Assembly (NCBI GenBank): GCA_021325435.1
Contig: JAJPHE010000070.1
Location: forward strand, 1-58,443
From: Actinomycetota bacterium
Lineage (GTDB): Bacteria > Actinomycetota > Acidimicrobiia > Acidimicrobiales > JAJPHE01
Direction: 5' to 3'
DNA length: 58,443 nt
Shown here: positions 1 through 58,443 of the stretch, piece by piece
How the letters are laid out: each line of letters begins with the position of its first letter
Position numbering within the stretch: position 1 is the stretch's first letter
Program-made: the position numbers and the translations under genes
Notes under the pieces: model-generated
The model's database searches: none
The model's input: the letters and a program-made list of their open reading frames with translations, nothing else
Told to the model about the DNA's origin: nothing

Positions 1-228
1 CCCGAACACCTCATCGCTCTCGCACTCCTCGACCGCGGCGGCTACTGCCCACCCCTACCACGCCGGTCAGCGACCTGACCCGCCCACGGAAGCAGACGGA
101 GAGCCAAAAAAGGTGTCCCAGATCCGGACAAACGCCCGGCCAACGCCGTGGCGTTTGCCAACTCATGTTGGCAGATATTTTTCCCGAAACACCCAGGGTG
201 CCCCGGCACCGGCCCAACGGCCGTGCGT

Positions 229-251
229 CGATGTATCGCATCGATATATCG
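229..251. promoter_or_regulatory. Probable PadR operator (two CGATRTATCG repeats)
   Basis: Two near-identical palindromic decamers, CGATGTATCG (229-238) and CGATATATCG (242-251), lie 13 bp apart just upstream of the PadR gene. A -10-like TAGAGT (258-263) follows, then a GGAGGT ribosome site at 274-279. PadR regulators typically bind AT-rich inverted repeats overlapping their own promoter, so autoregulation of the padR-ino1 unit is the likely role. This is an inference from position and symmetry. The rest of 1-228 shows no convincing gene. Confidence 0.5.
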
Positions 252-284
252 AGCTGCTAGAGTGACGCCCCACGGAGGTGGGCG

Positions 285-968
285 GTGCTGGAGCTGGCCA
301 TCCTGGGTCTGCTGAAGGACCAGGAGCTGCACGGATACGAGCTGAAGAAGCGGCTCACCGAGACGTTCGGCCCGATGTCGCGGGTCTCGTTCGGCTCGCT
401 ATATCCGGCTCTCCGTCGCCTCGAGCGGGCGGGGGCCGTGGAAGTGGCCTCCGGGGCGGGCCACGTCGGCCCGTCCATCCCCACGACCGGGTCCCTGGCC
501 GGCGAGCTGGCCGCGTTCCGGGCCCGCCGATCGGCGGCCCGCGACACGAGGGGTCGCAAGGTCTACGGCATCACCCCCGCCGGCGAGGAGCTGTTCGAGC
601 GGCTCCTGGCTACCGGCAACGAGTCCGCCGACGACGACCGCGAGTTCAACCTGCGTCTGGCCTTCGCCCGCCACCTGGCGGTGGAGGACCGGCTCGGGCT
701 CCTCGAGCGGCGGCGGGCCCAACTGGTGGAGCGGCTGGCCCGGGCTCGGGCGGCCATCAAGGCCGGGCGCGAGCGCCTGGACAGCTACGCCCGTTCGATC
801 GCCGAGCACTCCACCGAGGCGACCGAGCGCGACATCTCATGGATCGACCGGCTCATCGAGGCCGAGAAGAGCGCGTCCGCCTCTCCGAGCGCGGCACCGG
901 ACCCGGGCCCGCGGGCCGGCGCCGGCGCGGCGGCGGGGACCGAAGAACTGGAGGGCATCGAGCAATGA
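285..968 (+). CDS. PadR family transcriptional regulator
   Basis: A 227-residue protein starting at GTG 285, behind a strong GGAGGT site. The N-terminal ~90 residues form the PadR winged helix: [20 protein letters not shown], then [15 protein letters not shown], the recognition-helix region. A loop of about 35 residues between the helix and the wing ([20 protein letters not shown]) is longer than usual. The C-terminal half is helical (Vir-type dimerisation region) and ends in an Ala/Gly/Pro-rich tail. Its stop overlaps the start of ino1 (ATGA), so the two are translationally coupled. A PadR gene beside ino1 is also known in mycobacteria, which suggests it controls inositol synthesis. The ligand is unknown. 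Confidence 0.88.
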
Positions 969-2035
969 GCACCATCAAGGTGGCGATCGCCGGCGTGGGC
1001 AACTGCGCCAGCTCGCTGGTGCAGGGGGTCACCTACTACCGCGACGCTGACCCCGAAGACCGGGTGCCGGGCCTCATGCACGTGAAGCTGGGTGGTTACC
1101 ACGTGGGCGACGTCAAGTTCGTCGCCGCCTTCGACGTCGACGCGGCCAAGGTCGGTCTCGACCTGTCGAAGGCCATCTTCGCCGGCCACAACAACACGGT
1201 CCGCTTCTCGGCCGTCGACCATATCGGGGTCACCGTCCAGCGCGGCCCGACCCTGGACGGGCTCGGCCTCTACTACCGCCAGACGGTGGACGAGTCCCCC
1301 TTCGAGCCGGTCGACACGGCCCGGGTTTTGCGCGACTCGGGGGCCGACGTTCTCGTCTCCTATCTGCCGGTCGGCTCCGAGGAGGCCCAGCGCCACTACG
1401 CCCAGGCCGCCCTCGACGCCGGCGTGGCGTTCGTCAACGCCATCCCGGTCTTCATCGCCTCCGACCCGGCCTGGGCGCAGAGGTTCACCGACGCCGGCGT
1501 GCCGATCATCGGGGACGACATCAAGAGCCAGGTGGGGGCCACGATCGTGCACCGCCTCCTCGCCCGTCTGTTCGAGGACCGCGGGATGGTGCTGGACCGC
1601 ACCTACCAGCTGAACGTCGGCGGCAACATGGACTTCAAGAACATGCTCGAGCGCGAGCGGCTGGAGTCCAAGAAGATCTCCAAGACCCAGTCGGTCACCA
1701 GCCAGATCGAGGCGGGCATATCCGACGACAACGTCCACATCGGCCCGTCGGACCATGTGGCCTGGCTCGAGGACCGCAAGTGGGCCTACATCCGACTCGA
1801 GGGGCGGAACTTCGGCGACGTCCCGCTGAACGTCGAGCTGAAGCTCGAGGTCTGGGACTCCCCCAACTCGGCCGGCGTCATCATCGACGCCGTGCGCTGC
1901 GCCAAGATCGCCCGCGACCGGGGCATCGGTGGGCCGCTGCTCGGCCCGTCGGCGTACTTCATGAAGTCGCCGCCGGTGCAGTACCGCGATGAGACGGCCC
2001 GCCAGATGGTGGAGGACTTCGCCGCCGGCGCCTGA
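965..2035 (+). CDS. ino1: Inositol-3-phosphate synthase
   Basis: A 356-residue enzyme of the actinobacterial/archaeal myo-inositol-1-phosphate synthase type. It converts glucose-6-phosphate to inositol-3-phosphate using NAD+ in the cytosol and feeds phosphatidylinositol and mycothiol synthesis. The N-terminal Rossmann motif reads [17 protein letters not shown]. Family motifs visible further on include [23 protein letters not shown] and [12 protein letters not shown]. The length matches the short actinobacterial family. ATG 965 overlaps the padR stop, and the reading frame remains open upstream, so the overlap start was chosen because it gives the conserved N-terminus [12 protein letters not shown]. 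Confidence 0.95.
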
Positions 2036-2081
2036 GCCGGCCCCGGAAGGGGAACGACCGCCGGTCGCCGAACCACAGGGC

Positions 2082-3500
2082 GTGCGTCGTCGCGCCCTCG
2101 TCCTGGCAGCCGCCGCCGTCAGTGCCCTGGCCCTGCCGGCGTGCCCGCGGGCGCGGGCCTCAGCCAGCGAGATAACGGTGGTCTCCGACACCACCGTCGC
2201 CGGCTACGGAACCCGGCTCCATCGCATCGTGCTCCAGACGCCCGCCCTGCCGGGGGGCGGGAACCGCACCGAGATCCAGGTGCTGCTGCCTCCCGACTAC
2301 TCCTCCAGCTCCTCGCGCCGCTATCCCGTCCTGTACCTGCTGCACGGCTCGGGAGACACCGACCGGTCCTGGGCCGACCCCCACCACGGCGACCTGGCCG
2401 GAATCGAGGCCAAGGTGGGCTTCGCCGACGCCGTGGTCGTCATGCCCGACGGGGGCAACAGCTCGGGCCGACCGCGGGAGGCGGGCTGGTACACCGACTG
2501 GCTGCGCTCCGACGACCAGTACGGGCCGCCGCAATGGGAGACCTACCTCACCCAGCAGCTGGTGCCGTGGGTGGACTCCACCTACGCCACCAAGACCGAC
2601 CGCTCCGAGCGGGTGGTGGCCGGCCTGTCGATGGGCGGGTACGGGGCCATGGCCCTGGCCGCCCGCCACCCCGGCTTGTTCGGCATCGCCGCCTCCTTCT
2701 CCGGGGCGGTGGACATCGCCGACGGGGGACTGCCGGAGGCCCAGGCCTTCAACCAGCTGCACTCCGCCGACGGGACCCCCGACGCCAACATCTGGGGCGA
2801 CTACGCGGCGGACGAGGTCAACTGGCGGGGCCACAACCCGCCTGACCTGGTCAGCAACCTCGACCACACCGTTCTGTACGCCCGCAGCGGCACCGGCGTG
2901 GTCAACCCGGCCAACGGCGACAGCCCCCAGGACGCCCCCCTGGAGGCGGGCGTGGCCTCCATGAACACCCTGTTCTTCGCCGACCTCCAGCGCGCCGGCA
3001 TCCCGTGTGACTGCGCCTTCACGCCCACCGGCACCCACAGCTGGCCGTACTGGCGGGCGGATCTCACCGACTTTTTGACCAAGCTGCCGGGCTGGCTGGG
3101 GTCGAAGGCGGCCTCGTCGCCCCGTTCGTTCGACTACCGCAGCACCGGCGCCCGCTTCTCGGCCTACGGGTGGAGCTTCAGCGCCGACCCCCGCCGGGCC
3201 GACGAGTTCCTGGCCGCCACCGGGGTCACCAGCCGGGGGTTGTCACTCACCGGCAGCGGGCTCACCACCGTCGTCACGCCTCCCGGGCTGTTCTCCGCCG
3301 GGGAGACCGTCCGGGTCACCGGCGCCGGCCCCGCCGGAACCGCCTCGGCCACGGCGGGGTCGGACGGCAGCCTGACCTTCCGGGTCGACCTCGGGCCCCC
3401 CCACCCCAACCAGGAGTTCACGCCCCAGGGCGACGCGGCCGGCGACCGGCTGCCCGGCTACTTCGTGACCGCCGACGTCGGGCTCCGCCGGGCGCACTGA
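2082..3500 (+). CDS. Secreted alpha/beta-hydrolase esterase (esterase D / antigen 85-like fold)
   Basis: GTG 2082 gives 472 residues with an Arg-rich n-region and an Ala/Leu-rich signal peptide ending near ACPRARASA, so the product is exported; LALPAC is a weak possible lipobox. The hydrolase core (about 35-335) has YPVLYLLHG, the nucleophile elbow GLSMGGYGA with Ser183, and a likely catalytic His at GTHSW (319). The last ~120 residues form a separate beta-rich domain with a Gly/Ala/Thr-rich segment, not recognised. The longer frame from 1989 would overlap ino1 and bury the signal peptide, so the GTG start is preferred. The substrate cannot be told from sequence; family members hydrolyse carboxylic esters or transfer acyl groups. 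Confidence 0.82.
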   Translation: MRRRALVLAAAAVSALALPACPRARASASEITVVSDTTVAGYGTRLHRIVLQTPALPGGGNRTEIQVLLPPDYSSSSSRRYPVLYLLHGSGDTDRSWADPHHGDLAGIEAKVGFADAVVVMPDGGNSSGRPREAGWYTDWLRSDDQYGPPQWETYLTQQLVPWVDSTYATKTDRSERVVAGLSMGGYGAMALAARHPGLFGIAASFSGAVDIADGGLPEAQAFNQLHSADGTPDANIWGDYAADEVNWRGHNPPDLVSNLDHTVLYARSGTGVVNPANGDSPQDAPLEAGVASMNTLFFADLQRAGIPCDCAFTPTGTHSWPYWRADLTDFLTKLPGWLGSKAASSPRSFDYRSTGARFSAYGWSFSADPRRADEFLAATGVTSRGLSLTGSGLTTVVTPPGLFSAGETVRVTGAGPAGTASATAGSDGSLTFRVDLGPPHPNQEFTPQGDAAGDRLPGYFVTADVGLRRAH

Positions 3501-3558
3501 GTCTGTCGCCGGCGGAGGTCGGCCCGCCGCCGGTCGGGGTCGGGCAAGATAGCCAGCC

Positions 3559-4296
3559 GTGCCTACGGACAACGCCGCCGCCTGGGACCGTCACGCCGCC
3601 GCCTACCAGGCGGGCGCCCAGCTCTCCACCGACGTGGCCCACTACGGCCCGGACATCCCCGACGAGTCGGAGCTGCGACTGCTCGGCGATCTCAAGGGCA
3701 AGCGGGTCCTCGAGCTCGGCTGCGGTGGGGCCCAGTGCTCGATCGCCTTCGCCAAGCAGGGGGCGACGGCCATCGGTGTGGACTTCTCCGCGGAGCAGCT
3801 GGCCTTCGCCCGCCGCCTGGTCGAGCGCGAAGAGGTCCGGGTCGAGCTGCGCCAGGGCGACCTGGCCGATCTCGCCTTCCTGCGGGCCGACTCCATCGAC
3901 GTCGCCTTCTCGACCTACGCCTTCGGCTTCGTGGAGGACCTCAACCGCGTCTTCCGCCAGGTCCACCGGGTGCTGAAGGTGGGGGCGCCGCTGGTGTTCA
4001 GCCTGCCGCATCCGGCCTACGACATGATCGACGACGACTCCGAGCAACCCCTCCTCGTGCGCCGCTCCTACTTCGACCGCTCCCCGATCGACTACGAGTG
4101 GGGCGGGGTCCCCTTCACCGACTACCACCACACCTTCTCCGACATCTTCACCGGCCTGTTCCGCGCCAGCTACCGAATCGACGCCGTGCTCGAACCCGAG
4201 CCCCGCGCCGGCGGCCCCCGCAGCCGCGACTGGCGGGAAACGTTCCGGTATGTGCCGAGGACACTGATCGTCCGGGCCCGCAAAGAGGGCAACTAG
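3559..4296 (+). CDS. Class I SAM-dependent methyltransferase
   Basis: A 245-residue protein from GTG 3559. It carries the SAM-binding signature VLELGCGGAQCSIAFAKQG near residue 50, followed by the acidic motif GVDFSAEQL and the later post-motif region VLKVGAPLVFSLPHPAYD. These are typical of the Methyltransf_11/UbiE-like superfamily. The product is cytosolic with no membrane segment. The substrate is unknown, and no biosynthetic neighbours point to one. It follows the esterase by 58 bp and could be cotranscribed with it. Confidence 0.85.
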   Translation: MPTDNAAAWDRHAAAYQAGAQLSTDVAHYGPDIPDESELRLLGDLKGKRVLELGCGGAQCSIAFAKQGATAIGVDFSAEQLAFARRLVEREEVRVELRQGDLADLAFLRADSIDVAFSTYAFGFVEDLNRVFRQVHRVLKVGAPLVFSLPHPAYDMIDDDSEQPLLVRRSYFDRSPIDYEWGGVPFTDYHHTFSDIFTGLFRASYRIDAVLEPEPRAGGPRSRDWRETFRYVPRTLIVRARKEGN

Positions 4297-4389
4297 GTCA
4301 AGTGCTGCCTCGCCCCGGCGGCCGGGTCCGGTCCATCGCCGCCCCGGGTGGTCGTCGGGGTGACCCGATCTAGTAGGGCTGTAAATGAC

Positions 4390-4466
4390 GCGTCCGTGTC
4401 ATGGACGCCAACGTCTGAACAGCCGACAACTTCACCATACGGATCGAGACACGCGCTAGGCGTGTC
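4390..4466 (+). promoter_or_regulatory. Structured 5' leader of the surface operon (two hairpins)
   Basis: Two hairpins lie upstream of the first exported protein. One has stem GCGTCC (4390-4395) and GGACGC (4403-4408); the other has stem GACACGC (4448-4454) and GCGTGTC (4460-4466) with a 5-nt loop. They end 11 nt before the GGAGGAGA ribosome site. They may be a regulatory leader or chance GC pairing, and they do not match a riboswitch class I recognise. Confidence 0.3.
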
Positions 4467-4490
4467 GACCGGGCGATGGAGGAGAGATCA

Positions 4491-4895
4491 GTGGTCAAGC
4501 GGCTGCTCATTTCCGCTGGCGTGGCAGTAGTGGTGCTCGGTGCTGTCACCGGCTTCGCCGCCTCGCTGACGCCGTCCAGCGACACCCTGGGATCAGGCTC
4601 AGGAGGGGTCTCGGCGTGCAACTCGACGGCGACCGTGGGCTCGTACACCACGTCGTTCAGCGGCGGCCAGTACGTAGTCACCGGGGCAACCCTGAGCGCT
4701 GGACCTCTCTGTGCCGGCAAGTCCTACAGCGTGACCCTGACTGACGGTGCCGCCGGCAACCCCCTGGCCACCGCCACCGGCACGCTCGCCTCGACCGGCT
4801 CCACCTCGCCCGCGCCGGGTTCGGCCGTCCTCTCGTTCAGCACGACGCCGGCGGCCAGCGCCGTGAACGGCGTGGTCGTCACGATCAGCGGCTAG
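4491..4895 (+). CDS. Small exported protein, tandem paralogue 1 (SipW-cassette)
   Basis: GTG 4491 is preceded by GGAGGAGA at the correct distance, giving 134 residues; an in-frame ATG at 4476 lies inside the ribosome site and is rejected. The N-terminus (VKRLLISAGVAVVVLGAVTG) is a signal peptide or membrane anchor. The mature part is Ser/Thr/Gly-rich, predicted beta-sandwich, with two Cys that could pair. The C-terminus TPAASAVNGVVVTISG matches QPAASSINGASLAVAG in the next gene, so the two are tandem duplicates. Its place before a SipW-like signal peptidase suggests it is a dedicated substrate. The function is unknown; a fibre, pilin-like or S-layer-like surface protein is plausible. Confidence 0.7.
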   Translation: MVKRLLISAGVAVVVLGAVTGFAASLTPSSDTLGSGSGGVSACNSTATVGSYTTSFSGGQYVVTGATLSAGPLCAGKSYSVTLTDGAAGNPLATATGTLASTGSTSPAPGSAVLSFSTTPAASAVNGVVVTISG

Positions 4896-4949
4896 CAATC
4901 GGCGCCTTTCCGGCGCATCCGGTCCGTCAATGGCCAGGGAAAGGCTTGG

Positions 4950-5327
4950 ATGAAGCGGTTCCGCATCGGTGCGGTCGTCTTCGCAGCTTCGTTGGCCCTC
5001 GCCGCCCAGGCGGGGGCCAACGTGCTGTCGGCGACCAACGCCACGCTGGGGGCCGGCGCGGGAACGGTGACCACCTGTGGGAGCCTGACCTCCGCCGCCA
5101 TCGCGTGGAACACGACGGCGGGCAACGTCACATCCGTCACCGTCTCGGGCATCCCGGCCGGCTGCGTTGGCGGGTCGCTCACGGTGACACTGCTGGCCGG
5201 TAGCACGGCCGTGGCGACCGGCGGCCCGATCACCGTCCCGGGCCCTTCGGTGTGGATCGCCGGGCTTTCCGCCCAGCCGGCTGCCTCCAGTATCAACGGC
5301 GCCAGCCTGGCGGTGGCAGGCCCGTGA
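4950..5327 (+). CDS. Small exported protein, tandem paralogue 2 (SipW-cassette)
   Basis: A 125-residue protein with the signal peptide MKRFRIGAVVFAASLALAAQ and a short mature domain (pattern SATNATLGAGAGTVTTCGS, two Cys). It is paralogous to the gene at 4491 by the shared TLG-x-G-x-G-x-V-x2-C pattern and the C-terminal PAASxxNG motif. Its stop overlaps the ATG of the following gene by one base, so the two are probably translationally coupled. No enzymatic motif is visible. It is interpreted as a secreted structural or adhesive subunit handled by the signal peptidase at 5980. Confidence 0.7.
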   Translation: MKRFRIGAVVFAASLALAAQAGANVLSATNATLGAGAGTVTTCGSLTSAAIAWNTTAGNVTSVTVSGIPAGCVGGSLTVTLLAGSTAVATGGPITVPGPSVWIAGLSAQPAASSINGASLAVAGP

Positions 5328-5971
5328 TGCGTCGGGCCCTTCCGGTGATGGCGGCCGCCGTAGCTGCGGGTATGTCGGCGGTCGGAGTTGCCTGGGCGGC
5401 CGGTCTGACAGTGACGGCCCAGAAGCTCACGGCCGGATCGGCAGCCGTGCCCGGCTTCTACCCCGTTTCGGTGGCCACCACCAACGTCACGGGCGGAACC
5501 CGCGGCCTGGCCGAGACCGGCGACATCCTCACGGTGGTCTTCTCTCCTGGGCTGAACCCAGCCACTCTCTGCTCGAGCTGGCCGTCGCGCAACCAGAAGG
5601 TCAAAGGAACCGTCGCGATCAACGACAACGCCGGATCGACCGGCAATGACACCCTCACCGTGGGAGCTATAAACGGCAGCGCCTGCGGTGGCACGTTCAC
5701 GTTCGGCACCGTCGATTTGGGCAGCGCCGGCTACGTGACCGGTGGCTCGGTGAGCTTCACCAACAGCACGATCACCCTTAGCAGCCCAATGGGCTCCCCG
5801 GCGACGTTGGTAATCACCCTAGGCAGCGCCAGCGGCACGGGTACGCCGACCCGGGTCACCTCCGGGAACCCTGCGATCTACACGCCGGCGACCGCAATCC
5901 AGAACACCAGCGGCGTCTCCATCGGCGCCAACACTTCGTCCACGCCGATCACATCGGTAGTGCAGTTCTAG
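5327..5971 (+). CDS. Exported surface protein of the SipW cassette
   Basis: ATG 5327 overlaps the previous stop (TGATG) and gives 214 residues with a clear signal peptide (MRRALPVMAAAVAAGMSAVG, then AWAAG). The mature part is Thr/Ser/Gly-rich beta-sandwich-like, with three Cys. There is no C-terminal membrane anchor or sorting signal. It is directly followed after 8 bp by the signal peptidase gene, as tasA-like fibre genes are next to sipW in Bacillus. Here that comparison is an analogy of arrangement, not detected homology. Confidence 0.7.
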   Translation: MRRALPVMAAAVAAGMSAVGVAWAAGLTVTAQKLTAGSAAVPGFYPVSVATTNVTGGTRGLAETGDILTVVFSPGLNPATLCSSWPSRNQKVKGTVAINDNAGSTGNDTLTVGAINGSACGGTFTFGTVDLGSAGYVTGGSVSFTNSTITLSSPMGSPATLVITLGSASGTGTPTRVTSGNPAIYTPATAIQNTSGVSIGANTSSTPITSVVQF

Positions 5972-5979
5972 GAGCAGCC

Positions 5980-6717
5980 ATGGACCTCGACTACGCACCC
6001 CTCGACCTGATACCGGCCGAGCTCGGTCCGCTGGAGCTGGAGCCGGGCTGGGACCCGGTGCTGCAGGCCGAGCCGGAGGCAGCCGTGCTGCCCGATGTGT
6101 ACCTGCCCATCGAGACCGACGAGGAGATGTGGTTCGACGCGGCTCCGGACTCACCCCCGGAGCCGGTGTTCTTCGTTTCGCCACGACCGACAGACCGGGT
6201 ATCGCCAGGGAGGCGGCGCTGGAGTCGGGTCGCGTCCGCTCTCGTGGCTCTCGCCGTGGTGGCCGGGCTGGCCGTCATCTGGCCTCGGTCGTTCGGTGGG
6301 GCGGTGTCGTACGTGAAGGTCTCGGGCACCAGCATGTTGCCGACCTTCAAGCGTGGTGACCTGGTCGTCCTGCGCTCACACGCCGACTACCGGGTGGGCG
6401 ACGTGGTCGCCTACCGGATCCCGCAGGGCGACTTCGCCGCCGGCCACGTCGTGATCCACCGCATCGTCGGCGGATCGGCCAGCGCCGGATTCATCACCCG
6501 GGGCGACAACCGCCGGACCGCCGACCAGTGGCACCCGAGGCTCGCCGACATCCTCGGCCGGCAGTGGTTCGTGGTCTCGGGCGCCGGCAACTGGTTCAGC
6601 TACTTCCGCCAGCCCCTGCGCCTGGGTGCCCTGTGCGGCGGCCTCACCTTCGTGCTGATGGCCTGGGGCGCCTGGCTGCCCGAGCGGCGGCGGGGGGCCA
6701 CTCCGGTCCGAGCGTGA
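5980..6717 (+). CDS. Signal peptidase I, ER-type (SipW-like)
   Basis: A 245-residue membrane protease. An acidic cytoplasmic extension of ~75 residues precedes a first membrane helix (about 83-102), the catalytic domain, and a C-terminal helix (about 214-232). The nucleophile is Ser118 in VSGTSMLPTFKRGD. The general-base position is His160 in GHVVIHRIVGG rather than the Lys of ordinary bacterial SPase I, which marks the ER/SipW type. RGDNRR (174-179) is the conserved box E. It acts on the outer face of the membrane. Its location directly after three small exported proteins indicates a dedicated processing role. The long acidic N-terminus is unusual for the family. Confidence 0.9.
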   Translation: MDLDYAPLDLIPAELGPLELEPGWDPVLQAEPEAAVLPDVYLPIETDEEMWFDAAPDSPPEPVFFVSPRPTDRVSPGRRRWSRVASALVALAVVAGLAVIWPRSFGGAVSYVKVSGTSMLPTFKRGDLVVLRSHADYRVGDVVAYRIPQGDFAAGHVVIHRIVGGSASAGFITRGDNRRTADQWHPRLADILGRQWFVVSGAGNWFSYFRQPLRLGALCGGLTFVLMAWGAWLPERRRGATPVRA

Positions 6718-6831
6718 TTCCTCTGGCGAAGTTGTCACTAACTGCCTAACTTTGGGGAGTAGGACCATTCGGACCAGCTGGGAGCAAGCGATGGGCAGAC
6801 GTTGTCGGCCGTGGCTGGTGAGGACACAGCC

Positions 6832-6966
6832 GTGACCGAGCCCCCGTCGAGGTACGTGTGCCGGCGCTGTGGGGAGCGTCTAGAGGGCCACGACGGCCTG
6901 AGCTCCGAGGACCTCAGGCGGATTCACGACGACGACTGTCCAGCCGAGGAACCCGCCGCGTCCTGA
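6832..6966 (+). CDS. Putative mini zinc-knuckle protein (C2HC), plus-strand copy
   Basis: A 44-residue frame from GTG 6832, with GGTGAGGA ending 7 nt upstream. It contains YVCRRCGERLEG ... RRIHDDDCP, a C-x2-C-x18-H-x3-C pattern expected to bind one zinc. A second frame with the same pattern faces it on the other strand (6924-7124), and the two overlap tail to tail. This recurrence is the main support for it being real. Such short C2HC proteins may be nucleic-acid binding or regulatory; no function is assigned. Confidence 0.45.
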   Translation: MTEPPSRYVCRRCGERLEGHDGLSSEDLRRIHDDDCPAEEPAAS

Positions 6967-7124
6967 CCGAGGCGTGACCCGCCTGCACCGTCGCCGTCCA
7001 CCGCCGGACAGGTGGTGCCGTGGCGGTCGAGAAGCCCCTGCTGGCTGATATCCGGTATCGGGCTCAGAATCAGGATCCCGCACCGGCCGCAGCGCACCTG
7101 CTTCAAACCCGGCTCCCCAGCCAT
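6924..7124 (-). CDS. Putative mini zinc-knuckle protein (C2HC), minus-strand copy
   Basis: A 66-residue frame starting with ATG at 7124, with TGAGGCG about 6 nt upstream. The core VRCGRCGILIL ... LDRHGTTCP is C-x2-C-x19-H-x3-C, nearly the same spacing as the plus-strand neighbour. The tail after ~45 residues is low-complexity and may be shortened in reality. Tail-to-tail overlap with the other copy is 43 bp. Plausible but unproven as an expressed gene. Confidence 0.42.
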   Translation of the reverse strand: MAGEPGLKQVRCGRCGILILSPIPDISQQGLLDRHGTTCPAVDGDGAGGSRLGQDAAGSSAGQSSS

Positions 7125-7335
7125 CCACGCCTCAATTCCCGAGCGCCCCGATCAGAATTATGGCGACAGGTATCGGGCCCCGCAAGCCCGCTGACGGCCC
7201 ACCCGGACGGTGTTTCCTAGTCCCTTCGACCGGCTGATATCCCCCGTTCGGGCTATGGATGTCACCGGCCGCGGTGCCGACAACAACCTCGTCGGTTGAC
7301 GTAGAGAGACGAGGCCAGCGCTGAACGGCATCACC

Positions 7336-7551
7336 GTGAGCATCAAGGTGGCGGCCAACGCCGGGGACCCACCGCCGCCGGCGGCGCCCACCCTGGTCGC
7401 CCACCCGGGGCTGGCCCACACCGGCGCCGAGATCGGCCTGCTCGTCCTCGTCGCTCTGCTTCTCGTGACCCTGGGCCTGGCGCTGCGCAGCGCCGGGCAC
7501 CGGTCCGGCGCCACCGACGCAGGTGCCGATCTCGTGAAAGGACCGCAATGA
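7336..7551 (+). CDS. Short LAxTG-anchored membrane protein
   Basis: A 71-residue frame from GTG 7336. After a Pro-rich stretch it carries GLAHTGAEIG, a LAxTG-type sortase (class E) recognition motif. A hydrophobic helix (LLVLVALLLVTLGLAL) and a basic tail RSAGHR follow, so the C-terminal half is a complete sorting signal. There is no recognisable N-terminal signal peptide, and an in-frame stop lies just upstream at 7297-7299. It could therefore be the surviving C-terminus of a longer surface protein, or a very short anchored protein. It overlaps the next gene's ATG (ATGA), supporting translation of this frame. Confidence 0.55.
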   Translation: MSIKVAANAGDPPPPAAPTLVAHPGLAHTGAEIGLLVLVALLLVTLGLALRSAGHRSGATDAGADLVKGPQ

Positions 7552-8603
7552 GAAGCAAGGCGAAGCTCGCCGCCGCCGGTGCGGCCGTCATCTCCCTGGT
7601 GGCGGTGGCCGGGGCGGCCGGGGCCCAGACGTCGCTCGTCAACGTCAGCCTGGCCAACACCAGCCCCACCCGAACCCTCTACGTGGAGAACCTCGCCGGC
7701 CAGGACCTGAGCCAGAGCGGACTCAACCTGGGCTCCCTGCGCAGCGCCCCGTTCCGGGTGCGGGTGGTGGACCAGACCATGACCCCCCAGAACTTCTCGG
7801 TGTCGGCCACCATGACGAACCTCTACCAGTGCTCGGGCTCGGGGAGCTCGTGCACCCCGGTCCAGAGCCAGAGCATCGACTCGAGCAACGTCAGCCTCTC
7901 CTACGGGACCAACCCGCTCGACGTGCTGAACGTCTCGGCCACCGTGGCGCCGTTGTTCAACTTCAGTGAGGACGTGAGCACGGTGGACTCGAGCCTGTGC
8001 ACCACCCTCCAGACCCTGTCCGGGAACCCGGGCGCCTGCACCATCTCCCTCACCAGCCTGCAGGGCCTGCCCCAGACCCTGAATCAGGCCGTGTCGGGGC
8101 TCACCGCCTCGGCCCTGTCCGGGCTGCCCCTCGTGCCCCAGTCCGGGTCAGCCGGCGCCTTCGCCTCCCCCGACTGGCAGGGCGTGGCGTCGGCCTTCAA
8201 GCCGAGCAACCCGGCGGCGCCCACCCAGCTGCCCGTGCTCACCGGCGGGTCGAACCTGACCAGCGGCGTACTCACCACGCTGCAGAACGCCCTGGCGACG
8301 TCGCCGACCAACTCGATCGTCGACGTCAACAGCGTGCTCGTCCCCGCCCTCAGCAACGCCCTCGGCACGGCGGTCGCCTCGGCCACCAACGCCAACGCCG
8401 GCGGGCCGGTGTGGGCCCTGCTCACCACCGCCCAGCAGAACGAGTTGGTCGCCAACCTCACCCCGGCGCTGGTGCCGATTCTCGCCGCCCAGGTGACCGG
8501 GCTGTCGGGCACCTACATGTCCTTCCCGACGCTGAACGTGAGCGTCCCCAACACGGCGGCCGGCGGCACCTACGAGGGCACGCTCGTCGTCACCGGGTTC
8601 TAG
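7548..8603 (+). CDS. Secreted WxL-like surface protein (cassette 1)
   Basis: A 351-residue protein with a signal peptide (MRSKAKLAAAGAAVISLVAV, cleavage near AGA-QT). The mature part is Ser/Thr/Asn-rich beta-sandwich-like, with two Cys pairs (QCSGSGSSC; SLCTT...GACT). Its end, GGTYEGTLVVTGF, matches AGTYEGTITHSVA of the protein at 15010, linking the two as members of one family. It is followed after 2 bp by a DUF916-like anchor, the arrangement of WxL/WxLIP surface complexes in Firmicutes. No catalytic motif is visible. It is probably a cell-wall-associated structural or binding protein. Confidence 0.72.
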   Translation: MRSKAKLAAAGAAVISLVAVAGAAGAQTSLVNVSLANTSPTRTLYVENLAGQDLSQSGLNLGSLRSAPFRVRVVDQTMTPQNFSVSATMTNLYQCSGSGSSCTPVQSQSIDSSNVSLSYGTNPLDVLNVSATVAPLFNFSEDVSTVDSSLCTTLQTLSGNPGACTISLTSLQGLPQTLNQAVSGLTASALSGLPLVPQSGSAGAFASPDWQGVASAFKPSNPAAPTQLPVLTGGSNLTSGVLTTLQNALATSPTNSIVDVNSVLVPALSNALGTAVASATNANAGGPVWALLTTAQQNELVANLTPALVPILAAQVTGLSGTYMSFPTLNVSVPNTAAGGTYEGTLVVTGF

Positions 8604-8605
8604 GC

Positions 8606-9283
8606 ATGGGCCGACCGCATCGTCTCGTGCTGCGGCTGGCGGTGGCCGCCGGCATCTCCCTCGCCGGCATCGTGGCCGCCGCCATGCCCGCCGCCGCCGT
8701 GCAGACCGCCACCTTCGGCATCGCCCCGGCCAAGGACGCGCCCCAGCAGGCGGGCCAGCTGGCCGCCTCTGTCCGCCCCGGCCAACCGACGGGAGACGAC
8801 GTCACCGTTTGGAACCGGACGGCGCATGAGCTCACCCTCGACCTGAGCGTGGTCGCCGCCCACCTCGGCCCGGACGGCCACCCCGTCCTCGGCGGCGACC
8901 CTCGCCCGGCTACCTGGGTCCACCTGGGCCAGAGCGTGGTCACCCTGGCGCCTCACGGTCAGCAGACGATCGCCGTCAACGTGGTGACCCCGCGCCGCCT
9001 ACCCCACCTGCCGGCCAGTGCCGCCATCATCGCCACCCCCGAGCACGCCAGCGCCGCCCCGGTGTCGGTGGTCGTTCGCCTCGGCGTCATGGTGTCGATC
9101 ACCGCGGCGGGTGGCGCCCCCCTGCGGGCGCCGCTGGGGATGATCGGGTGGGTCGCCCTCGGGCTGCTTCTCGCCGCCGGGCTGGCGCCGCCATCCGCGG
9201 CGTCACCAGGCGGGCGGCACGGGGCCGGTCGGCCGCCGCGTGGCAGCCCCGCCTCGCCTGAGCATCAGCGACCAGTCCGGTAG
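8606..9283 (+). CDS. DUF916/WxLIP-like membrane-anchored surface protein (cassette 1)
   Basis: A 225-residue protein from ATG 8606. It has a signal peptide (LRLAVAAGISLAGIVAAAM), an extracellular beta domain with the phrase RPGQPTGDDVTVWNRT and LTLDLSVVAAH typical of DUF916-like folds, and a C-terminal membrane helix (MIGWVALGLLLAAGLAP) with a basic cytoplasmic tail. It is shorter than usual, apparently having one Ig-like unit rather than two. Being encoded 2 bp after the secreted partner, it probably tethers that protein at the membrane. A strong hairpin terminator follows. Confidence 0.65.
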   Translation: MGRPHRLVLRLAVAAGISLAGIVAAAMPAAAVQTATFGIAPAKDAPQQAGQLAASVRPGQPTGDDVTVWNRTAHELTLDLSVVAAHLGPDGHPVLGGDPRPATWVHLGQSVVTLAPHGQQTIAVNVVTPRRLPHLPASAAIIATPEHASAAPVSVVVRLGVMVSITAAGGAPLRAPLGMIGWVALGLLLAAGLAPPSAASPGGRHGAGRPPRGSPASPEHQRPVR

Positions 9284-9290
9284 GAAAGCA

Positions 9291-9320
9291 GGAGGCCGGT
9301 GGCTCTCGCCACCGGCCTCC
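9291..9320. terminator. Strong bidirectional hairpin terminator
   Basis: A perfect 13-bp stem GGAGGCCGGTGGC / GCCACCGGCCTCC with loop TCTC lies between two convergent genes (ends at 9283 and 9359). An A-rich stretch precedes it and TT follows it, so it can serve both directions. Confidence 0.8.
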
Positions 9321-9358
9321 TTGGTGAAAGTCTCTCGAGTTGTTAGGGACGGTCCCCG

Positions 9359-10834
9359 CTACCGGCGGGGATGCTTGCTTGCCTGTATCCAGTCCGAAAG
9401 CCGGGTACCGGCGACATGGGGCAGGAACGGGTGCAGCGAACGAACTTCGTCGCTGCTGGCAACGAGCGAACCCTCGCCGGCGATGGCCGCCAAGGACTGC
9501 CGACGCCTCGTCGCCACCACCAGCAGAGCCCCGATCAGCAGCAGTGCGCCGCTGAGGAGGGCCAGGCCGGCCATGTTGGCGCCGGTGAAGGCCAACCTCG
9601 CCACCTTGGTGGCGCCGATAGTCGGAGCGGTCGCGAGGGCCGCGCCGGCGACGGTCGCCGACCCGGGACGGCTCAGGGCCTCGCCCAACACCACCGTCGG
9701 CACGCAGGAGCTGCCCGAGGTGGTGCCGGCCGACTGCCCGGCGGCCATGTTCTGGCCGGACGAGCAGGTGGTCGATCCTGCCGGCCCCGGAAGGCTCGGC
9801 GAGGACTTGCACACCCCGTTGGCCATGGTCTGGCCACCTGAGGACTGACCGGCGGAGCACGTCGAGGCGGAGCTACCGCTTACCACCGTCGGCGTGTTCG
9901 TCTGGCAGCCGGAGGATGACATCCCCGACGACGAGCCCGACGACGAGCCCGACGTCGAGCCCGACGAGCACGGTGGTTGGCACTCAGAGCTTGACATGCC
10001 AGCCGACTGACCCGACGAGCTCGAGCACCCGGCGGTCGGCGGTTGGTTCTGCTGGCCTAGGCACGCGCCGCCCGGCCCCGCTGTCTGGCCGGCCTGGCAG
10101 CCGCCCGAAGGCGGCGGGGGCGTGCTGCAGTTGCCGCTCGTCCCCATCGTCTGGCCGGCCTCGCAACCGCTCGAAGGCGGAGGAGGCGTGGTGCAGCTGC
10201 CGCCCGGCCCCGCCGTCTGCCCCGCCTGGCAGCCGCCCGAAGGCGGAGGAGGCGTAGGCGTGTTCGTGCAGGCCGTGTGCGCAGGGTTGCCGTTACCGAT
10301 ACCAGGGTTCCGGTCGCACTCGTAACCCTTGTTGTTGTCGGAGCCTCCCGGAAGCTGACCACGAGGGTTCTTGTTGTCGGCCTTGCCTACGCTGCCGGCG
10401 TTGTGACCGCCTTGGACCTGACCGCATCCGGTCGCGTTGTAGGGCCCAGAGGCGTTCGCACCGCTGGTTGAGTTGTTGTAGTTCGGCTGCGGCTGGACTG
10501 TGCAGTTCCACGTGGTCGAGCCGGCGCCGTTGTTGTTCGGCAACGGCATACCTTGGGCCGTGGCGGGGTTGCCCCCCGGTCCGCTGGCGTTGGTCGGCTG
10601 GAACGTGATGCTGTTCAGCGTCGTCGTCCAGTTGGACGTAACCGAGCTCTTGTTGGCCTGGCCGGGCGCTCCCGAGCCATTGGTGTTCGCTGAGTGGTTC
10701 GATTGACCCGGTGGCGTCGCCGGAGGACCCGTCCCGCCTGGTGCGGCGAAGGCTGAAGGCGCGAAGCCGGTCAGCCCGATGACTAGCCCTGCTGAGGCGA
10801 CGCCGGCTTTCGCTAACCGGCGCCGTGTTGACAT
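9359..10834 (-). CDS. Secreted Cys/Pro/Ser-rich repeat protein with LAxTG sorting signal
   Basis: ATG 10834 is preceded by AAAGGGAA and gives a 491-residue precursor. The signal peptide MSTRRRLAKAGVASAGLVIG is followed by a low-complexity Asn/Gly/Ser region and three tandem ~22-residue Cys repeats of the form SGGCQAGQTAGPGGSC-TTPPPP. Further CxxGQ variants, a Ser/Gly/Cys-rich block, the sorting motif RLAFTGANMAG, a membrane helix and RRRQ come next. About 50 more residues follow the helix, a longer cytoplasmic tail than usual. It should be exported and linked to the wall by a class-E-type sortase; none is encoded in this window. Many Cys suggest a disulfide-stiffened stalk. Confidence 0.75.
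   Translation of the reverse strand: MSTRRRLAKAGVASAGLVIGLTGFAPSAFAAPGGTGPPATPPGQSNHSANTNGSGAPGQANKSSVTSNWTTTLNSITFQPTNASGPGGNPATAQGMPLPNNNGAGSTTWNCTVQPQPNYNNSTSGANASGPYNATGCGQVQGGHNAGSVGKADNKNPRGQLPGGSDNNKGYECDRNPGIGNGNPAHTACTNTPTPPPPSGGCQAGQTAGPGGSCTTPPPPSSGCEAGQTMGTSGNCSTPPPPSGGCQAGQTAGPGGACLGQQNQPPTAGCSSSSGQSAGMSSSECQPPCSSGSTSGSSSGSSSGMSSSGCQTNTPTVVSGSSASTCSAGQSSGGQTMANGVCKSSPSLPGPAGSTTCSSGQNMAAGQSAGTTSGSSCVPTVVLGEALSRPGSATVAGAALATAPTIGATKVARLAFTGANMAGLALLSGALLLIGALLVVATRRRQSLAAIAGEGSLVASSDEVRSLHPFLPHVAGTRLSDWIQASKHPRR
10062..10259 (-). repeat. Three 66-bp tandem units inside the Cys-rich surface gene
   Basis: Three adjacent units encode near-identical 22-residue blocks (S-G-C-x-A-G-Q-T-x-G-x-G-x-C-x5-PPPP). 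The nucleotide copies are similar but not identical, so the array is old enough to have diverged yet could still vary in number. Confidence 0.7.
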
Positions 10835-11002
10835 TGTTCCCTTTCCCCAGCTGCCTCGAGATTGAGGCAGATCGTGCAATGTCTGCCGTCGAGGGCTATT
10901 CCGCCCCCCGGCGGACTAGTTATACCGCTCTATATCTGGGGAAAACAATTCTTTCCCAATGCTGACCTGGGCCTTCGCCGCAAAAGGGTTAAATGCCTAC
11001 TG

Positions 11003-12409
11003 TCAGTGAGTGGCAGTATCCGGGTCCTGGAAGGCCGGGGCGGCGGTGCGCCACCACTCCAGCAGTCGGCTGGTGGCCTCCTCCTCCCCGAGGGGCCCTT
11101 CGTCCAGGCGCAGCTCCAGCAGGAAGGAAAGGGCTGCCCCCACCGCTCGTCCGGGACGGATGCCAAGGACGTCCATGACCCGGTTCCCGTCGAGGTCGGG
11201 GCGGATGGCGTCGAGTTCCTCCTGCGCCCGCAACTCCTCGATGCGTCGCTCCAGCTCGTCCATGCGGCGGGCCAGGGCGCGGGCCTTGGCCTCGTTGCGG
11301 GTGGTGCAGTCCGAGCGGGTCAGCTGGTTGAGGCGGTCCAGCAGGGGGCCGGCGTCGCGCACGTAGCGGCGCACGGCCCGGTCGGTCCAACCCAGCCGGT
11401 AGGTGTGGAAGCGCAGGTGGAGCTCGACCAAGGCCGCGACCTGATCGACGTCGTCGGTCGGGTAGCGCAGCGCCCGCATCCGGTCCCGTGTCATGCGCGC
11501 CCCGACGACTTCGTGGTGGTGGAAGCTCACGCCTCCCGGGCCGAAGGAACGGGTCTTGGGCTTGCCGACGTCGTGGAAGAGAGCGGCCAGCCGAAGGATG
11601 CGGTCGGGCGCCGTCTTTTCGACCACGGCGATGGTGTGGGCCAGCACGTCCTTGTGGCGATGGATGGGATCCTGCTCGAGGGCGAGCGCCGGCAGCTCGG
11701 GCAGGAACTCGTCGGCCAGCCCGGTGCGCACCAGGAACCACAGCCCGTCCCCGGGCCGCTCGACGACCATCAGCTTGTCGAGCTCGTCGCGGATCCGTTC
11801 GGGCGAGACGATCTCGAGGCGCGAGCGGCGGGACCGGACAGCTTCCTCCAGCCCCTCGTCGGGGACCAGGTGGTAGCCGGCGATGAAGCGGGCCGCCCGC
11901 ATCATCCGGAGGGGGTCGTCGTCGAACGACTCGACCGGGGAGAGCGGGGTCCGCAGCCGGTGGGCGGCCAGGTCGGCAACGCCGTCGAACGGATCGATCA
12001 GTTCCATGTCGGGCAGGCGCAGGGCCATGGCGTTCACCGTGAAGTCGCGCCGCGACAGGTCGGCCTCGACCGACTCGGAGAAGGCGACGTCCGGCTTGCG
12101 CGACTCCGGGGCGTAGGCCTCGGCCCGGTGGGTGGTGATCTCGAAGATGCGCGACCCCCGCTTGGCCCCGATGGTGCCGAAGCGCTTGCCGGTCGTCCAC
12201 ACCGCGCTCGCCCACCCCGAAACCAGCTCCTCGATCTCGTCGGGTCGGGCGTCGGTCGTGAGGTCGAGGTCTCGGCCCTCACCGAGGCGGTCGACGATGG
12301 CGTCGCGCACGACCCCGCCGACCAGGTACAGCCGGTGGCCGGCCGCGGCGAAGCGCTCGGCCAGCTCGGCCGTGTCGCTCACCAACGGCTGGAGCCGTTC
12401 GGGGATCAC
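11003..12409 (-). CDS. cca: CCA tRNA nucleotidyltransferase
   Basis: A 468-residue enzyme adding or repairing the 3'-CCA of tRNAs. The class II pol-beta head has LYLVGGVVRD and the metal-binding GRDLDLTTD. The neck has RRDFTVNAMALRLPD and DDPLRMMRAARF. A C-terminal HD domain has AALFHDVGKPK and a following HH motif. This matches the actinobacterial PcnA/Rv3907c type, which also sits near the origin beside the Rv3909- and murJ-like genes. tRNA-Ile in this window lacks an encoded CCA, consistent with a need for this enzyme. It is a single gene on the minus strand. Confidence 0.95.
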   Translation of the reverse strand: MIPERLQPLVSDTAELAERFAAAGHRLYLVGGVVRDAIVDRLGEGRDLDLTTDARPDEIEELVSGWASAVWTTGKRFGTIGAKRGSRIFEITTHRAEAYAPESRKPDVAFSESVEADLSRRDFTVNAMALRLPDMELIDPFDGVADLAAHRLRTPLSPVESFDDDPLRMMRAARFIAGYHLVPDEGLEEAVRSRRSRLEIVSPERIRDELDKLMVVERPGDGLWFLVRTGLADEFLPELPALALEQDPIHRHKDVLAHTIAVVEKTAPDRILRLAALFHDVGKPKTRSFGPGGVSFHHHEVVGARMTRDRMRALRYPTDDVDQVAALVELHLRFHTYRLGWTDRAVRRYVRDAGPLLDRLNQLTRSDCTTRNEAKARALARRMDELERRIEELRAQEELDAIRPDLDGNRVMDVLGIRPGRAVGAALSFLLELRLDEGPLGEEEATSRLLEWWRTAAPAFQDPDTATH

Positions 12410-12463
12410 GCGGCCGAGGGTACTGGTGGACGGCCCGGCAGCCGGCCGGGTCGTCCCGCACCG

Positions 12464-14725
12464 TCACCCGCCGAAGGGCATCCAGGCGATGTCGGAGAAG
12501 CTGGTGATGTCGCTGGCCAGGACGCCCTGCTGGGACACGGTGTAAAGGACCCCACCGACGACCAGGGCCCGGTCGATGCCGGCTCCGTAATAGACCGGGG
12601 GCGATGCCACACCGGCCGCACCGCTGCCGTAGGGGCCGGGCTGGGGCTGCGAGCGGTCACGCCCCGCCTGGGTGACCCGGCCGGCCTCGGTGATGCCCGT
12701 CGTCGGGTCGACCCGGAAGGCGACGGCCCCCTGGAAGGGCGCCTGGGCCTGGCCGGAGCCCGAGCCGGAGGGGGGCTGGGACTGCTGCAGCGGCACCACG
12801 GCGAGGTGGCGGGGACCCCAGTAGAGGAACTGGTGGTGGTCGGTGTCGGCGCTGGTCCAGGCGTTGTCGAGGTGGATCCGTGAGCGCAGGACCGGATGGG
12901 CGGGATCCGAGACGTCGAACAGCGACAGCTGCACGCCGGTGGTCCGGTAGTTGCCGTCGACGTCTCGACCGAGGCCCAACAGCAGCCCCCCGCCCAGCGG
13001 GTGCAGGTAGGAGGAGTATCCCGGCAGCTGCAGCTGGCCCCGCAGGGCGGGATGGTGCGGGTCGGACAGGTCGAGGACGTAAAGGGGGTCGGTCTGGCGG
13101 AAGGTGACCACGTAGCCGAGGCTGCCGAGGAACCGGACGCCATAGATCTTCTCGCCCTGACCGAGCCCGGAGACCTGACCGACCGGGACCAGGGCCCCGC
13201 CCACGGGCTGGAGGATCGTCACCCGGTTGTCGGAGAGGGTCCGGGGCGGCTCTCCCTCGCGGGGCGGCGGGGTGGGCACTCCGACGGTGGTGGCCACCCG
13301 GAGGTAGCCGTCGTTGTCAGACAGGGAGTACTGGTCGAGGATCCCGCCGGCCACGGAGCCCGATCCCACATAGCGGGGGCTGGTCGGATCGGTCAGGTCG
13401 AAGGCGTGGATGTCGGTAGTGACCCCCTGCTGGGGGAGGCCCATCATCTCCGGCTGCTCGGTGATGCCGGCGGTGGCCAGGTACATGGCGGTGGTGCTGG
13501 CGTAGACGGTGGAGGCGTTGCCGACGACGGTCACCTCGTGGCCGGGCACGTCGCTGTTGGGGTCGAGGGTGACCACCGACACGGTGGCCAGCCCGGAGGC
13601 GACGGTGGGATGCATGGCGGAGCCACAGGAGGCGAGGTGGGTGGCGCCGGTCTGGTCGAGCCGCAACGAGGGCAGCCACTGCGTCACCACCGAGCGCTCG
13701 ATGGCGGACTTGTTCTCGGCCAGGGCCTGGGCGCTGGTCTCGGGGGTCGGCTGCGGCGGGAACACGAACGGCACGGTCGGGTTGCTCTGCAGCACCAGCT
13801 CGATCCGGCCGGAGACGAGGCGGGCGCCCACCTCGTTGCCGTCGAGGGTGAACGAGCGGATCAGGCGGGGGTGATCGGGGTCGGAGACGGCCACGACCAC
13901 CACCCTGGTCTTGGCCTGAGAGGCGTACACCGGCTGCGGGGGTAGCGGCTGGACCGGGGCCGGCTGGACCTGCTGGGGCTGGTTCGGCGCTGGCTGGGCC
14001 GGCCCGCTGGAGGTGGCGGCTCCCGGTTGGGGGGCAGGCGCAGGCGCCGGCGTGGGGGGCTCCGGGGCCGGGGGCGGGCTGCTCCACTGGGTACCGAGCA
14101 CGACGGCGTTGCCGCCGGCCAGGAACAGAGACGCCTGCCCGGAGAGGTCGGGCAGCGGCATGAAGGCGGCGAGCCGGGGCTTGCCGGACACGTCGAGGAC
14201 CTGGAGGCCCACCGGGTTCTGACGGAGCACGACCATCACGTTCCCGTCGGTCTTGGCCAGGTCGGGCTCGTCCACCCCGGCCTCCTGGTTGTTGGTGGTG
14301 GAGAAGTCGGTCCCCGCCACGGGCGCCGCGGCCGAGCCCTGGGCTGCCCCACCGGCTCCGCCAGCCGAGGCGGCACCGCCCGCCCCCGAGGCCCCCGCCG
14401 CCACGCCCATCATCGGCGAGCCCATCATCGGTTCGCCCATCACCCCACCGCCGCCGGCATAGCCGTAGCGCAGCGGAAGCCCGTTCGCCGTCACCTCGGA
14501 CAGCGCCTCCGCCTTGACCTGGCTGAGGAAGGAGTCGCAGCTGCCGTAGGAGACCAGGCGTACGGTGGGCTTGGCGGCCGGCGGAGCCGTCGTGGTCGTT
14601 ACCCGAAGGGTCGTGGTCGTGGTCGTCGGGGGGCGGTAGCCGACATTTCGGGTCGCCGGCCCGGCGCACGCCCCGCACGCCGCCGCTACCGCCAGAAGAG
14701 CCGCAGGAATCCTCGGTGCTCGCAC
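12464..14725 (-). CDS. Secreted beta-propeller domain lipoprotein
   Basis: A 753-residue protein from GTG 14725. The N-terminus ALLAVAAACGACAG gives a short signal peptide with a plausible lipobox Cys. A Thr-rich linker (TTTTTTLRVTTTTAPP) follows, then an acidic-to-Gly/Ala low-complexity segment. The phrase STTNNQEAGVDEPDLAKTDG is the hallmark of the secreted C-terminal beta-propeller family (Beta_propel, PF09826). Repeated blades contain recurring VLDVS-, AFDLTDP-, VLDLSDPHHP- and LFDVSDPAHP-type strands. It is probably an extracytoplasmic protein with a structural or binding role; its ligand is unknown. A Pro/Gln/Ala-rich insert lies near residues 220-260. Confidence 0.85.
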   Translation of the reverse strand: MRAPRIPAALLAVAAACGACAGPATRNVGYRPPTTTTTTLRVTTTTAPPAAKPTVRLVSYGSCDSFLSQVKAEALSEVTANGLPLRYGYAGGGGVMGEPMMGSPMMGVAAGASGAGGAASAGGAGGAAQGSAAAPVAGTDFSTTNNQEAGVDEPDLAKTDGNVMVVLRQNPVGLQVLDVSGKPRLAAFMPLPDLSGQASLFLAGGNAVVLGTQWSSPPPAPEPPTPAPAPAPQPGAATSSGPAQPAPNQPQQVQPAPVQPLPPQPVYASQAKTRVVVVAVSDPDHPRLIRSFTLDGNEVGARLVSGRIELVLQSNPTVPFVFPPQPTPETSAQALAENKSAIERSVVTQWLPSLRLDQTGATHLASCGSAMHPTVASGLATVSVVTLDPNSDVPGHEVTVVGNASTVYASTTAMYLATAGITEQPEMMGLPQQGVTTDIHAFDLTDPTSPRYVGSGSVAGGILDQYSLSDNDGYLRVATTVGVPTPPPREGEPPRTLSDNRVTILQPVGGALVPVGQVSGLGQGEKIYGVRFLGSLGYVVTFRQTDPLYVLDLSDPHHPALRGQLQLPGYSSYLHPLGGGLLLGLGRDVDGNYRTTGVQLSLFDVSDPAHPVLRSRIHLDNAWTSADTDHHQFLYWGPRHLAVVPLQQSQPPSGSGSGQAQAPFQGAVAFRVDPTTGITEAGRVTQAGRDRSQPQPGPYGSGAAGVASPPVYYGAGIDRALVVGGVLYTVSQQGVLASDITSFSDIAWMPFGG

Positions 14726-15009
14726 TGACCGCCCCCACTCTCGGACGCTGTTCTGCCAGTTGGTGGCGTTAGCGACCGTGGATCAACCGCGGGGCTTCGA
14801 CGGTCCCGTGGCGGCATGTCGTCGCCGGCCGGGTGAACGGCCGTCCGGAACGTCCGACTTCGGTAGGCCATTTCCGTCATGCGCCAGAGGGGCTAGCGCG
14901 ATCAGGTCAGCAGAAAACGGTCCGAACGAGGGATGTGCGACAACCACTCTCGGTGCCGAGAACTTGAAGGTCGGCGGTGCCCAGTAAGGACGACAGGAGG
15001 ACCCCCCAA

Positions 15010-15603
15010 ATGATTTCCCGGAGGAAGCTGATCGTGGCGGCGGGGCTGGTGAGCAGCGGCGCTCTCGCCCTCGCCCCCATGGCCCATGCGGCGCCCAGCG
15101 GCAGCACAGTAGCCACCATCACTCTCACCAGCACCGGTTCACTCGATGTTTCCGTGCCGGCCGGGACCACCTCCACCCCGGTGAACCTCGGTAGCACTGT
15201 GTCGACCGTCGGATCCTGGACCGCCCCCAACAGCCTCGGGGCAGTGACCGTCACCGACAGCCGGGCCGGACAGCTCACCAACAACTGGACGGCCACAGCC
15301 GCCACGACCGCCTTCAACTGCATCTCGGGCGCCTGCGCCGGCACCGGCATGACGAACCCGACCAGCATCCCGGTGACAGCGATCACCTACAACGAGCCGG
15401 TCGCCAGCGTCAGCTCGTCCGGTGCGGGGACCGAGGTGTTCACGCCGGTGGCCACGGTGTCACTCGCCACTGGATCCGCCCCGGTCGGTTCGATGGTGGC
15501 GGTCGGCACCAACACCGCCACTTGGAGCCCGACCCTGACGTTCCTCTTGAACGGTCAGGTCGCCGGCACCTACGAAGGAACCATCACCCACTCGGTGGCC
15601 TGA
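15010..15603 (+). CDS. Secreted WxL-like surface protein (cassette 2)
   Basis: ATG 15010, behind AGGAGGA, gives 197 residues. The signal peptide is MISRRKLIVAAGLVSSGALA with cleavage near AHA-AP. The mature domain is a single beta-sandwich-like unit with two nearby Cys (FNCISGAC) and ends AGTYEGTITHSVA, the ending shared with the protein at 7548. It is followed after 13 bp by a DUF916-like anchor at 15617. The intergenic region 14726-15009 separates it from the divergent beta-propeller gene and must hold both promoters; no clear consensus boxes were identified there. Confidence 0.75.
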   Translation: MISRRKLIVAAGLVSSGALALAPMAHAAPSGSTVATITLTSTGSLDVSVPAGTTSTPVNLGSTVSTVGSWTAPNSLGAVTVTDSRAGQLTNNWTATAATTAFNCISGACAGTGMTNPTSIPVTAITYNEPVASVSSSGAGTEVFTPVATVSLATGSAPVGSMVAVGTNTATWSPTLTFLLNGQVAGTYEGTITHSVA

Positions 15604-15616
15604 TACAAAGGGCGGC

Positions 15617-16660
15617 GTGCGCCGCACCTTGCAAATAAGTCTGCTGATGGCCGGGGCGCTAGCTCCGGCCATTGGCGTTTTGGGGGCAAGCGGAGCCACG
15701 TCGAACACGGGCCTAGGGATCCGCCTCGGCGAGGTGCCCGCCAATCTTGCAAGCGACCCAAGAGCGCAGGAATACATCATCGACCACGTCGCCCCAGGCA
15801 CCACCATCAAGCGGCGCATAGTGGTTACAGACGACACCGACCAGAGCCTTCAGGTCGCCCTCTACACCGGACCGGCCAGGATTCAGAACGGACTGTTCGA
15901 TCCGCTTGCGCCCGGCGCGACCAGCGATCTCACCCGGTGGTCGTCGGTCGCCCCGAACCAGCTCAACCTGCAGGCACGGCAGGAGGCGCCCGCCGAGGTG
16001 ACAATCGCAGTCCCTTCCAACGCGGCGGACGGCGAGCGCTACGGCGTGGTGTGGGCTTCGCTGCCGCCGAGCGCCCCACCCGGAGGTGGCGTCGCCGTCG
16101 TCAACCGGGTCGGCGTTCGCATCTACCTGTCAGTGGGAAACGGGCCGGCTCCCCTCGTCGATTTCAAGATCGACTCGCTACAGGCCAGGCGGCTACCGAA
16201 TGGCCAGCCGGAGGTGTGGGCGCAGGTCCACAACACCGGCGGACGAGCGCTCGACATGACGGGCTCGTTGATCCTCCAGAACGGTCCCGGCGGCACTACA
16301 GCGGGTCCGTTCCCAGCCAAGCTCGGCACCACGTTAGGAATCGGTCAGACCGAGCCGGTGACCGTCCTGCTCGATCCCAAGCTGCCGGCCGGCCCCTGGG
16401 ACGCGGTCATCACTCTTCAGTCGGACGAGGTCTCCCACAAGGCCGAGGCCCGCATCGTCTTCCCGACCGCCCCGAACAGCGTGGCGAGACCGGTGACCGC
16501 CAAGTCGCTCGACAAACAGCGGGCCATCCTCCTGCCACTGGCCCTGGGCCTCCTGCTCCTCGTGATCCTCGGCGGGCTGTTCTGGTTCTTCTTCATCTGG
16601 CGCCGGCGCAAGGACGAAGACGAGGAGCAGCGTCAGGCCCGGATGGCAGCCCGGCGGTAG
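15617..16660 (+). CDS. DUF916/WxLIP-like membrane-anchored protein (cassette 2)
   Basis: A 347-residue protein from GTG 15617. A signal peptide (MRRTLQISLLMAGALAPAIG) is followed by two Ig-like extracellular units. The first has the DUF916 features GIRLGEVPAN, APGTTIKRRIVVTDDT and VPSNAADGERYGVVWA; the second resembles the DUF3324-like half. A C-terminal membrane helix (LLPLALGLLLLVILGGLFWF) and a basic/acidic tail WRRRKDEDEE follow. This is the complete two-domain layout of Firmicute WxL-interacting proteins, here in an actinobacterium. It probably anchors the secreted partner encoded just upstream. Confidence 0.8.
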   Translation: MRRTLQISLLMAGALAPAIGVLGASGATSNTGLGIRLGEVPANLASDPRAQEYIIDHVAPGTTIKRRIVVTDDTDQSLQVALYTGPARIQNGLFDPLAPGATSDLTRWSSVAPNQLNLQARQEAPAEVTIAVPSNAADGERYGVVWASLPPSAPPGGGVAVVNRVGVRIYLSVGNGPAPLVDFKIDSLQARRLPNGQPEVWAQVHNTGGRALDMTGSLILQNGPGGTTAGPFPAKLGTTLGIGQTEPVTVLLDPKLPAGPWDAVITLQSDEVSHKAEARIVFPTAPNSVARPVTAKSLDKQRAILLPLALGLLLLVILGGLFWFFFIWRRRKDEDEEQRQARMAARR

Positions 16661-16679
16661 AAGCGGCCCGGCCGACGGG

Positions 16680-17696
16680 CTACCGCTCGGCGTACCGGGC
16701 GACGAGCGCCGAGGCCGCCTCCACCACCGACATCCCCCGCCCGTCGCCGCTGGTGACCGGCTCGGGCCGTAGCTCCTCGCCCTCCAACGCCGAGACACAG
16801 GCAGCGGTCGAGGCAGTGAGGGCGTCGAGGTCGTAGCCGCCTTCGAGGAAGACCAGCCGCCGGCCCGCCGGCACCAGCGAGACCACCCGAGACGTGAGAT
16901 CGGCGAAGTCGCCGGCGGACAGGCGCAGGTCGGTGAGGGGGTCGGCCCGGTGGCCGTCGAATCCGGCCGAGATGATGAGCCAGCTGGGGGCGAAGGCCTC
17001 GGCCGCCGGGGTGAGCACCTGGTCGATGGCGGCCCGGTAGGCGTCGCCGGCGGTGCCCGGCGGCAGGGGGACGTTGAGGGTCGTGCCCGCGCCGGCGCCC
17101 TCCCCCGTCTCCGACATCCGCCCCGTCCCCGGATAGAGGGGGTGCTGGTGGAGGGAGACGTAGAAGACGCGGCCGTCGGAGTAGAAGGCGTCCTGGGTGC
17201 CGTTGCCGTGGTGGGCGTCCCAGTCGACGATCATCACCCGCTCCCCCCGGTCGGCCAGGGCGGCGGCGGCCACGGCCACGTTGTTGATCAGGCAGAAGCC
17301 CATGGCCTGGCCGGGGGTGGCGTGATGGCCGGGCGGGCGAACGGCGAGGAAGGCGGCGCCGGCCTCCCCGGCATCCAGCCGTTCGATGGCCGAGGGCCCC
17401 GATCCGGCGGCGAGCACAGCCGCGTCCCACGACTCACGGGAGGCTCCGGTGTCGGCGTCGATGCCGCCGCCTCCCGCCTCGCAGAACTCCTTGAGCCGGT
17501 CGAGGTAGGCGGCGGGGTGTACCCGCTCGAGCTCCTGTCGGGTGGCGGGCCGGGGGGCGAAGGCGACCATGGCGTCGCGGGCGGGCGAGCGGTCGACTCC
17601 GGCCAGCACGGCGGCCAGCCGGGCCGGGCTCTCGGGGTGGCCGGGGGCGGCCACGTGCTGCAGGTAGCGCTCGTGCGTACCCACCAGCACCGTCAT
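16680..17696 (-). CDS. Histone-deacetylase-family (AcuC/acetylpolyamine amidohydrolase-like) protein
   Basis: ATG 17696 gives a 338-residue zinc hydrolase. Catalytic features are RPPGHHATPG (His124/His125), the metal site VDWDAHHGNGTQ (Asp158, Asp160, His162), and ISAGFDGHRADPL (third ligand and loop). It removes acetyl groups from acetyl-lysine or acetylpolyamines in the cytosol; the actual substrate is not determinable. The frame extends upstream without a recognisable domain, so the conserved start MTVLVGTHERYLQH was chosen. It is convergent with the WxLIP-like gene, and the stop codons form part of an imperfect hairpin (CGGTAG 16655-16660 / CTACCG 16680-16685). Confidence 0.9.
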   Translation of the reverse strand: MTVLVGTHERYLQHVAAPGHPESPARLAAVLAGVDRSPARDAMVAFAPRPATRQELERVHPAAYLDRLKEFCEAGGGGIDADTGASRESWDAAVLAAGSGPSAIERLDAGEAGAAFLAVRPPGHHATPGQAMGFCLINNVAVAAAALADRGERVMIVDWDAHHGNGTQDAFYSDGRVFYVSLHQHPLYPGTGRMSETGEGAGAGTTLNVPLPPGTAGDAYRAAIDQVLTPAAEAFAPSWLIISAGFDGHRADPLTDLRLSAGDFADLTSRVVSLVPAGRRLVFLEGGYDLDALTASTAACVSALEGEELRPEPVTSGDGRGMSVVEAASALVARYAER

Positions 17697-17735
17697 GAGC
17701 AGCCAGGGTAGTGACCTATAGCCTCGGCGCCCGAC

Positions 17736-18461
17736 GTGAGCGCCACCAGGTTGCAGGTGATCCGCCGGGGGGATCAGCGTGCCCGCACCGGGCCGTGGCG
17801 GGGCGACAACCGCGTCGCCTACCTGGCGCCGGCACCCGACACCATGCCCCTGTCCCCCGAGTTCGTCCGACTGTGCATGGACCGCCTCGGCGAGCAGGGA
17901 TACGAGCGGGTGGTCACCTCGGCCCTGTCTCCCGGCGAGCAACCGGGTTTTCTCGACGCCGGGTTCGGCGTGGAGCAGCGGCTCCACCTGCTGGCCCACG
18001 ACGTCTCCGACATCCCCGAGGCCACCGTGGACAGCGACACCCGGATCCGCCGGCCCCGGTCCGCCGAGCGGGCGATCGTCATCGAGCTCGACGGACGGGT
18101 GTTCGACTCGTTCTGGCGCCTTGACGAAAGCGGCCTCGACGAGGCGCTGCGGGCCACCCCCCGGGCCCGCTTCCGGGTGGCGGTCGAGGCCCCCGGGCGG
18201 GTCGTCGGCTACGCCATCACCGGCCGGGCCGGACGGCGGGGCTACCTGCAGCGCCTGGCGGTGGACGCCGACCGCCAGGGCCGGGGGTTGGGCCGGGCCC
18301 TGGTAGTGGACGGTCTCCGCTGGCTCGAGCGCTGGCAGGTGGACCGGGCCCTGGTGAACACCCAGGTCGGCAACGAGCGGGCGCTCCGCCTCTACCAGGA
18401 CCTCGGCTTCCGGCCCGAACCGGTGGGCCTGTCGGTGCTCAGCATCGACCTTCCCCGGTGA
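17736..18461 (+). CDS. GNAT family N-acetyltransferase
   Basis: A 241-residue protein from GTG 17736, divergent from the deacetylase gene with only 39 bp between starts. The C-terminal half holds the acetyl-CoA site RLAVDADRQGRGLGRALV and the strand/helix ending VNTQVGNERALRLYQDLGF, both typical of GNATs. The N-terminal half is a degenerate GNAT-like repeat. Its stop overlaps the start of the following gene (GTGA). The substrate is unknown. Pairing with a deacetylase suggests a reversible acetylation couple, but that is only inferred from adjacency. Confidence 0.85.
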   Translation: MSATRLQVIRRGDQRARTGPWRGDNRVAYLAPAPDTMPLSPEFVRLCMDRLGEQGYERVVTSALSPGEQPGFLDAGFGVEQRLHLLAHDVSDIPEATVDSDTRIRRPRSAERAIVIELDGRVFDSFWRLDESGLDEALRATPRARFRVAVEAPGRVVGYAITGRAGRRGYLQRLAVDADRQGRGLGRALVVDGLRWLERWQVDRALVNTQVGNERALRLYQDLGFRPEPVGLSVLSIDLPR

Positions 18462-20470
18462 GGGGGCGGCTCCACCGACTCGCCGGCGCCGCGGGGCTCG
18501 CCCTCGCCGCCGCCCTGGCGGCGTCGGCCCCGGCCGTGGCCGTCGCCGGCCCCTCCCCCACCCTGGCCCTGACCGACGGCTCGGCCCCGGTCGAGCACTT
18601 GAGCCTGGTCTCGCAGACGCCGTGGGCCGGCCCCGGTGGCGTGTTCTCCTTTCGGGTGACGGCGGCCGGCTCGCTGCGCCCGTCCGAGCTGCGCCTGTAC
18701 GTCACCGTCTACCCCCGGCTGCGCAGCCGCTCCGCCTTCGGCCAGTCGCTGGCCAACCGGTCGAGCGGCTACCCGCTTTGGGTGGACACCTACGACCTCG
18801 GCAGCGAGCACCCGGACAAGGGGGGCGCCTACCAGGTGTGCATCCCGGTGGGCACCCCGTCGCTGGCCTGTCCGCCCGACATCGGCGTCCTGAAGCTCAA
18901 CGAGGGGTCGGACGCCGGCGTCTACCCGGTCGACGTCAGCCTGCGCCAGATCGGCACCGGCGTCCTCCTCGACCGGTTCACCACCCACCTGATCGACGCC
19001 GGCCCGGGCCCGGCCGCCCAGAAGCTGTCCTTCGCCTGGATCCTGCCCCTGTCCGCCCCCTCCGCCCTGGCGCCCGACGGCAGCCGCCGTCTGACCGGCC
19101 CGGACCTGGCCTCGCTGGCGACGATGACCGCCGCCCTGGCCGACCGGTCGAACATCCCGGTCACCCTCGCCCCCGACCCGGCGACCCTGGCCGCGCTGGC
19201 CGCCGACCCCGAGCCGGCGGCCAAGGCGGCCCTGGCCCAGCTGCGGGCCCAGCTCCCCGGGATGCAGGTGATGCCCCGGCCGTTCGCCCCCGCCTCGGCC
19301 TACGACCTGGTCTCGGCCAACCTCGGGCCCGAGCTCACCCGCCAGATCAACCGGGGAGCCGACATCGAGCACTCCGTGCTGGGCCTGCCGCCGCTGCTGA
19401 GCACGTGGCTGGTCAACGGGCCGATCGACAAGTCGTCGGTGGCCAGCCTGGTGGGGGACGGGGTCCTGCGCCTGGTCGTCCCCAACGACCAGCTCTCGCC
19501 CATCTACCAATCCCTCACCCCCGACCAGCCCTTCGCCCTCGACTACGGCTCCGGCCGGGTGCCGGCCGTGGTCGTCGACAGCGGGCTGGCCTCGCATTTC
19601 TCCGGGTCGAGCGACACCGTCCTGGCCGCCCACCAGCTGCTGGCCGACCTCTCCCAGATCTACTTCGAGCTGCCCGGCGCCACCCGGGGGGTCGTCACCG
19701 TCACCCCCCGGTCGTGGCGGCCGGACCGCCAGTTCCTCGGCATCGTCTCCCACGCCCTGGCCACCAGCCCCCTCATCCAGCCCACGACCGTGGACGGCCT
19801 GTTCGCCACGGTCAGGCCGACCAGCCGCCGACGCCAGCCGGCGGTGGTGTCCCGGAACCGCCCGTCGCTGCCGGCCGGCCGGGTCCGCAACGACCTCCGC
19901 CGTCAGCAGGCGTTCGCCACCGCCCTGGCCCAGCCGGTCGGGGCGGTGGCGACCATGGGGGACCTGGTCCTGGAGTCGGAGGCCGACGGCCTGTCCGCCC
20001 GGCAGCGGGCCGGGTTCCTGAGCGGCGCCGAGCAGCTGCTGTCCACCGAGGCCAGACAGGTGCAGGTCCCCCGGGCCCGCTCGCTGACCCTGACGGCGCG
20101 GGACTCGGTGATCCCGATCACCCTGCAGTCCCAGCTGCCGGTGCCGGTGCGGGTGACCGTCCGGTTCAGCAGCGACGGGCTGGAGTTCACCGCCGGCAAG
20201 GTGCGGGACATCGACCGGCTGGTCAACCAGCACACCATCCGGCTGCCGGTGCGGGCCCGGTCGTCGGGCTCGTTCCCCCTCCGGGTGCAGGTCTTCACCC
20301 CCGACGGGTCGCTCCTCCTCGCCGAGAGCCGCTTCGAGATCCACTCGACCGCCATCTCGGGGGTCGGCATCGTGCTGTCCGGCGGCGCCGGCCTCTTCCT
20401 CGCCGTCTGGTGGGGTCGGGCGCTGTGGGTCGGCCGCCGCAGCCGCAACCCCCGGCTGGTTCCGGAGTGA
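18458..20470 (+). CDS. Exported DUF6049-like membrane protein (Rv3909-type)
   Basis: A 670-residue protein with a signal peptide (LHRLAGAAGLALAAALAAS), a large extracellular part and a C-terminal membrane helix (about 625-652) followed by basic residues WVGRRSRNPR. Its position directly before murJ matches Rv3909 in mycobacteria, where a conserved exported protein of unknown function precedes the MurJ homologue. It starts GTGA inside the acetyltransferase stop, and its own stop overlaps the murJ GTG. A role in cell-envelope assembly alongside MurJ is inferred from context only. Confidence 0.82.
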   Translation: MRGRLHRLAGAAGLALAAALAASAPAVAVAGPSPTLALTDGSAPVEHLSLVSQTPWAGPGGVFSFRVTAAGSLRPSELRLYVTVYPRLRSRSAFGQSLANRSSGYPLWVDTYDLGSEHPDKGGAYQVCIPVGTPSLACPPDIGVLKLNEGSDAGVYPVDVSLRQIGTGVLLDRFTTHLIDAGPGPAAQKLSFAWILPLSAPSALAPDGSRRLTGPDLASLATMTAALADRSNIPVTLAPDPATLAALAADPEPAAKAALAQLRAQLPGMQVMPRPFAPASAYDLVSANLGPELTRQINRGADIEHSVLGLPPLLSTWLVNGPIDKSSVASLVGDGVLRLVVPNDQLSPIYQSLTPDQPFALDYGSGRVPAVVVDSGLASHFSGSSDTVLAAHQLLADLSQIYFELPGATRGVVTVTPRSWRPDRQFLGIVSHALATSPLIQPTTVDGLFATVRPTSRRRQPAVVSRNRPSLPAGRVRNDLRRQQAFATALAQPVGAVATMGDLVLESEADGLSARQRAGFLSGAEQLLSTEARQVQVPRARSLTLTARDSVIPITLQSQLPVPVRVTVRFSSDGLEFTAGKVRDIDRLVNQHTIRLPVRARSSGSFPLRVQVFTPDGSLLLAESRFEIHSTAISGVGIVLSGGAGLFLAVWWGRALWVGRRSRNPRLVPE

Positions 20471-22080
20471 GGCGACCGCCCGGTCCCCCCTCCGGGGCGC
20501 CCGACCCCCAGCCCTCGACGGGGGCGACCCAGCGGCCGGTCCTCACCATGGCGGCCGGCACCGCCCTGTCGCGGCTCACCGGGTTCGCCCGGCTCGTCGC
20601 CCTGGCCTACGCCCTCGGCTCCACCCGGCTGGCCGACGCCTACAACCTGGCCAACACCACCCCGAACATGGTCTACGACCTGGTCCTCGGGGGCGTGCTG
20701 TCGGCCACCCTCATACCGGTGTTCGTGGACCGGCTGGCCACCCGGTCCGAGGAGGAGGCGTGGGAGGCCATCTCGGCGGTCTCCAGCCTGGTGGCGGTGG
20801 TGCTGGTCGGGGCCACGGCGGTGTTCGAGGCGCTCGCCCCCCTCCTCATCCACCTCTACACGGTGGGCAACCGGGGCGGGCCGGCCGAGGCGCACGCCGC
20901 CACCGAGCTCCTGCGGGTGTTCGCCCCCCAGCTTCTGCTGTACGGCGGCATCTTCCTCACCACCGCCCTGCTGAACACCAGGCGCCGGTTCGGAGCCCCG
21001 ATGTTCTCCCCGGTCGCCAACAACATCCTGGTCATCGCGGTACTGGTCGCCGTCCCCCACCTGGCCCGGGGGCTGTCGGTGACCACCATCGACGCCCACC
21101 CGGGGGTGTTCTGGCTCCTCGCCGGCGGCACGACCGTCGGGGTCGCCGCCCAGCTGGTCGCCCAGCTGCCCTCGATGCGGGGCGCCGGGCTGCGGTTGCG
21201 GTGGCGCTGGGACCCGGGCCACGAGGCGGTGGCCACCATCGTGCGCCTGTCGGGGTGGACCTTCGGGTTCGTCGCCGCCAACCAGATCGCCCTGTGGGTG
21301 GTGCTGGCCCTGGCCAACGGGCGGTCGGGGGACGCCTCCGCCTACATCTACGCCTGGACCTTCTTTCAGCTGCCGTTCGGGGTGGTGGCGGTGTCGGTGA
21401 TGAGCGCCATCCAGCCCGACATGGCCGAGGCGTGGGCCCTGGGCGACGTCGAGCGGTTCCGGCGGCGGCTGGCGGGGGGCCTCCGGTCGACCTCGGCCGT
21501 GATCGTGCCCGCCGCCGTGGGCTACATCATCCTGGCCCACCCCATCGTCGGCCTCCTCCTCCAGCACGGCCGGATGGGGGCGTCGGGGGCGCTCACCACC
21601 GCCCGCATCCTCGCCCTGCTGTCGTTCGGCCTGCCCGGCTTCTGCGCCTACCTGCTCCTGATGCGGGCCTACCAGGCCATGCAGGACACCCGCACCGCCT
21701 TCTTCCTCTACCTGGTGGAGAACGGGGTCAACGTGGTCCTGGCCTTCGCCCTCTACCCGGTGATGGGGGTGCGGGGCCTGGCCGTCGCCCTGGCCGCCGC
21801 CTACACGGTGGCGACCGTCGTGGCCGCCGTGGACCTGCGCCGCCGGCTCTCCGGCCTGGAGGGGGCGACCCTGGTGCGCTACCTGGGGAGGATCTCGGCC
21901 GCCGCCGCCGCCATGGCCGTGGCCGTGGCCCTGGCCGCCGCCGCCACCGGCTCCGGAGATGACAGCCACCGACTTTCTCAAGTCCTGGCCGGAACGGCCG
22001 TTGGATTACTCGTCTACTTCGGAGTCGCCGGGCTGCTCGCCACCGCAGCCCGCCGGCGCAACGGAAGAGGGGGTGGCTGA
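20467..22080 (+). CDS. murJ: Lipid II flippase MurJ (MviN family)
   Basis: A 537-residue polytopic membrane protein of the MOP superfamily. GTG 20467 overlaps the preceding stop. A short Pro-rich cytoplasmic N-terminus precedes the first helix region AAGTALSRLTGFARLVALAY. Family signatures include DAYNLANTTPNMVYDLVLGG and the later LLMRAYQAMQDTRTAFFLY. About 14 helices fit the composition. It flips lipid II for peptidoglycan synthesis. The mycobacterial MurJ carries a long C-terminal pseudokinase part; this one ends shortly after the last helix with a basic tail. It runs directly into the small membrane gene at 22081. Confidence 0.95.
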   Translation: MRRPPGPPSGAPDPQPSTGATQRPVLTMAAGTALSRLTGFARLVALAYALGSTRLADAYNLANTTPNMVYDLVLGGVLSATLIPVFVDRLATRSEEEAWEAISAVSSLVAVVLVGATAVFEALAPLLIHLYTVGNRGGPAEAHAATELLRVFAPQLLLYGGIFLTTALLNTRRRFGAPMFSPVANNILVIAVLVAVPHLARGLSVTTIDAHPGVFWLLAGGTTVGVAAQLVAQLPSMRGAGLRLRWRWDPGHEAVATIVRLSGWTFGFVAANQIALWVVLALANGRSGDASAYIYAWTFFQLPFGVVAVSVMSAIQPDMAEAWALGDVERFRRRLAGGLRSTSAVIVPAAVGYIILAHPIVGLLLQHGRMGASGALTTARILALLSFGLPGFCAYLLLMRAYQAMQDTRTAFFLYLVENGVNVVLAFALYPVMGVRGLAVALAAAYTVATVVAAVDLRRRLSGLEGATLVRYLGRISAAAAAMAVAVALAAAATGSGDDSHRLSQVLAGTAVGLLVYFGVAGLLATAARRRNGRGGG

Positions 22081-22434
22081 GTGGTCACGAGCTGGCTGTT
22101 GAAGATCGTGCTGGTGACGGTCCTGTTCTTCTTCGTTGCCATCGAGGGGCTGTCTCCGATCATCGTCAAGATGCAGCTGTCGGGCTACGCCCAGGACGCG
22201 GCGGACGCCGGCACCCAGGCCCTCATCAACGGGGACGCCAGCTCGGCCAAGGCGGCGGCCCAGCAGTCGGCCGACATGCACGCCGGGGTGACGTCGTCGG
22301 TTACCGTCAGCGACGATTCGCGGACCGTCACGGTAACCATGGAGAAGAAGGCGAAGTCGTACTTCTCCGATTGGTCGGCCCTTCGGTCCTGGTACGACGT
22401 GAAGGTGACCGAGACCGCCAACAGGGGCCAGTAA
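22081..22434 (+). CDS. Small TadE-like single-pass membrane protein
   Basis: A 117-residue protein starting at GTG 22081, immediately after the murJ stop. The N-terminal helix (LLKIVLVTVLFFFVAIEGLS) is followed by an extracellular helix-strand region with AQDAADAGTQALINGDASSA. This resembles the pseudopilin/TadE-type arrangement of a membrane stem and a small outside domain. The assignment is weak. Tight spacing with murJ and degV suggests cotranscription. No function is assigned. Confidence 0.65.
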   Translation: MVTSWLLKIVLVTVLFFFVAIEGLSPIIVKMQLSGYAQDAADAGTQALINGDASSAKAAAQQSADMHAGVTSSVTVSDDSRTVTVTMEKKAKSYFSDWSALRSWYDVKVTETANRGQ

Positions 22435-22481
22435 CCCCGGGAGCCCTGCCCGGCCCCGGGGGCCGAAAGGGAGGGGGCCGC

Positions 22482-23318
22482 ATGGCCGGAATCCGGGTAG
22501 TCACCGACAGCGCCTGCGACCTCCCCGACGACCTGGTCCGCGAGCTCGGCATCGACATCGTCCCCCTCACCATCCGCTTCGGCGACGAGGAGCTGGTCGA
22601 CCGGCGCGACCTGACCCCCACCGAGTTCTGGGAGCGGTGCCGATCCGGCGCCCTGCCCGAGACGGCGGCCCCGTCCCCCGGCGCCTTCCAGGAGGCCTAC
22701 GAGCGGGCGGCGTCCGAGGGCGCCCCCGGGGTGGTGGTCGTCACCCTGTCCTCCGCCCTGTCGGCCACCTGGCAGGCGGCCCGCACCGCCGCCGACGCCG
22801 TGGCCGGGCGCATCCCGGTGCGGGTCATCGACTCCCAGGCCCTCACCGTGGCCCAGGGCCTCATCGTGCTCTCCGCCGCCCGGGCCGCGGCGGCCGGCAA
22901 GGCCCTCGACGACGTGGCCGGAGCGGTGGAGGACCTGGTCCCCCGCACCCGGCTGTACGGCACCCTCGACACCCTCGACTACCTGCGTCGGGGTGGGCGG
23001 GTCGGGGGGGCCCAGGCCTTCTTCGGCACCATGCTGTCGATCAAGCCGATCGTGCAGATCGTCCACGGCAAGGTGGAGGCCGAGTCGCGCCAGCGCACCC
23101 GGAGCCGGGCCTTGCGCTACCTGGTCGACAAGGTCCGCGAGGCCGGCGAGATCGAGCATCTGGCCGTGCTCAACGCGGCCGCCCCCGACATCGAGACGTT
23201 CCTCGACATGGTCGGCGAGGTCTACCCCCGCGACCGGATCGTGGTGGGAGACGTGGGGCCGGTCATCGGCACCCACACCGGGCCCGGCACCGTCGGGGTC
23301 ACCTTCTTCGTTCCCTAG
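22482..23318 (+). CDS. DegV family fatty-acid-binding protein
   Basis: A 278-residue protein from ATG 22482 with AAGGGAGGGG upstream. DegV hallmarks are VVTDSACDLPDDL at the N-terminus, the fatty-acid carboxylate-binding SQPSPGAF-like segment (here AAPSPGAFQEAYE), TLSSALSATWQAAR, and the C-terminal IGTHTGPGTVGVTFF. It binds fatty acids in the cytosol, as FakB does with a FakA kinase. No fakA is present here. The 3' end overlaps the convergent small membrane gene by 20 bp. Confidence 0.92.
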   Translation: MAGIRVVTDSACDLPDDLVRELGIDIVPLTIRFGDEELVDRRDLTPTEFWERCRSGALPETAAPSPGAFQEAYERAASEGAPGVVVVTLSSALSATWQAARTAADAVAGRIPVRVIDSQALTVAQGLIVLSAARAAAAGKALDDVAGAVEDLVPRTRLYGTLDTLDYLRRGGRVGGAQAFFGTMLSIKPIVQIVHGKVEAESRQRTRSRALRYLVDKVREAGEIEHLAVLNAAAPDIETFLDMVGEVYPRDRIVVGDVGPVIGTHTGPGTVGVTFFVP

Positions 23319-23667
23319 CCGACCGGGCCGACCGCTCCGCCGCCCATTCGGCCGTGCCCGCCCAGCCCCCCACCGCCAGCCCGGCCACCCCCACCGCGGC
23401 CCACTGGGCGCCGGACGCGTACGACAGGTGGTGCCCGGTCGAGATCCACAGCGACCAGGCCGCGCCGACGGCGGCGGCCGCCGCCGCCACCCCCATGGCC
23501 CACGCCGGGGGCCGGCGCCCCACCCACACCAGGACCTCGGCCACCACCACCCCGTAGAGGGCCCCGGCACCCAGGGGAACCAGCCCGCCCAGGGTGTACT
23601 CGCCGAGGATCGCCCCGCCGAGAGCGGCGACGGCCAGCGCCGCCGCCACGGCGAAGAGGGTGCGCAT
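23299..23667 (-). CDS. Small hypothetical membrane protein (four helices)
   Basis: A 122-residue Ala/Gly-rich protein with about four hydrophobic segments (LFAVAAALAVAALGGAILGE; LVPLGAGALYGVVVAEVLVW; WAMGVAAAAAAVGAAWSLWI; WAAVGVAGLAVGGWAG) and a basic C-terminus. It overlaps the end of degV by 20 bp on the opposite strand. No family is recognised. High Ala content means frame composition alone is weak support, but the periodic membrane pattern and basic ends favour a real gene. Confidence 0.6.
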   Translation of the reverse strand: MRTLFAVAAALAVAALGGAILGEYTLGGLVPLGAGALYGVVVAEVLVWVGRRPPAWAMGVAAAAAAVGAAWSLWISTGHHLSYASGAQWAAVGVAGLAVGGWAGTAEWAAERSARSARERRR

Positions 23668-23696
23668 AGCGCTTTCGAGGGTATCGTCCGGCCGTA

Positions 23697-24029
23697 ATGG
23701 AGCGACTCACCTCCTCTTCCGACGCGGCCTCGCAGGCGGACTGGCCCGCCAAGGCGGCCGACACCATCGACGCGGTGGTCACCACCGTGCGCGACCGGAC
23801 CGTCGGCCCCCTCACCACCGTGGCCAAGGCCCTCGTCTACGGCATCGTCGTCGGCATCGTCGGCACCGCCGTCGCCATCCTCGGCGCCGTCGGCGCCGTG
23901 CGGGTGTCGAACATCTACGCCATGCCCGACTGGGCCAGCGAGCTGACGGTCGGCGGAATCTTCTCCCTCGGCGGCCTGTTCCTGCTCTCGCGGGCCTGGA
24001 AGGCCAGGCGCGCCGCCAGAAGAGGGTGA
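23697..24029 (+). CDS. Small hypothetical membrane protein upstream of trxB
   Basis: A 110-residue protein from ATG 23697. A soluble amphipathic N-terminus ([20 protein letters not shown]) is followed by two membrane helices ([20 protein letters not shown] and [20 protein letters not shown]) and a basic tail. It ends 4 bp before the trxB start and is probably cotranscribed with it. A similar small two-helix protein precedes trxB in several actinobacteria, as far as I recall. The function is unknown. Confidence 0.75.
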
Positions 24030-24033
24030 CGGA

Positions 24034-24993
24034 TTGCCCCAAGCACACGAAGTGGTCATCGTCGGGTCGGGCCCGGCCGGCCTGACCGCCGCCATCTACA
24101 CCGCCCGGGCCAACCTCGCTCCCCTCGTCGTCGAAGGTGAGCCGTCCTCCACCAGCGACCAGCCCGGCGGCCAGCTGATGCTGACCACCGAGGTGGAGAA
24201 CTATCCCGGGTTCATCGACGGGATCATGGGACCGGAGCTGATGACCAGCTTCCGGGCCCAGGCCGCCCGGTTCGGCGCCATCCTCAAGACCGAGAAGGCC
24301 ACCAAGGTCGATCTCAGCTCCCGACCGTTCGGCGTGTGGGTCGGGGACCCGACCGCCCCGGAGCCGACCTACACCGCCGGGGCGCTGATCATCGCCACCG
24401 GCGCCCGCTCGCTGATGCTCGGCGTGCCCGGCGAGGACAAGCTGCTCGGCCACGGCCTGTCCACCTGCGCCACCTGTGACGGCTTCTTCTTCCGGGGACA
24501 CGAGATCGCCGTGGTCGGCGGGGGCGACTCGGCCGTCGAGGAGGCCACGTTCCTCACCAAGTTCGCCGACAAGGTGACGATCGTCCACCGGCGCAAGGAG
24601 CTGCGGGCGTCGAAGATCATGCAGGACCGGGCGTTCAAGAACCCCAAGATCAGCTTCTTGTGGGACACGGTGGTCACCGAGGTGCTGGGGGACAACTCCC
24701 TGTCGGGGGTGCGGGTCCGCAACGTGGTCACCAACGAGGAGAGCGAGCTCGGCGTCACCGGCCTGTTCGTGGCCATCGGCCACGCCCCCAACACCGCCCT
24801 GTTCGCCGGGCAGCTGGAGATGGACGAGAACGGCTACCTGATCACCCACGACGGGACGAACACCAACGTCGAAGGGGTGTTCGCCTGCGGCGACGTGCAG
24901 GACCACGTCTACCGCCAGGCCATCACCGCCGCCGGGTCGGGCTGCATGGCCGCCATCGACGCCGAGCGGTGGCTGGAGGCCCAGCAGGCCTGA
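24034..24993 (+). CDS. trxB: Thioredoxin reductase
   Basis: A 319-residue flavoenzyme. The TTG at 24034 gives the conserved N-terminus [18 protein letters not shown] (FAD site). The redox-active disulfide is CATCDG (Cys145/Cys148). NADPH binding is by [14 protein letters not shown], and the C-terminal FAD motif is [15 protein letters not shown]. It transfers electrons from NADPH to TrxA, encoded 98 bp downstream. A small hairpin (GCCCGGA 25011-25017 / TCCGGGC 25022-25028) lies between the two genes and may attenuate or stabilise the transcript. Confidence 0.97.
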
Positions 24994-25010
24994 GAACCGG
25001 CCCGCCGCCA

Positions 25011-25028
25011 GCCCGGAATTCTCCGGGC
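25011..25028 (+). terminator. Weak hairpin between trxB and trxA
   Basis: A 7-bp perfect stem with loop ATTC, followed by a C-rich rather than T-rich tail. It may be an attenuator or processing site rather than a true terminator. A TACCAT box at 25059-25064 downstream could be a trxA -10. Confidence 0.3.
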
Positions 25029-25091
25029 CCCCCGTCTGTTGGGCAGCGCACGGATGGGTACCATCCCCCCGGGAACGGAAAGGACGACGGC

Positions 25092-25418
25092 ATGGCCGCC
25101 AACATCGTGAACCTGTCCGACGCGACGTTCGACGAGGAGGTCAAGGGCTCAGAAGTGCCCGTCCTCGTCGACTTCTGGGCGGAATGGTGCGGGCCCTGCA
25201 AGATGGTCTCTCCCATCCTCGAGGAGATCGCCAGCGAGAACCCGGAGCGGATCCGGGTGGCCAAGCTGAACATCGACGACAACCTCGAGACCGCCCGCCG
25301 GTTCGAGGTGATGAGCATCCCGACCATGATCCTGTTCAAGGACGGCGACGTGCAGACCCGCATCGTCGGCGCCAAGGGGAAGGGCCAGCTCCTGCAGGAC
25401 CTGGCCGCCTACCTGTAG
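25092..25418 (+). CDS. trxA: Thioredoxin
   Basis: A 108-residue classical thioredoxin with FWAEWCGPCKMVSP (Cys33/Cys36), the cis-proline SIPTMILFKDG and the usual beta-alpha fold length. Starts at ATG 25092. It reduces protein disulfides in the cytosol, using TrxB encoded upstream. The next gene begins within about 30 bp, as trxA-cwlM in mycobacteria. Confidence 0.97.
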   Translation: MAANIVNLSDATFDEEVKGSEVPVLVDFWAEWCGPCKMVSPILEEIASENPERIRVAKLNIDDNLETARRFEVMSIPTMILFKDGDVQTRIVGAKGKGQLLQDLAAYL

Positions 25419-25444
25419 GGGCCGGAAGGGTTCCCGAAGCAGGC

Positions 25445-26425
25445 CTGGACGGCCTGCCGCTCACCATCGGCGGCGACGGGGAGGAGGTCCACGACCTCCA
25501 GCGGAGGCTTTCCGCCCTCGGCCACGACGTCTCCGGTGACGAGCCCGGCAGGTTCGGGGAGGCGACGGCGGCGGCGGTCAGGCGGTTCCAGGAACAGCGG
25601 GGACTGCGGGTCGACGCCGTCTGCGGGCCCCAGACATGGTCGGCCCTGGTCGAGGCCGGGTGGCGGCTGGGTGACCGCCACCTCTACCGCCGCACCCCCA
25701 TGCTGCGGGGCGACGACGTGGCCGAGCTGCAGCGCCGCCTGGGCGAGCTCGGCTTCGACGCCGGCCGGGTGGACGGCATCTTCGGCGACCACACCGCCAC
25801 GGCCCTGGCCGACTTCCAGCGCAACCTCGACCTGACCGTCGACGGGATCTGCGGCCCGGCCACTGTCGAGGCCCTCACCCGGCTCACCCCCCGCACCGGG
25901 GGCGGGTCGGTGGCCGAGGTCCGCGAGCGCGACCGGCTCCGGCGGGGGGCGCCGGGCCTCACCGGCCGGCGGGTCGCCGTCGGGCACCCCGGGGGCCTCC
26001 CCGCCCTGGTCGACGCGGTCGTGCGCGAGCTCTCGCGGGCCGGCGCCGACGCGGTCAGCCTGACCGACCCCGACGGGTCGGCCCAGGCGGCCCAGGCCAA
26101 CGCGGTCGAGGTCGACGCCTACATCGGGTTCCACCTCGACCCGGGACGGCAGGGCTGCGCCGCCGCCTACTACTCCGGCTTCCGCTACGAGTCACCGGGA
26201 GGCAAGCGGCTGGCCGAGCTGCTGGCCGCCGCCCTGGCCGCCACCCTCGGCCTGCCCGACCTGGGGGCCCAGGGGATGTCGCTTCCGGTCCTGCGCGAGA
26301 CCCGGATGCCGGCGGTGGTGTGCGAGATCGGGCCGCCGGCGGCGGTGGTCGAGGGTATGGCCCGCCTGGGCCCGGCCGTGGCCCGGGCACTGCGCGACTG
26401 GGCCGCCGCTCCCTGCGAGGAATGA
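25445..26425 (+). CDS. cwlM: CwlM-like protein: two peptidoglycan-binding domains plus degenerate amidase_3
   Basis: About 326 residues. Two PG_binding_1 repeats (EEVHDLQRRLSALG ... FGEATAAAVRRFQEQRGL; DVAELQRRLGELGFDAGRVD ... TATALADFQRNLDL) precede an amidase_3-like domain. In that domain the first zinc motif reads AVGHPGGLP and lacks the usual following Glu; His in GFHLD and Glu in VCEIGPP remain. Loss of a ligand suggests a non-catalytic protein, as proposed for mycobacterial CwlM, which regulates MurA. No ATG, GTG or TTG lies between the trxA stop and the first domain; CTG 25445 is a guess. The trxB-trxA-cwlM-parB-parA order supports the identity. Confidence 0.82.
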   Translation: MDGLPLTIGGDGEEVHDLQRRLSALGHDVSGDEPGRFGEATAAAVRRFQEQRGLRVDAVCGPQTWSALVEAGWRLGDRHLYRRTPMLRGDDVAELQRRLGELGFDAGRVDGIFGDHTATALADFQRNLDLTVDGICGPATVEALTRLTPRTGGGSVAEVRERDRLRRGAPGLTGRRVAVGHPGGLPALVDAVVRELSRAGADAVSLTDPDGSAQAAQANAVEVDAYIGFHLDPGRQGCAAAYYSGFRYESPGGKRLAELLAAALAATLGLPDLGAQGMSLPVLRETRMPAVVCEIGPPAAVVEGMARLGPAVARALRDWAAAPCEE

Positions 26426-26441
26426 CCGGGCACGGCCCGGT
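26425..26441 (+). terminator. Hairpin at the cwlM stop
   Basis: ACCGGGC (26425-26431) and GCCCGGT (26435-26441) form a 7-bp stem overlapping the stop codon. A second inverted repeat CCGATAG / CTATCGG (26454-26460 / 26473-26479) follows. There is no T-run, so termination is plausible but unproven. Confidence 0.35.
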
Positions 26442-26563
26442 TCATAGCCGTCGCCGATAGGTTGAGGTCTCTCTATCGGCCACACCGGGGGGCGACCTGG
26501 GCTTTTGCGCCAGAATCGGGGTAGTTTCACCGGCAACGAGCATCAGAAGTTGCCCACAACCTC

Positions 26564-26580
26564 ATCCACACGTTGTGGAT
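26564..26580. promoter_or_regulatory. Inverted pair of DnaA-box-like sites between cwlM and parB
   Basis: ATCCACA-CGT-TGTGGAT is a perfect inverted repeat. The flanks make TCATCCACA on one strand, one mismatch from TTATCCACA, and CAATCCACA on the other. It lies between the 3' ends of two convergent genes, where no promoter is needed. It could titrate DnaA or be an accessory origin site. Confidence 0.5.
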
Positions 26581-26626
26581 TGCACCCTCCGGTCGAAGGT
26601 GAGGGTGGGCTCCGGAAGGGCCGGAT

Positions 26627-27511
26627 TCAGCTGCCGGGCACCATCAGGCGGTAGATCCGCTCGAGGTCCTCGAGGTCGGCGAAGTCGATGATCACCCGCC
26701 CCTTGCGCGGCCCCATCTCGACCTTGACGGTGGTCTGCAGGTGGTCCGACAGGAGCCCTTCGAGCTCGGGGACGCCGGGCTCGGGCAGCTTGCGCGAACC
26801 CGGCCGGGGCCGGGCCGCGCCCCCCTCACCGCCGCCTTCGGGCTCGCCGCCCCGGGCCCGGACCGCCTCCTCCACCACCCGGACCGACAGCCCCTCGGCC
26901 ACGGCCCGGCGGGCCAGGGCCTCCTGGAAGGCCCGGTCCGGGGTGCCCAGCAGGGCCCGGGCGTGGCCGGCGGACAGCTGGTGGTCGGCCACCAGCTTCT
27001 GAATGCCGGCCGGCAGCTGGAGCAGCCGCAGGGTGTTGGTGACCGCCGTCCGGCTGCGGCCGACCCGTTGGGCGACCTCGTCGTGGGTCAGCTGGAAGTC
27101 CTCGATCAGCTGCTGGTAGGCGCCCGCCTCCTCCAGCGGGTTCAGGTCCTGCCGGTGGAGGTTCTCCACCAGGGCCTGCTCGAGGCTGGCCCGGTCGTCG
27201 GCCGTGCGCACCAGGGCCGGGATGGTCTGCAACCCGGCCCGGCGAGAGGCCCGCCACCGCCGCTCGCCGGCGATCAGCTCGAAGCGGTCGGTGCCCACCG
27301 CCCTGACCAGGATCGGCTGCAGGACTCCGAGGGCCCGGATGGAGTCGGTCAGCGAGGCCAGGCTCTCCTCGTCGAAGTGGGCCCGGGGCTGGTTGGGGTT
27401 CGGCTCCACCGCCGAGACCGGCACCTGCCGGAGCACCGAGTCCGAGTCCGCCTTCACCTCGGGGGGGATGAGGGCCCCGAGGCCCCTACCCAATCCGCTG
27501 CGGCGCGCCAC
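26627..27511 (-). CDS. parB: Chromosome partitioning protein ParB
   Basis: A 294-residue CTP-dependent DNA clamp. The N-terminal ParA-stimulating segment is MARRSGLGRGLGALIP. The CTPase/ParB-N domain has NPNQPRAHFDEESL, LVRAVGTDRFELIAGERRWR and ENLHRQDLNPLEEA. The central HTH is VAQRVGRSRTAVTNTLRLLQ, and the C-terminal dimerisation domain ends GRVIIDFADLEDLERIYRLM. It loads at parS, three copies of which lie upstream of parA at 28631-28724. ATG 27511 lies inside the parA 3' end, so the genes overlap by 26 bp and are coupled. Confidence 0.96.
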   Translation of the reverse strand: MARRSGLGRGLGALIPPEVKADSDSVLRQVPVSAVEPNPNQPRAHFDEESLASLTDSIRALGVLQPILVRAVGTDRFELIAGERRWRASRRAGLQTIPALVRTADDRASLEQALVENLHRQDLNPLEEAGAYQQLIEDFQLTHDEVAQRVGRSRTAVTNTLRLLQLPAGIQKLVADHQLSAGHARALLGTPDRAFQEALARRAVAEGLSVRVVEEAVRARGGEPEGGGEGGAARPRPGSRKLPEPGVPELEGLLSDHLQTTVKVEMGPRKGRVIIDFADLEDLERIYRLMVPGS

Positions 27512-28571
27512 CGCTCACCTCCTTGGCCAGCTCGCGATAGGCGATGGCCCCGCGAGACGACGGGTCGAACACGATGATGGGCTGTCCGAAGGAGGGCGCC
27601 TCCGACAGACGCACAGTCCGGGGGACGATGTTGCGGCAGACCTTGTCGCCGAAGTGGTTGCGCACCTCGTCGGCCACCTGCTCGGCCAGGTTGGTGCGGG
27701 CGTCGAACATGGTGAGGATGATCGAGCCCAGCTCCAGCCGGGGGTTGAGGGCGCTCTGGACCAGGTTGACGTTGCGCAGCAGCTGCCCCAGCCCCTCCAG
27801 GGCGTAGTACTCGCACTGGATCGGAACGACAACCTCGCTGGCGGCGGCCAGCCCGTTGATGGTGAGTAGGCCCAGCGACGGGGGGCAGTCGATCAGCACG
27901 AAGTCGAAATCCTCGAGGACCGGCTCCAGCGCCTTGCGCAAGCGGAGCTCGCGGCTGAACACCGGCACCAGCTCGATCTCCGCCCCGGCCAGGTCGATGG
28001 TGGCGGGGCACACGAACAGGTTGCGCAGGCTGGTGGGCTCCACGCAGTCCTCCACCGGCAGCTCGCGCATGATGACGTCGTAGACCGACGTCTCCAGGTT
28101 GCGGGCGTTGATGCCCAGGCCGGTGGTGGCGTTGCCCTGGGGGTCCAGGTCGACGACCAGAACCCGGTAGCCGAGCTCGGCCAGGGCGGCGCCCAGGTTG
28201 ACCGCCGTGGTCGTCTTGCCGACCCCGCCCTTCTGGTTGGCGATGGCCATTACCCGGGGAAGGTCGCGCCGGAAGGGGCTGGCGGCCTCCTCAGCAGGGC
28301 CTTCCTCAGACCCAACGGGCCCGTCGCCGGCCGGGTCGCCCACCGGTGGGATGGACTGGTCCCCGTCCCCGTGGAACCCCTGGTCATGGCCGTATTCGGG
28401 GCCCCAGTCGCGGTGTTGCGGCTCGGGCTGCTCCAGCGGGGCCTGCTCCTCCGCCTGATCGGACACGTCCACCGTCTCTGCCTGCTCGTGCCCGTCCTCC
28501 TGGTGGGCCCACTGCTGACCCCAGTCCTCGTGCGGGCCGGAGTCGGCGCCGCCGTCGCCCCAATCGCTCAC
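27486..28571 (-). CDS. parA: Chromosome partitioning ATPase ParA with long acidic N-terminal extension
   Basis: GTG 28571 gives 361 residues. The first ~100 are an Asp/Glu/Gln/Gly-rich, probably disordered region (EDWGQQWAHQEDGHEQ, AEEQAPLEQPEPQ). The ParA core then begins with RVMAIANQKGGVGKTTTAV (deviant Walker A), VVDLDPQGNATTGLG and FVLIDCPPSLGLLT. It partitions the origin with ParB. An ATG at 28637 would overlap the first parS site and lengthen the tail further; the GTG has AGGG and GAGG just upstream and is preferred. Bacterial ParA proteins usually have only a short N-terminal extension. Confidence 0.95.
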   Translation of the reverse strand: MSDWGDGGADSGPHEDWGQQWAHQEDGHEQAETVDVSDQAEEQAPLEQPEPQHRDWGPEYGHDQGFHGDGDQSIPPVGDPAGDGPVGSEEGPAEEAASPFRRDLPRVMAIANQKGGVGKTTTAVNLGAALAELGYRVLVVDLDPQGNATTGLGINARNLETSVYDVIMRELPVEDCVEPTSLRNLFVCPATIDLAGAEIELVPVFSRELRLRKALEPVLEDFDFVLIDCPPSLGLLTINGLAAASEVVVPIQCEYYALEGLGQLLRNVNLVQSALNPRLELGSIILTMFDARTNLAEQVADEVRNHFGDKVCRNIVPRTVRLSEAPSFGQPIIVFDPSSRGAIAYRELAKEVSGGAPQRIG

Positions 28572-28630
28572 CGCCCTATCCTCGTTGCCCAAACACTCAA
28601 CGTCAAGGATCGGACATAAACCACCCCCAG

Positions 28631-28644
28631 GTTTCACGTGAAAC
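28631..28644. promoter_or_regulatory. parS site 1
   Basis: GTTTCACGTGAAAC, the 14-bp core of the universal parS palindrome with no mismatch. It is located upstream of parA, which it may also help to regulate. Confidence 0.95.
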
Positions 28645-28670
28645 CCGGCTCCGTGCCCGCCGCCACCCCA

Positions 28671-28684
28671 GTTTCACGTGAAAC
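28671..28684. promoter_or_regulatory. parS site 2
   Basis: GTTTCACGTGAAAC, a perfect core exactly 40 bp after site 1. Confidence 0.95.
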
Positions 28685-28710
28685 CGAAACCCCCACCGCG
28701 ATCGCCCGTC

Positions 28711-28724
28711 GTTCCACGTGAAAC
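28711..28724. promoter_or_regulatory. parS site 3 (one mismatch)
   Basis: GTTCCACGTGAAAC, with one mismatch from the core, again exactly 40 bp from the previous site. It lies 73 bp from the end of rsmG. Confidence 0.88.
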
Positions 28725-28796
28725 CAGCTAGGAGAGGGGACCCGCCCTGGTCACCGACGTGCGGCGGCAGGCGCCTGAGAAGCCGGAGAGTCCAGA

Positions 28797-29399
28797 TCAG
28801 AAGAGCGGCCGCTTGGCCGGCACCCCTGTGCGACGGGGGTAGTCCTCCGGACACTCCGCCGCCTGGCGGACGATCTGGAAGTGGAAGAAGGCGGACCCGA
28901 CCGCCCCGGCCGGCTCCATCCCGAGAACCGCCAGCCCTGAGGCGGGCCAGCGCTCCCCTTCCTGCTGGGGCGGCTCGGACACCACCAGCCGGCCGCCCAC
29001 CTGGAGGAGGCCGGCGGCGCACTCGGCGGTGACCGCCGGGGCGGCGAAGGAACGGGCGGCGACCAGGGAGAACGCCCCCCGGCAGGACGGATCGTGGCCG
29101 ACCACCTCGGCCCGATCGGCCAGCACCCGCACCCGGTCCTCGAGGCCCAGCCGGACCACGGACTCGAGCAGGAAGGCGGCCCGGCGCTCGGCCGACTCGA
29201 CGAGGGCGAGGCGGGCGTCGGGCCAGCGCAGGGCCAGGACGAGGCCGGGAACTCCCCCGCCGCTGCCCAGATCGGCGACGGTGGCCGGCACCTGGGGCTC
29301 GACCACCTCGGCCAGGGCGTTGGCGTGCCGGACGTGGTCCTCGACCGGGCCGGGGCCGAGGAAGCCCAGCTGGCGGGCCCGCCCCAGCAGCTCCAGCAT
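28797..29399 (-). CDS. rsmG: 16S rRNA (guanine-527-N7)-methyltransferase RsmG
   Basis: A 200-residue SAM methyltransferase modifying G527 of 16S rRNA. Motifs are ATVADLGSGGGVPGLVLALR (SAM site), LVESAERRAAFL and VAARSFAAPAV. It has the GidB-family length and sits in its expected place between parA and jag. Loss of this enzyme gives low-level streptomycin resistance in other bacteria. ATG 29399 lies 31 bp after the jag stop, in the same direction. Confidence 0.93.
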   Translation of the reverse strand: MLELLGRARQLGFLGPGPVEDHVRHANALAEVVEPQVPATVADLGSGGGVPGLVLALRWPDARLALVESAERRAAFLLESVVRLGLEDRVRVLADRAEVVGHDPSCRGAFSLVAARSFAAPAVTAECAAGLLQVGGRLVVSEPPQQEGERWPASGLAVLGMEPAGAVGSAFFHFQIVRQAAECPEDYPRRTGVPAKRPLF

Positions 29400-29430
29400 G
29401 GCGTCGGGGCCGGCGGAGGTCAGGGTCGGG

Positions 29431-30249
29431 TCAGGGTTGGGGCAGGATCACCACTCGCCGGCGGGGCTCCTCGCCCTCCGACGTGGTGGTCACGCCGTCG
29501 ATCTGGTTGACCGTTTCGTGGACGATCTTGCGGTCGGCGGGGGGCATGGGCTCGAGCACCCGGCGGGTGCCGGTCGCCTTCACCTGGGCGGCCACCTCGT
29601 TGGTGAACCGCTCCAGGGCGACCTTGCGCTTCTGCCGGTATCCGGAGACGTCGACCAGGATGCGGCCGTGTCGGGCCCGCAACCGGCGCTGGACCACGGT
29701 CCGGGTCAGCTCCTGGATGGCCCCGAGGGTGGCCCCCTTGGGCCCGATGAGCAGGCCGAGGTCGGAGCCGTCCACCCGGATCTCGATGTTCTCGTCGTCC
29801 ACCACCTGGGAGTCGACGTCGGCATGGAGCTGGAACCGCTCGACCAGGCCCCGCACGAAGATGACGGCTTCCTCCGCCTGCTCCTCGAGGGAGACGTCCT
29901 CCAGATCCTCGTCGTGGTCGCTCATCTCTTCCTCCCGCTCGTCGTCTTGCTGGGCCGGGGCCTCGTCGTCGGCCTGGTCAGCCGGGCGGCCGTCACCCTG
30001 TCTCGTTTCGCTGGTCCGGGCCCCCGAGCGCGACCGGCGCCGCCGGTCCCGGCGGTCCTCCTTGGGCCGCGGCTGGGTGGGACGCACCCGGGCCCGGACC
30101 CGGGCCTCGCCTCGCACCCGGCCGAACAGCCCCGGCCGGGGCTCCTCGATCACCTGGAACTCGGCGTCCTCCTCGGCCACTCCCAGCTGGTCGAGGGCGG
30201 CGTCCTTGGCCTCTTCCACCGTCCGTCCGGTGGTCTCCACCCACTCCAT
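29431..30249 (-). CDS. khpB: RNA-binding protein Jag/KhpB
   Basis: A 272-residue protein. The Jag_N domain (1-55) has ETTGRTVEEAKDAALDQLGV and EEPRPGLFGRVRGEA. A highly charged linker (Arg-rich then Asp/Glu/Gln-rich, about 60-125) follows, then a KH domain with LGLLIGPKGATLGAIQELTR and a C-terminal R3H domain (ERFTNEVAAQVKATGTRRVL, PPADRKIVHE). It binds RNA and affects cell-wall growth in other Gram-positives. The ATG at 30247-30249 overlaps the yidC stop (ATGA). Confidence 0.94.
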   Translation of the reverse strand: MEWVETTGRTVEEAKDAALDQLGVAEEDAEFQVIEEPRPGLFGRVRGEARVRARVRPTQPRPKEDRRDRRRRSRSGARTSETRQGDGRPADQADDEAPAQQDDEREEEMSDHDEDLEDVSLEEQAEEAVIFVRGLVERFQLHADVDSQVVDDENIEIRVDGSDLGLLIGPKGATLGAIQELTRTVVQRRLRARHGRILVDVSGYRQKRKVALERFTNEVAAQVKATGTRRVLEPMPPADRKIVHETVNQIDGVTTTSEGEEPRRRVVILPQP

Positions 30250-31448
30250 CAGCGCCGCCGACGGGACTTCTTGCGCGACCGGTTGCGGTTGGCCGGTCGG
30301 GCCGGCGGGGGAGCGCCGCCCTTGCCGTTGGGGCGGCCGTTGCCGCTGGCCGCCGGTTTCTGGCCGTTGCCGTCGGTGCCGGCCGCCCGCTGGCCCTGGG
30401 CCATCTGGTCAAGCCCCAAGAACCGCGACAGCGCGCCGCCGAGGCCGGGGGAGGACCCCGCCGGGCGGGCCGGCTTGGTGCCGGCGTCCCGCGAGGGCAC
30501 GTCGATGGCCTTCGGCGCGCTCTTGGCGTGGGCGGACAGCACCGGGTCGTAGGCGTACATGAACTCCTGCTGGCCGATCCGGAACAGGCTCGAGACCAGG
30601 AAGTAGACGTTGACCCCGGCGGGGATCGAGATCGAGATGAACCCGAAGACCACCGGCATGACCCGCTGCATCATCTTGGCCTGGGGGTTGGCGGCCGCCG
30701 CCGGGTTGCGGCCGTTCAGCTGGCGGGTCTGGATGTACTGGGTGAGGACCACCAGGCCGACCAGGATCCAGTAGCCGATGACCAGGGTGCCGTGGACGGT
30801 CCCCACCGACTTGGCCAGGTCCAGGCCGAACGACTTCATGTGGCAGCCGGCGGTGGACCCGGTGGTGGCCACCTGCGAGCTGAGGAGGTGCTGGTAGAGG
30901 GTGCTGCTGTGGGAGACGTGCTCGGGGACGCAGTAGGTGTGGCCCTGCTGCAGGTCGCTCACCGGCTTGCCCAGCTGGGTGGCGGTGGCCTGGAGGACCG
31001 AGCTGGTGGTCGTCTTGGTCACCTTCACCGAGTGGGTGAGGTTGGCGATCACCCGGTAGAGCACCCAGAACACCGGGAACTGGATGACCATCGGCAGACA
31101 GCCGCTCATCGGGTTGACGTTGTTGTCCTTGTAGAGCGCCATCATCTCCTGGTTGAGGCGCTCGCGGTCCCCCTTGTACTTGGCCTGCAGCTTCTTCATC
31201 TCCGGCTGCAGCCGCTGCATCTGGATCATCGACCGGGTGCTCTTCCAGGTCAGCGGGAAGAGCACCACCATCACCGCTACGGTTAGGAGCGCAATGGCGA
31301 TGGCGTAGTTGGGGACCAGCGAATAGAAGAAGGCCAGGACGGCGGCGATCGCCTTGTACAGGGGATCGAACACCGAGAAGCCGGAGGTCTGGGAGCTGGT
31401 GCCCGACGCCCCGAGCAGGGATGCGAGCAGGTGGCCGGTGGAGTTCAT
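30249..31448 (-). CDS. yidC: Membrane protein insertase YidC
   Basis: A 399-residue Oxa1-family insertase. The membrane core has FFYSLVPNYAIAIALLTVAV, the hydrophilic-groove Arg in LTWKSTRSMIQMQRLQPEMK, the coiled cytoplasmic hairpin LQAKYKGDRERLNQEMMALY, and the helix MSGCLPMVIQFPVFWVLYRV. An extracellular loop with two Cys (HTYCVPEHV, TAGCHMK) and a long Pro/Gly/Asn/Arg-rich C-terminal tail are lineage-specific. It inserts membrane proteins with or without Sec. Confidence 0.95.
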   Translation of the reverse strand: MNSTGHLLASLLGASGTSSQTSGFSVFDPLYKAIAAVLAFFYSLVPNYAIAIALLTVAVMVVLFPLTWKSTRSMIQMQRLQPEMKKLQAKYKGDRERLNQEMMALYKDNNVNPMSGCLPMVIQFPVFWVLYRVIANLTHSVKVTKTTTSSVLQATATQLGKPVSDLQQGHTYCVPEHVSHSSTLYQHLLSSQVATTGSTAGCHMKSFGLDLAKSVGTVHGTLVIGYWILVGLVVLTQYIQTRQLNGRNPAAAANPQAKMMQRVMPVVFGFISISIPAGVNVYFLVSSLFRIGQQEFMYAYDPVLSAHAKSAPKAIDVPSRDAGTKPARPAGSSPGLGGALSRFLGLDQMAQGQRAAGTDGNGQKPAASGNGRPNGKGGAPPPARPANRNRSRKKSRRRR

Positions 31449-31457
31449 CTCAGGTCC

Positions 31458-31706
31458 TCAGTCGGGCACGGGGTCGACTCCGTGTCCACCCCACGGATGA
31501 CAGCGAGACAGGCGGCGGCCGGCGAGCCAGCTCCCCCGCAGGGCCCCGTGGCGCTCCACCGCCTCGTAGGCGTAGTTGGAGCAGGAAGGCCAGTAGCGGC
31601 AGGGGGAGGGGCGCCCGGCGGTCAGGCGCTGGTAGCCCCGGATGGCGGCGAGCAGGGCCCGGGCGCCGAGGCCGGGCGCGGTGCCGGTGGCGGCGGCGGC
31701 GGTCAC
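31458..31706 (-). CDS. yidD: Membrane protein insertion efficiency factor YidD
   Basis: An 82-residue protein; GTG 31706 overlaps the rnpA stop. The family signature is [20 protein letters not shown] followed by [20 protein letters not shown] and [14 protein letters not shown]. It assists YidC at the inner face of the membrane. In the frame a longer upstream extension antisense to nothing useful was ignored, because the coupled GTG gives the normal family length. Confidence 0.93.
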
Positions 31707-32038
31707 TGCTCCGTCACTGCTTGGAGGGCTCGGGACACGGCAGCTTTCAGTTCTTCGAAGGACAGCGCCGCCGCTTGCGGGGCGGCGCCGATCAGGTAAG
31801 CCCCCGGGCGCATGGTGGGCGCCAGGTCGGCGACGACGGCTCGCAGGCGACGACGGAGCCGGTTGCGCTGCACGGCCCGCCCAACGCGCCGACCGACGGC
31901 GTAGGCGACCTTCGGCGGCTCCGTCGGGCCTCCGACGGCGAAGGTTACCGTCACCGGGCCCGTCCGCACCCGACGGCCCGATCGGCGCAGCTCGTCGAAG
32001 GTCTGCCTGGTCCGGACCCGCCACACCGGTCGGGCCAC
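31703..32038 (-). CDS. rnpA: Ribonuclease P protein component
   Basis: A 111-residue basic protein from GTG 32038. It includes the RNR signature [20 protein letters not shown] followed by [12 protein letters not shown]. It works with RNase P RNA (not in this window) to trim tRNA 5' ends. It lies 23 bp after rpmH in the same transcript. Confidence 0.94.
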
Positions 32039-32061
32039 TGGGGCGAGAACGGTCGGGCCGC

Positions 32062-32196
32062 TCAGGCCGACAGGCGGTGGCGGCCCTTCGCCCGCCGGGC
32101 CTTGAGAATGGCCCGGCCGGCCCGGGTGGACATGCGGTGGCGGAAGCCGTGGTTCTTGGCCCGCTTGCGGTTGTTGGGCTGGTAGGTGCGCTTCAC
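32062..32196 (-). CDS. rpmH: 50S ribosomal protein L34
   Basis: Translating the minus strand from GTG 32196 gives 44 residues beginning [19 protein letters not shown] and ending [12 protein letters not shown], the invariant L34 sequence. It is the first gene of the leftward rpmH-rnpA-yidD-yidC-jag-rsmG run. Its promoter must lie in the 375-bp gap to dnaA. Confidence 0.97.
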
Positions 32197-32571
32197 TGTG
32201 TCGCTCCGTCGGGTCGATCGGGACCGGTCCCGCGGGGGGTGACGGCAGCCGTGTAGGGGCGCCGGGCGGACCGGGGGCCCACCAGGCTACGCCGCCCGCT
32301 GGGGGACCGCCACCGCCCGGCCAGGATCTTCCGGAAACACGATTTCAGCCCGAAAATCCGTGCACTTTGCCTGTTCCGAAGGGGGATGGCCGGTGCTACG
32401 GTCCTCTCTTCGGTTCGTGCGTTACGGCGGGCCTGACCCTCCTTCCCCGGGGTCGTAGGCAGGCCTCGACGAAGTGCAAGAGGTGGGCGGGTTGCCGAAC
32501 AGCTGGGCTAGTTATCCACAGAATGTGGACCGGCCTGTGGACTCGCGGGGACGGATCGGCCGGAGGTCCAG
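32197..32571. other. rpmH-dnaA divergent intergenic region
   Basis: A 375-bp gene-free stretch that must hold the leftward rpmH promoter and the rightward dnaA promoter. The left part is GC-rich. An AT-richer patch at about 32336-32370 (AAACACGATTTCAGCC and on) is the best promoter area, but no convincing -35/-10 pair was found. DnaA boxes lie at the dnaA end. Confidence 0.7.
32512..32544. promoter_or_regulatory. DnaA boxes upstream of dnaA
   Basis: A perfect TTATCCACA at 32512-32520, followed on the other strand by TGTGGACCG (32524-32532) and TGTGGACTC (32536-32544), which keep the TGTGGA core. The cluster ends 27 bp before the dnaA start. That fits autoregulation of dnaA and perhaps an origin subregion. 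Confidence 0.75.
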
Positions 32572-33972
32572 GTGACCGAGGCCGAGAAGCTGTGGACAGT
32601 CTGCTCCGAGCTGCTCCGCCACCACGTGTCCGAGGCCGCCTGGATGACCTGGTTCGAGGGGGTCCGCCCCCTCGACATGGAGGGCGAGACCCTGGTGCTG
32701 GCCGTGCCCAGCTCGCTGGCCAAGGAGCGGATCGAGGGCCGGTACATCGACATGGTCCACAACGTCATGCTCGACGCCGTCGGGCGCGACGTCCCGATCC
32801 GCCTCGACGTCCAGGCCCTGACGGCCAGCAACCACGAGGACCTCCACCGGGGCGGCAGCCTGCTGGCCGCCGGCAACGACTGGAGCCGGCCGGTCGACAC
32901 CTCGACGCCGCCCCCGCCGACCCCGCCCCCGGGGTACTCCGACGAGGCCCCGCTCAACACCCAGTACACCTTCGACCGCTTCGTCATCGGGGCGTCCAAC
33001 CGGTTCGCCCACGCCGCCGCCCTGTCGGTGGCCGAGACCCCGGCCAAGTCCTACAACCCGCTGTTCATCCACGGCGGGGCCGGGCTCGGCAAGACCCACC
33101 TGCTCCACGCCATCGGCAACTACGTGCGCGAGAACTTCCCGGCCCGCCACGTCCGCTACGTGTCCACCGAGACATTCATGAACGAGTTCGTCGACGCCAT
33201 CCGGACCAACACCACCACCGCCTTCAAGCGGCGCTACCGGCAGTGCGACGTCCTTTTGGTCGACGACATCCAGTTCATGGAGAACAAGGAAGGCCTCCAG
33301 GAGGAGTTCTTCCACACCTTCAACTCGCTGCACGAGGCGTCCAAGCAGATCGTCATCACCTCCGACCGGCCGCCCAAGTCGCTGGCCACCCTGGAGGACC
33401 GGCTGCGCAGCCGGTTCCTCATGGGGTTGATCACCGACGTCCAGCCACCCGAGCTCGAGACCCGCCTCGCCATCCTGCGCAAGAAGGCGGGGGCCGAGCG
33501 GACCCACATCCCCGACGAGGTCCTCGAGTTCATCGCCACCCACGTCAAGGACAACATCCGCGAGCTCGAAGGGGCCCTCATCCGGGTATCGGCGTTCACC
33601 AGCCTCAACCGCCAGCCCCTCACCCGCGAGCTGGCCGAGATGGTGCTGTCCGACATCGTGTCGGCCGGCCAGCCCCGCCAGATCACCCCGAAGCTGATCC
33701 TCGACGCCACGGCCGAGGCCTTCGGGTTCTCGGTCGAGGACCTGTGCGGCACGTCGCGCCGGCGACCGCTGGTGACCGCCCGCCAGGTCGGCATGTACGT
33801 CTTCCGTGAGCTGACCGACTTCAGCTACCCGGCCATCGCCCGCGAGTTCGGCGGGCGCGACCACACGACGGTCATCCACGCCGTGGAGAAGATCTCGGCG
33901 CTGATGAAGGAGCGCCGCCAGATCTACAACCAGGTCACTGACCTCATCCACCAGATCCGGGGCGGTGGATGA
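32572..33972 (+). CDS. dnaA: Chromosomal replication initiator DnaA
   Basis: A 466-residue initiator from GTG 32572, with GGAGGT 5 nt upstream. Domain I is residues 1-85 ([20 protein letters not shown]). A short Pro-rich domain II lies near 105-122. The AAA+ domain has [14 protein letters not shown] (Lys174) and [13 protein letters not shown]. Domain IV has the DnaA-box recognition motif [16 protein letters not shown]. Domain II is short compared with Streptomyces. Confidence 0.98.
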
Positions 33973-34206
33973 CGCTGTGGACACCCGGTCGTTTCCCTGT
34001 GAGCCGTCACCCCGTTTCCTGTGGGGCGGCTGAGCGCCCTCCCCATGCCGGCCCTGCCCGAGGCCGGCGGCCTGTGGGGTGCCCCGGTGGACTGGGGAAA
34101 CCGGCATACCCTCTGACCAGGCGATGACGGTGCTTCTCCACAATCCACAGCCCTTACTAGAACAGTTACTTCTTCTATCTACTTACAAAGCATTGGAAGG
34201 CCGCCT
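33973..34206. other. Candidate origin of replication (oriC)
   Basis: The dnaA-dnaN spacer, the usual actinobacterial oriC position. DnaA-box-like sites are TGTGGACAC (33976-33984, minus orientation), TTCTCCACA (34134-34142, one mismatch) and CAATCCACA (34141-34149). Directly after them comes GCCC and then the only AT-rich tract of the area (34154-34196). In that tract TTA-CTT-CTT-CTA-T-CTA-CTT (34166-34184) resembles DnaA-trio repeats. The order box, GC-rich spacer, trios is that of the unwinding region described in Bacillus. Confidence 0.75.
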
Positions 34207-35307
34207 GTGAAGCTGCGCTGCGAGAGGGACGCTCTGGTCGAGGCGCTGGCCACCGCCAGCCGGGCCACCGCCAGCCGGGGGGGAGCTCTGCCGGTCCTGT
34301 CCGGGGTCCGCCTGGAGGTCGCCGGTTCCGAGCTGAAGGTGGCCGGGTGCGACCTCGACCTCACCATCGAGACGTCGGTGGGCATCACCAACGGGGCCGA
34401 CGGCGTCGCCGTGGCCCCCGGCCGGCTGGTGGTCGACATCGTGCGCTCCCTCGAGGCCGGGGCGGTGCTGCTCGAGGCGGACGAGGAGGAGATGCGGATC
34501 TCCTCGGGGCGGGCCGCCTTCGCCGTGCGGCTGTACCCGGCCGACGACTTCCCCCGCCTGCCGGTTCGCGATGGACAGGCGCTCTCCCTGCCGGCGGCCG
34601 ACCTGGCCGCCGCCCTGCGCCAGGTGGTGCCGTCCGCCGCCACCGACGACACCCGACCCATGCTCACCGGCGTGCTCATGACCTCCGAGTCCGGCTCCGG
34701 CCTGCGCCTGGTGGCCACCGACTCGTACCGGCTGGCCAAGCGCGACATCCCGGGGGCGTCGGTGCTCGCCGAAGGTCAGCGGGTACTGGTGCCGGCCCGG
34801 GCCCTGTCCGAGCTGCAGCGGGTCATCTCCACCGCCGAGCAGCTCACCGTGCGGCTGGGGGCGACCGACGCCGGGTTCGAGGTGGGCAACGTGGTGCTGA
34901 CCACCCGGCTCATCGAGGGCGACTTCCCGAACTACAACCAGCTGATCCCGTCCCACTACCCGAACCGGCTCGTCGTCTCGCGCGAGACCCTGGCCGAGGC
35001 GGTGCGCCGGGTGCGCCTGCTGGTCCGCGACGCCACCACGCCGGTGCGGATGTCGCTTCGCGACGGCTCCATCGGGCTGCGGGTCGAGACCCAGGAGGTC
35101 GGCCAGGCGACGGAGGAGATCGACGCCAAGTACGAAGGCTCCGAGATGACGGTGGCGTTCAACCCGTCGTACCTGATCGACGGGATCGAGGCCGCCGGCG
35201 GCGAAGAGGTGGTGATCGAGGTCCTCGACGCCCTGAAGCCGGCCACCATCCGTCCCACCGAGGGCGAGGACTACCTCTACCTGCTGATGCCCGTGCGGGT
35301 GCCGTAG
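34207..35307 (+). CDS. dnaN: DNA polymerase III sliding clamp beta
   Basis: A 366-residue clamp from GTG 34207, immediately after the origin tract. It has the usual three-domain length, with DDTRPMLTGVLM, ATDSYRLAKRDIP and the C-terminal YLYLLMPVRV that forms part of the partner-binding pocket. It encircles DNA and tethers the replicative polymerase. It is followed by recF after 12 bp. Confidence 0.97.
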   Translation: MKLRCERDALVEALATASRATASRGGALPVLSGVRLEVAGSELKVAGCDLDLTIETSVGITNGADGVAVAPGRLVVDIVRSLEAGAVLLEADEEEMRISSGRAAFAVRLYPADDFPRLPVRDGQALSLPAADLAAALRQVVPSAATDDTRPMLTGVLMTSESGSGLRLVATDSYRLAKRDIPGASVLAEGQRVLVPARALSELQRVISTAEQLTVRLGATDAGFEVGNVVLTTRLIEGDFPNYNQLIPSHYPNRLVVSRETLAEAVRRVRLLVRDATTPVRMSLRDGSIGLRVETQEVGQATEEIDAKYEGSEMTVAFNPSYLIDGIEAAGGEEVVIEVLDALKPATIRPTEGEDYLYLLMPVRVP

Positions 35308-35319
35308 GGCGGTGCCGGT

Positions 35320-36392
<1,073 letters not shown>

Positions 36393-36396
<4 letters not shown>

Positions 36397-36746
36397 CCTG
36401 GCGGCCCAGCGCCCAGGGTGACGACGAGCCCCGGTCGGTCGCCGACTCGCTGCGCCGGGTGGCCCGCACCCTGGGCGCGCCCGAGCCGGACGTGCTGAAG
36501 GTGTTGTATTCCGGGTGGTCCGACGCGGTGGGCGAGACGGTGGCTGCCCACGCCCGCCCGGTCAGCCTGCGCGACGGCGTGCTGGTCGTGCAGGTCGAGG
36601 AGTCGGCGTGGGCCACCCAGCTGCGCTTTCTCGAAGCGGACATCCTGGGCCGTCTCGAGCAGTCCGCCGGGATGTCGGTGGCCGAGCGCATCGAGGTCCG
36701 GGTGCGACCGGTTCCGGGGCGGCGCGGCGGGCGCCGGCGGGGCTGA
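36393..36746 (+). CDS. DUF721 (DciA-like) protein
   Basis: A 117-residue protein, GTG 36393 overlapping recF. The DUF721 core is VLKVLYSGWSDAVGETVAAH, then RDGVLVVQVEESAWATQLRF and LEADILGRLEQ. In many bacteria DUF721 proteins (DciA) help load the replicative helicase, and the mycobacterial homologue Rv0004 holds the same recF-gyrB position. The basic tail GRRGGRRRG may bind DNA. Confidence 0.9.
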
Positions 36747-36833
36747 AAAAGGCCCAGCTCAGCGGGGCTGTCGCGCCCGCCGGGCCCCGGTTGCCGTGCC
36801 CCGGGTTGGAACCGGGATGACACACCCGACTGG

Positions 36834-36839
36834 TAGAAT
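36834..36839 (+). promoter_or_regulatory. Possible -10 of the gyrBA promoter
   Basis: TAGAAT preceded by TGG, in the 211-bp gap before gyrB. No good -35 lies at 16-18 bp; TTGGAA at 36806-36811 is 22 bp away. In many bacteria the gyrase promoter is supercoiling-sensitive with an unusual spacer, so the odd spacing may be real. Confidence 0.4.
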
Positions 36840-36957
36840 GGTCCCTGTTGAGAACGGGCCAAATCCCGGGGTTCCGGCGGGTCCGGAGTCTCTCTTCGCG
36901 GGTCCCCCCGCCGCCGTTTGAGGCCGCAGTTTCTTCGTAGACGAAAGGTCGTTTGTC

Positions 36958-38906
36958 GTGGCGCTGTCCGCACCGAACGAGGGTCTGCGTCCCTCGCAGT
37001 CCACCTACGGGGCAAAGGACATCACCGTCCTCGAGGGCCTGGACCCGGTGCGCAAGCGGCCCGGCATGTACATCGGCTCCACCGGCCCCTCCGGCCTGCA
37101 CCACCTGGTGTGGGAGGTGGTCGACAACTCCGTCGACGAGGCCATGGCGGGCTACTGCACCCGCATCGACGTGACCATCCTGGCCGACGGAGCCTGCCGG
37201 GTCGTCGACGACGGCCGCGGCATTCCGGTCGACCCCCACCCCAACTACAAGAACAAGTCGGCGGCCGAGGTGGTCCTCACCGTGCTGCACGCCGGGGGCA
37301 AGTTCGGCGGCGGCGGCTACAAGGTCTCCGGCGGCCTGCACGGCGTGGGCGTGTCGGTGGTCAACGCCCTGTCCAAGCGGCTCGTCCTCGAGGTCGACCG
37401 CGACGGAGACCGTTACGTGATGGAGTTCGCCAACGGCGGCAAGGTGCAGAAGAAGCTGGCGGTGGAAGGCAAGGCACCTCGGGGCCGGACCGGCACCATC
37501 ATCACCTTCTGGCCCGACCCGACCATCTTCGAGGAGACCGAGTTCCGGGGCCAGACCATCTGCGAGCGGCTGCAGATGTACGCCTTCTTGAACCGGGGCC
37601 TGGAGATCCGCTTCCGCGACGAGCGCGAGGGCGCCACCACCACCGAGACCGCCTACAAGTACACCGGCGGCATCATCGACTTCGTCCGCCACCTGAACGC
37701 GGCCAAGGAGGCCCTGTTCAAGAAGCCGGGCTACTTCGACCAGTCGGAGCAGAACCAGGAAGTCGAGATCTCCTTCCAGTGGAACACCGGCTACAACGAG
37801 GGGATCCACTCCTTCGCCAACGGCATCGCCACCACCGAGGGGGGCATGCACGAGGAGGGGTTCAAGAAGGCGTTGACCAACGTGGTCAACAAGTACGCCC
37901 GGGCCAAGGGCCACCTGAAGGAGAAGGACGAGAACCTCACCGGCGAGGACATCCGCGAAGGGTTGACCGCCATTATCTCGGTGCGGCTGGCCGACCCGCA
38001 GTTCGAGGGCCAGACCAAGACCAAGCTCGGCAACGTGTCCATCCGCTCGCTGGTGGAGCGGGCGACCAACGAGAAGCTGGCCGAGTGGCTGGAGGAGCAT
38101 CCCACCGAGGGCCGTCAGATCGTGCAGAAGGGGATCCAGGCCTCGCGGGCCCGCACCGCCGCCCGCCAGGCCCGCGACCTGATCCGGCGCAAGTCGTCCC
38201 TCGAGGGGGCGGGCATGCCCGAGAAGCTGCGCGACTGCTCCACGCGGGACCGGCGCCTGGCCGAGCTGTTCATCGTGGAGGGCGACTCGGCCGGAGGGTC
38301 GGCCGTCAAGGCCCGCAACCCCGAGTTCCAGGCCATCCTGTCCATCCGGGGCAAGATCCTCAACGTCGAGCGGGCCCGCCTCGACAAGATGCTGAAGAAC
38401 AACGAGATCCAGGCCCTGATCGCCGCCATCGGCGCCGGGGTGGGCGACGACTTCGACGTCACCAAGATCCGCTACGACAAGGTCATCCTGCTGTGCGACG
38501 CCGACGTCGACGGAAGCCACATCCGCACCCTGCTGCTCACCTTCTTCTTCCGGCAGATGCGCCCGCTGGTCGAGTTCGGCCACGTCTACATCGCCCAGCC
38601 CCCGCTGTACTCGACCGTCATTGGCAAGGCCAAGACCTACCTGAAGGACGACGCGGCCAAGGAGCGCTTCCTGGCCGAGCAGGCCCCCAAGAAGTTCGAG
38701 TTCCAGCGGCTGAAGGGGCTGGGCGAGATGGACTTCGACGAGCTCGGCGAGACCACCATGGACGCCGCCCGCCGCACCTTGCTGCAGGTGTCGGTGGAGG
38801 AGGCCGCCATCGCCGACCAGGTCTGCTCGGTGCTGATGGGTGACGACGTCGAGGTCCGCCGCCAGTTCATCCAGGCCAACGCCAAGGATGTGAGGTTCCT
38901 CGACAT

Positions 38907-38910
<4 letters not shown>
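36958..38910 (+). CDS. gyrB: DNA gyrase subunit B
   Basis: A 650-residue protein from GTG 36958. The GHKL ATPase has EVVDNSVDEAMAGY, DDGRGIPVD and GGLHGVGVSVVNALS. The transducer follows, then the TOPRIM domain with IVEGDSAGGSA and CDADVDGSHIRTLLLTF, and the C-terminal GLGEMDFDELGETTMD. It introduces negative supercoils with GyrA using ATP. There is no intein. It overlaps gyrA by 4 bp (ATGA). Confidence 0.98.
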
Positions 38911-41384
<2,474 letters not shown>

Positions 41385-41518
41385 GTCAGCCAGGTCGACG
41401 CGGGCTGAGACCTGTGTCACTTTCCGCAGACAGGAAACAGCTCTCCGGGCGTGGAATCTAAGAGGCGGAGTCCCAGGCCCGTCGCTAGGGTCCAGGGGGG
41501 GATAGCTGGGGGGAGCTG

Positions 41519-42379
41519 ATGGCGGAGACCACGCCGGTCCTCGAGGGGCGGGGCCTGTCGAAGACCTACCAGGTCGGCACGATCACTCAGACGGTGCTCG
41601 ACGGCATCGACCTGACGGTCTCCCCGGGGGCCTTCCTCGCGGTGATGGGCCCGTCCGGCTCGGGCAAGTCCACCTTGCTCCATCTGCTGGGCGGCCTCGA
41701 CCGACCCGACGGCGGAGAGGTGCTCCTCGACGGCAAGGCCCTGTCGGCCATGAGCGACGACGAGCGCACGCTGCTGCGCCGCCGGGCGGTCGGCATCGTG
41801 TACCAGTTCTTCAACCTGGTGCCGGTGCTGACGGTGGAGGAGAACGTGTGCCTTCCGGCGGTGATCGCCGGCGAGAAGGAGCGGGCCTACCGCCAGCGGC
41901 TTGACACCGTTCTCGAGCTGGTCGGATTGGCGGCCCACCGCGACAAGCAGCCGGCGCAGCTGTCCGGTGGCCAGCAGCAGCGGGCAGCCATCGCCCGGGC
42001 CCTGTTCGTCGAGCCTCGGGTGCTGCTGGCCGATGAGCCCACCGGCAACCTCGACTTCAACACGGGCGCCGAGATCCTCCACCTGTTCTCCGAGGCCCAG
42101 CGGTTGCTCGGCCAGACCATCGTCATGGTCACCCACGACCCGCGCGGGGCGGGGTGGGCCGACGAGGTGTTGCTGCTGCGCGACGGCCGCATCGGTGGCC
42201 GTCTCGACCTCCGACAGAAGCTCCGGGCCCAGGCGGCCAAGCTGGACCGGTCGCATCCCAGCCGGGCCAAGGCCGTGCTGCGCTGGCTGGAGCAGCTCGA
42301 CAGCGGGGACGCCGCCACGGTCATCGACGTCCGTGAGCCGGCGGCTTCGAAGCGCCGGACCGTTAAAGCCCCGGCGTAG
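41519..42379 (+). CDS. ABC transporter ATP-binding protein (MacB/LolD type)
   Basis: A 286-residue ATPase from ATG 41519. Walker A is [17 protein letters not shown], the signature is [16 protein letters not shown], and Walker B is [12 protein letters not shown], with TGNLDFNTG characteristic of the MacB/LolD exporter branch. A C-terminal extension of about 55 residues is unusual for LolD. It pairs with the FtsX-like permease 3 bp downstream. The unit probably performs mechanotransmission rather than substrate-pore transport. The 134-bp gap to gyrA has no clear terminator. Confidence 0.93.
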
Positions 42380-42381
42380 CC

Positions 42382-44901
42382 GTGCGCTCGCTCGACGCTC
42401 TCTCCTACCGGCACCTGAGCCGGCGCCGGGGCCGCTACGGCCTGGTCTTCGCCGGCGTGGCCATCGGCGTGGCCGTGGTCTTCGGGGTCCTCGCCTCCAG
42501 CTCGGCTGACACCGCGGCCGTCGACGCCGCCGCCCACGGCTCGGCCGGCAGCGCCGATGCCGTGATCACGACACTCGGCACCTACGACGCCCGCCTGCCG
42601 GCGGGCGTGCTGGCGCGGGTCGAGGCTCTGCCCCACGTGGTGGCGGCCACCCCCTCCTTCGGCTTCCGCACCGCGGTCGAGCCCAAGGCCACGCAGCTGC
42701 TCCACGGGGCGAGCTTCACCGATTTCGTGGCGGTATCCGGCACCGGGCCGCAGGACCGGCAGTTCCACGACTACGCCCTGGTGTCCGGGCGGATGTACCG
42801 GCCCGGAGTCAACGAGGTGGTGATCCCCGCCTCCTACGCCCGGAGGTTGGGCGTCGGCGTGGGCGGCACCATCCCGCTCGTCACCCCGCTCGGCGTCCGG
42901 CCGGTGACCGTCACCGGCCTCCTGGCCGACAGCGGGCCGGCCCTTTCAAATGGCGGGTCGGTGGCCTACACCTCGATGGCCGCCGCCCAAGCTCTCGACG
43001 GCCGACCCGGGGACATCACCAGCGTTGAGGTGAAGCTCACACCCGACACGTCGCGCACGGCGTGGATCCCCCAGGCCCGGCGGGCTCTCGGAGACTCGGT
43101 GTCGGTCATCAACGCCTCCGACCTGGCGTCGGACTTCAAGGGGTTCCTCGCCGCCATCAACGGCGCCTTCCTCCTGGCGTCGGCGATCGCCGTCTTCGTC
43201 GGGGGCTTCCTCGTCTTCCTCACCTTCTCCGTGTCGGTCGCCGAGCGGACCCGGGTGTGGGGGACGCTGCGGGCCCTCGGCGCCGTGCCCCGCCAGGTCC
43301 GCCGCCTGGTGGTAGCCGAGGCGGTCGTCCTCGGCTTCGCCGCCAGCCTGGCCGGGCTGGTCTTCGGCTGCGTGCTCGCCGCCGGCAGCGTCCGGCTGGT
43401 CGACCACCTCCTCTACCTGCGCCCGACGGGTCTCGGCCTGCCCTTCAAGGACGCGTTCATCAGCGTCATCCTGGCCGTGGTGGTCAGCGCGCTGGCCGCT
43501 TGGCTGCCCGGGCGCCGGGCGGCGGCCCTGAGCCCGGTGGTGGCCATGCGCGACGGCCCGCCGCCCGACGGGACCCGGGTGCGGTGGTGGCCGGGCCTCA
43601 CCCTGCTGGTGGTGGGCTTCGTGGTGGCGGCCGCCCGCCCGCCGCAGCTGATCGGTGCGGTGGCGGCGATCATGACGTTGGCCGGAGCGGTTCTGCTCGT
43701 ACCCCCCCTGCTGCGACCGATGGCCCGGTTCTTCGGTTCGACCATCCGCCGCCTGGCTCCCGGCACCGGCGACATCGCCGTCATGCACCTCGTAAAGGAG
43801 CGGAGCCGGTCCTCCTACACCCTCGCCCTGGTGATGATCGTTCTGGCCATGATCATCGCCGTCGGCGCCAGCAACCAGTCGCTCAACCGCTCCCTCGACC
43901 AGGTCATCGACCGCCAGGCCGGCTCCGGCCTCGCCATCCAGGTGAGCGCGGCCCAGGCCTTCGACCCCGCGGTCGGCAAGGCCCTCGCCGCCCTGCCCGG
44001 CGTGCGTCAGGTCACGGCCATGGAGTTCGGCCGGGCCGAGATCGTGCGCCCCCGCGGGACGACGAGCGTGCCGCTGCAGGTGATCGAGCCCCAGTCGTTC
44101 TTCGCCGTCTCGGGCTACGTGTGGGTCAACGGCAGCGACGCCGTCGCCCGGGCGGCCCTGGCGACCGGGGGCAGCATCCTGCTGCCGGACACGACCGCCC
44201 AGAACCTCGGCGTCAAGGTGGGCCAGCCGGTGAGCATCCGCACGACCCAGGGCGTCCGCCCCTTCACCCTCGCCGCCACCTACGCCTCGGTGGGCACCGG
44301 TTACGGCGCGGTGGCGGGGACGCCGGACCTGGCCCTGCTCGGCGCCGGTCGCCCCAACGTGTACGGCGTGAGGGTCGGCTCGACCGCCGACGTGAAGCCG
44401 GTCGAGGCCCGCATCCTCTCCGAGCTCGGACCCCGGTACCAGCCCTTCCTCAGCACCGGCGCCTCGGCCGCCGCCCAGGCCCACAGCCAGGTGCGGGGCT
44501 TCTACTCGATCGGTTACGTGCTGCTCGGCCTCGCCGGCGTGATCGGCATGCTCGGCCTGGCCAACACCCTCATCGTGTCGGTCCTTTCCCGCACCCGGGA
44601 GATCGGCATCCTCCGCTCGACCGGTCTCCTGCGCCGGCAGGTGCGCCGGATGGTGCTGGTGGAGGCCGAGATCCTCGCCCTGGTGGCCAGCGCCCTGGCT
44701 CTGCCCCTGGGGGCGATGCTGGCCGCCGGGATCATCGCCGGCCAGCGCTCGGGCATGGGCTTCAGCGTCAACTACCAGTACCCGTGGGGGATGCTGGTGC
44801 CGGTGATCGCGGTCTGCCTCGCCCTGGCCGGGCTGGCCTCCCTCCTGCCCGGGCGGCGGGCCGCTCGCCTCGAGCCGGTGGCGGCGCTGCGCTTCGACTG
44901 A
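42382..44901 (+). CDS. FtsX-like ABC permease (MacB-like, duplicated)
   Basis: An 839-residue membrane protein. The N-terminal helix GLVFAGVAIGVAVVFGVLAS is followed by an extracytoplasmic MacB_PCD domain and a first FtsX core (AINGAFLLASAIAVFVGGFL ... GTLRALGAVPRQVRRLVVAE). A connecting helix pair, a second extracytoplasmic domain, and a second FtsX core (LGLAGVIGMLGLANTLIVSV ... REIGILRSTGLLRRQVRRMV) come next. This 8-10 helix layout is the actinobacterial duplicated form. The substrate is unknown; envelope or peptide export is typical of the family. Confidence 0.92.
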   Translation: MRSLDALSYRHLSRRRGRYGLVFAGVAIGVAVVFGVLASSSADTAAVDAAAHGSAGSADAVITTLGTYDARLPAGVLARVEALPHVVAATPSFGFRTAVEPKATQLLHGASFTDFVAVSGTGPQDRQFHDYALVSGRMYRPGVNEVVIPASYARRLGVGVGGTIPLVTPLGVRPVTVTGLLADSGPALSNGGSVAYTSMAAAQALDGRPGDITSVEVKLTPDTSRTAWIPQARRALGDSVSVINASDLASDFKGFLAAINGAFLLASAIAVFVGGFLVFLTFSVSVAERTRVWGTLRALGAVPRQVRRLVVAEAVVLGFAASLAGLVFGCVLAAGSVRLVDHLLYLRPTGLGLPFKDAFISVILAVVVSALAAWLPGRRAAALSPVVAMRDGPPPDGTRVRWWPGLTLLVVGFVVAAARPPQLIGAVAAIMTLAGAVLLVPPLLRPMARFFGSTIRRLAPGTGDIAVMHLVKERSRSSYTLALVMIVLAMIIAVGASNQSLNRSLDQVIDRQAGSGLAIQVSAAQAFDPAVGKALAALPGVRQVTAMEFGRAEIVRPRGTTSVPLQVIEPQSFFAVSGYVWVNGSDAVARAALATGGSILLPDTTAQNLGVKVGQPVSIRTTQGVRPFTLAATYASVGTGYGAVAGTPDLALLGAGRPNVYGVRVGSTADVKPVEARILSELGPRYQPFLSTGASAAAQAHSQVRGFYSIGYVLLGLAGVIGMLGLANTLIVSVLSRTREIGILRSTGLLRRQVRRMVLVEAEILALVASALALPLGAMLAAGIIAGQRSGMGFSVNYQYPWGMLVPVIAVCLALAGLASLLPGRRAARLEPVAALRFD

Positions 44902-44907
44902 TCGGCG

Positions 44908-44930
44908 GGGCCGGCGGCCGGCGCCGGCCC
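44908..44930. terminator. GC-rich hairpin between convergent genes
   Basis: GGGCCGGC (44908-44915) and GCCGGCCC (44923-44930) form an 8-bp stem between the convergent permease and phosphatase ends. There is no T-run, so this is a probable bidirectional terminator of the GC-only type common in actinobacteria. Confidence 0.5.
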
Positions 44931-44937
44931 GGTGCCG

Positions 44938-45654
44938 TCAGGTCAGCGGCTCGGAGACCAGCGTGAAGGTCGGCTCCAGGTGGGCGGTGTCGTTGAAGCG
45001 GCGGACGATCCAGCGGTCGTCGGTGACGATGACCTGGGAGATCGAACCGTTGTCGGCCCCGATGAACGCGAACGGCCGCGACCGGGTGGCCCGGGCGAGG
45101 ATCGCCCCGATCACCCCTCCGTGGGTGAACACCGCCACCCGCTGGTCGGGGTGGGCGGAGTGAAGGCGGCCCACGGCGGCATCGACGCGTGAGGCGAACG
45201 CCTCGTTCTCCTCGGCCCCGGGGATGACGTCCCAGCGCTCCTCCGCCCACATCTTGAGGGCGGTGGGGTGCAGCTCGGTCGTGAGCTTGCGGAACAGGCC
45301 GCCCTCCCACTCGCCGAGGTGGACCTCGCGCAGGTCGGCGTCGATGGTCGGGTCGACCCCGAGCCGGCGGCACAACGGCTCGGCGGTCTGGGCGGTGCGG
45401 CGCAGGCTGGACGCGTAGACGGCGTCGATCCGCTCGAGGGCCAGGCGCTCACCGACCCGCTCGGCCTCCCGGCGGCCCTCGGGCGCCAGGTCGGGGTCGC
45501 CCTGGCCGTCCCGCATCGGGAACGGCTGGTCCATGCGGGCCGGGGCCGACTCGCCGTGGCGGACCAGCAGCAGCTCGGTCGCCCCTGGCGGCGCGGCGAA
45601 CTTGTACTGCCGGTACTCGGGCTGGCCGGTGGGCTGGTCGGGTTGGTCGGGCAA
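44938..45654 (-). CDS. Histidine phosphatase family protein
   Basis: A 238-residue protein from TTG 45654. It has the phosphoglycerate-mutase-like signature LLLVRHGESAP, the phosphate pocket YASSLRRTAQTAEPL, REVHLGEWEGG and VFTHGGVIGAIL. It is a phosphomonoesterase of unknown substrate. The start is uncertain because a Gln/Pro-rich N-terminus (DQPDQPTGQPEYRQ) precedes the domain. Confidence 0.88.
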   Translation of the reverse strand: MPDQPDQPTGQPEYRQYKFAAPPGATELLLVRHGESAPARMDQPFPMRDGQGDPDLAPEGRREAERVGERLALERIDAVYASSLRRTAQTAEPLCRRLGVDPTIDADLREVHLGEWEGGLFRKLTTELHPTALKMWAEERWDVIPGAEENEAFASRVDAAVGRLHSAHPDQRVAVFTHGGVIGAILARATRSRPFAFIGADNGSISQVIVTDDRWIVRRFNDTAHLEPTFTLVSEPLT

Positions 45655-45734
45655 GGCCCGGAACGTAGCCGAGGGTTCGGCCCGCCTTCACGGCGGCGGA
45701 AGGCGGGGACGGACCGTGTAGTTTCGGGGCCCGC

Positions 45735-45808
45735 GGGGCTATAGCTCAGCCGGTTAGAGCGCAGCACTGATAATGCTGAGGTCCGTGGTTCGAATCCACG
45801 TAGCCCCA
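45735..45808 (+). tRNA. tRNA-Ile (anticodon GAT)
   Basis: A 74-nt cloverleaf. The acceptor GGGGCTA pairs with TAGCCCC, the anticodon stem is CAGCA/TGCTG with loop CTGATAA (anticodon GAT), and the T-loop is TTCGAAT. The discriminator is A and the 3'-CCA is not encoded. A tRNA-Ile after gyrA is also the mycobacterial arrangement. Its 3' end borders the accessory region and is a likely integration site. Confidence 0.97.
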
Positions 45809-45856
45809 CCGCCAGTGACCAGGACTTTCGCTGCCTGGCGTCGTCGTGGCACACAG

Positions 45857-45878
45857 GCCTGCACCACGCCTGCACCAC
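45857..45878. repeat. Tandem 11-bp repeat next to tRNA-Ile
   Basis: GCCTGCACCAC occurs twice head to tail, 49 bp after the tRNA. Short direct repeats near an attachment site can be integrase arm-binding sites, but chance cannot be excluded. Confidence 0.4.
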
Positions 45879-45882
45879 ATGA

Positions 45883-46045
45883 CCATCCGGGGAAACGCAC
45901 GTCCTAGGTGTCGCCGAGCTGGCCGAGAGGGTGGCCCTCGGCTTGGGCGAGTACGGCCGTGACGGGCTTCCGCTCCCCTTCCCCGGGGCGGACGCTCCCC
46001 AACTACTGGCGCAACCTCTTCACCGCCGCCCGGTCCGCCGGGTGA
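45883..46045 (+). pseudogene. Decayed tyrosine-integrase fragment
   Basis: Reading from 45916, ELAERVALGLGEYGRDGLPL continues to PFPG near 45987. After a frame change, RTLPNYWRNLFTAARSAG ends at a stop (46043-46045). Together they resemble the segment of actinophage-type integrases just before the HxxR box (DGLPL-F-GG-RxLxxxxWxxxFxxAxxxAG). The core-binding domain, HxxR and catalytic Tyr are absent. The location beside tRNA-Ile supports a relic of an integrated element. The surrounding gap 45809-46217 holds no intact gene. Confidence 0.5.
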
Positions 46046-46217
46046 CGGTGGCCGGGGCCGACAGGCGAACTGGGGGACCTTCCACTCCATGAACCACGTG
46101 TTCGCCACCTTGGCCCCCTGTCCCAGCCCGGGGCGCGTATCGAGGGCATCCCCCGGCGGTGTTGGCGCCGGCGGCCGCGTAAACCCGCCGACGTCCCCGC
46201 CGCCCGTTATACGCGTG

Positions 46218-46739
46218 ATGGGCAACGATGGCGGCGGGATGGACTCCTCCGGGGGCTTCGATGCGTTCTTCTTCGCTGAACTGCCGGTCGTGTTGCGCTT
46301 GGCCCAGCGGATGACCGGAAACGCCACCGCGGCGGAAGACATCGCCGCCGAAGCCTTCGCCCGGGCCTTCGCGCGCTGGGACCGAGTCGGTCGGCTCGAC
46401 TACCGGCAGGCGTGGGTCCTCAAGGTGGCGTCCAACCTGGCCATCGACCTGGCTCGACGACGCCGGCCGGTGTTGCCTTCCCGGCCGGCGGCGCCCGACC
46501 CTGCGGGGGAGGTAGCCGTCCGGCTCACCATGGTCCAGGCCCTGCGGAGCCTGCCGAGGGGACAACGCGAGGCCCTCGTCCTGCGTTACCTGGCCGACCT
46601 GCCCGAAGCGGAGGTTGCCGCCGCGCTGGGCGTCAAGCAGGGAACCGTCAAGTCCCACCTGCACCGCGCCCGTGAGGCGATGCGCTCACGGCTGGGGGCT
46701 GACCTCGAGGAGTTCGGATATGGCACGACTTCGCCTTAG
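46218..46739 (+). CDS. ECF RNA polymerase sigma factor
   Basis: A 173-residue factor; ATG 46218 chosen, with ATG 46239 possible and GTG/ATG choices further upstream lacking support. Region 2 reads AQRMTGNATAAEDIAAEAFA and AWVLKVASNLAIDLARRRR. Region 4 reads LRSLPRGQREALVLRYLADL followed by EVAAALGVKQGTVKSHLHRA. Its 3' end overlaps the next gene by 20 bp, an arrangement usual for a sigma factor and its membrane regulator. The inducing signal is unknown. Confidence 0.9.
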   Translation: MGNDGGGMDSSGGFDAFFFAELPVVLRLAQRMTGNATAAEDIAAEAFARAFARWDRVGRLDYRQAWVLKVASNLAIDLARRRRPVLPSRPAAPDPAGEVAVRLTMVQALRSLPRGQREALVLRYLADLPEAEVAAALGVKQGTVKSHLHRAREAMRSRLGADLEEFGYGTTSP

Positions 46740-48018
46740 CGACCCTGGCCCGGCCCGGTCGGCCGAGGACCTCCTTAGCCTGGCCCGCCGCCGGGGCGCC
46801 CAGCTCCGCCGGCGCCGGCACTGGCTGCTCACTGGCGGAGCCACCGCAGCGGCGGGAGCCCTGGCGGTGGCCCTGTTGGTCGTGCTGGCGGGCCCTTCCC
46901 CCCAGAGCCTCCGGGTTGTCGGCTCCCCGCCGGGAGCGCAGGGCTGCCCGGCGTCGGCGTTCAGCTTCTGGCCCCTTTCGCCCCCCCAGGGCGGCCTCGA
47001 GGCCGGGCCGGGGCTGGCCCACGGCGCCTATGCCCATCTGGCAGTGGGCCAGTCCGTGGTGCTCTACCAGGGCCCGGGACAGTCGATCACCCTCTCCCGG
47101 GGCGTCGCCAGCGAAGCCTTCTCCGTCAGCGCCTACGCCCATGGTCCCAAACCCCTCGACGAGATCCAGGTCCTGGACGGCGCCACCTACTACTACCCGC
47201 CGGGGGCGGGCCTGCCCGACGGCAGGATCCCCTTCCGCTTCCCGGCGGGGGCGGCCGGCGCCTCGGATCCCTGTGACCGGTACCAGCTTGTCGGCAAGGG
47301 AGTGATCGAGCCCAGCCTCATGGCCACGGCCGAGCGCTTCCACGCACTCGTCCCCGGACCGGCGACCCCGACAAGCTCACTGAACCCGCCCAGCTCCCAA
47401 CCAGTCGTCACCGTCCCCGCCGTCTTGGGGCTAAGGGCCAGCCAGGCGGTGGCCACCCTGGCCCAGGCTGGCCTCCAGCTCCAGAGCCTGACACAGCCCA
47501 ACCCCGGCGTGCCGGGTGACACCGTCTTCCAGGAGAGGCCGAGAGCAGGTAGCCGTGTTCCCGAGGGAGCCACCGTGACGATTGTCGTGTCCGGGGTACC
47601 CCTCCAAGACGTCGACTGGGCGGCTGTGTCCTACCCGGTCAGCTGCGGTGGGACCCCCGCGGCGACCAAGTTGATGCCCCTCACTCCCGCGCCCGGGCTC
47701 CACCTCGAGCTGGTCTTCGTCCAGTGCCCACACGGCGCCGGCAGCCCGCCGAGCGCCGCACTCGTCTACGACTACGCCTCCTCATCGACCAGTCCCCACC
47801 TCGAGCAGACCCTGTTCACCTATCAGGACGACTGGCTGCCCGTGCCCGGAGGGGTGTCGAGCAACCCCCCGGCAGTGTCGATCCGCGTAGACGGCTACAC
47901 CGGTCGTACTCCCCGGTGCTGTCCGGACATCCACGCCACCCTCACCTGGACCTGGGCCGGGGCCACATACCAGGAGACAAGCTCCGAGCCGACCCACAGC
48001 CAGCTTCCGTCCTCGTGA
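46720..48018 (+). CDS. Single-pass membrane protein with one PASTA domain (possible sigma regulator)
   Basis: A 432-residue protein from ATG 46720. A ~30-residue Arg-rich cytoplasmic N-terminus (AEDLLSLARRRGAQLRRRRH), one helix (about 34-57), and a beta-rich external region with Cys pairs follow. One PASTA domain (about 228-291; VTVPAVLGLRASQAVATLAQ, PGVPGDTVFQERPRAGSRVP) leads into a C-terminal region of unknown fold. PASTA domains bind muropeptides or lipid II. With the cotranslated sigma factor this suggests a wall-sensing regulator, but no canonical anti-sigma domain is visible in the short cytoplasmic part. Confidence 0.75.
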   Translation: MARLRLSDPGPARSAEDLLSLARRRGAQLRRRRHWLLTGGATAAAGALAVALLVVLAGPSPQSLRVVGSPPGAQGCPASAFSFWPLSPPQGGLEAGPGLAHGAYAHLAVGQSVVLYQGPGQSITLSRGVASEAFSVSAYAHGPKPLDEIQVLDGATYYYPPGAGLPDGRIPFRFPAGAAGASDPCDRYQLVGKGVIEPSLMATAERFHALVPGPATPTSSLNPPSSQPVVTVPAVLGLRASQAVATLAQAGLQLQSLTQPNPGVPGDTVFQERPRAGSRVPEGATVTIVVSGVPLQDVDWAAVSYPVSCGGTPAATKLMPLTPAPGLHLELVFVQCPHGAGSPPSAALVYDYASSSTSPHLEQTLFTYQDDWLPVPGGVSSNPPAVSIRVDGYTGRTPRCCPDIHATLTWTWAGATYQETSSEPTHSQLPSS

Positions 48019-48399
48019 CACGTAGGGCGGTTCCGATCGCTGGCGGGCAAGCGGGTCGTGGTTGTTGACCCCCTGCGGCGTCGGATGCAACTGGCCGAGG
48101 TCGGCTGCGTCCCGGAGAGGTCTTGTCGCTCCGCTCGGCCGGTCGTGACCGGGTGCCGGGGTCCTGGGCCCAGCCCAGCCCCAGCGCCGTGCTTCACCGG
48201 GGTTTCAGGCGCGTAGAAGGCGCGGCTGAGGCACGACCACCTCCCCGGTGGCGAGAAAGGCAAGGTGAAGGCATGGGTCCCCTGTGGATAAAGGGGCGTC
48301 CCTGCGGCACACCCCGATGCTCCATTGCTTTTGTCACGCGCCGCTCAGCTCAGAGGACGAAGGGAGCCTACGCACCATCGCGGGACTGGCCAGGTCCCG
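48019..48399. other. Gene-free stretch
   Basis: No gene could be supported in these 381 bases. Several weak frames are compositional. A perfect DnaA box (TGTGGATAA, 48283-48291) is present, probably by chance. The stretch lies between the PASTA gene end and the convergent retropepsin-like gene. Confidence 0.6.
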
Positions 48400-48888
48400 C
48401 TACGGAAACCGCAAGCGCTCCTCGAGGTCGTCGCGGTCGGTGATGACGAGAAGTTGCGCGTGCCTGCTCATCGTGACGGTGAACTGATCGAAAAACCCTC
48501 GCTGGCCGAGAACCGCGGGCCATTGGGCCTTCCACCGTTCCACGACACCAATCTCGGTCTCCCACTCGAACCAGTCGTCCTCGTCCACGTCGGTGGGACC
48601 GAACCGCATGGTCACAGCCGCCGGGTAGACGGTCAGGTTCTCGCCTCCCATGCCGAGATGGAGCGGGCTGTCGGTGTCGACTTCGGCACCGATGGCTTGA
48701 GCGATCCAGCGCATCGCCAAGCTGTACTCGGTTCCTGAGTCGACGAGGGCGAACACTCGCTCCGAATCGAGCGGGCCGATCAGGCGGGTTTCTACGAGCG
48801 GGCGGAGGACGGCCCGTCCCCAGCGCGCCTCGGTCCCGACGACTGGATCATCGGAGTATTCGAAGACCCAGGGAAACTCCGCCGGCAC
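48400..48888 (-). CDS. Retropepsin-like aspartic protease domain protein
   Basis: A 162-residue single-domain protein with FALVDSGTEYSLAMRWIAQA (Asp50-Ser-Gly, the catalytic triplet form DSG) and later PAVLGQRGFFDQFTVTMSR, the LG-x-R-GFF strand typical of bacterial retropepsin-like folds. Such proteins would act as dimers. Its codon use and aromatic content differ from neighbouring core genes, fitting an acquired gene. The target is unknown. It lies 15 bp downstream of the next gene in the same direction, so the two may be one transcript from the operator at 49197. Confidence 0.6.
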   Translation of the reverse strand: MPAEFPWVFEYSDDPVVGTEARWGRAVLRPLVETRLIGPLDSERVFALVDSGTEYSLAMRWIAQAIGAEVDTDSPLHLGMGGENLTVYPAAVTMRFGPTDVDEDDWFEWETEIGVVERWKAQWPAVLGQRGFFDQFTVTMSRHAQLLVITDRDDLEERLRFP

Positions 48889-48903
48889 GATGGGTTCGGG
48901 GGG

Positions 48904-49188
48904 CTAGCCGAATGCGACCATCTCGGGCTCATCGGCACCGGGGGCCCGGATGATCGAGGCATTCTTGACGCCGGCTTCGCGGAGCTTGGCGCTCAGGTCG
49001 TAGGGAGACTCGCTGGCGGCGACGACCTCGCCGTCGAGCAACGCCACCCACTTGCCGTCGAAGCCGGCGAGGGCCCCTCTCAGGTGCTGGCGAGGGGATC
49101 GGTGGCCCCGACCACTACCCGTCACGATTGGCTCTATTGGCGACCATGCCACCAACCGTCTCACCAGGGCCCTCAGGTGTCCAGCCAC
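48904..49188 (-). CDS. DUF5678-like small protein
   Basis: About 94 residues from GTG 49188 (GGAG 3 nt upstream); TTG 49197 is an alternative. The C-terminal half DGKWVALLDGEVVAASESPY and KLREAGVKNASIIRAPG resembles the DUF5678 pattern of a short beta-beta-alpha unit reading GKWVAL-GEVVA. It is followed by the retropepsin-like gene. It is transcribed divergently from the winged-helix regulator with a shared operator, so it is probably controlled by it. The N-terminal half is less convincing. Confidence 0.6.
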   Translation of the reverse strand: MAGHLRALVRRLVAWSPIEPIVTGSGRGHRSPRQHLRGALAGFDGKWVALLDGEVVAASESPYDLSAKLREAGVKNASIIRAPGADEPEMVAFG

Positions 49189-49196
49189 AAACTCCA

Positions 49197-49217
49197 ATCT
49201 AGTAACTAGATTATAGT
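49197..49217. promoter_or_regulatory. Divergent promoter with perfect operator palindrome
   Basis: ATCTAGT-A-ACTAGAT (49197-49211) is a perfect 7-1-7 inverted repeat. It overlaps a perfect minus-strand TATAAT (49215-49210) and abuts a plus-strand TATAGT (49212-49217). The plus-strand gene starts only 2-5 nt after its -10, so its message would be leaderless. The winged-helix protein encoded at 49220 is the obvious candidate repressor. Confidence 0.7.
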
Positions 49218-49219
49218 TA

Positions 49220-49564
49220 GTGGTGGACGAGGCACTCTTGGGGGATCGGCTCTTTGGTCGGCGGGCTCGGCTGGCACTCGCCCGGTGGGTCCTGGAGCGG
49301 ACCGAACCGGTCTTCTTCCAGGCCGAGGCGGTCAGTGGCACAGGTCTGCCTCAAAGCAACGTCCGGGAGGAGCTGTCCCGGCTGATCGAGCTGGGAATGG
49401 TGTCGATGCTCCCCCGAGGGTCGGGCGACCGGCGTCAGTACTACCTACGCCAGCCGAGCCGGATCTGGTCGGTGATCGACGCGGCGGCATCAGCGATTGC
49501 CGCCAGTAAGGACGAAGGGGCCAGTGCCGGGCGGTCGTCTCGGGTTTCCGACTCGTCGGGTTAG
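49220..49564 (+). CDS. Winged-helix transcriptional regulator
   Basis: A 114-residue protein from GTG 49220 (or GTG 49223). The helix-turn-helix is FFQAEAVSGTGLPQSNVREE with LSRLIELGMV, followed by the wing MLPRGSGDRRQYYLRQPSRI, an ArsR/MarR-like layout. A Ser-rich tail ends the protein and overlaps the convergent gene at 49490. The palindrome at 49197 directly before it suggests autorepression together with the divergent DUF5678/retropepsin pair. The ligand is unknown. Confidence 0.78.
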   Translation: MVDEALLGDRLFGRRARLALARWVLERTEPVFFQAEAVSGTGLPQSNVREELSRLIELGMVSMLPRGSGDRRQYYLRQPSRIWSVIDAAASAIAASKDEGASAGRSSRVSDSSG

Positions 49565-50095
49565 GTCTCGGAGAGGAGCCAGCGCCGGGTGGTCCACCAG
49601 GGCGGCCGTGCCATGGACCCGCTCGATGGCTGCCACGGCGAGGACGGGCGCTCCGGGTCCGGTGTAGGCGCCCCGCCACTCGCCGCTGTGGTCGTCGAGG
49701 ACGACGGTGTCTGCGGCCAGATCGACATTGACGCCGGCCACCCACGACCACCAGTTGGACACGAGCCGCCCGCCGTCGCCGGCCAGGCGGGTGACGAGAC
49801 GGTGAGAGGTGACGAGGCTGTCGCACCACCCCCAGTCCCGCCAGCGCGGCGACCCCGGTCGGATCTGGCCCGCCCCGTCGACCAGGTCGGGTGTGACGCC
49901 GAGGGTGGCGTAACGCATCCACTTCACCTCCCGGTACAGGACCTCGCTGGACTCCAGGACCACGCCCATCCCGTATGGGTTCACCGGCCCCGGGCGGCCC
50001 TCGTACATGTCCAGGGCGAGCTGGCGGGCGTCCTCGTAGGCACCTTGACGGGCCGCCCGCTCCCACTTCCGGTAGCGCCGGGTAGCTCGGCTCAC
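49490..50095 (-). CDS. Relaxase-linked hypothetical protein, PH-domain-like
   Basis: A 201-residue protein; GTG 50095 overlaps the relaxase stop (GTGA). The Arg-rich N-terminus RATRRYRKWERAARQGAY is followed by GMGVVLESSEVLYREVKWMR and CDSLVTSHRLVTRLAGDGG, then LVSNWWSWVAGVNVDLAADT and VVLDDHSGEW. This alternation of strands with a W-W motif resembles small bacterial PH/GRAM-like domains. That is a guess from pattern and not a confirmed family. Coupling to the relaxase implies a role in mobilisation. Its 3' end overlaps the winged-helix gene on the opposite strand. Confidence 0.65.
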   Translation of the reverse strand: MSRATRRYRKWERAARQGAYEDARQLALDMYEGRPGPVNPYGMGVVLESSEVLYREVKWMRYATLGVTPDLVDGAGQIRPGSPRWRDWGWCDSLVTSHRLVTRLAGDGGRLVSNWWSWVAGVNVDLAADTVVLDDHSGEWRGAYTGPGAPVLAVAAIERVHGTAALVDHPALAPLRDLTRRVGNPRRPPGTGPFVLTGGNR

Positions 50096-53000
50096 AGCGT
50101 CACTTCCCTTCCGGTCTCGACGTTCGGCCGTGTCACCTCGGGGACGGGTTGGTCGGGGGTGACTCCGGCCAGCCGGAGCGCCTCCAGACACGCCCGCCGG
50201 GCGCGGACCCGGTGGGCAGCCTGGGTGGCCGAGGCGACGTCGGACCTGGGACCCAGGACATGTTCGGAGGCGATCCCCCAGCGATCCCGGTAGGCGGCCA
50301 CTACCGCCACCCGCTCCCACCACGCCTCGGCGCCCGGTGGGTCTGGGGGTGGGTCCCCGAGGGGCCGGGTCCACGCCCGGCCGGACCTCACAGCCCCCTC
50401 GGCGAGGGCCCGGGCCCGGGCGGCCATGGCCTCTTCCCGCTCCCGCACTGCCCTGGCCAGATCCGCGTCTGCGATAGGTCCTGCTCGCACCGCGATGCCG
50501 GCGACCAGGCCCCGGCGGGGCTGCCAGTGTCCGCCGCTGGCCTGCTCCCAGCGCCACAGTCGGGCGCGGAGCACCGCGGCAGGGTCCTGCTCGGGCCCGA
50601 TGGGCCGGCCGGTGGCCAGCTCCGGCAGGGCGGCTTCTACCTCGAGGCCCCGATTCTCGGCGTCTCGTAGGGCGCCCAGGAACTCCGGCCAGACGAGTGA
50701 GTCCCGGGCCTTGGCGAGGACCTCGGTGGCCAGGCCCACTACGTCCAGCACCGACTCCCAGCGCTCGGCGGCGGCCGCCGCCACCAGGGCCTGGTGCTCC
50801 TTCACCAGCTGCTCGAAACCGGCGGCCTTCTCCCACTCGGCGGCTGCGGCCTGGTGGGCGGAAACATCGACGCCGCTCCGGGCGGCCACGGCCAGGAGGA
50901 CCTCGCGGGCCTCGAGGCGCTCGGGCGCGCCGTGGGCCATGTCCGCCCCGGCCGGCTCGGGCTCCACGTCCACGTACAGGCGGTTGGACTCCGAGGCGCG
51001 GGTGGCAGCCACGTACAGCGCCTCCCGGGTCATGCCCACCCCGACCACGGCGTGCGCGGTCTCGACATTGCGACCCTGGGCCGAATAGGCGGTGCAGGCG
51101 TAGCCCAGCTCCACGTGGGCATCCACGTAGCTGGCGGGGAGCACGACCAGCCCGGCCCCCTCGGCCCGCCGCAGGGTCATGGAGCCATCCTCGTGGGTGG
51201 CTGTGACAACCCAGCGGTCCCGGTTTCGCACCCAGCCCCCATCCGGCGTGCGCAGGCGACGATCGTTGCGCCGGGTGACCACGACATCTCCCGGCCCCGC
51301 CACCGAGCCGTCGGCCAGGGTGATGCCGTCCGGGGCGACGGCTCCGGCCGCGACCCGGTCCGAGCGGGCCCGCCGGTTGAGCTCAGCCACGGTCCCGATG
51401 TCCTGGGCGATCATGAGCGAGGCCTTGCCCGTCTCCGCATCGGCCTTCCAGGCCAGGTATGCAGCCTCGAGCATCTCGGCCCGGTTGCCCGCGGCCACCC
51501 GGTCATGGGCCAGGTAGGCGTCCAGGGCCTCGGGTCGCCCGACCCGCAGCTCCACGCTGGCACGGCGCTCCCAGCCCGCCCGGAACCGGTGCACCTCGGA
51601 GAGCTGAGGCGCCGGGGCTCGGTCCTCGACCAGCAAGCCGAAGGCGCCGCCGGCGTCCACGGCGTCGAGCTGGGCCCAGTCTCCAACGAGGAGCACCTTG
51701 GCCCCGGCCTCGGCGGCATGGGCGACGAGGTGGTCCAGGGCGAAGGTCCCAGCCAAGCTGGCTTCGTCGACCACCAAGAGGCTCCCGGGAGCCAGGCTCC
51801 AGCGTGCCAGCTCTGTTACCGCCTCGGCGATCCGCTGGGTCAGCGACAGACGGGCCGGCTCGCCAAGGCGACCGCCAAGACGACTCTGCAGGCGCTCGAT
51901 CTCGGCCCGCCGGGCGTCCGCCCGCTCCAGCTCGGTGAGCCACTTGGCGGTGTTGTCGGTGGCGATCCCCAGCTCGTCAGCCAGGGCGGCCGCGGCGGAG
52001 GCCGAGGGGGCCAGCCCGCGCACCGAGCCCGCCCCATGCTCGGCCTCCCAGGCGGCGAGGAGGCCGGCCAGGGTTGTGGTCTTGCCCGTGCCCGCCGGAC
52101 CCACGAGCACGTCCAGGACGCGCCCGGAGGTGGCGATCTGCTCCACCGCCACCGCTTGGTCGACCCCGAGCCCGTAGGGCCGACCCGGCAGAGCCGCCTC
52201 GCAGACCGCCGCCACCGTCTCGAAGCCGAGGCGCGGGCCCGAGCCGTTCCGGCTGGCGGCGAGGAGTCGGGCCTCGGCGTCGAGGAGATCGGCGGTCGTG
52301 TAGGCCCAGACGGCAGCGGGGGCGAACTGGCTGGAACCGTCGGGGCTACGGAAGCGCTCGGGGACATGGGTGAGCTCCGGTGGGGTGAGCTTCACGGCCA
52401 TCGACAGCGCGAGGGCCACGGCGCGCTCGGCCACCCGGGCCCGCTCGCCCCGGGCGAAGAGGACCCCGTGCAGCTCCCGCTCCACATCGGCATAGATGTT
52501 GGGGACGGAGAACACCGAGCGGGTCTCCGAGCGCCGGGCCAGGGCCGCCCGGGCCACGTCGTCCAGCATGGCGTCGGTGAGGTCGTCCGAGCGCAGGGCG
52601 GGTAGGTCCGAGCGCCCCGCCAGGCTGGCCACCCAGGAGGCCGGCTCGTCGCACACCCAGGGCCGAGCCCGCTCTGTCCACTCCTCGGTCATCTCGGCCA
52701 GGGACCGGTGCAGCTTGGCCCTACGCGTCTCGCCCCAGGCAGCGCGATGTATCCGGCCCGCCTCGACCGGAGTCGGCTTCCGTCCCCGCGCCGAGGCGAA
52801 CTCGGCGGTCTTGCGGGCGATCACCGCCTCGATGGCCTGGGTGCGCCGGGAGAACTCGGCGATCAGATCGACCGGCGTGCCCTCCACCTCCCGGGTGACG
52901 TCCCGCCCGGCCACGGTGGGGGTCTCCCGCCACGCCACCCCGAAGCGCTCGGTCAGGAGGTCCTCGACCACTCCCACATGGCGCTCGGATAAGGCCACCA

Positions 53001-53643
53001 CCCAGGTGTGCAGGCCCCGGCTGTCGAGTGTCCGCCACCGGCCGTCGGATGCGGTCTGGGCCCGGTTCAGCACCACCACGTGGTGGTGCAGCTGGGGATC
53101 GCCGTCGCGGCTCTCGTAGTGCATCCAGGCGCTGGCCACCACGCCGCGGATGCCCTCGCTGCGCACGCCCTGGGCTCCGGTGCGGGTGCGGAACACGCGG
53201 TCCTCGGCCCAGGTGAGAACCTCCGCATACGCCTGGGCGCAGATGTCCTCGATCACGGTCTTGGTCCCCCGATCCGCCATGGCCCAGGCGACCGAGACCG
53301 ACTTGGGCACCGAGAAGGTGAGGTCGAAGCCGGCCACCGGGGCCTTGCGGGTGGCGGCCGGGGCCCGTCCCAGGGTCTTTTCGGTCACGGGGTCGGCGAG
53401 CTGGCCGAGCATGCGCGCCAGGGCCTCCGGGGACACCTGGTCCCCCACCTTGACTGCGCCGGGATGGGTCCCCAAGCCGTCCAGCCCCCGCCCGCAGAAC
53501 CGCCCCGGCGGGGTGCCGGGGGCGGCGTAGTAGCGGGCCGAGTCGGCGCCCAGGCGGATCTCGCCGGCGTCGGGCGTGACGCTTTCGATGAGGTACTGCC
53601 ATGCGTTGCCGCCCATTTTCAAGGGCCTGCCCATGGTCAGCAT
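50092..53643 (-). CDS. MobF-family conjugative relaxase/helicase (TraA-like)
   Basis: A 1183-residue protein from ATG 53643. The relaxase domain (1-300) has tandem Tyr38-Tyr39 (SARYYAAPG), FDLTFSVPKSVSVAWAMADR, and the metal-binding His cluster DPQLHHHVVVLNRAQ (His186-188, with His175 nearby). The SF1 helicase part has VGPAGTGKTTTLAGLL (Walker A, 515-522), LLVVDEASLAG and VLLVGDWAQLDAVDAGGAF. The C-terminal motif VELGYACTAYSAQGRNVETA precedes a coiled C-terminal region. It nicks oriT, binds the 5' end and unwinds DNA for transfer. The family is typical of actinobacterial integrative elements and plasmids. No coupling protein or secretion genes are in view. Confidence 0.93.
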   Translation of the reverse strand: MLTMGRPLKMGGNAWQYLIESVTPDAGEIRLGADSARYYAAPGTPPGRFCGRGLDGLGTHPGAVKVGDQVSPEALARMLGQLADPVTEKTLGRAPAATRKAPVAGFDLTFSVPKSVSVAWAMADRGTKTVIEDICAQAYAEVLTWAEDRVFRTRTGAQGVRSEGIRGVVASAWMHYESRDGDPQLHHHVVVLNRAQTASDGRWRTLDSRGLHTWVVALSERHVGVVEDLLTERFGVAWRETPTVAGRDVTREVEGTPVDLIAEFSRRTQAIEAVIARKTAEFASARGRKPTPVEAGRIHRAAWGETRRAKLHRSLAEMTEEWTERARPWVCDEPASWVASLAGRSDLPALRSDDLTDAMLDDVARAALARRSETRSVFSVPNIYADVERELHGVLFARGERARVAERAVALALSMAVKLTPPELTHVPERFRSPDGSSQFAPAAVWAYTTADLLDAEARLLAASRNGSGPRLGFETVAAVCEAALPGRPYGLGVDQAVAVEQIATSGRVLDVLVGPAGTGKTTTLAGLLAAWEAEHGAGSVRGLAPSASAAAALADELGIATDNTAKWLTELERADARRAEIERLQSRLGGRLGEPARLSLTQRIAEAVTELARWSLAPGSLLVVDEASLAGTFALDHLVAHAAEAGAKVLLVGDWAQLDAVDAGGAFGLLVEDRAPAPQLSEVHRFRAGWERRASVELRVGRPEALDAYLAHDRVAAGNRAEMLEAAYLAWKADAETGKASLMIAQDIGTVAELNRRARSDRVAAGAVAPDGITLADGSVAGPGDVVVTRRNDRRLRTPDGGWVRNRDRWVVTATHEDGSMTLRRAEGAGLVVLPASYVDAHVELGYACTAYSAQGRNVETAHAVVGVGMTREALYVAATRASESNRLYVDVEPEPAGADMAHGAPERLEAREVLLAVAARSGVDVSAHQAAAAEWEKAAGFEQLVKEHQALVAAAAAERWESVLDVVGLATEVLAKARDSLVWPEFLGALRDAENRGLEVEAALPELATGRPIGPEQDPAAVLRARLWRWEQASGGHWQPRRGLVAGIAVRAGPIADADLARAVREREEAMAARARALAEGAVRSGRAWTRPLGDPPPDPPGAEAWWERVAVVAAYRDRWGIASEHVLGPRSDVASATQAAHRVRARRACLEALRLAGVTPDQPVPEVTRPNVETGREVTL

Positions 53644-53667
53644 CGGACTTCTCACCACCGCCCTTCT

Positions 53668-53699
53668 CGTCCCGTCAGGGCCTCTCGCGCTACGGGACG
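53668..53699. other. Candidate oriT hairpin upstream of the relaxase
   Basis: CGTCCCGT (53668-53675) and ACGGGACG (53692-53699) are an 8-bp inverted repeat with a 16-nt loop, 25 bp before the relaxase ATG. An inverted repeat next to a relaxase gene is a common oriT form. It overlaps the regulatory element at 53678-53709, so promoter function is equally possible. Confidence 0.4.
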
Positions 53700-53709
53700 G
53701 AGGTGGCGA
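53678..53709 (-). promoter_or_regulatory. 32-bp shared upstream element, copy 1 (relaxase side)
   Basis: On the minus strand this reads TCGCCACCTCCGTCCCGTAG, then 4 variable nt, then AGAGGCCC, ending 34 nt before the relaxase ATG. The same 20 + 4 + 8 arrangement occurs on the plus strand at 54559-54590, also 34 nt before an ATG. Identity is 28 of 32 positions. Confidence 0.75.
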
Positions 53710-53983
53710 AATCCGCGCCATCACACTGACCGAAGGCCGCCTTGGCAACGCCGCTTTCGGGGCCCGCGGCACCCGCCGCCGCGGACGCTTTTGGAAAAGT
53801 GCCAGATGTCCATGACGGGGGTCTGGAGGGGGGAGCGGACTTGGGGCTCTGACGAGGGGGTTGGTGGGGGCGGCCGGGACCGTGGCGAGGGCGTGGTTTG
53901 GGTCGTGGTGACGGTGGGTCGTGGGCGCGGGTCGGCGTTTGAGGTCAACCGCGCGGCGCAGCACCTGGCTACGGTGCGCGCCG
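53710..53983. other. Spacer between relaxase and plus-strand module
   Basis: Part of a 340-bp gene-free stretch (53644-53983) that carries the relaxase 5' elements. It includes an AT-richer patch TTTTGGAAAAGTG near 53790 and a run of GT/GGG repeats at 53815-53940. Nothing coding was supported. Confidence 0.5.
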
Positions 53984-54496
53984 ATGACCGAAGCCCGCAG
54001 CGAAGCCCAGCGCCGGCACGCGGCGATGCTGCACGCCGAAGCGCCGCTGTGGCGCGACTGGCAACGCGGGCTCGGCTGGCTCGCGGCGGCCGCCCAGCGA
54101 GAGGCCCACCGGCGGGCCCGCTGGGAGCGCCGCATCGCCCGGGCCATGCGGGGGGTCAGCGCCGAGGCGTGGTGGGGCGCGAACACCCGCATCGAGGCCG
54201 GCGAGCTCTCCGCCGGCCCGAGCCCCCAGGCCCAGCGCGTCGCCCGGGTGGTGCACGTCACGCGCTCCGAGGTGCTCGGGCTCATCTCCGACCGGGACCA
54301 GGAGATGGCCAAGCTCGCCGTTGTGGGGGAGGAGGCGGAGGCGGCCCTGCGCGTCGCCACCCGCGGGCTGGTCGAGGTCTTCGGCCCGGCCCAGACGGCC
54401 GAGGCCCTGGGTCTTCCGCTGGACATGGTGCGCACGCTTTGCTCTGCCCGGCCGCTCAGCTCGAGCCAGACCGCCGTCCTCCGCCGGGCGTACTGA
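53984..54496 (+). CDS. Hypothetical helical protein with C-terminal HTH-like segment
   Basis: About 170 residues from ATG 53984. The middle is strongly helical and Arg/Ala/Glu-rich (RRHAAMLHAEAPLWRDWQRG; AQREAHRRARWERRIARAMR). The C-terminal stretch EVFGPAQTAEALGLPLDMVR resembles a helix-turn-helix and parallels the end of the protein at 54625. It lies between the two inverted copies of the shared element and so may be inserted or belong to the module's regulator set. No known family is recognised. Confidence 0.6.
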   Translation: MTEARSEAQRRHAAMLHAEAPLWRDWQRGLGWLAAAAQREAHRRARWERRIARAMRGVSAEAWWGANTRIEAGELSAGPSPQAQRVARVVHVTRSEVLGLISDRDQEMAKLAVVGEEAEAALRVATRGLVEVFGPAQTAEALGLPLDMVRTLCSARPLSSSQTAVLRRAY

Positions 54497-54558
54497 CCCA
54501 CCTCCACCGCGGCCGGTCTCGTCGAGGTCCCAGCACGCGCGAAGGGTCTCTCTGTAAA

Positions 54559-54590
54559 TCGCCACCTCCGTCCCGTAGGTCAAGAGGCCC
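54559..54590 (+). promoter_or_regulatory. 32-bp shared upstream element, copy 2 (operon side)
   Basis: TCGCCACCTCCGTCCCGTAG, 4 variable nt (GTCA), AGAGGCCC; 34 nt before ATG 54625. It is the plus-strand twin of copy 1 and has the same orientation and distance relative to its gene. It may be a promoter, an operator or an RNA leader element. Confidence 0.75.
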
Positions 54591-54624
54591 CATCAGGGGG
54601 TGGGACGAGCCAAGGAGGCGATCG

Positions 54625-54888
54625 ATGCCAGCTCCCCGAAGCGCCGAGGCGGAGGCCCGGGCCGCACGGATTGCCGAGCAGGCCCGGCGCGAGCGCGCCG
54701 CCCTGGCCGAGCTGGACCGGGCGGCGGCCCGCCTGGCCTCGGCCGAGCAGGTCCTGGCCGAGGCGCAGGAGGCCCACCGGCGGGCTCTCGCCACCTATGC
54801 CCGGGACACCGGCGCCGAGCGGGCCGCCCGCGTGCTCGGTCTACGGGTGCACGAGCTGCGTCGGCTGGTCAAGGAGTCCGGCTCGTGA
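54625..54888 (+). CDS. Coiled-coil plus HTH small protein (first gene of the mobilisation operon)
   Basis: An 87-residue protein with AAGGAGG 7 nt before ATG 54625. The N-terminal two-thirds form a continuous Ala/Glu/Arg coiled coil (EAEARAARIAEQARRERAAL). The end is a short HTH-like unit GAERAARVLGLRVHELRRLV. The shape suggests a DNA-binding accessory protein, for example a relaxosome or regulatory factor; this is inferred from context. It is followed by four genes, each starting with GTGA inside the previous stop. Confidence 0.7.
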   Translation: MPAPRSAEAEARAARIAEQARRERAALAELDRAAARLASAEQVLAEAQEAHRRALATYARDTGAERAARVLGLRVHELRRLVKESGS

Positions 54889-55226
54889 GCCGGCCGGAGC
54901 ACCTGCACGGCGACGACTGCCCCGACGCTCTCCGCATCCTCGAGGCCCTGGCCCGGGGACGGGAGCTTCCGGGGATCGAGCCCACCGAGACCGGCGCCTG
55001 GGTGGACTGGGACGAGTTGTTGGGCTCGTGGCTTTCGTCCACCGAGAAGGCCACGGTCATGATCGCGTCCGGGGTGGCCCGGGCCGAGCGCCAGGGCGGC
55101 CTGCCCTACGGGGTGATCCCGGCCGTCGGGGCCGCCCTGGCCGGGCTGTCCACGAACCGTTCCCTCCCGCAGCGCAGCGGAATGGGAGCGCTCCCGGCAT
55201 TGCCGGACCTGGGGCCCGACCTGTGA
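54885..55226 (+). CDS. Hypothetical protein, mobilisation operon gene 2
   Basis: A 113-residue protein starting GTG 54885 (overlap GTGA). The N-terminus RPEHLHGDDCPDALRILEAL is followed by TGAWVDWDELLGSWLSSTEK and ATVMIASGVARAERQGGLPY. It is mainly helical with no signal peptide. No family is recognised. The C-terminus is low-complexity Pro/Leu/Gly and may be disordered. Confidence 0.65.
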   Translation: MSRPEHLHGDDCPDALRILEALARGRELPGIEPTETGAWVDWDELLGSWLSSTEKATVMIASGVARAERQGGLPYGVIPAVGAALAGLSTNRSLPQRSGMGALPALPDLGPDL

Positions 55227-55540
55227 GCGGTCTCGGCGCGCCCTACCACGAGGACGATGGGGCCGGGCTGTGTCGCAACATCTGGCGCATCCCGCCCGGG
55301 GCGTTGACGGGCGCCAGGCACCCCGCCGTCATGCCGGCCGAGCTGGCCCGGCGCTGCATCCGCCGGTCCACCTGGCCCGGGGAGTCGGTGCTGGATCCCT
55401 TCGCCGGCTGGGGAACCACGCTTCTCGCCGCCCGCCAGCTCGGCCGACGCGCCCTGGGGATCGAGGTCAGCGGGGCCCACTGCGAGCTCGCCGCCCGCCG
55501 CCTGGCCGAGGGGGTCTTCGACTTCGGGGGCGCGGCGTGA
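55223..55540 (+). CDS. Mini DNA methyltransferase-like protein (SAM-binding half only)
   Basis: A 105-residue protein starting GTG 55223 (GTGA overlap). It carries ARHPAVMPAELARRCIRRST and SVLDPFAGWGTTLLAARQLG (motif I, 58-66), then ALGIEVSGAHCELAARRLAE. This is the C-terminal part of an N4-cytosine/N6-adenine DNA methyltransferase of the D21-class type. The DPPY/SPPY catalytic motif expected upstream is absent, and the protein starts cleanly rather than after a stop. It is either a degenerate remnant or a SAM-binding protein that needs a partner. The operon context argues for function. Confidence 0.65.
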   Translation: MSGLGAPYHEDDGAGLCRNIWRIPPGALTGARHPAVMPAELARRCIRRSTWPGESVLDPFAGWGTTLLAARQLGRRALGIEVSGAHCELAARRLAEGVFDFGGAA

Positions 55541-57330
55541 GCCCAGGGCACACCCCCACCGAGGAGCAGCAGAAGGCCGTCGACGCCTTCGTCGCCGGCG
55601 GGACGGTGGCGATCACCGCCGGGGCGGGCGCGGGAAAGACCTCAACCCTGCGCCTCCTGGCCGAGAGCCGCCCGGCCGGGCGGGGCCTGTACCTGGCGTT
55701 CAACAAGGCCGTGCAAGTGGAGGCGGCCCGGTCCTTCCCCGCCAACGTGACGGCCAAGACCGCCCATGCCCTCGCCTTCCGCACCCACGGTCTTCCGCTG
55801 CGGGCCCGCCTGGGCGGGCCGCGACTCTCCGCCGCGCAGGTCGCCCAGGCGCTGGGGATGGGTCCGGTCATGCTGGATACGGCCGAGGCCACGGTGGTGG
55901 TCCAGCCCGCCCAGGTGGCCGCCCTGGCCATGGGGTCGGTGCTGCGTTTCTGTCGCTCGGCGGATCCCGAGATCGGGCCGAGCCACTTCGTCGCCCCCCA
56001 AGGCGCCGCCGGCCTGGAGCTCTCCACCTTGGCCGAGGCGGTACTGGGCGGGGCCCGCCGTGCCTGGGAGGACCTCACCAGCCACACCGGGCGTCTCAAA
56101 GCCGCCCACGACCACTACCTCAAGGCCTGGGCACTCAGCGGGCCGGGCCTGGGCTTCGACTTCATCCTCTACGACGAGGCCCAGGACGCCGATCCCTGCA
56201 TCGCCGGGGTGGTTCTGGCCCAGGAGGCCCAGCTAGTGGCCGTGGGCGACCCGCACCAGGCGCTCTACGCGTGGCGGGGCAACGCCGACCTCCTCTCGGC
56301 GCTGCCGGCGGACCACCGGGTCAGCCTCACCCGGTCCTGGCGCTTCGGCGACCCCATCGCCGCCGAGGCCAACCTGTGGCTGGCGTTGCTGGGAGCGGAG
56401 CTGCGCATTAGGGGCAACCCGGCCCGGGCCTCGCGCCTCGAGGCCCTGGAGGCGCCCGACGCCGTGCTCACCCGCACCAACGCCGGCGCGGTGCGGGCCG
56501 TCATGGCGGCGCACGAGGCCGGGCGGAAGGTCGCCCTGGTCGGCGGAGGGCGCGAGGTCCTGCGGTTGGCCGAGGCCGCCCATCGCATGGCCGAGGGTCT
56601 GCCCTCGGGCCATCCCGAGCTGGTGGCGTTCTCCACCTGGGACCAGGTGGTGGACTACGCCGAGTCCGACCCCTCGGGCTCGGACCTGGCCACCTCGGTC
56701 AAGCTCGTCTGCCGCTTCGGGCCTGACGCGGTGATCGAGGCCGTCGGCGGAGCGGTCACCGAGGCCCGGGCCAACCTCGTCGTCTCCACCGTGCACAAGG
56801 CCAAGGGCCGGGAGTGGGACCGGGTACGAGCGGGCGACGACTTCCCCGCTCCGACGGAGCACGACGGCGCCGCAGGCATGCTGGCAAGGTCTGAGGCGAT
56901 GCTCGGCTACGTGGCCGTCACCCGTGCCCGCAGCCTCCTCGACGTCGGCGGGCTGGGTTGGATCCATGGCCACGCCGCCCGCCACGGGATCACGACCAAG
57001 TCGGCGGGGCCGGGCGTCGAGAGCCCCGACCGGGTCCTGGCCGCGGTGGGCTTGGCCCTGGGCATGGCCGCCAGGGTGGACGGCGAGCGGGGCATCTGGC
57101 GGCTCGACCACTTCTCCAAGGACGGCTCGGTCACCGCCTTCGGCGGGCCAGCCGGACAGTGGCGCAGCTTCCGGCCCGAGTGGTGCTATCCCGCCGAGCA
57201 GCGCGGCCGAGGGGGCCGGATGCGCCGTGGCGTGCTGCCGGCGGAGCGCCGGGGCCTGCGGGCCGCCTGGCGAGCTGAGCGGGGCCTCGTCGCCCCGGAG
57301 TCACCGATCTCGAAGGAGGTCCGATCGTGA
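55537..57330 (+). CDS. UvrD/Rep-family helicase, mobilisation operon gene 4
   Basis: A 597-residue SF1A-like helicase from GTG 55537 (GTGA overlap). Motif Q/I is TPTEEQQKAVDAFV and AITAGAGAGKTSTLRLLAES; motif II is FILYDEAQDADPCI; motif III is LVAVGDPHQALYAWRGNADL; motif IV-V is ANLVVSTVHKAKGREWDRVR; motif VI is MLGYVAVTRARSLLD. It is shorter than UvrD and looks like the element-borne helicases that assist transfer or repair. The C-terminal ~110 residues are unique and basic. Confidence 0.85.
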   Translation: MSPGHTPTEEQQKAVDAFVAGGTVAITAGAGAGKTSTLRLLAESRPAGRGLYLAFNKAVQVEAARSFPANVTAKTAHALAFRTHGLPLRARLGGPRLSAAQVAQALGMGPVMLDTAEATVVVQPAQVAALAMGSVLRFCRSADPEIGPSHFVAPQGAAGLELSTLAEAVLGGARRAWEDLTSHTGRLKAAHDHYLKAWALSGPGLGFDFILYDEAQDADPCIAGVVLAQEAQLVAVGDPHQALYAWRGNADLLSALPADHRVSLTRSWRFGDPIAAEANLWLALLGAELRIRGNPARASRLEALEAPDAVLTRTNAGAVRAVMAAHEAGRKVALVGGGREVLRLAEAAHRMAEGLPSGHPELVAFSTWDQVVDYAESDPSGSDLATSVKLVCRFGPDAVIEAVGGAVTEARANLVVSTVHKAKGREWDRVRAGDDFPAPTEHDGAAGMLARSEAMLGYVAVTRARSLLDVGGLGWIHGHAARHGITTKSAGPGVESPDRVLAAVGLALGMAARVDGERGIWRLDHFSKDGSVTAFGGPAGQWRSFRPEWCYPAEQRGRGGRMRRGVLPAERRGLRAAWRAERGLVAPESPISKEVRS

Positions 57331-57815
57331 GCACACTTTCATACGACGGGCTCGTCGCCGCCTTGCGGGCCGGTGCCGAGGGCAGCTACTCCGCCGAGGC
57401 GGCCGTCGAGCTGCTTATCGCCCATGGCAGCTGGCTTCGCCGCTCCGACTTCCTGAGAGGCGCGATCGAGGTCACGCCGGCGGTGGCGCATACCGGGCAG
57501 CGGCACGCCTTCGTGGATTGGCACGCCGGCCTCGCTGCCGACTTGCCGGCGTCGTCGAGCGAACGCCAGATACTGGCTGTTGCAGCCGAGCTTGCCGGCG
57601 TCGACTCACACCGCACGCTCGGGGATCTCGTGACCGGCCTCGACGACACGAACATCACCTTGGTGATCTGTGCGGTGCTGCACGCGAGAAGCGGTCGCGG
57701 AGCCATCCGCCTTGTGCTGGCCCCGTTCGGTGGAGCGGACTTCGACCTGCGGCTCACTCAGAGAACCGGGCCGTGGATAGGTGAGAGTCTAGAACCGCCT
57801 GGCATGCAACAGTGA
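57327..57815 (+). CDS. Hypothetical protein, last gene of the mobilisation operon
   Basis: A 162-residue protein; GTG 57327 overlaps the helicase stop, with GAAGGAGG upstream. It is predicted alpha-helical with AAVELLIAHGSWLRRSDFLR and VTGLDDTNITLVICAVLHAR. No known domain was identified. The position suggests a partner of the helicase. Confidence 0.65.
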   Translation: MSTLSYDGLVAALRAGAEGSYSAEAAVELLIAHGSWLRRSDFLRGAIEVTPAVAHTGQRHAFVDWHAGLAADLPASSSERQILAVAAELAGVDSHRTLGDLVTGLDDTNITLVICAVLHARSGRGAIRLVLAPFGGADFDLRLTQRTGPWIGESLEPPGMQQ

Positions 57816-57974
57816 CGATCACGAGCGGCGTTATGTGCGGGCGATAGGTACGCAGGCATGCAGTACCGAACCGTCGATCGGGGCGGGTCGCGCACGAGAT
57901 CACAAGGGACGGCAGTGCGACCGAGATTCCCTGCTCTGCTCGCTCCTCCGAACCGCGGGGTCTGTAGGGAGGGG

Positions 57975-58253
57975 TCAGCTGACTTTCAGGTATTGACGCA
58001 GGGCTTGTCTTATGACCTCCGAGGTCGTGGTCTTATCCGCGACGGCCCGTTGGTCCACGGCTCTGCGAAGATCGGGGTCGAGGCGCACCGGCACCATCTC
58101 GGCGGGTCCCGACCCGATCGTCGGGCGGCCGGGCCGTCGACGCAGCTTGGTTACGTCCAGGCCGGCCTCGGCCTCCCGGGCCATTTCCTGGAGGACCTCG
58201 TCGGTCAGCTCAACTCCGGTCTTGGATCGGCCGTAGGTCTTCTTCTTAGTCAT
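57975..58253 (-). CDS. Ribbon-helix-helix antitoxin-like protein
   Basis: A 92-residue protein from ATG 58253. The C-terminal half AEMVPVRLDPDLRRAVDQRA and TTTSEVIRQALRQYL is a CopG/RHH DNA-binding domain. The Lys-rich N-terminus TKKKTYGRSKTGVELTDEVL may bind the toxin. It overlaps the upstream gene's stop by 8 nt, as expected for the second gene of a toxin-antitoxin pair of the BrnT-BrnA order. It would repress its own promoter. Confidence 0.75.
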   Translation of the reverse strand: MTKKKTYGRSKTGVELTDEVLQEMAREAEAGLDVTKLRRRPGRPTIGSGPAEMVPVRLDPDLRRAVDQRAVADKTTTSEVIRQALRQYLKVS

Positions 58254-58443
58254 CGCTATCTCCTGAAGGCGGGAGTAACGACCGATAGCTCGGGCGCATG
58301 GGCATGGCGTGGATCACGATCTCGCTCCCGTCTTCTCTGAGTGACTGTCGCGATTGTTTCCCCAGCGCGATCACGCGGTCGTAGGCCGGGTCAGTCGCCG
58401 CAGGAGATAGCGGCTGTGGGCAGCCCAGATGAAGCCCTCGGTC
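58246..58443 (-). CDS. Partial toxin-like gene (cut by window edge)
   Basis: The last 65 codons of a gene entering from beyond the window, stop at 58246-58248. The C-terminus contains DGSEIVIHAMPMRPSYRSLL, the motif VIHAMPMR-x-Y-x-LL found at the end of small toxin-like proteins paired with RHH antitoxins. It overlaps the antitoxin start by 8 nt. The identity is inferred from that motif and the partner; the N-terminal part is not available. Confidence 0.6.
   Translation of the reverse strand, partial: DRGLHLGCPQPLSPAATDPAYDRVIALGKQSRQSLREDGSEIVIHAMPMRPSYRSLLPPSGDSDD

Follow-up and report, generated by a model that had tools for sequence, protein, structure and literature searches.

Why a relaxase gene and a five-gene operon, read in opposite directions, should carry nearly the same sequence ahead of their start codons is the question raised by the window (the whole 58,443-nt stretch of DNA analysed, contig C111 of a 160-contig genome). 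A first-pass annotation had described these twin elements, and both were found again with 0 mismatches to the pattern (copies c1 and c2, Table 1), each ending exactly 34 nt before its ATG (53643 on the minus strand, 54625 on the plus strand). A chance origin is unlikely, as had been argued, with 0 pattern matches expected (100 shuffles). The near-identity also stands, at 29 of 32 positions (91%) rather than the 28 reported; of the four intervening nucleotides given as variable, the third is a C in both copies.

A genome-wide search yielded five copies, and no further ones, of the 20-nt core TCGCCACCTCCGTCCCGTAG. Only these first 20 nt are common to four of the copies, and the fifth (c5, on contig C96) has one extra base (CCCGATAG); AGAGGCC is common to three. 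The core starts 62-66 nt before the start codon in all five copies, the distance from its TAG to the start codon being 46, 46, 42, 45 and 45 nt, and every copy (5/5) is co-directional with the downstream gene, an asymmetry and orientation of the stoperator type. K-mer motif discovery upstream of starts with a Shine-Dalgarno sequence was too noisy; in the Markov k-mer test, which was usable, the core word was the most over-represented 13-mer in the pieces of the mobile element (5 seen vs. 0.006 expected). Because the 20-nt sequence stands at a near-equal distance before five gene groups, a shared control switch for self-transfer is very probable. (Two matches with 1 mismatch, on contigs C44 and C76, resemble coding sequence and were rejected.)

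Synteny with related genomes indicates that the relaxase, pilus, anti-restriction, regulator and helicase gene groups belong to a single integrative conjugative element (ICE), the parts of which are distributed among contigs. They lie on C111, C96 and C140, with an adjoining tyrosine integrase, and synteny, not the assembly, suggests that the three contigs form a single element. In relatives of the same order (VirB4 50-82% identical) one syntenic unit comprises NlpC, pilin, TrbL, an EccE-like protein, VirB4, ArdC, coupling protein, HNH and primase, in some cases with the integrase, and in three relatives the relaxase is on the same contig as this unit. The ICE also encodes a WhiB protein (79 aa), the ATG of which is overlapped by the stop codon of the 32-aa ORF behind copy c4, as in translational coupling. 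Regarding an att site, C111 and C140 shared no words except the element and chance words. Additional TrwC-like relaxases, distant from that of the window, are encoded on contigs C65, C53 and C52 of the same genome (G000); more than one conjugative element is likely to be present.

Table 1. Coordinates of the element copies, genes and leaders of the ICE (window positions unless a contig or locus is named)
Feature	Position	Strand	Remarks
MOBF relaxase-helicase gene (TrwC, AAA_30)	50092-53643	-	Pfam TrwC, E 1.5e-68
Relaxase leader	53644-53712	-	predicted stems TCGCCACC (53709-53702)/GGTGGTGA (53659-53652) and CGTCCCGT (53699-53692)/ACGGGACG (53675-53668)
Copy c1	53678-53709	-	before relaxase; core 53690-53709, then CGCG, then AGAGGCCC
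170-aa gene between c1 and c2	53984-54496	+	no element copy in front
Operon leader	54556-54624	+	predicted MFE stems ATCGCC (54558-54563)/GGCGAT (54617-54622) and CGTCCC (54569-54574)/GGGACG (54602-54607)
Copy c2	54559-54590	+	before five-gene operon; core 54559-54578, then GTCA, then AGAGGCCC
Shine-Dalgarno sequence of operon leader	54612-54618		AAGGAGG
Operon gene 1, 87 aa, possible HTH protein	54625-54888	+	no Pfam match
Operon gene 2, 113 aa	54885-55226	+	
Operon gene 3, 105 aa, C-terminal part of N6/N4 DNA methylase	55223-55540	+	Pfam E 2.6e-20, profile 140-220 of 221
Operon gene 4, UvrD-like helicase	55537-57330	+	Pfam
Operon gene 5, 162 aa	57327-57815	+	
RHH gene	57975-58253	-	Pfam RHH_1, weak BrnA match; with 58260-58443 at contig end
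Copy c3	C140:1830		before ArdC-like anti-restriction gene (Pfam ArdcN), then coupling protein
Copy c4	C140:5944		before 32-aa ORF coupled to WhiB gene
32-aa ORF	L041:6009-6107 (C140)		stop overlaps ATG of WhiB gene
Copy c5	C96:4929		before DUF6112 pilin-like T4SS gene

The genes of the operon overlap; no relatives of the product of its first gene were found in 59 genomes. As a separate observation, the third gene is a stand-alone methylase fragment (the C-terminal 80 profile positions) inside a conjugation operon.

That the element is a genuine ICE-wide control element is held with high confidence. The proposal that a shared cis-element coordinates relaxase and operon is well supported by the five copies, their fixed spacing and orientation, their place at the heads of transfer units and a different shared element at corresponding sites of a sister ICE. 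Copies c1 and c2 share the extra blocks AGAGGCCC and GGGACGAG and are therefore duplicates, as a functionless dispersed repeat or a recent duplication would have it; such an origin is nevertheless barely credible, since all five copies are placed and oriented alike ahead of ICE genes and their flanks have diverged, no copies lie at random positions or orientations, and the sister ICE has an independent element at similar places.

The conservation in relatives envisaged by the first-pass annotation was found for the arrangement but not for the exact letters: the former recurs in relatives with a different sequence, and the latter gave only chance matches outside the genome. The 23-nt pattern, searched exactly and with 3 mismatches in 298 genomes of the order, showed no regulon elsewhere, its matches being at the background of the reversed pattern. 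The exact core had a single match in 84,980 GTDB species representatives, a chance match in coding sequence, and in IMG/VR the long pattern had none and a 17-mer one chance coding match. In the sister ICE of genome G010 (relaxase 42-44% and ardC 45% identical), four copies of a different 16-nt sequence, GGCGCACCTGACCGGC, precede the relaxase, the gene ahead of NlpC, a small gene and VirB4. The same element stands at corresponding places in G197, in two exact copies and others matching at 14-15/16 positions, with diverged flanks; the loci are L117/L118 (G010:C190) and L149/L150 (G197:C7), with four to five orthologous sites. Because the sister ICE has its own element at matching sites and the exact core occurs elsewhere only as chance matches, the element marks an ICE-wide regulon. 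(Sampled matches to the G010/G197 type in other genomes look like chance and were set aside.)

Regarding the closest ardC orthologues, CCCGTAGGAC (G045) or CCATTAGG (G206) is kept 43-47 nt before the start, the rest of the leader having changed; other copies of the two elements in their own genomes were not convincing. Before ICE genes generally, CC..TAGG was not significantly enriched (4/107, within the range of control motifs), and three of these 4 matches are ardC leaders. Genomes G296 and G221 have another common leader sequence before the pilin gene, in G296 also before ardC (L193:11223 and 16795; L189:6154), in which TGACGG(G)TTTTC is followed about 17 nt on by a GTAGTRGGG block. Lying about 76 nt before the start, this is possibly another shared leader element of bipartite build.

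A promoter, an RNA leader and an operator had all been offered as possible natures of the element. The conventional sigma-70 form of the first is not supported, the promoter scan of 53600-54700 having found none; the terminator scan likewise found no terminator, and both an RNA leader and an operator are compatible with the data. A promoter of an alternative sigma factor would read GGAAW as -35 and CGTAG as -10 with a normal leader of 35-40 nt, and the consensus [AC]GGAAW-N15-CGTAG would fit ECF-like spacing, with a normal distance to the ribosome-binding site. It is quite unlikely because the variation falls in the presumed -35 (GGATT, TGTAAA, CGAAA) and the presumed spacer is invariant, opposite to what a promoter would show, and no sigma factor was found among the ICE genes examined.

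The arms of the relaxase-leader stems are visible directly in the sequence, and the first-pass annotation had seen an oriT-like hairpin there. This reading is weakened, the stem CGTCCCGT/ACGGGACG being built from the element itself and being matched, 850 bp away, by CGTCCC/GGGACG at the operon copy; as part of a leader with a counterpart before the operon, the hairpin is therefore not specific to an oriT region. No nic site was identified. An element used as single-stranded DNA after transfer, either a hairpin promoter of the Frpo/ssi type or part of oriT, would suit a location before ardC and transfer genes, where hairpins can form, and anti-restriction genes are classical targets of single-stranded promoters (PMC11541004). 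It is nonetheless very improbable: the copies lie on both strands, so that those of relaxase and operon could not both be active on one transferred strand, the hairpins form no -35/-10, and the stems differ among copies.

In the reading tentatively preferred, the site would act in the transcript, as a leader RNA whose folding masks the ribosome-binding site and which a trans factor reads. The ICE, carried by a GC-rich bacterium that probably belongs to the Actinomycetota, would then have this element as a common control site in its 5' leaders, and the five transfer-related units, each headed by an element-bearing gene, would form one regulon. The core stretch WUCGCCACCUCC would pair with the gene's own ribosome-binding site and CCCGUAGG would be placed in an apical hairpin, several copies having a variable hairpin between the latter and the ribosome-binding site. 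All units would remain untranslated until a putative trans-acting factor, an ICE protein or RNA, recognises the invariant strand and opens the leader. A comparable known system is FinP/FinO of F-like plasmids, where transfer is controlled at the ribosome-binding site of the traJ leader RNA by one leader and an antisense RNA; here there are five leaders, and a genome search at 3 mismatches found no antisense copy able to encode a trans-acting RNA.

The core includes CCACCTCC, the complement of the Shine-Dalgarno sequence, which with moderate statistical support may mask the ribosome-binding site of every gene concerned. Against a control in which all five cores were permuted identically, the summed duplex of core and ribosome-binding region was -110.8 kcal/mol vs. 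-80 +/- 8 (fraction 0.0002; 0.003-0.007 in shorter windows), and the ensemble energy of the leaders was -156 vs. -126 +/- 7 (0 of 300), so that an identical core permutation in the five leaders costs 25-30 kcal/mol. Compared with random five-sets from 160 other Shine-Dalgarno-preceded starts of the genome, the native downstream segments pair better by ensemble energy (p 0.02); by duplex energy the same control gave p 0.054. Since any CCTCC will pair with any Shine-Dalgarno sequence, some of the signal is trivial. Covariation with the proposed partner is seen at the nucleotide preceding the core (A-U in c2 and c4, U-A in c3 and c5, U.G in c1), in a register chosen by the analyst. In the ardC leader of G045, which retains CCCGTAGGAC at a similar place, both arms are replaced together (GGCACCaCCCCcGC/GCGGGGaGGUGCC) and still pair (shuffled-arm p 0.005); that of G206 is laid out in the same way around CCATTAGG (p 0.07). 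In arm swaps between lineages the true pairs ranked only 6-13 of 120.

Regarding predicted structures, two long stems stack in c1 (fold z -3.6 and -3.0), the fold z being unremarkable for c2, c4 and c5 singly (-0.9, 0.1 and -0.8), and the 1-nt insertion of c5 falls in a predicted loop. The predicted folds of c3, c4 and the G206 ardC leader are three-way junctions consisting of the core with the ribosome-binding site, a CC-NNUA-GG hairpin and a variable hairpin. A more specific proposal, which we consider unlikely but worth stating, is an ICE leader RNA class absent from Rfam that heads transfer units, with a three-way junction in which P1 would mask the ribosome-binding site, the short CC-NNUA-GG hairpin would be the conserved recognition point, and one trans factor would switch conjugation on translationally. 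For window positions 50000-58443, nothing plausible was matched in Rfam with E values of up to 5, the best bit scores being far below gathering, and none at the gathering threshold in four ICE loci.

Pairing with the own ribosome-binding sites was not found for the sister element of G010/G197 (fraction 0.5-0.9), the relaxase copy of which is too near the start to mask a Shine-Dalgarno sequence, nor in two G123 leaders. Chiefly because of this sister-ICE result confidence in the RNA mode is not higher, and since the sister element lacks such folding, an oriented DNA operator of an ICE-encoded regulator is nearly as likely. The operator would be asymmetric, oriented with transcription and either placed in short intergenic gaps, stoperator-like, or overlapping a weak promoter; through coevolution of site and regulator, the site would differ from one ICE group to the next. 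The different 16-nt site of G010/G197 at the orthologous relaxase, small gene, VirB4 and pre-NlpC gene agrees with this, as do the position of the sites 14-30 nt past upstream stop codons within gene strings, the WhiB protein of the ICE and the asymmetric, oriented and partly intergenic nature of stoperators (PMC9283540). The 20-nt core is invariant and everything downstream of it has drifted between copies; an invariant 5' arm with drifting 3' arms suggests that a trans factor recognises the site, and this would be explained equally well by DNA binding. On the other hand, the core is non-palindromic and without an exact direct (dual) repeat, no repressor gene was identified, a fixed start-codon distance, nearly realised here, is not reported for stoperators, and the pairing statistics and compensated G045 arms are left unexplained. 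The leader RNA is favoured over the operator because of the near-constant start-codon distance, the pairing statistics and the G045 compensation.

Among described systems, the closest conjugation phenomenon that the element resembles, as a short version, is EGeRS1 of the pLS20-family conjugative plasmids of Bacillus (Firmicutes), a region of 400-600 bp with many inverted repeats that serves establishment genes only (PMC8708921). Both have several conserved copies in a single conjugative element, each placed in front of an operon, that of ardC among them (here five copies, one before ardC), and EGeRS1 is likewise foldable, without an evident sigma-A promoter and dependent on orientation (PMC8708921). 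The conserved part, however, is a 20-nt core plus about 45 nt here (shared sequence 20-32 nt) vs. 400-600 bp there, and relaxase, pilin and coupling-protein units are included here. EGeRS2, which likewise recurs as a short site upstream of ardC and further operons on a conjugative plasmid, has strong promoters and a dual heptamer TTATCCCnnTTATCCC bound by the RHH repressor Reg-p576 (PMC8708921), whereas here the core has no exact dual repeat and no promoter was recognised. The SAS/ESAS of cluster K mycobacteriophages are similarly asymmetric repeats at fixed places close to where translation starts in various genes of a single mobile element, but their 13-bp repeat includes the Shine-Dalgarno sequence and adjoins the start codon (PMC3203893), the present one being an anti-Shine-Dalgarno sequence 42-46 nt upstream. 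The stoperators of cluster A mycobacteriophages, 13-mers in >20 copies bound by an identified immunity repressor, share the short, asymmetric, transcription-oriented intergenic sites and the sequence variation between related elements (PMC9283540, PMC6550527), but are not tied to a fixed start-codon distance; the repressor bound at them halts elongation. By the features tested, the element is none of EGeRS, SAS/ESAS or stoperators.

Coordination of several transfer operons by ICEs of little-studied, uncultivated actinobacteria appears undescribed. The element allows the regulon of one ICE (relaxase, helicase operon, T4SS, ardC-coupling protein and WhiB-primase) to be delimited from nothing but the sequence and is a small site suited to a reporter test. 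If the RNA mode is true, a single translational switch, present at each of five units, would control conjugation; the DNA mode, if true, would amount to a stoperator-like system in an ICE, with group-specific sites in sister ICEs.

Two minor observations were made in the same genome. The RHH gene at the contig end is probably an antitoxin with a cut-off partner; alternatively, it could be a repressor. At G000:C39:19658-19932, three near-copies of a 23-nt word follow one another at a regular spacing of 126 nt and represent a tandem array.
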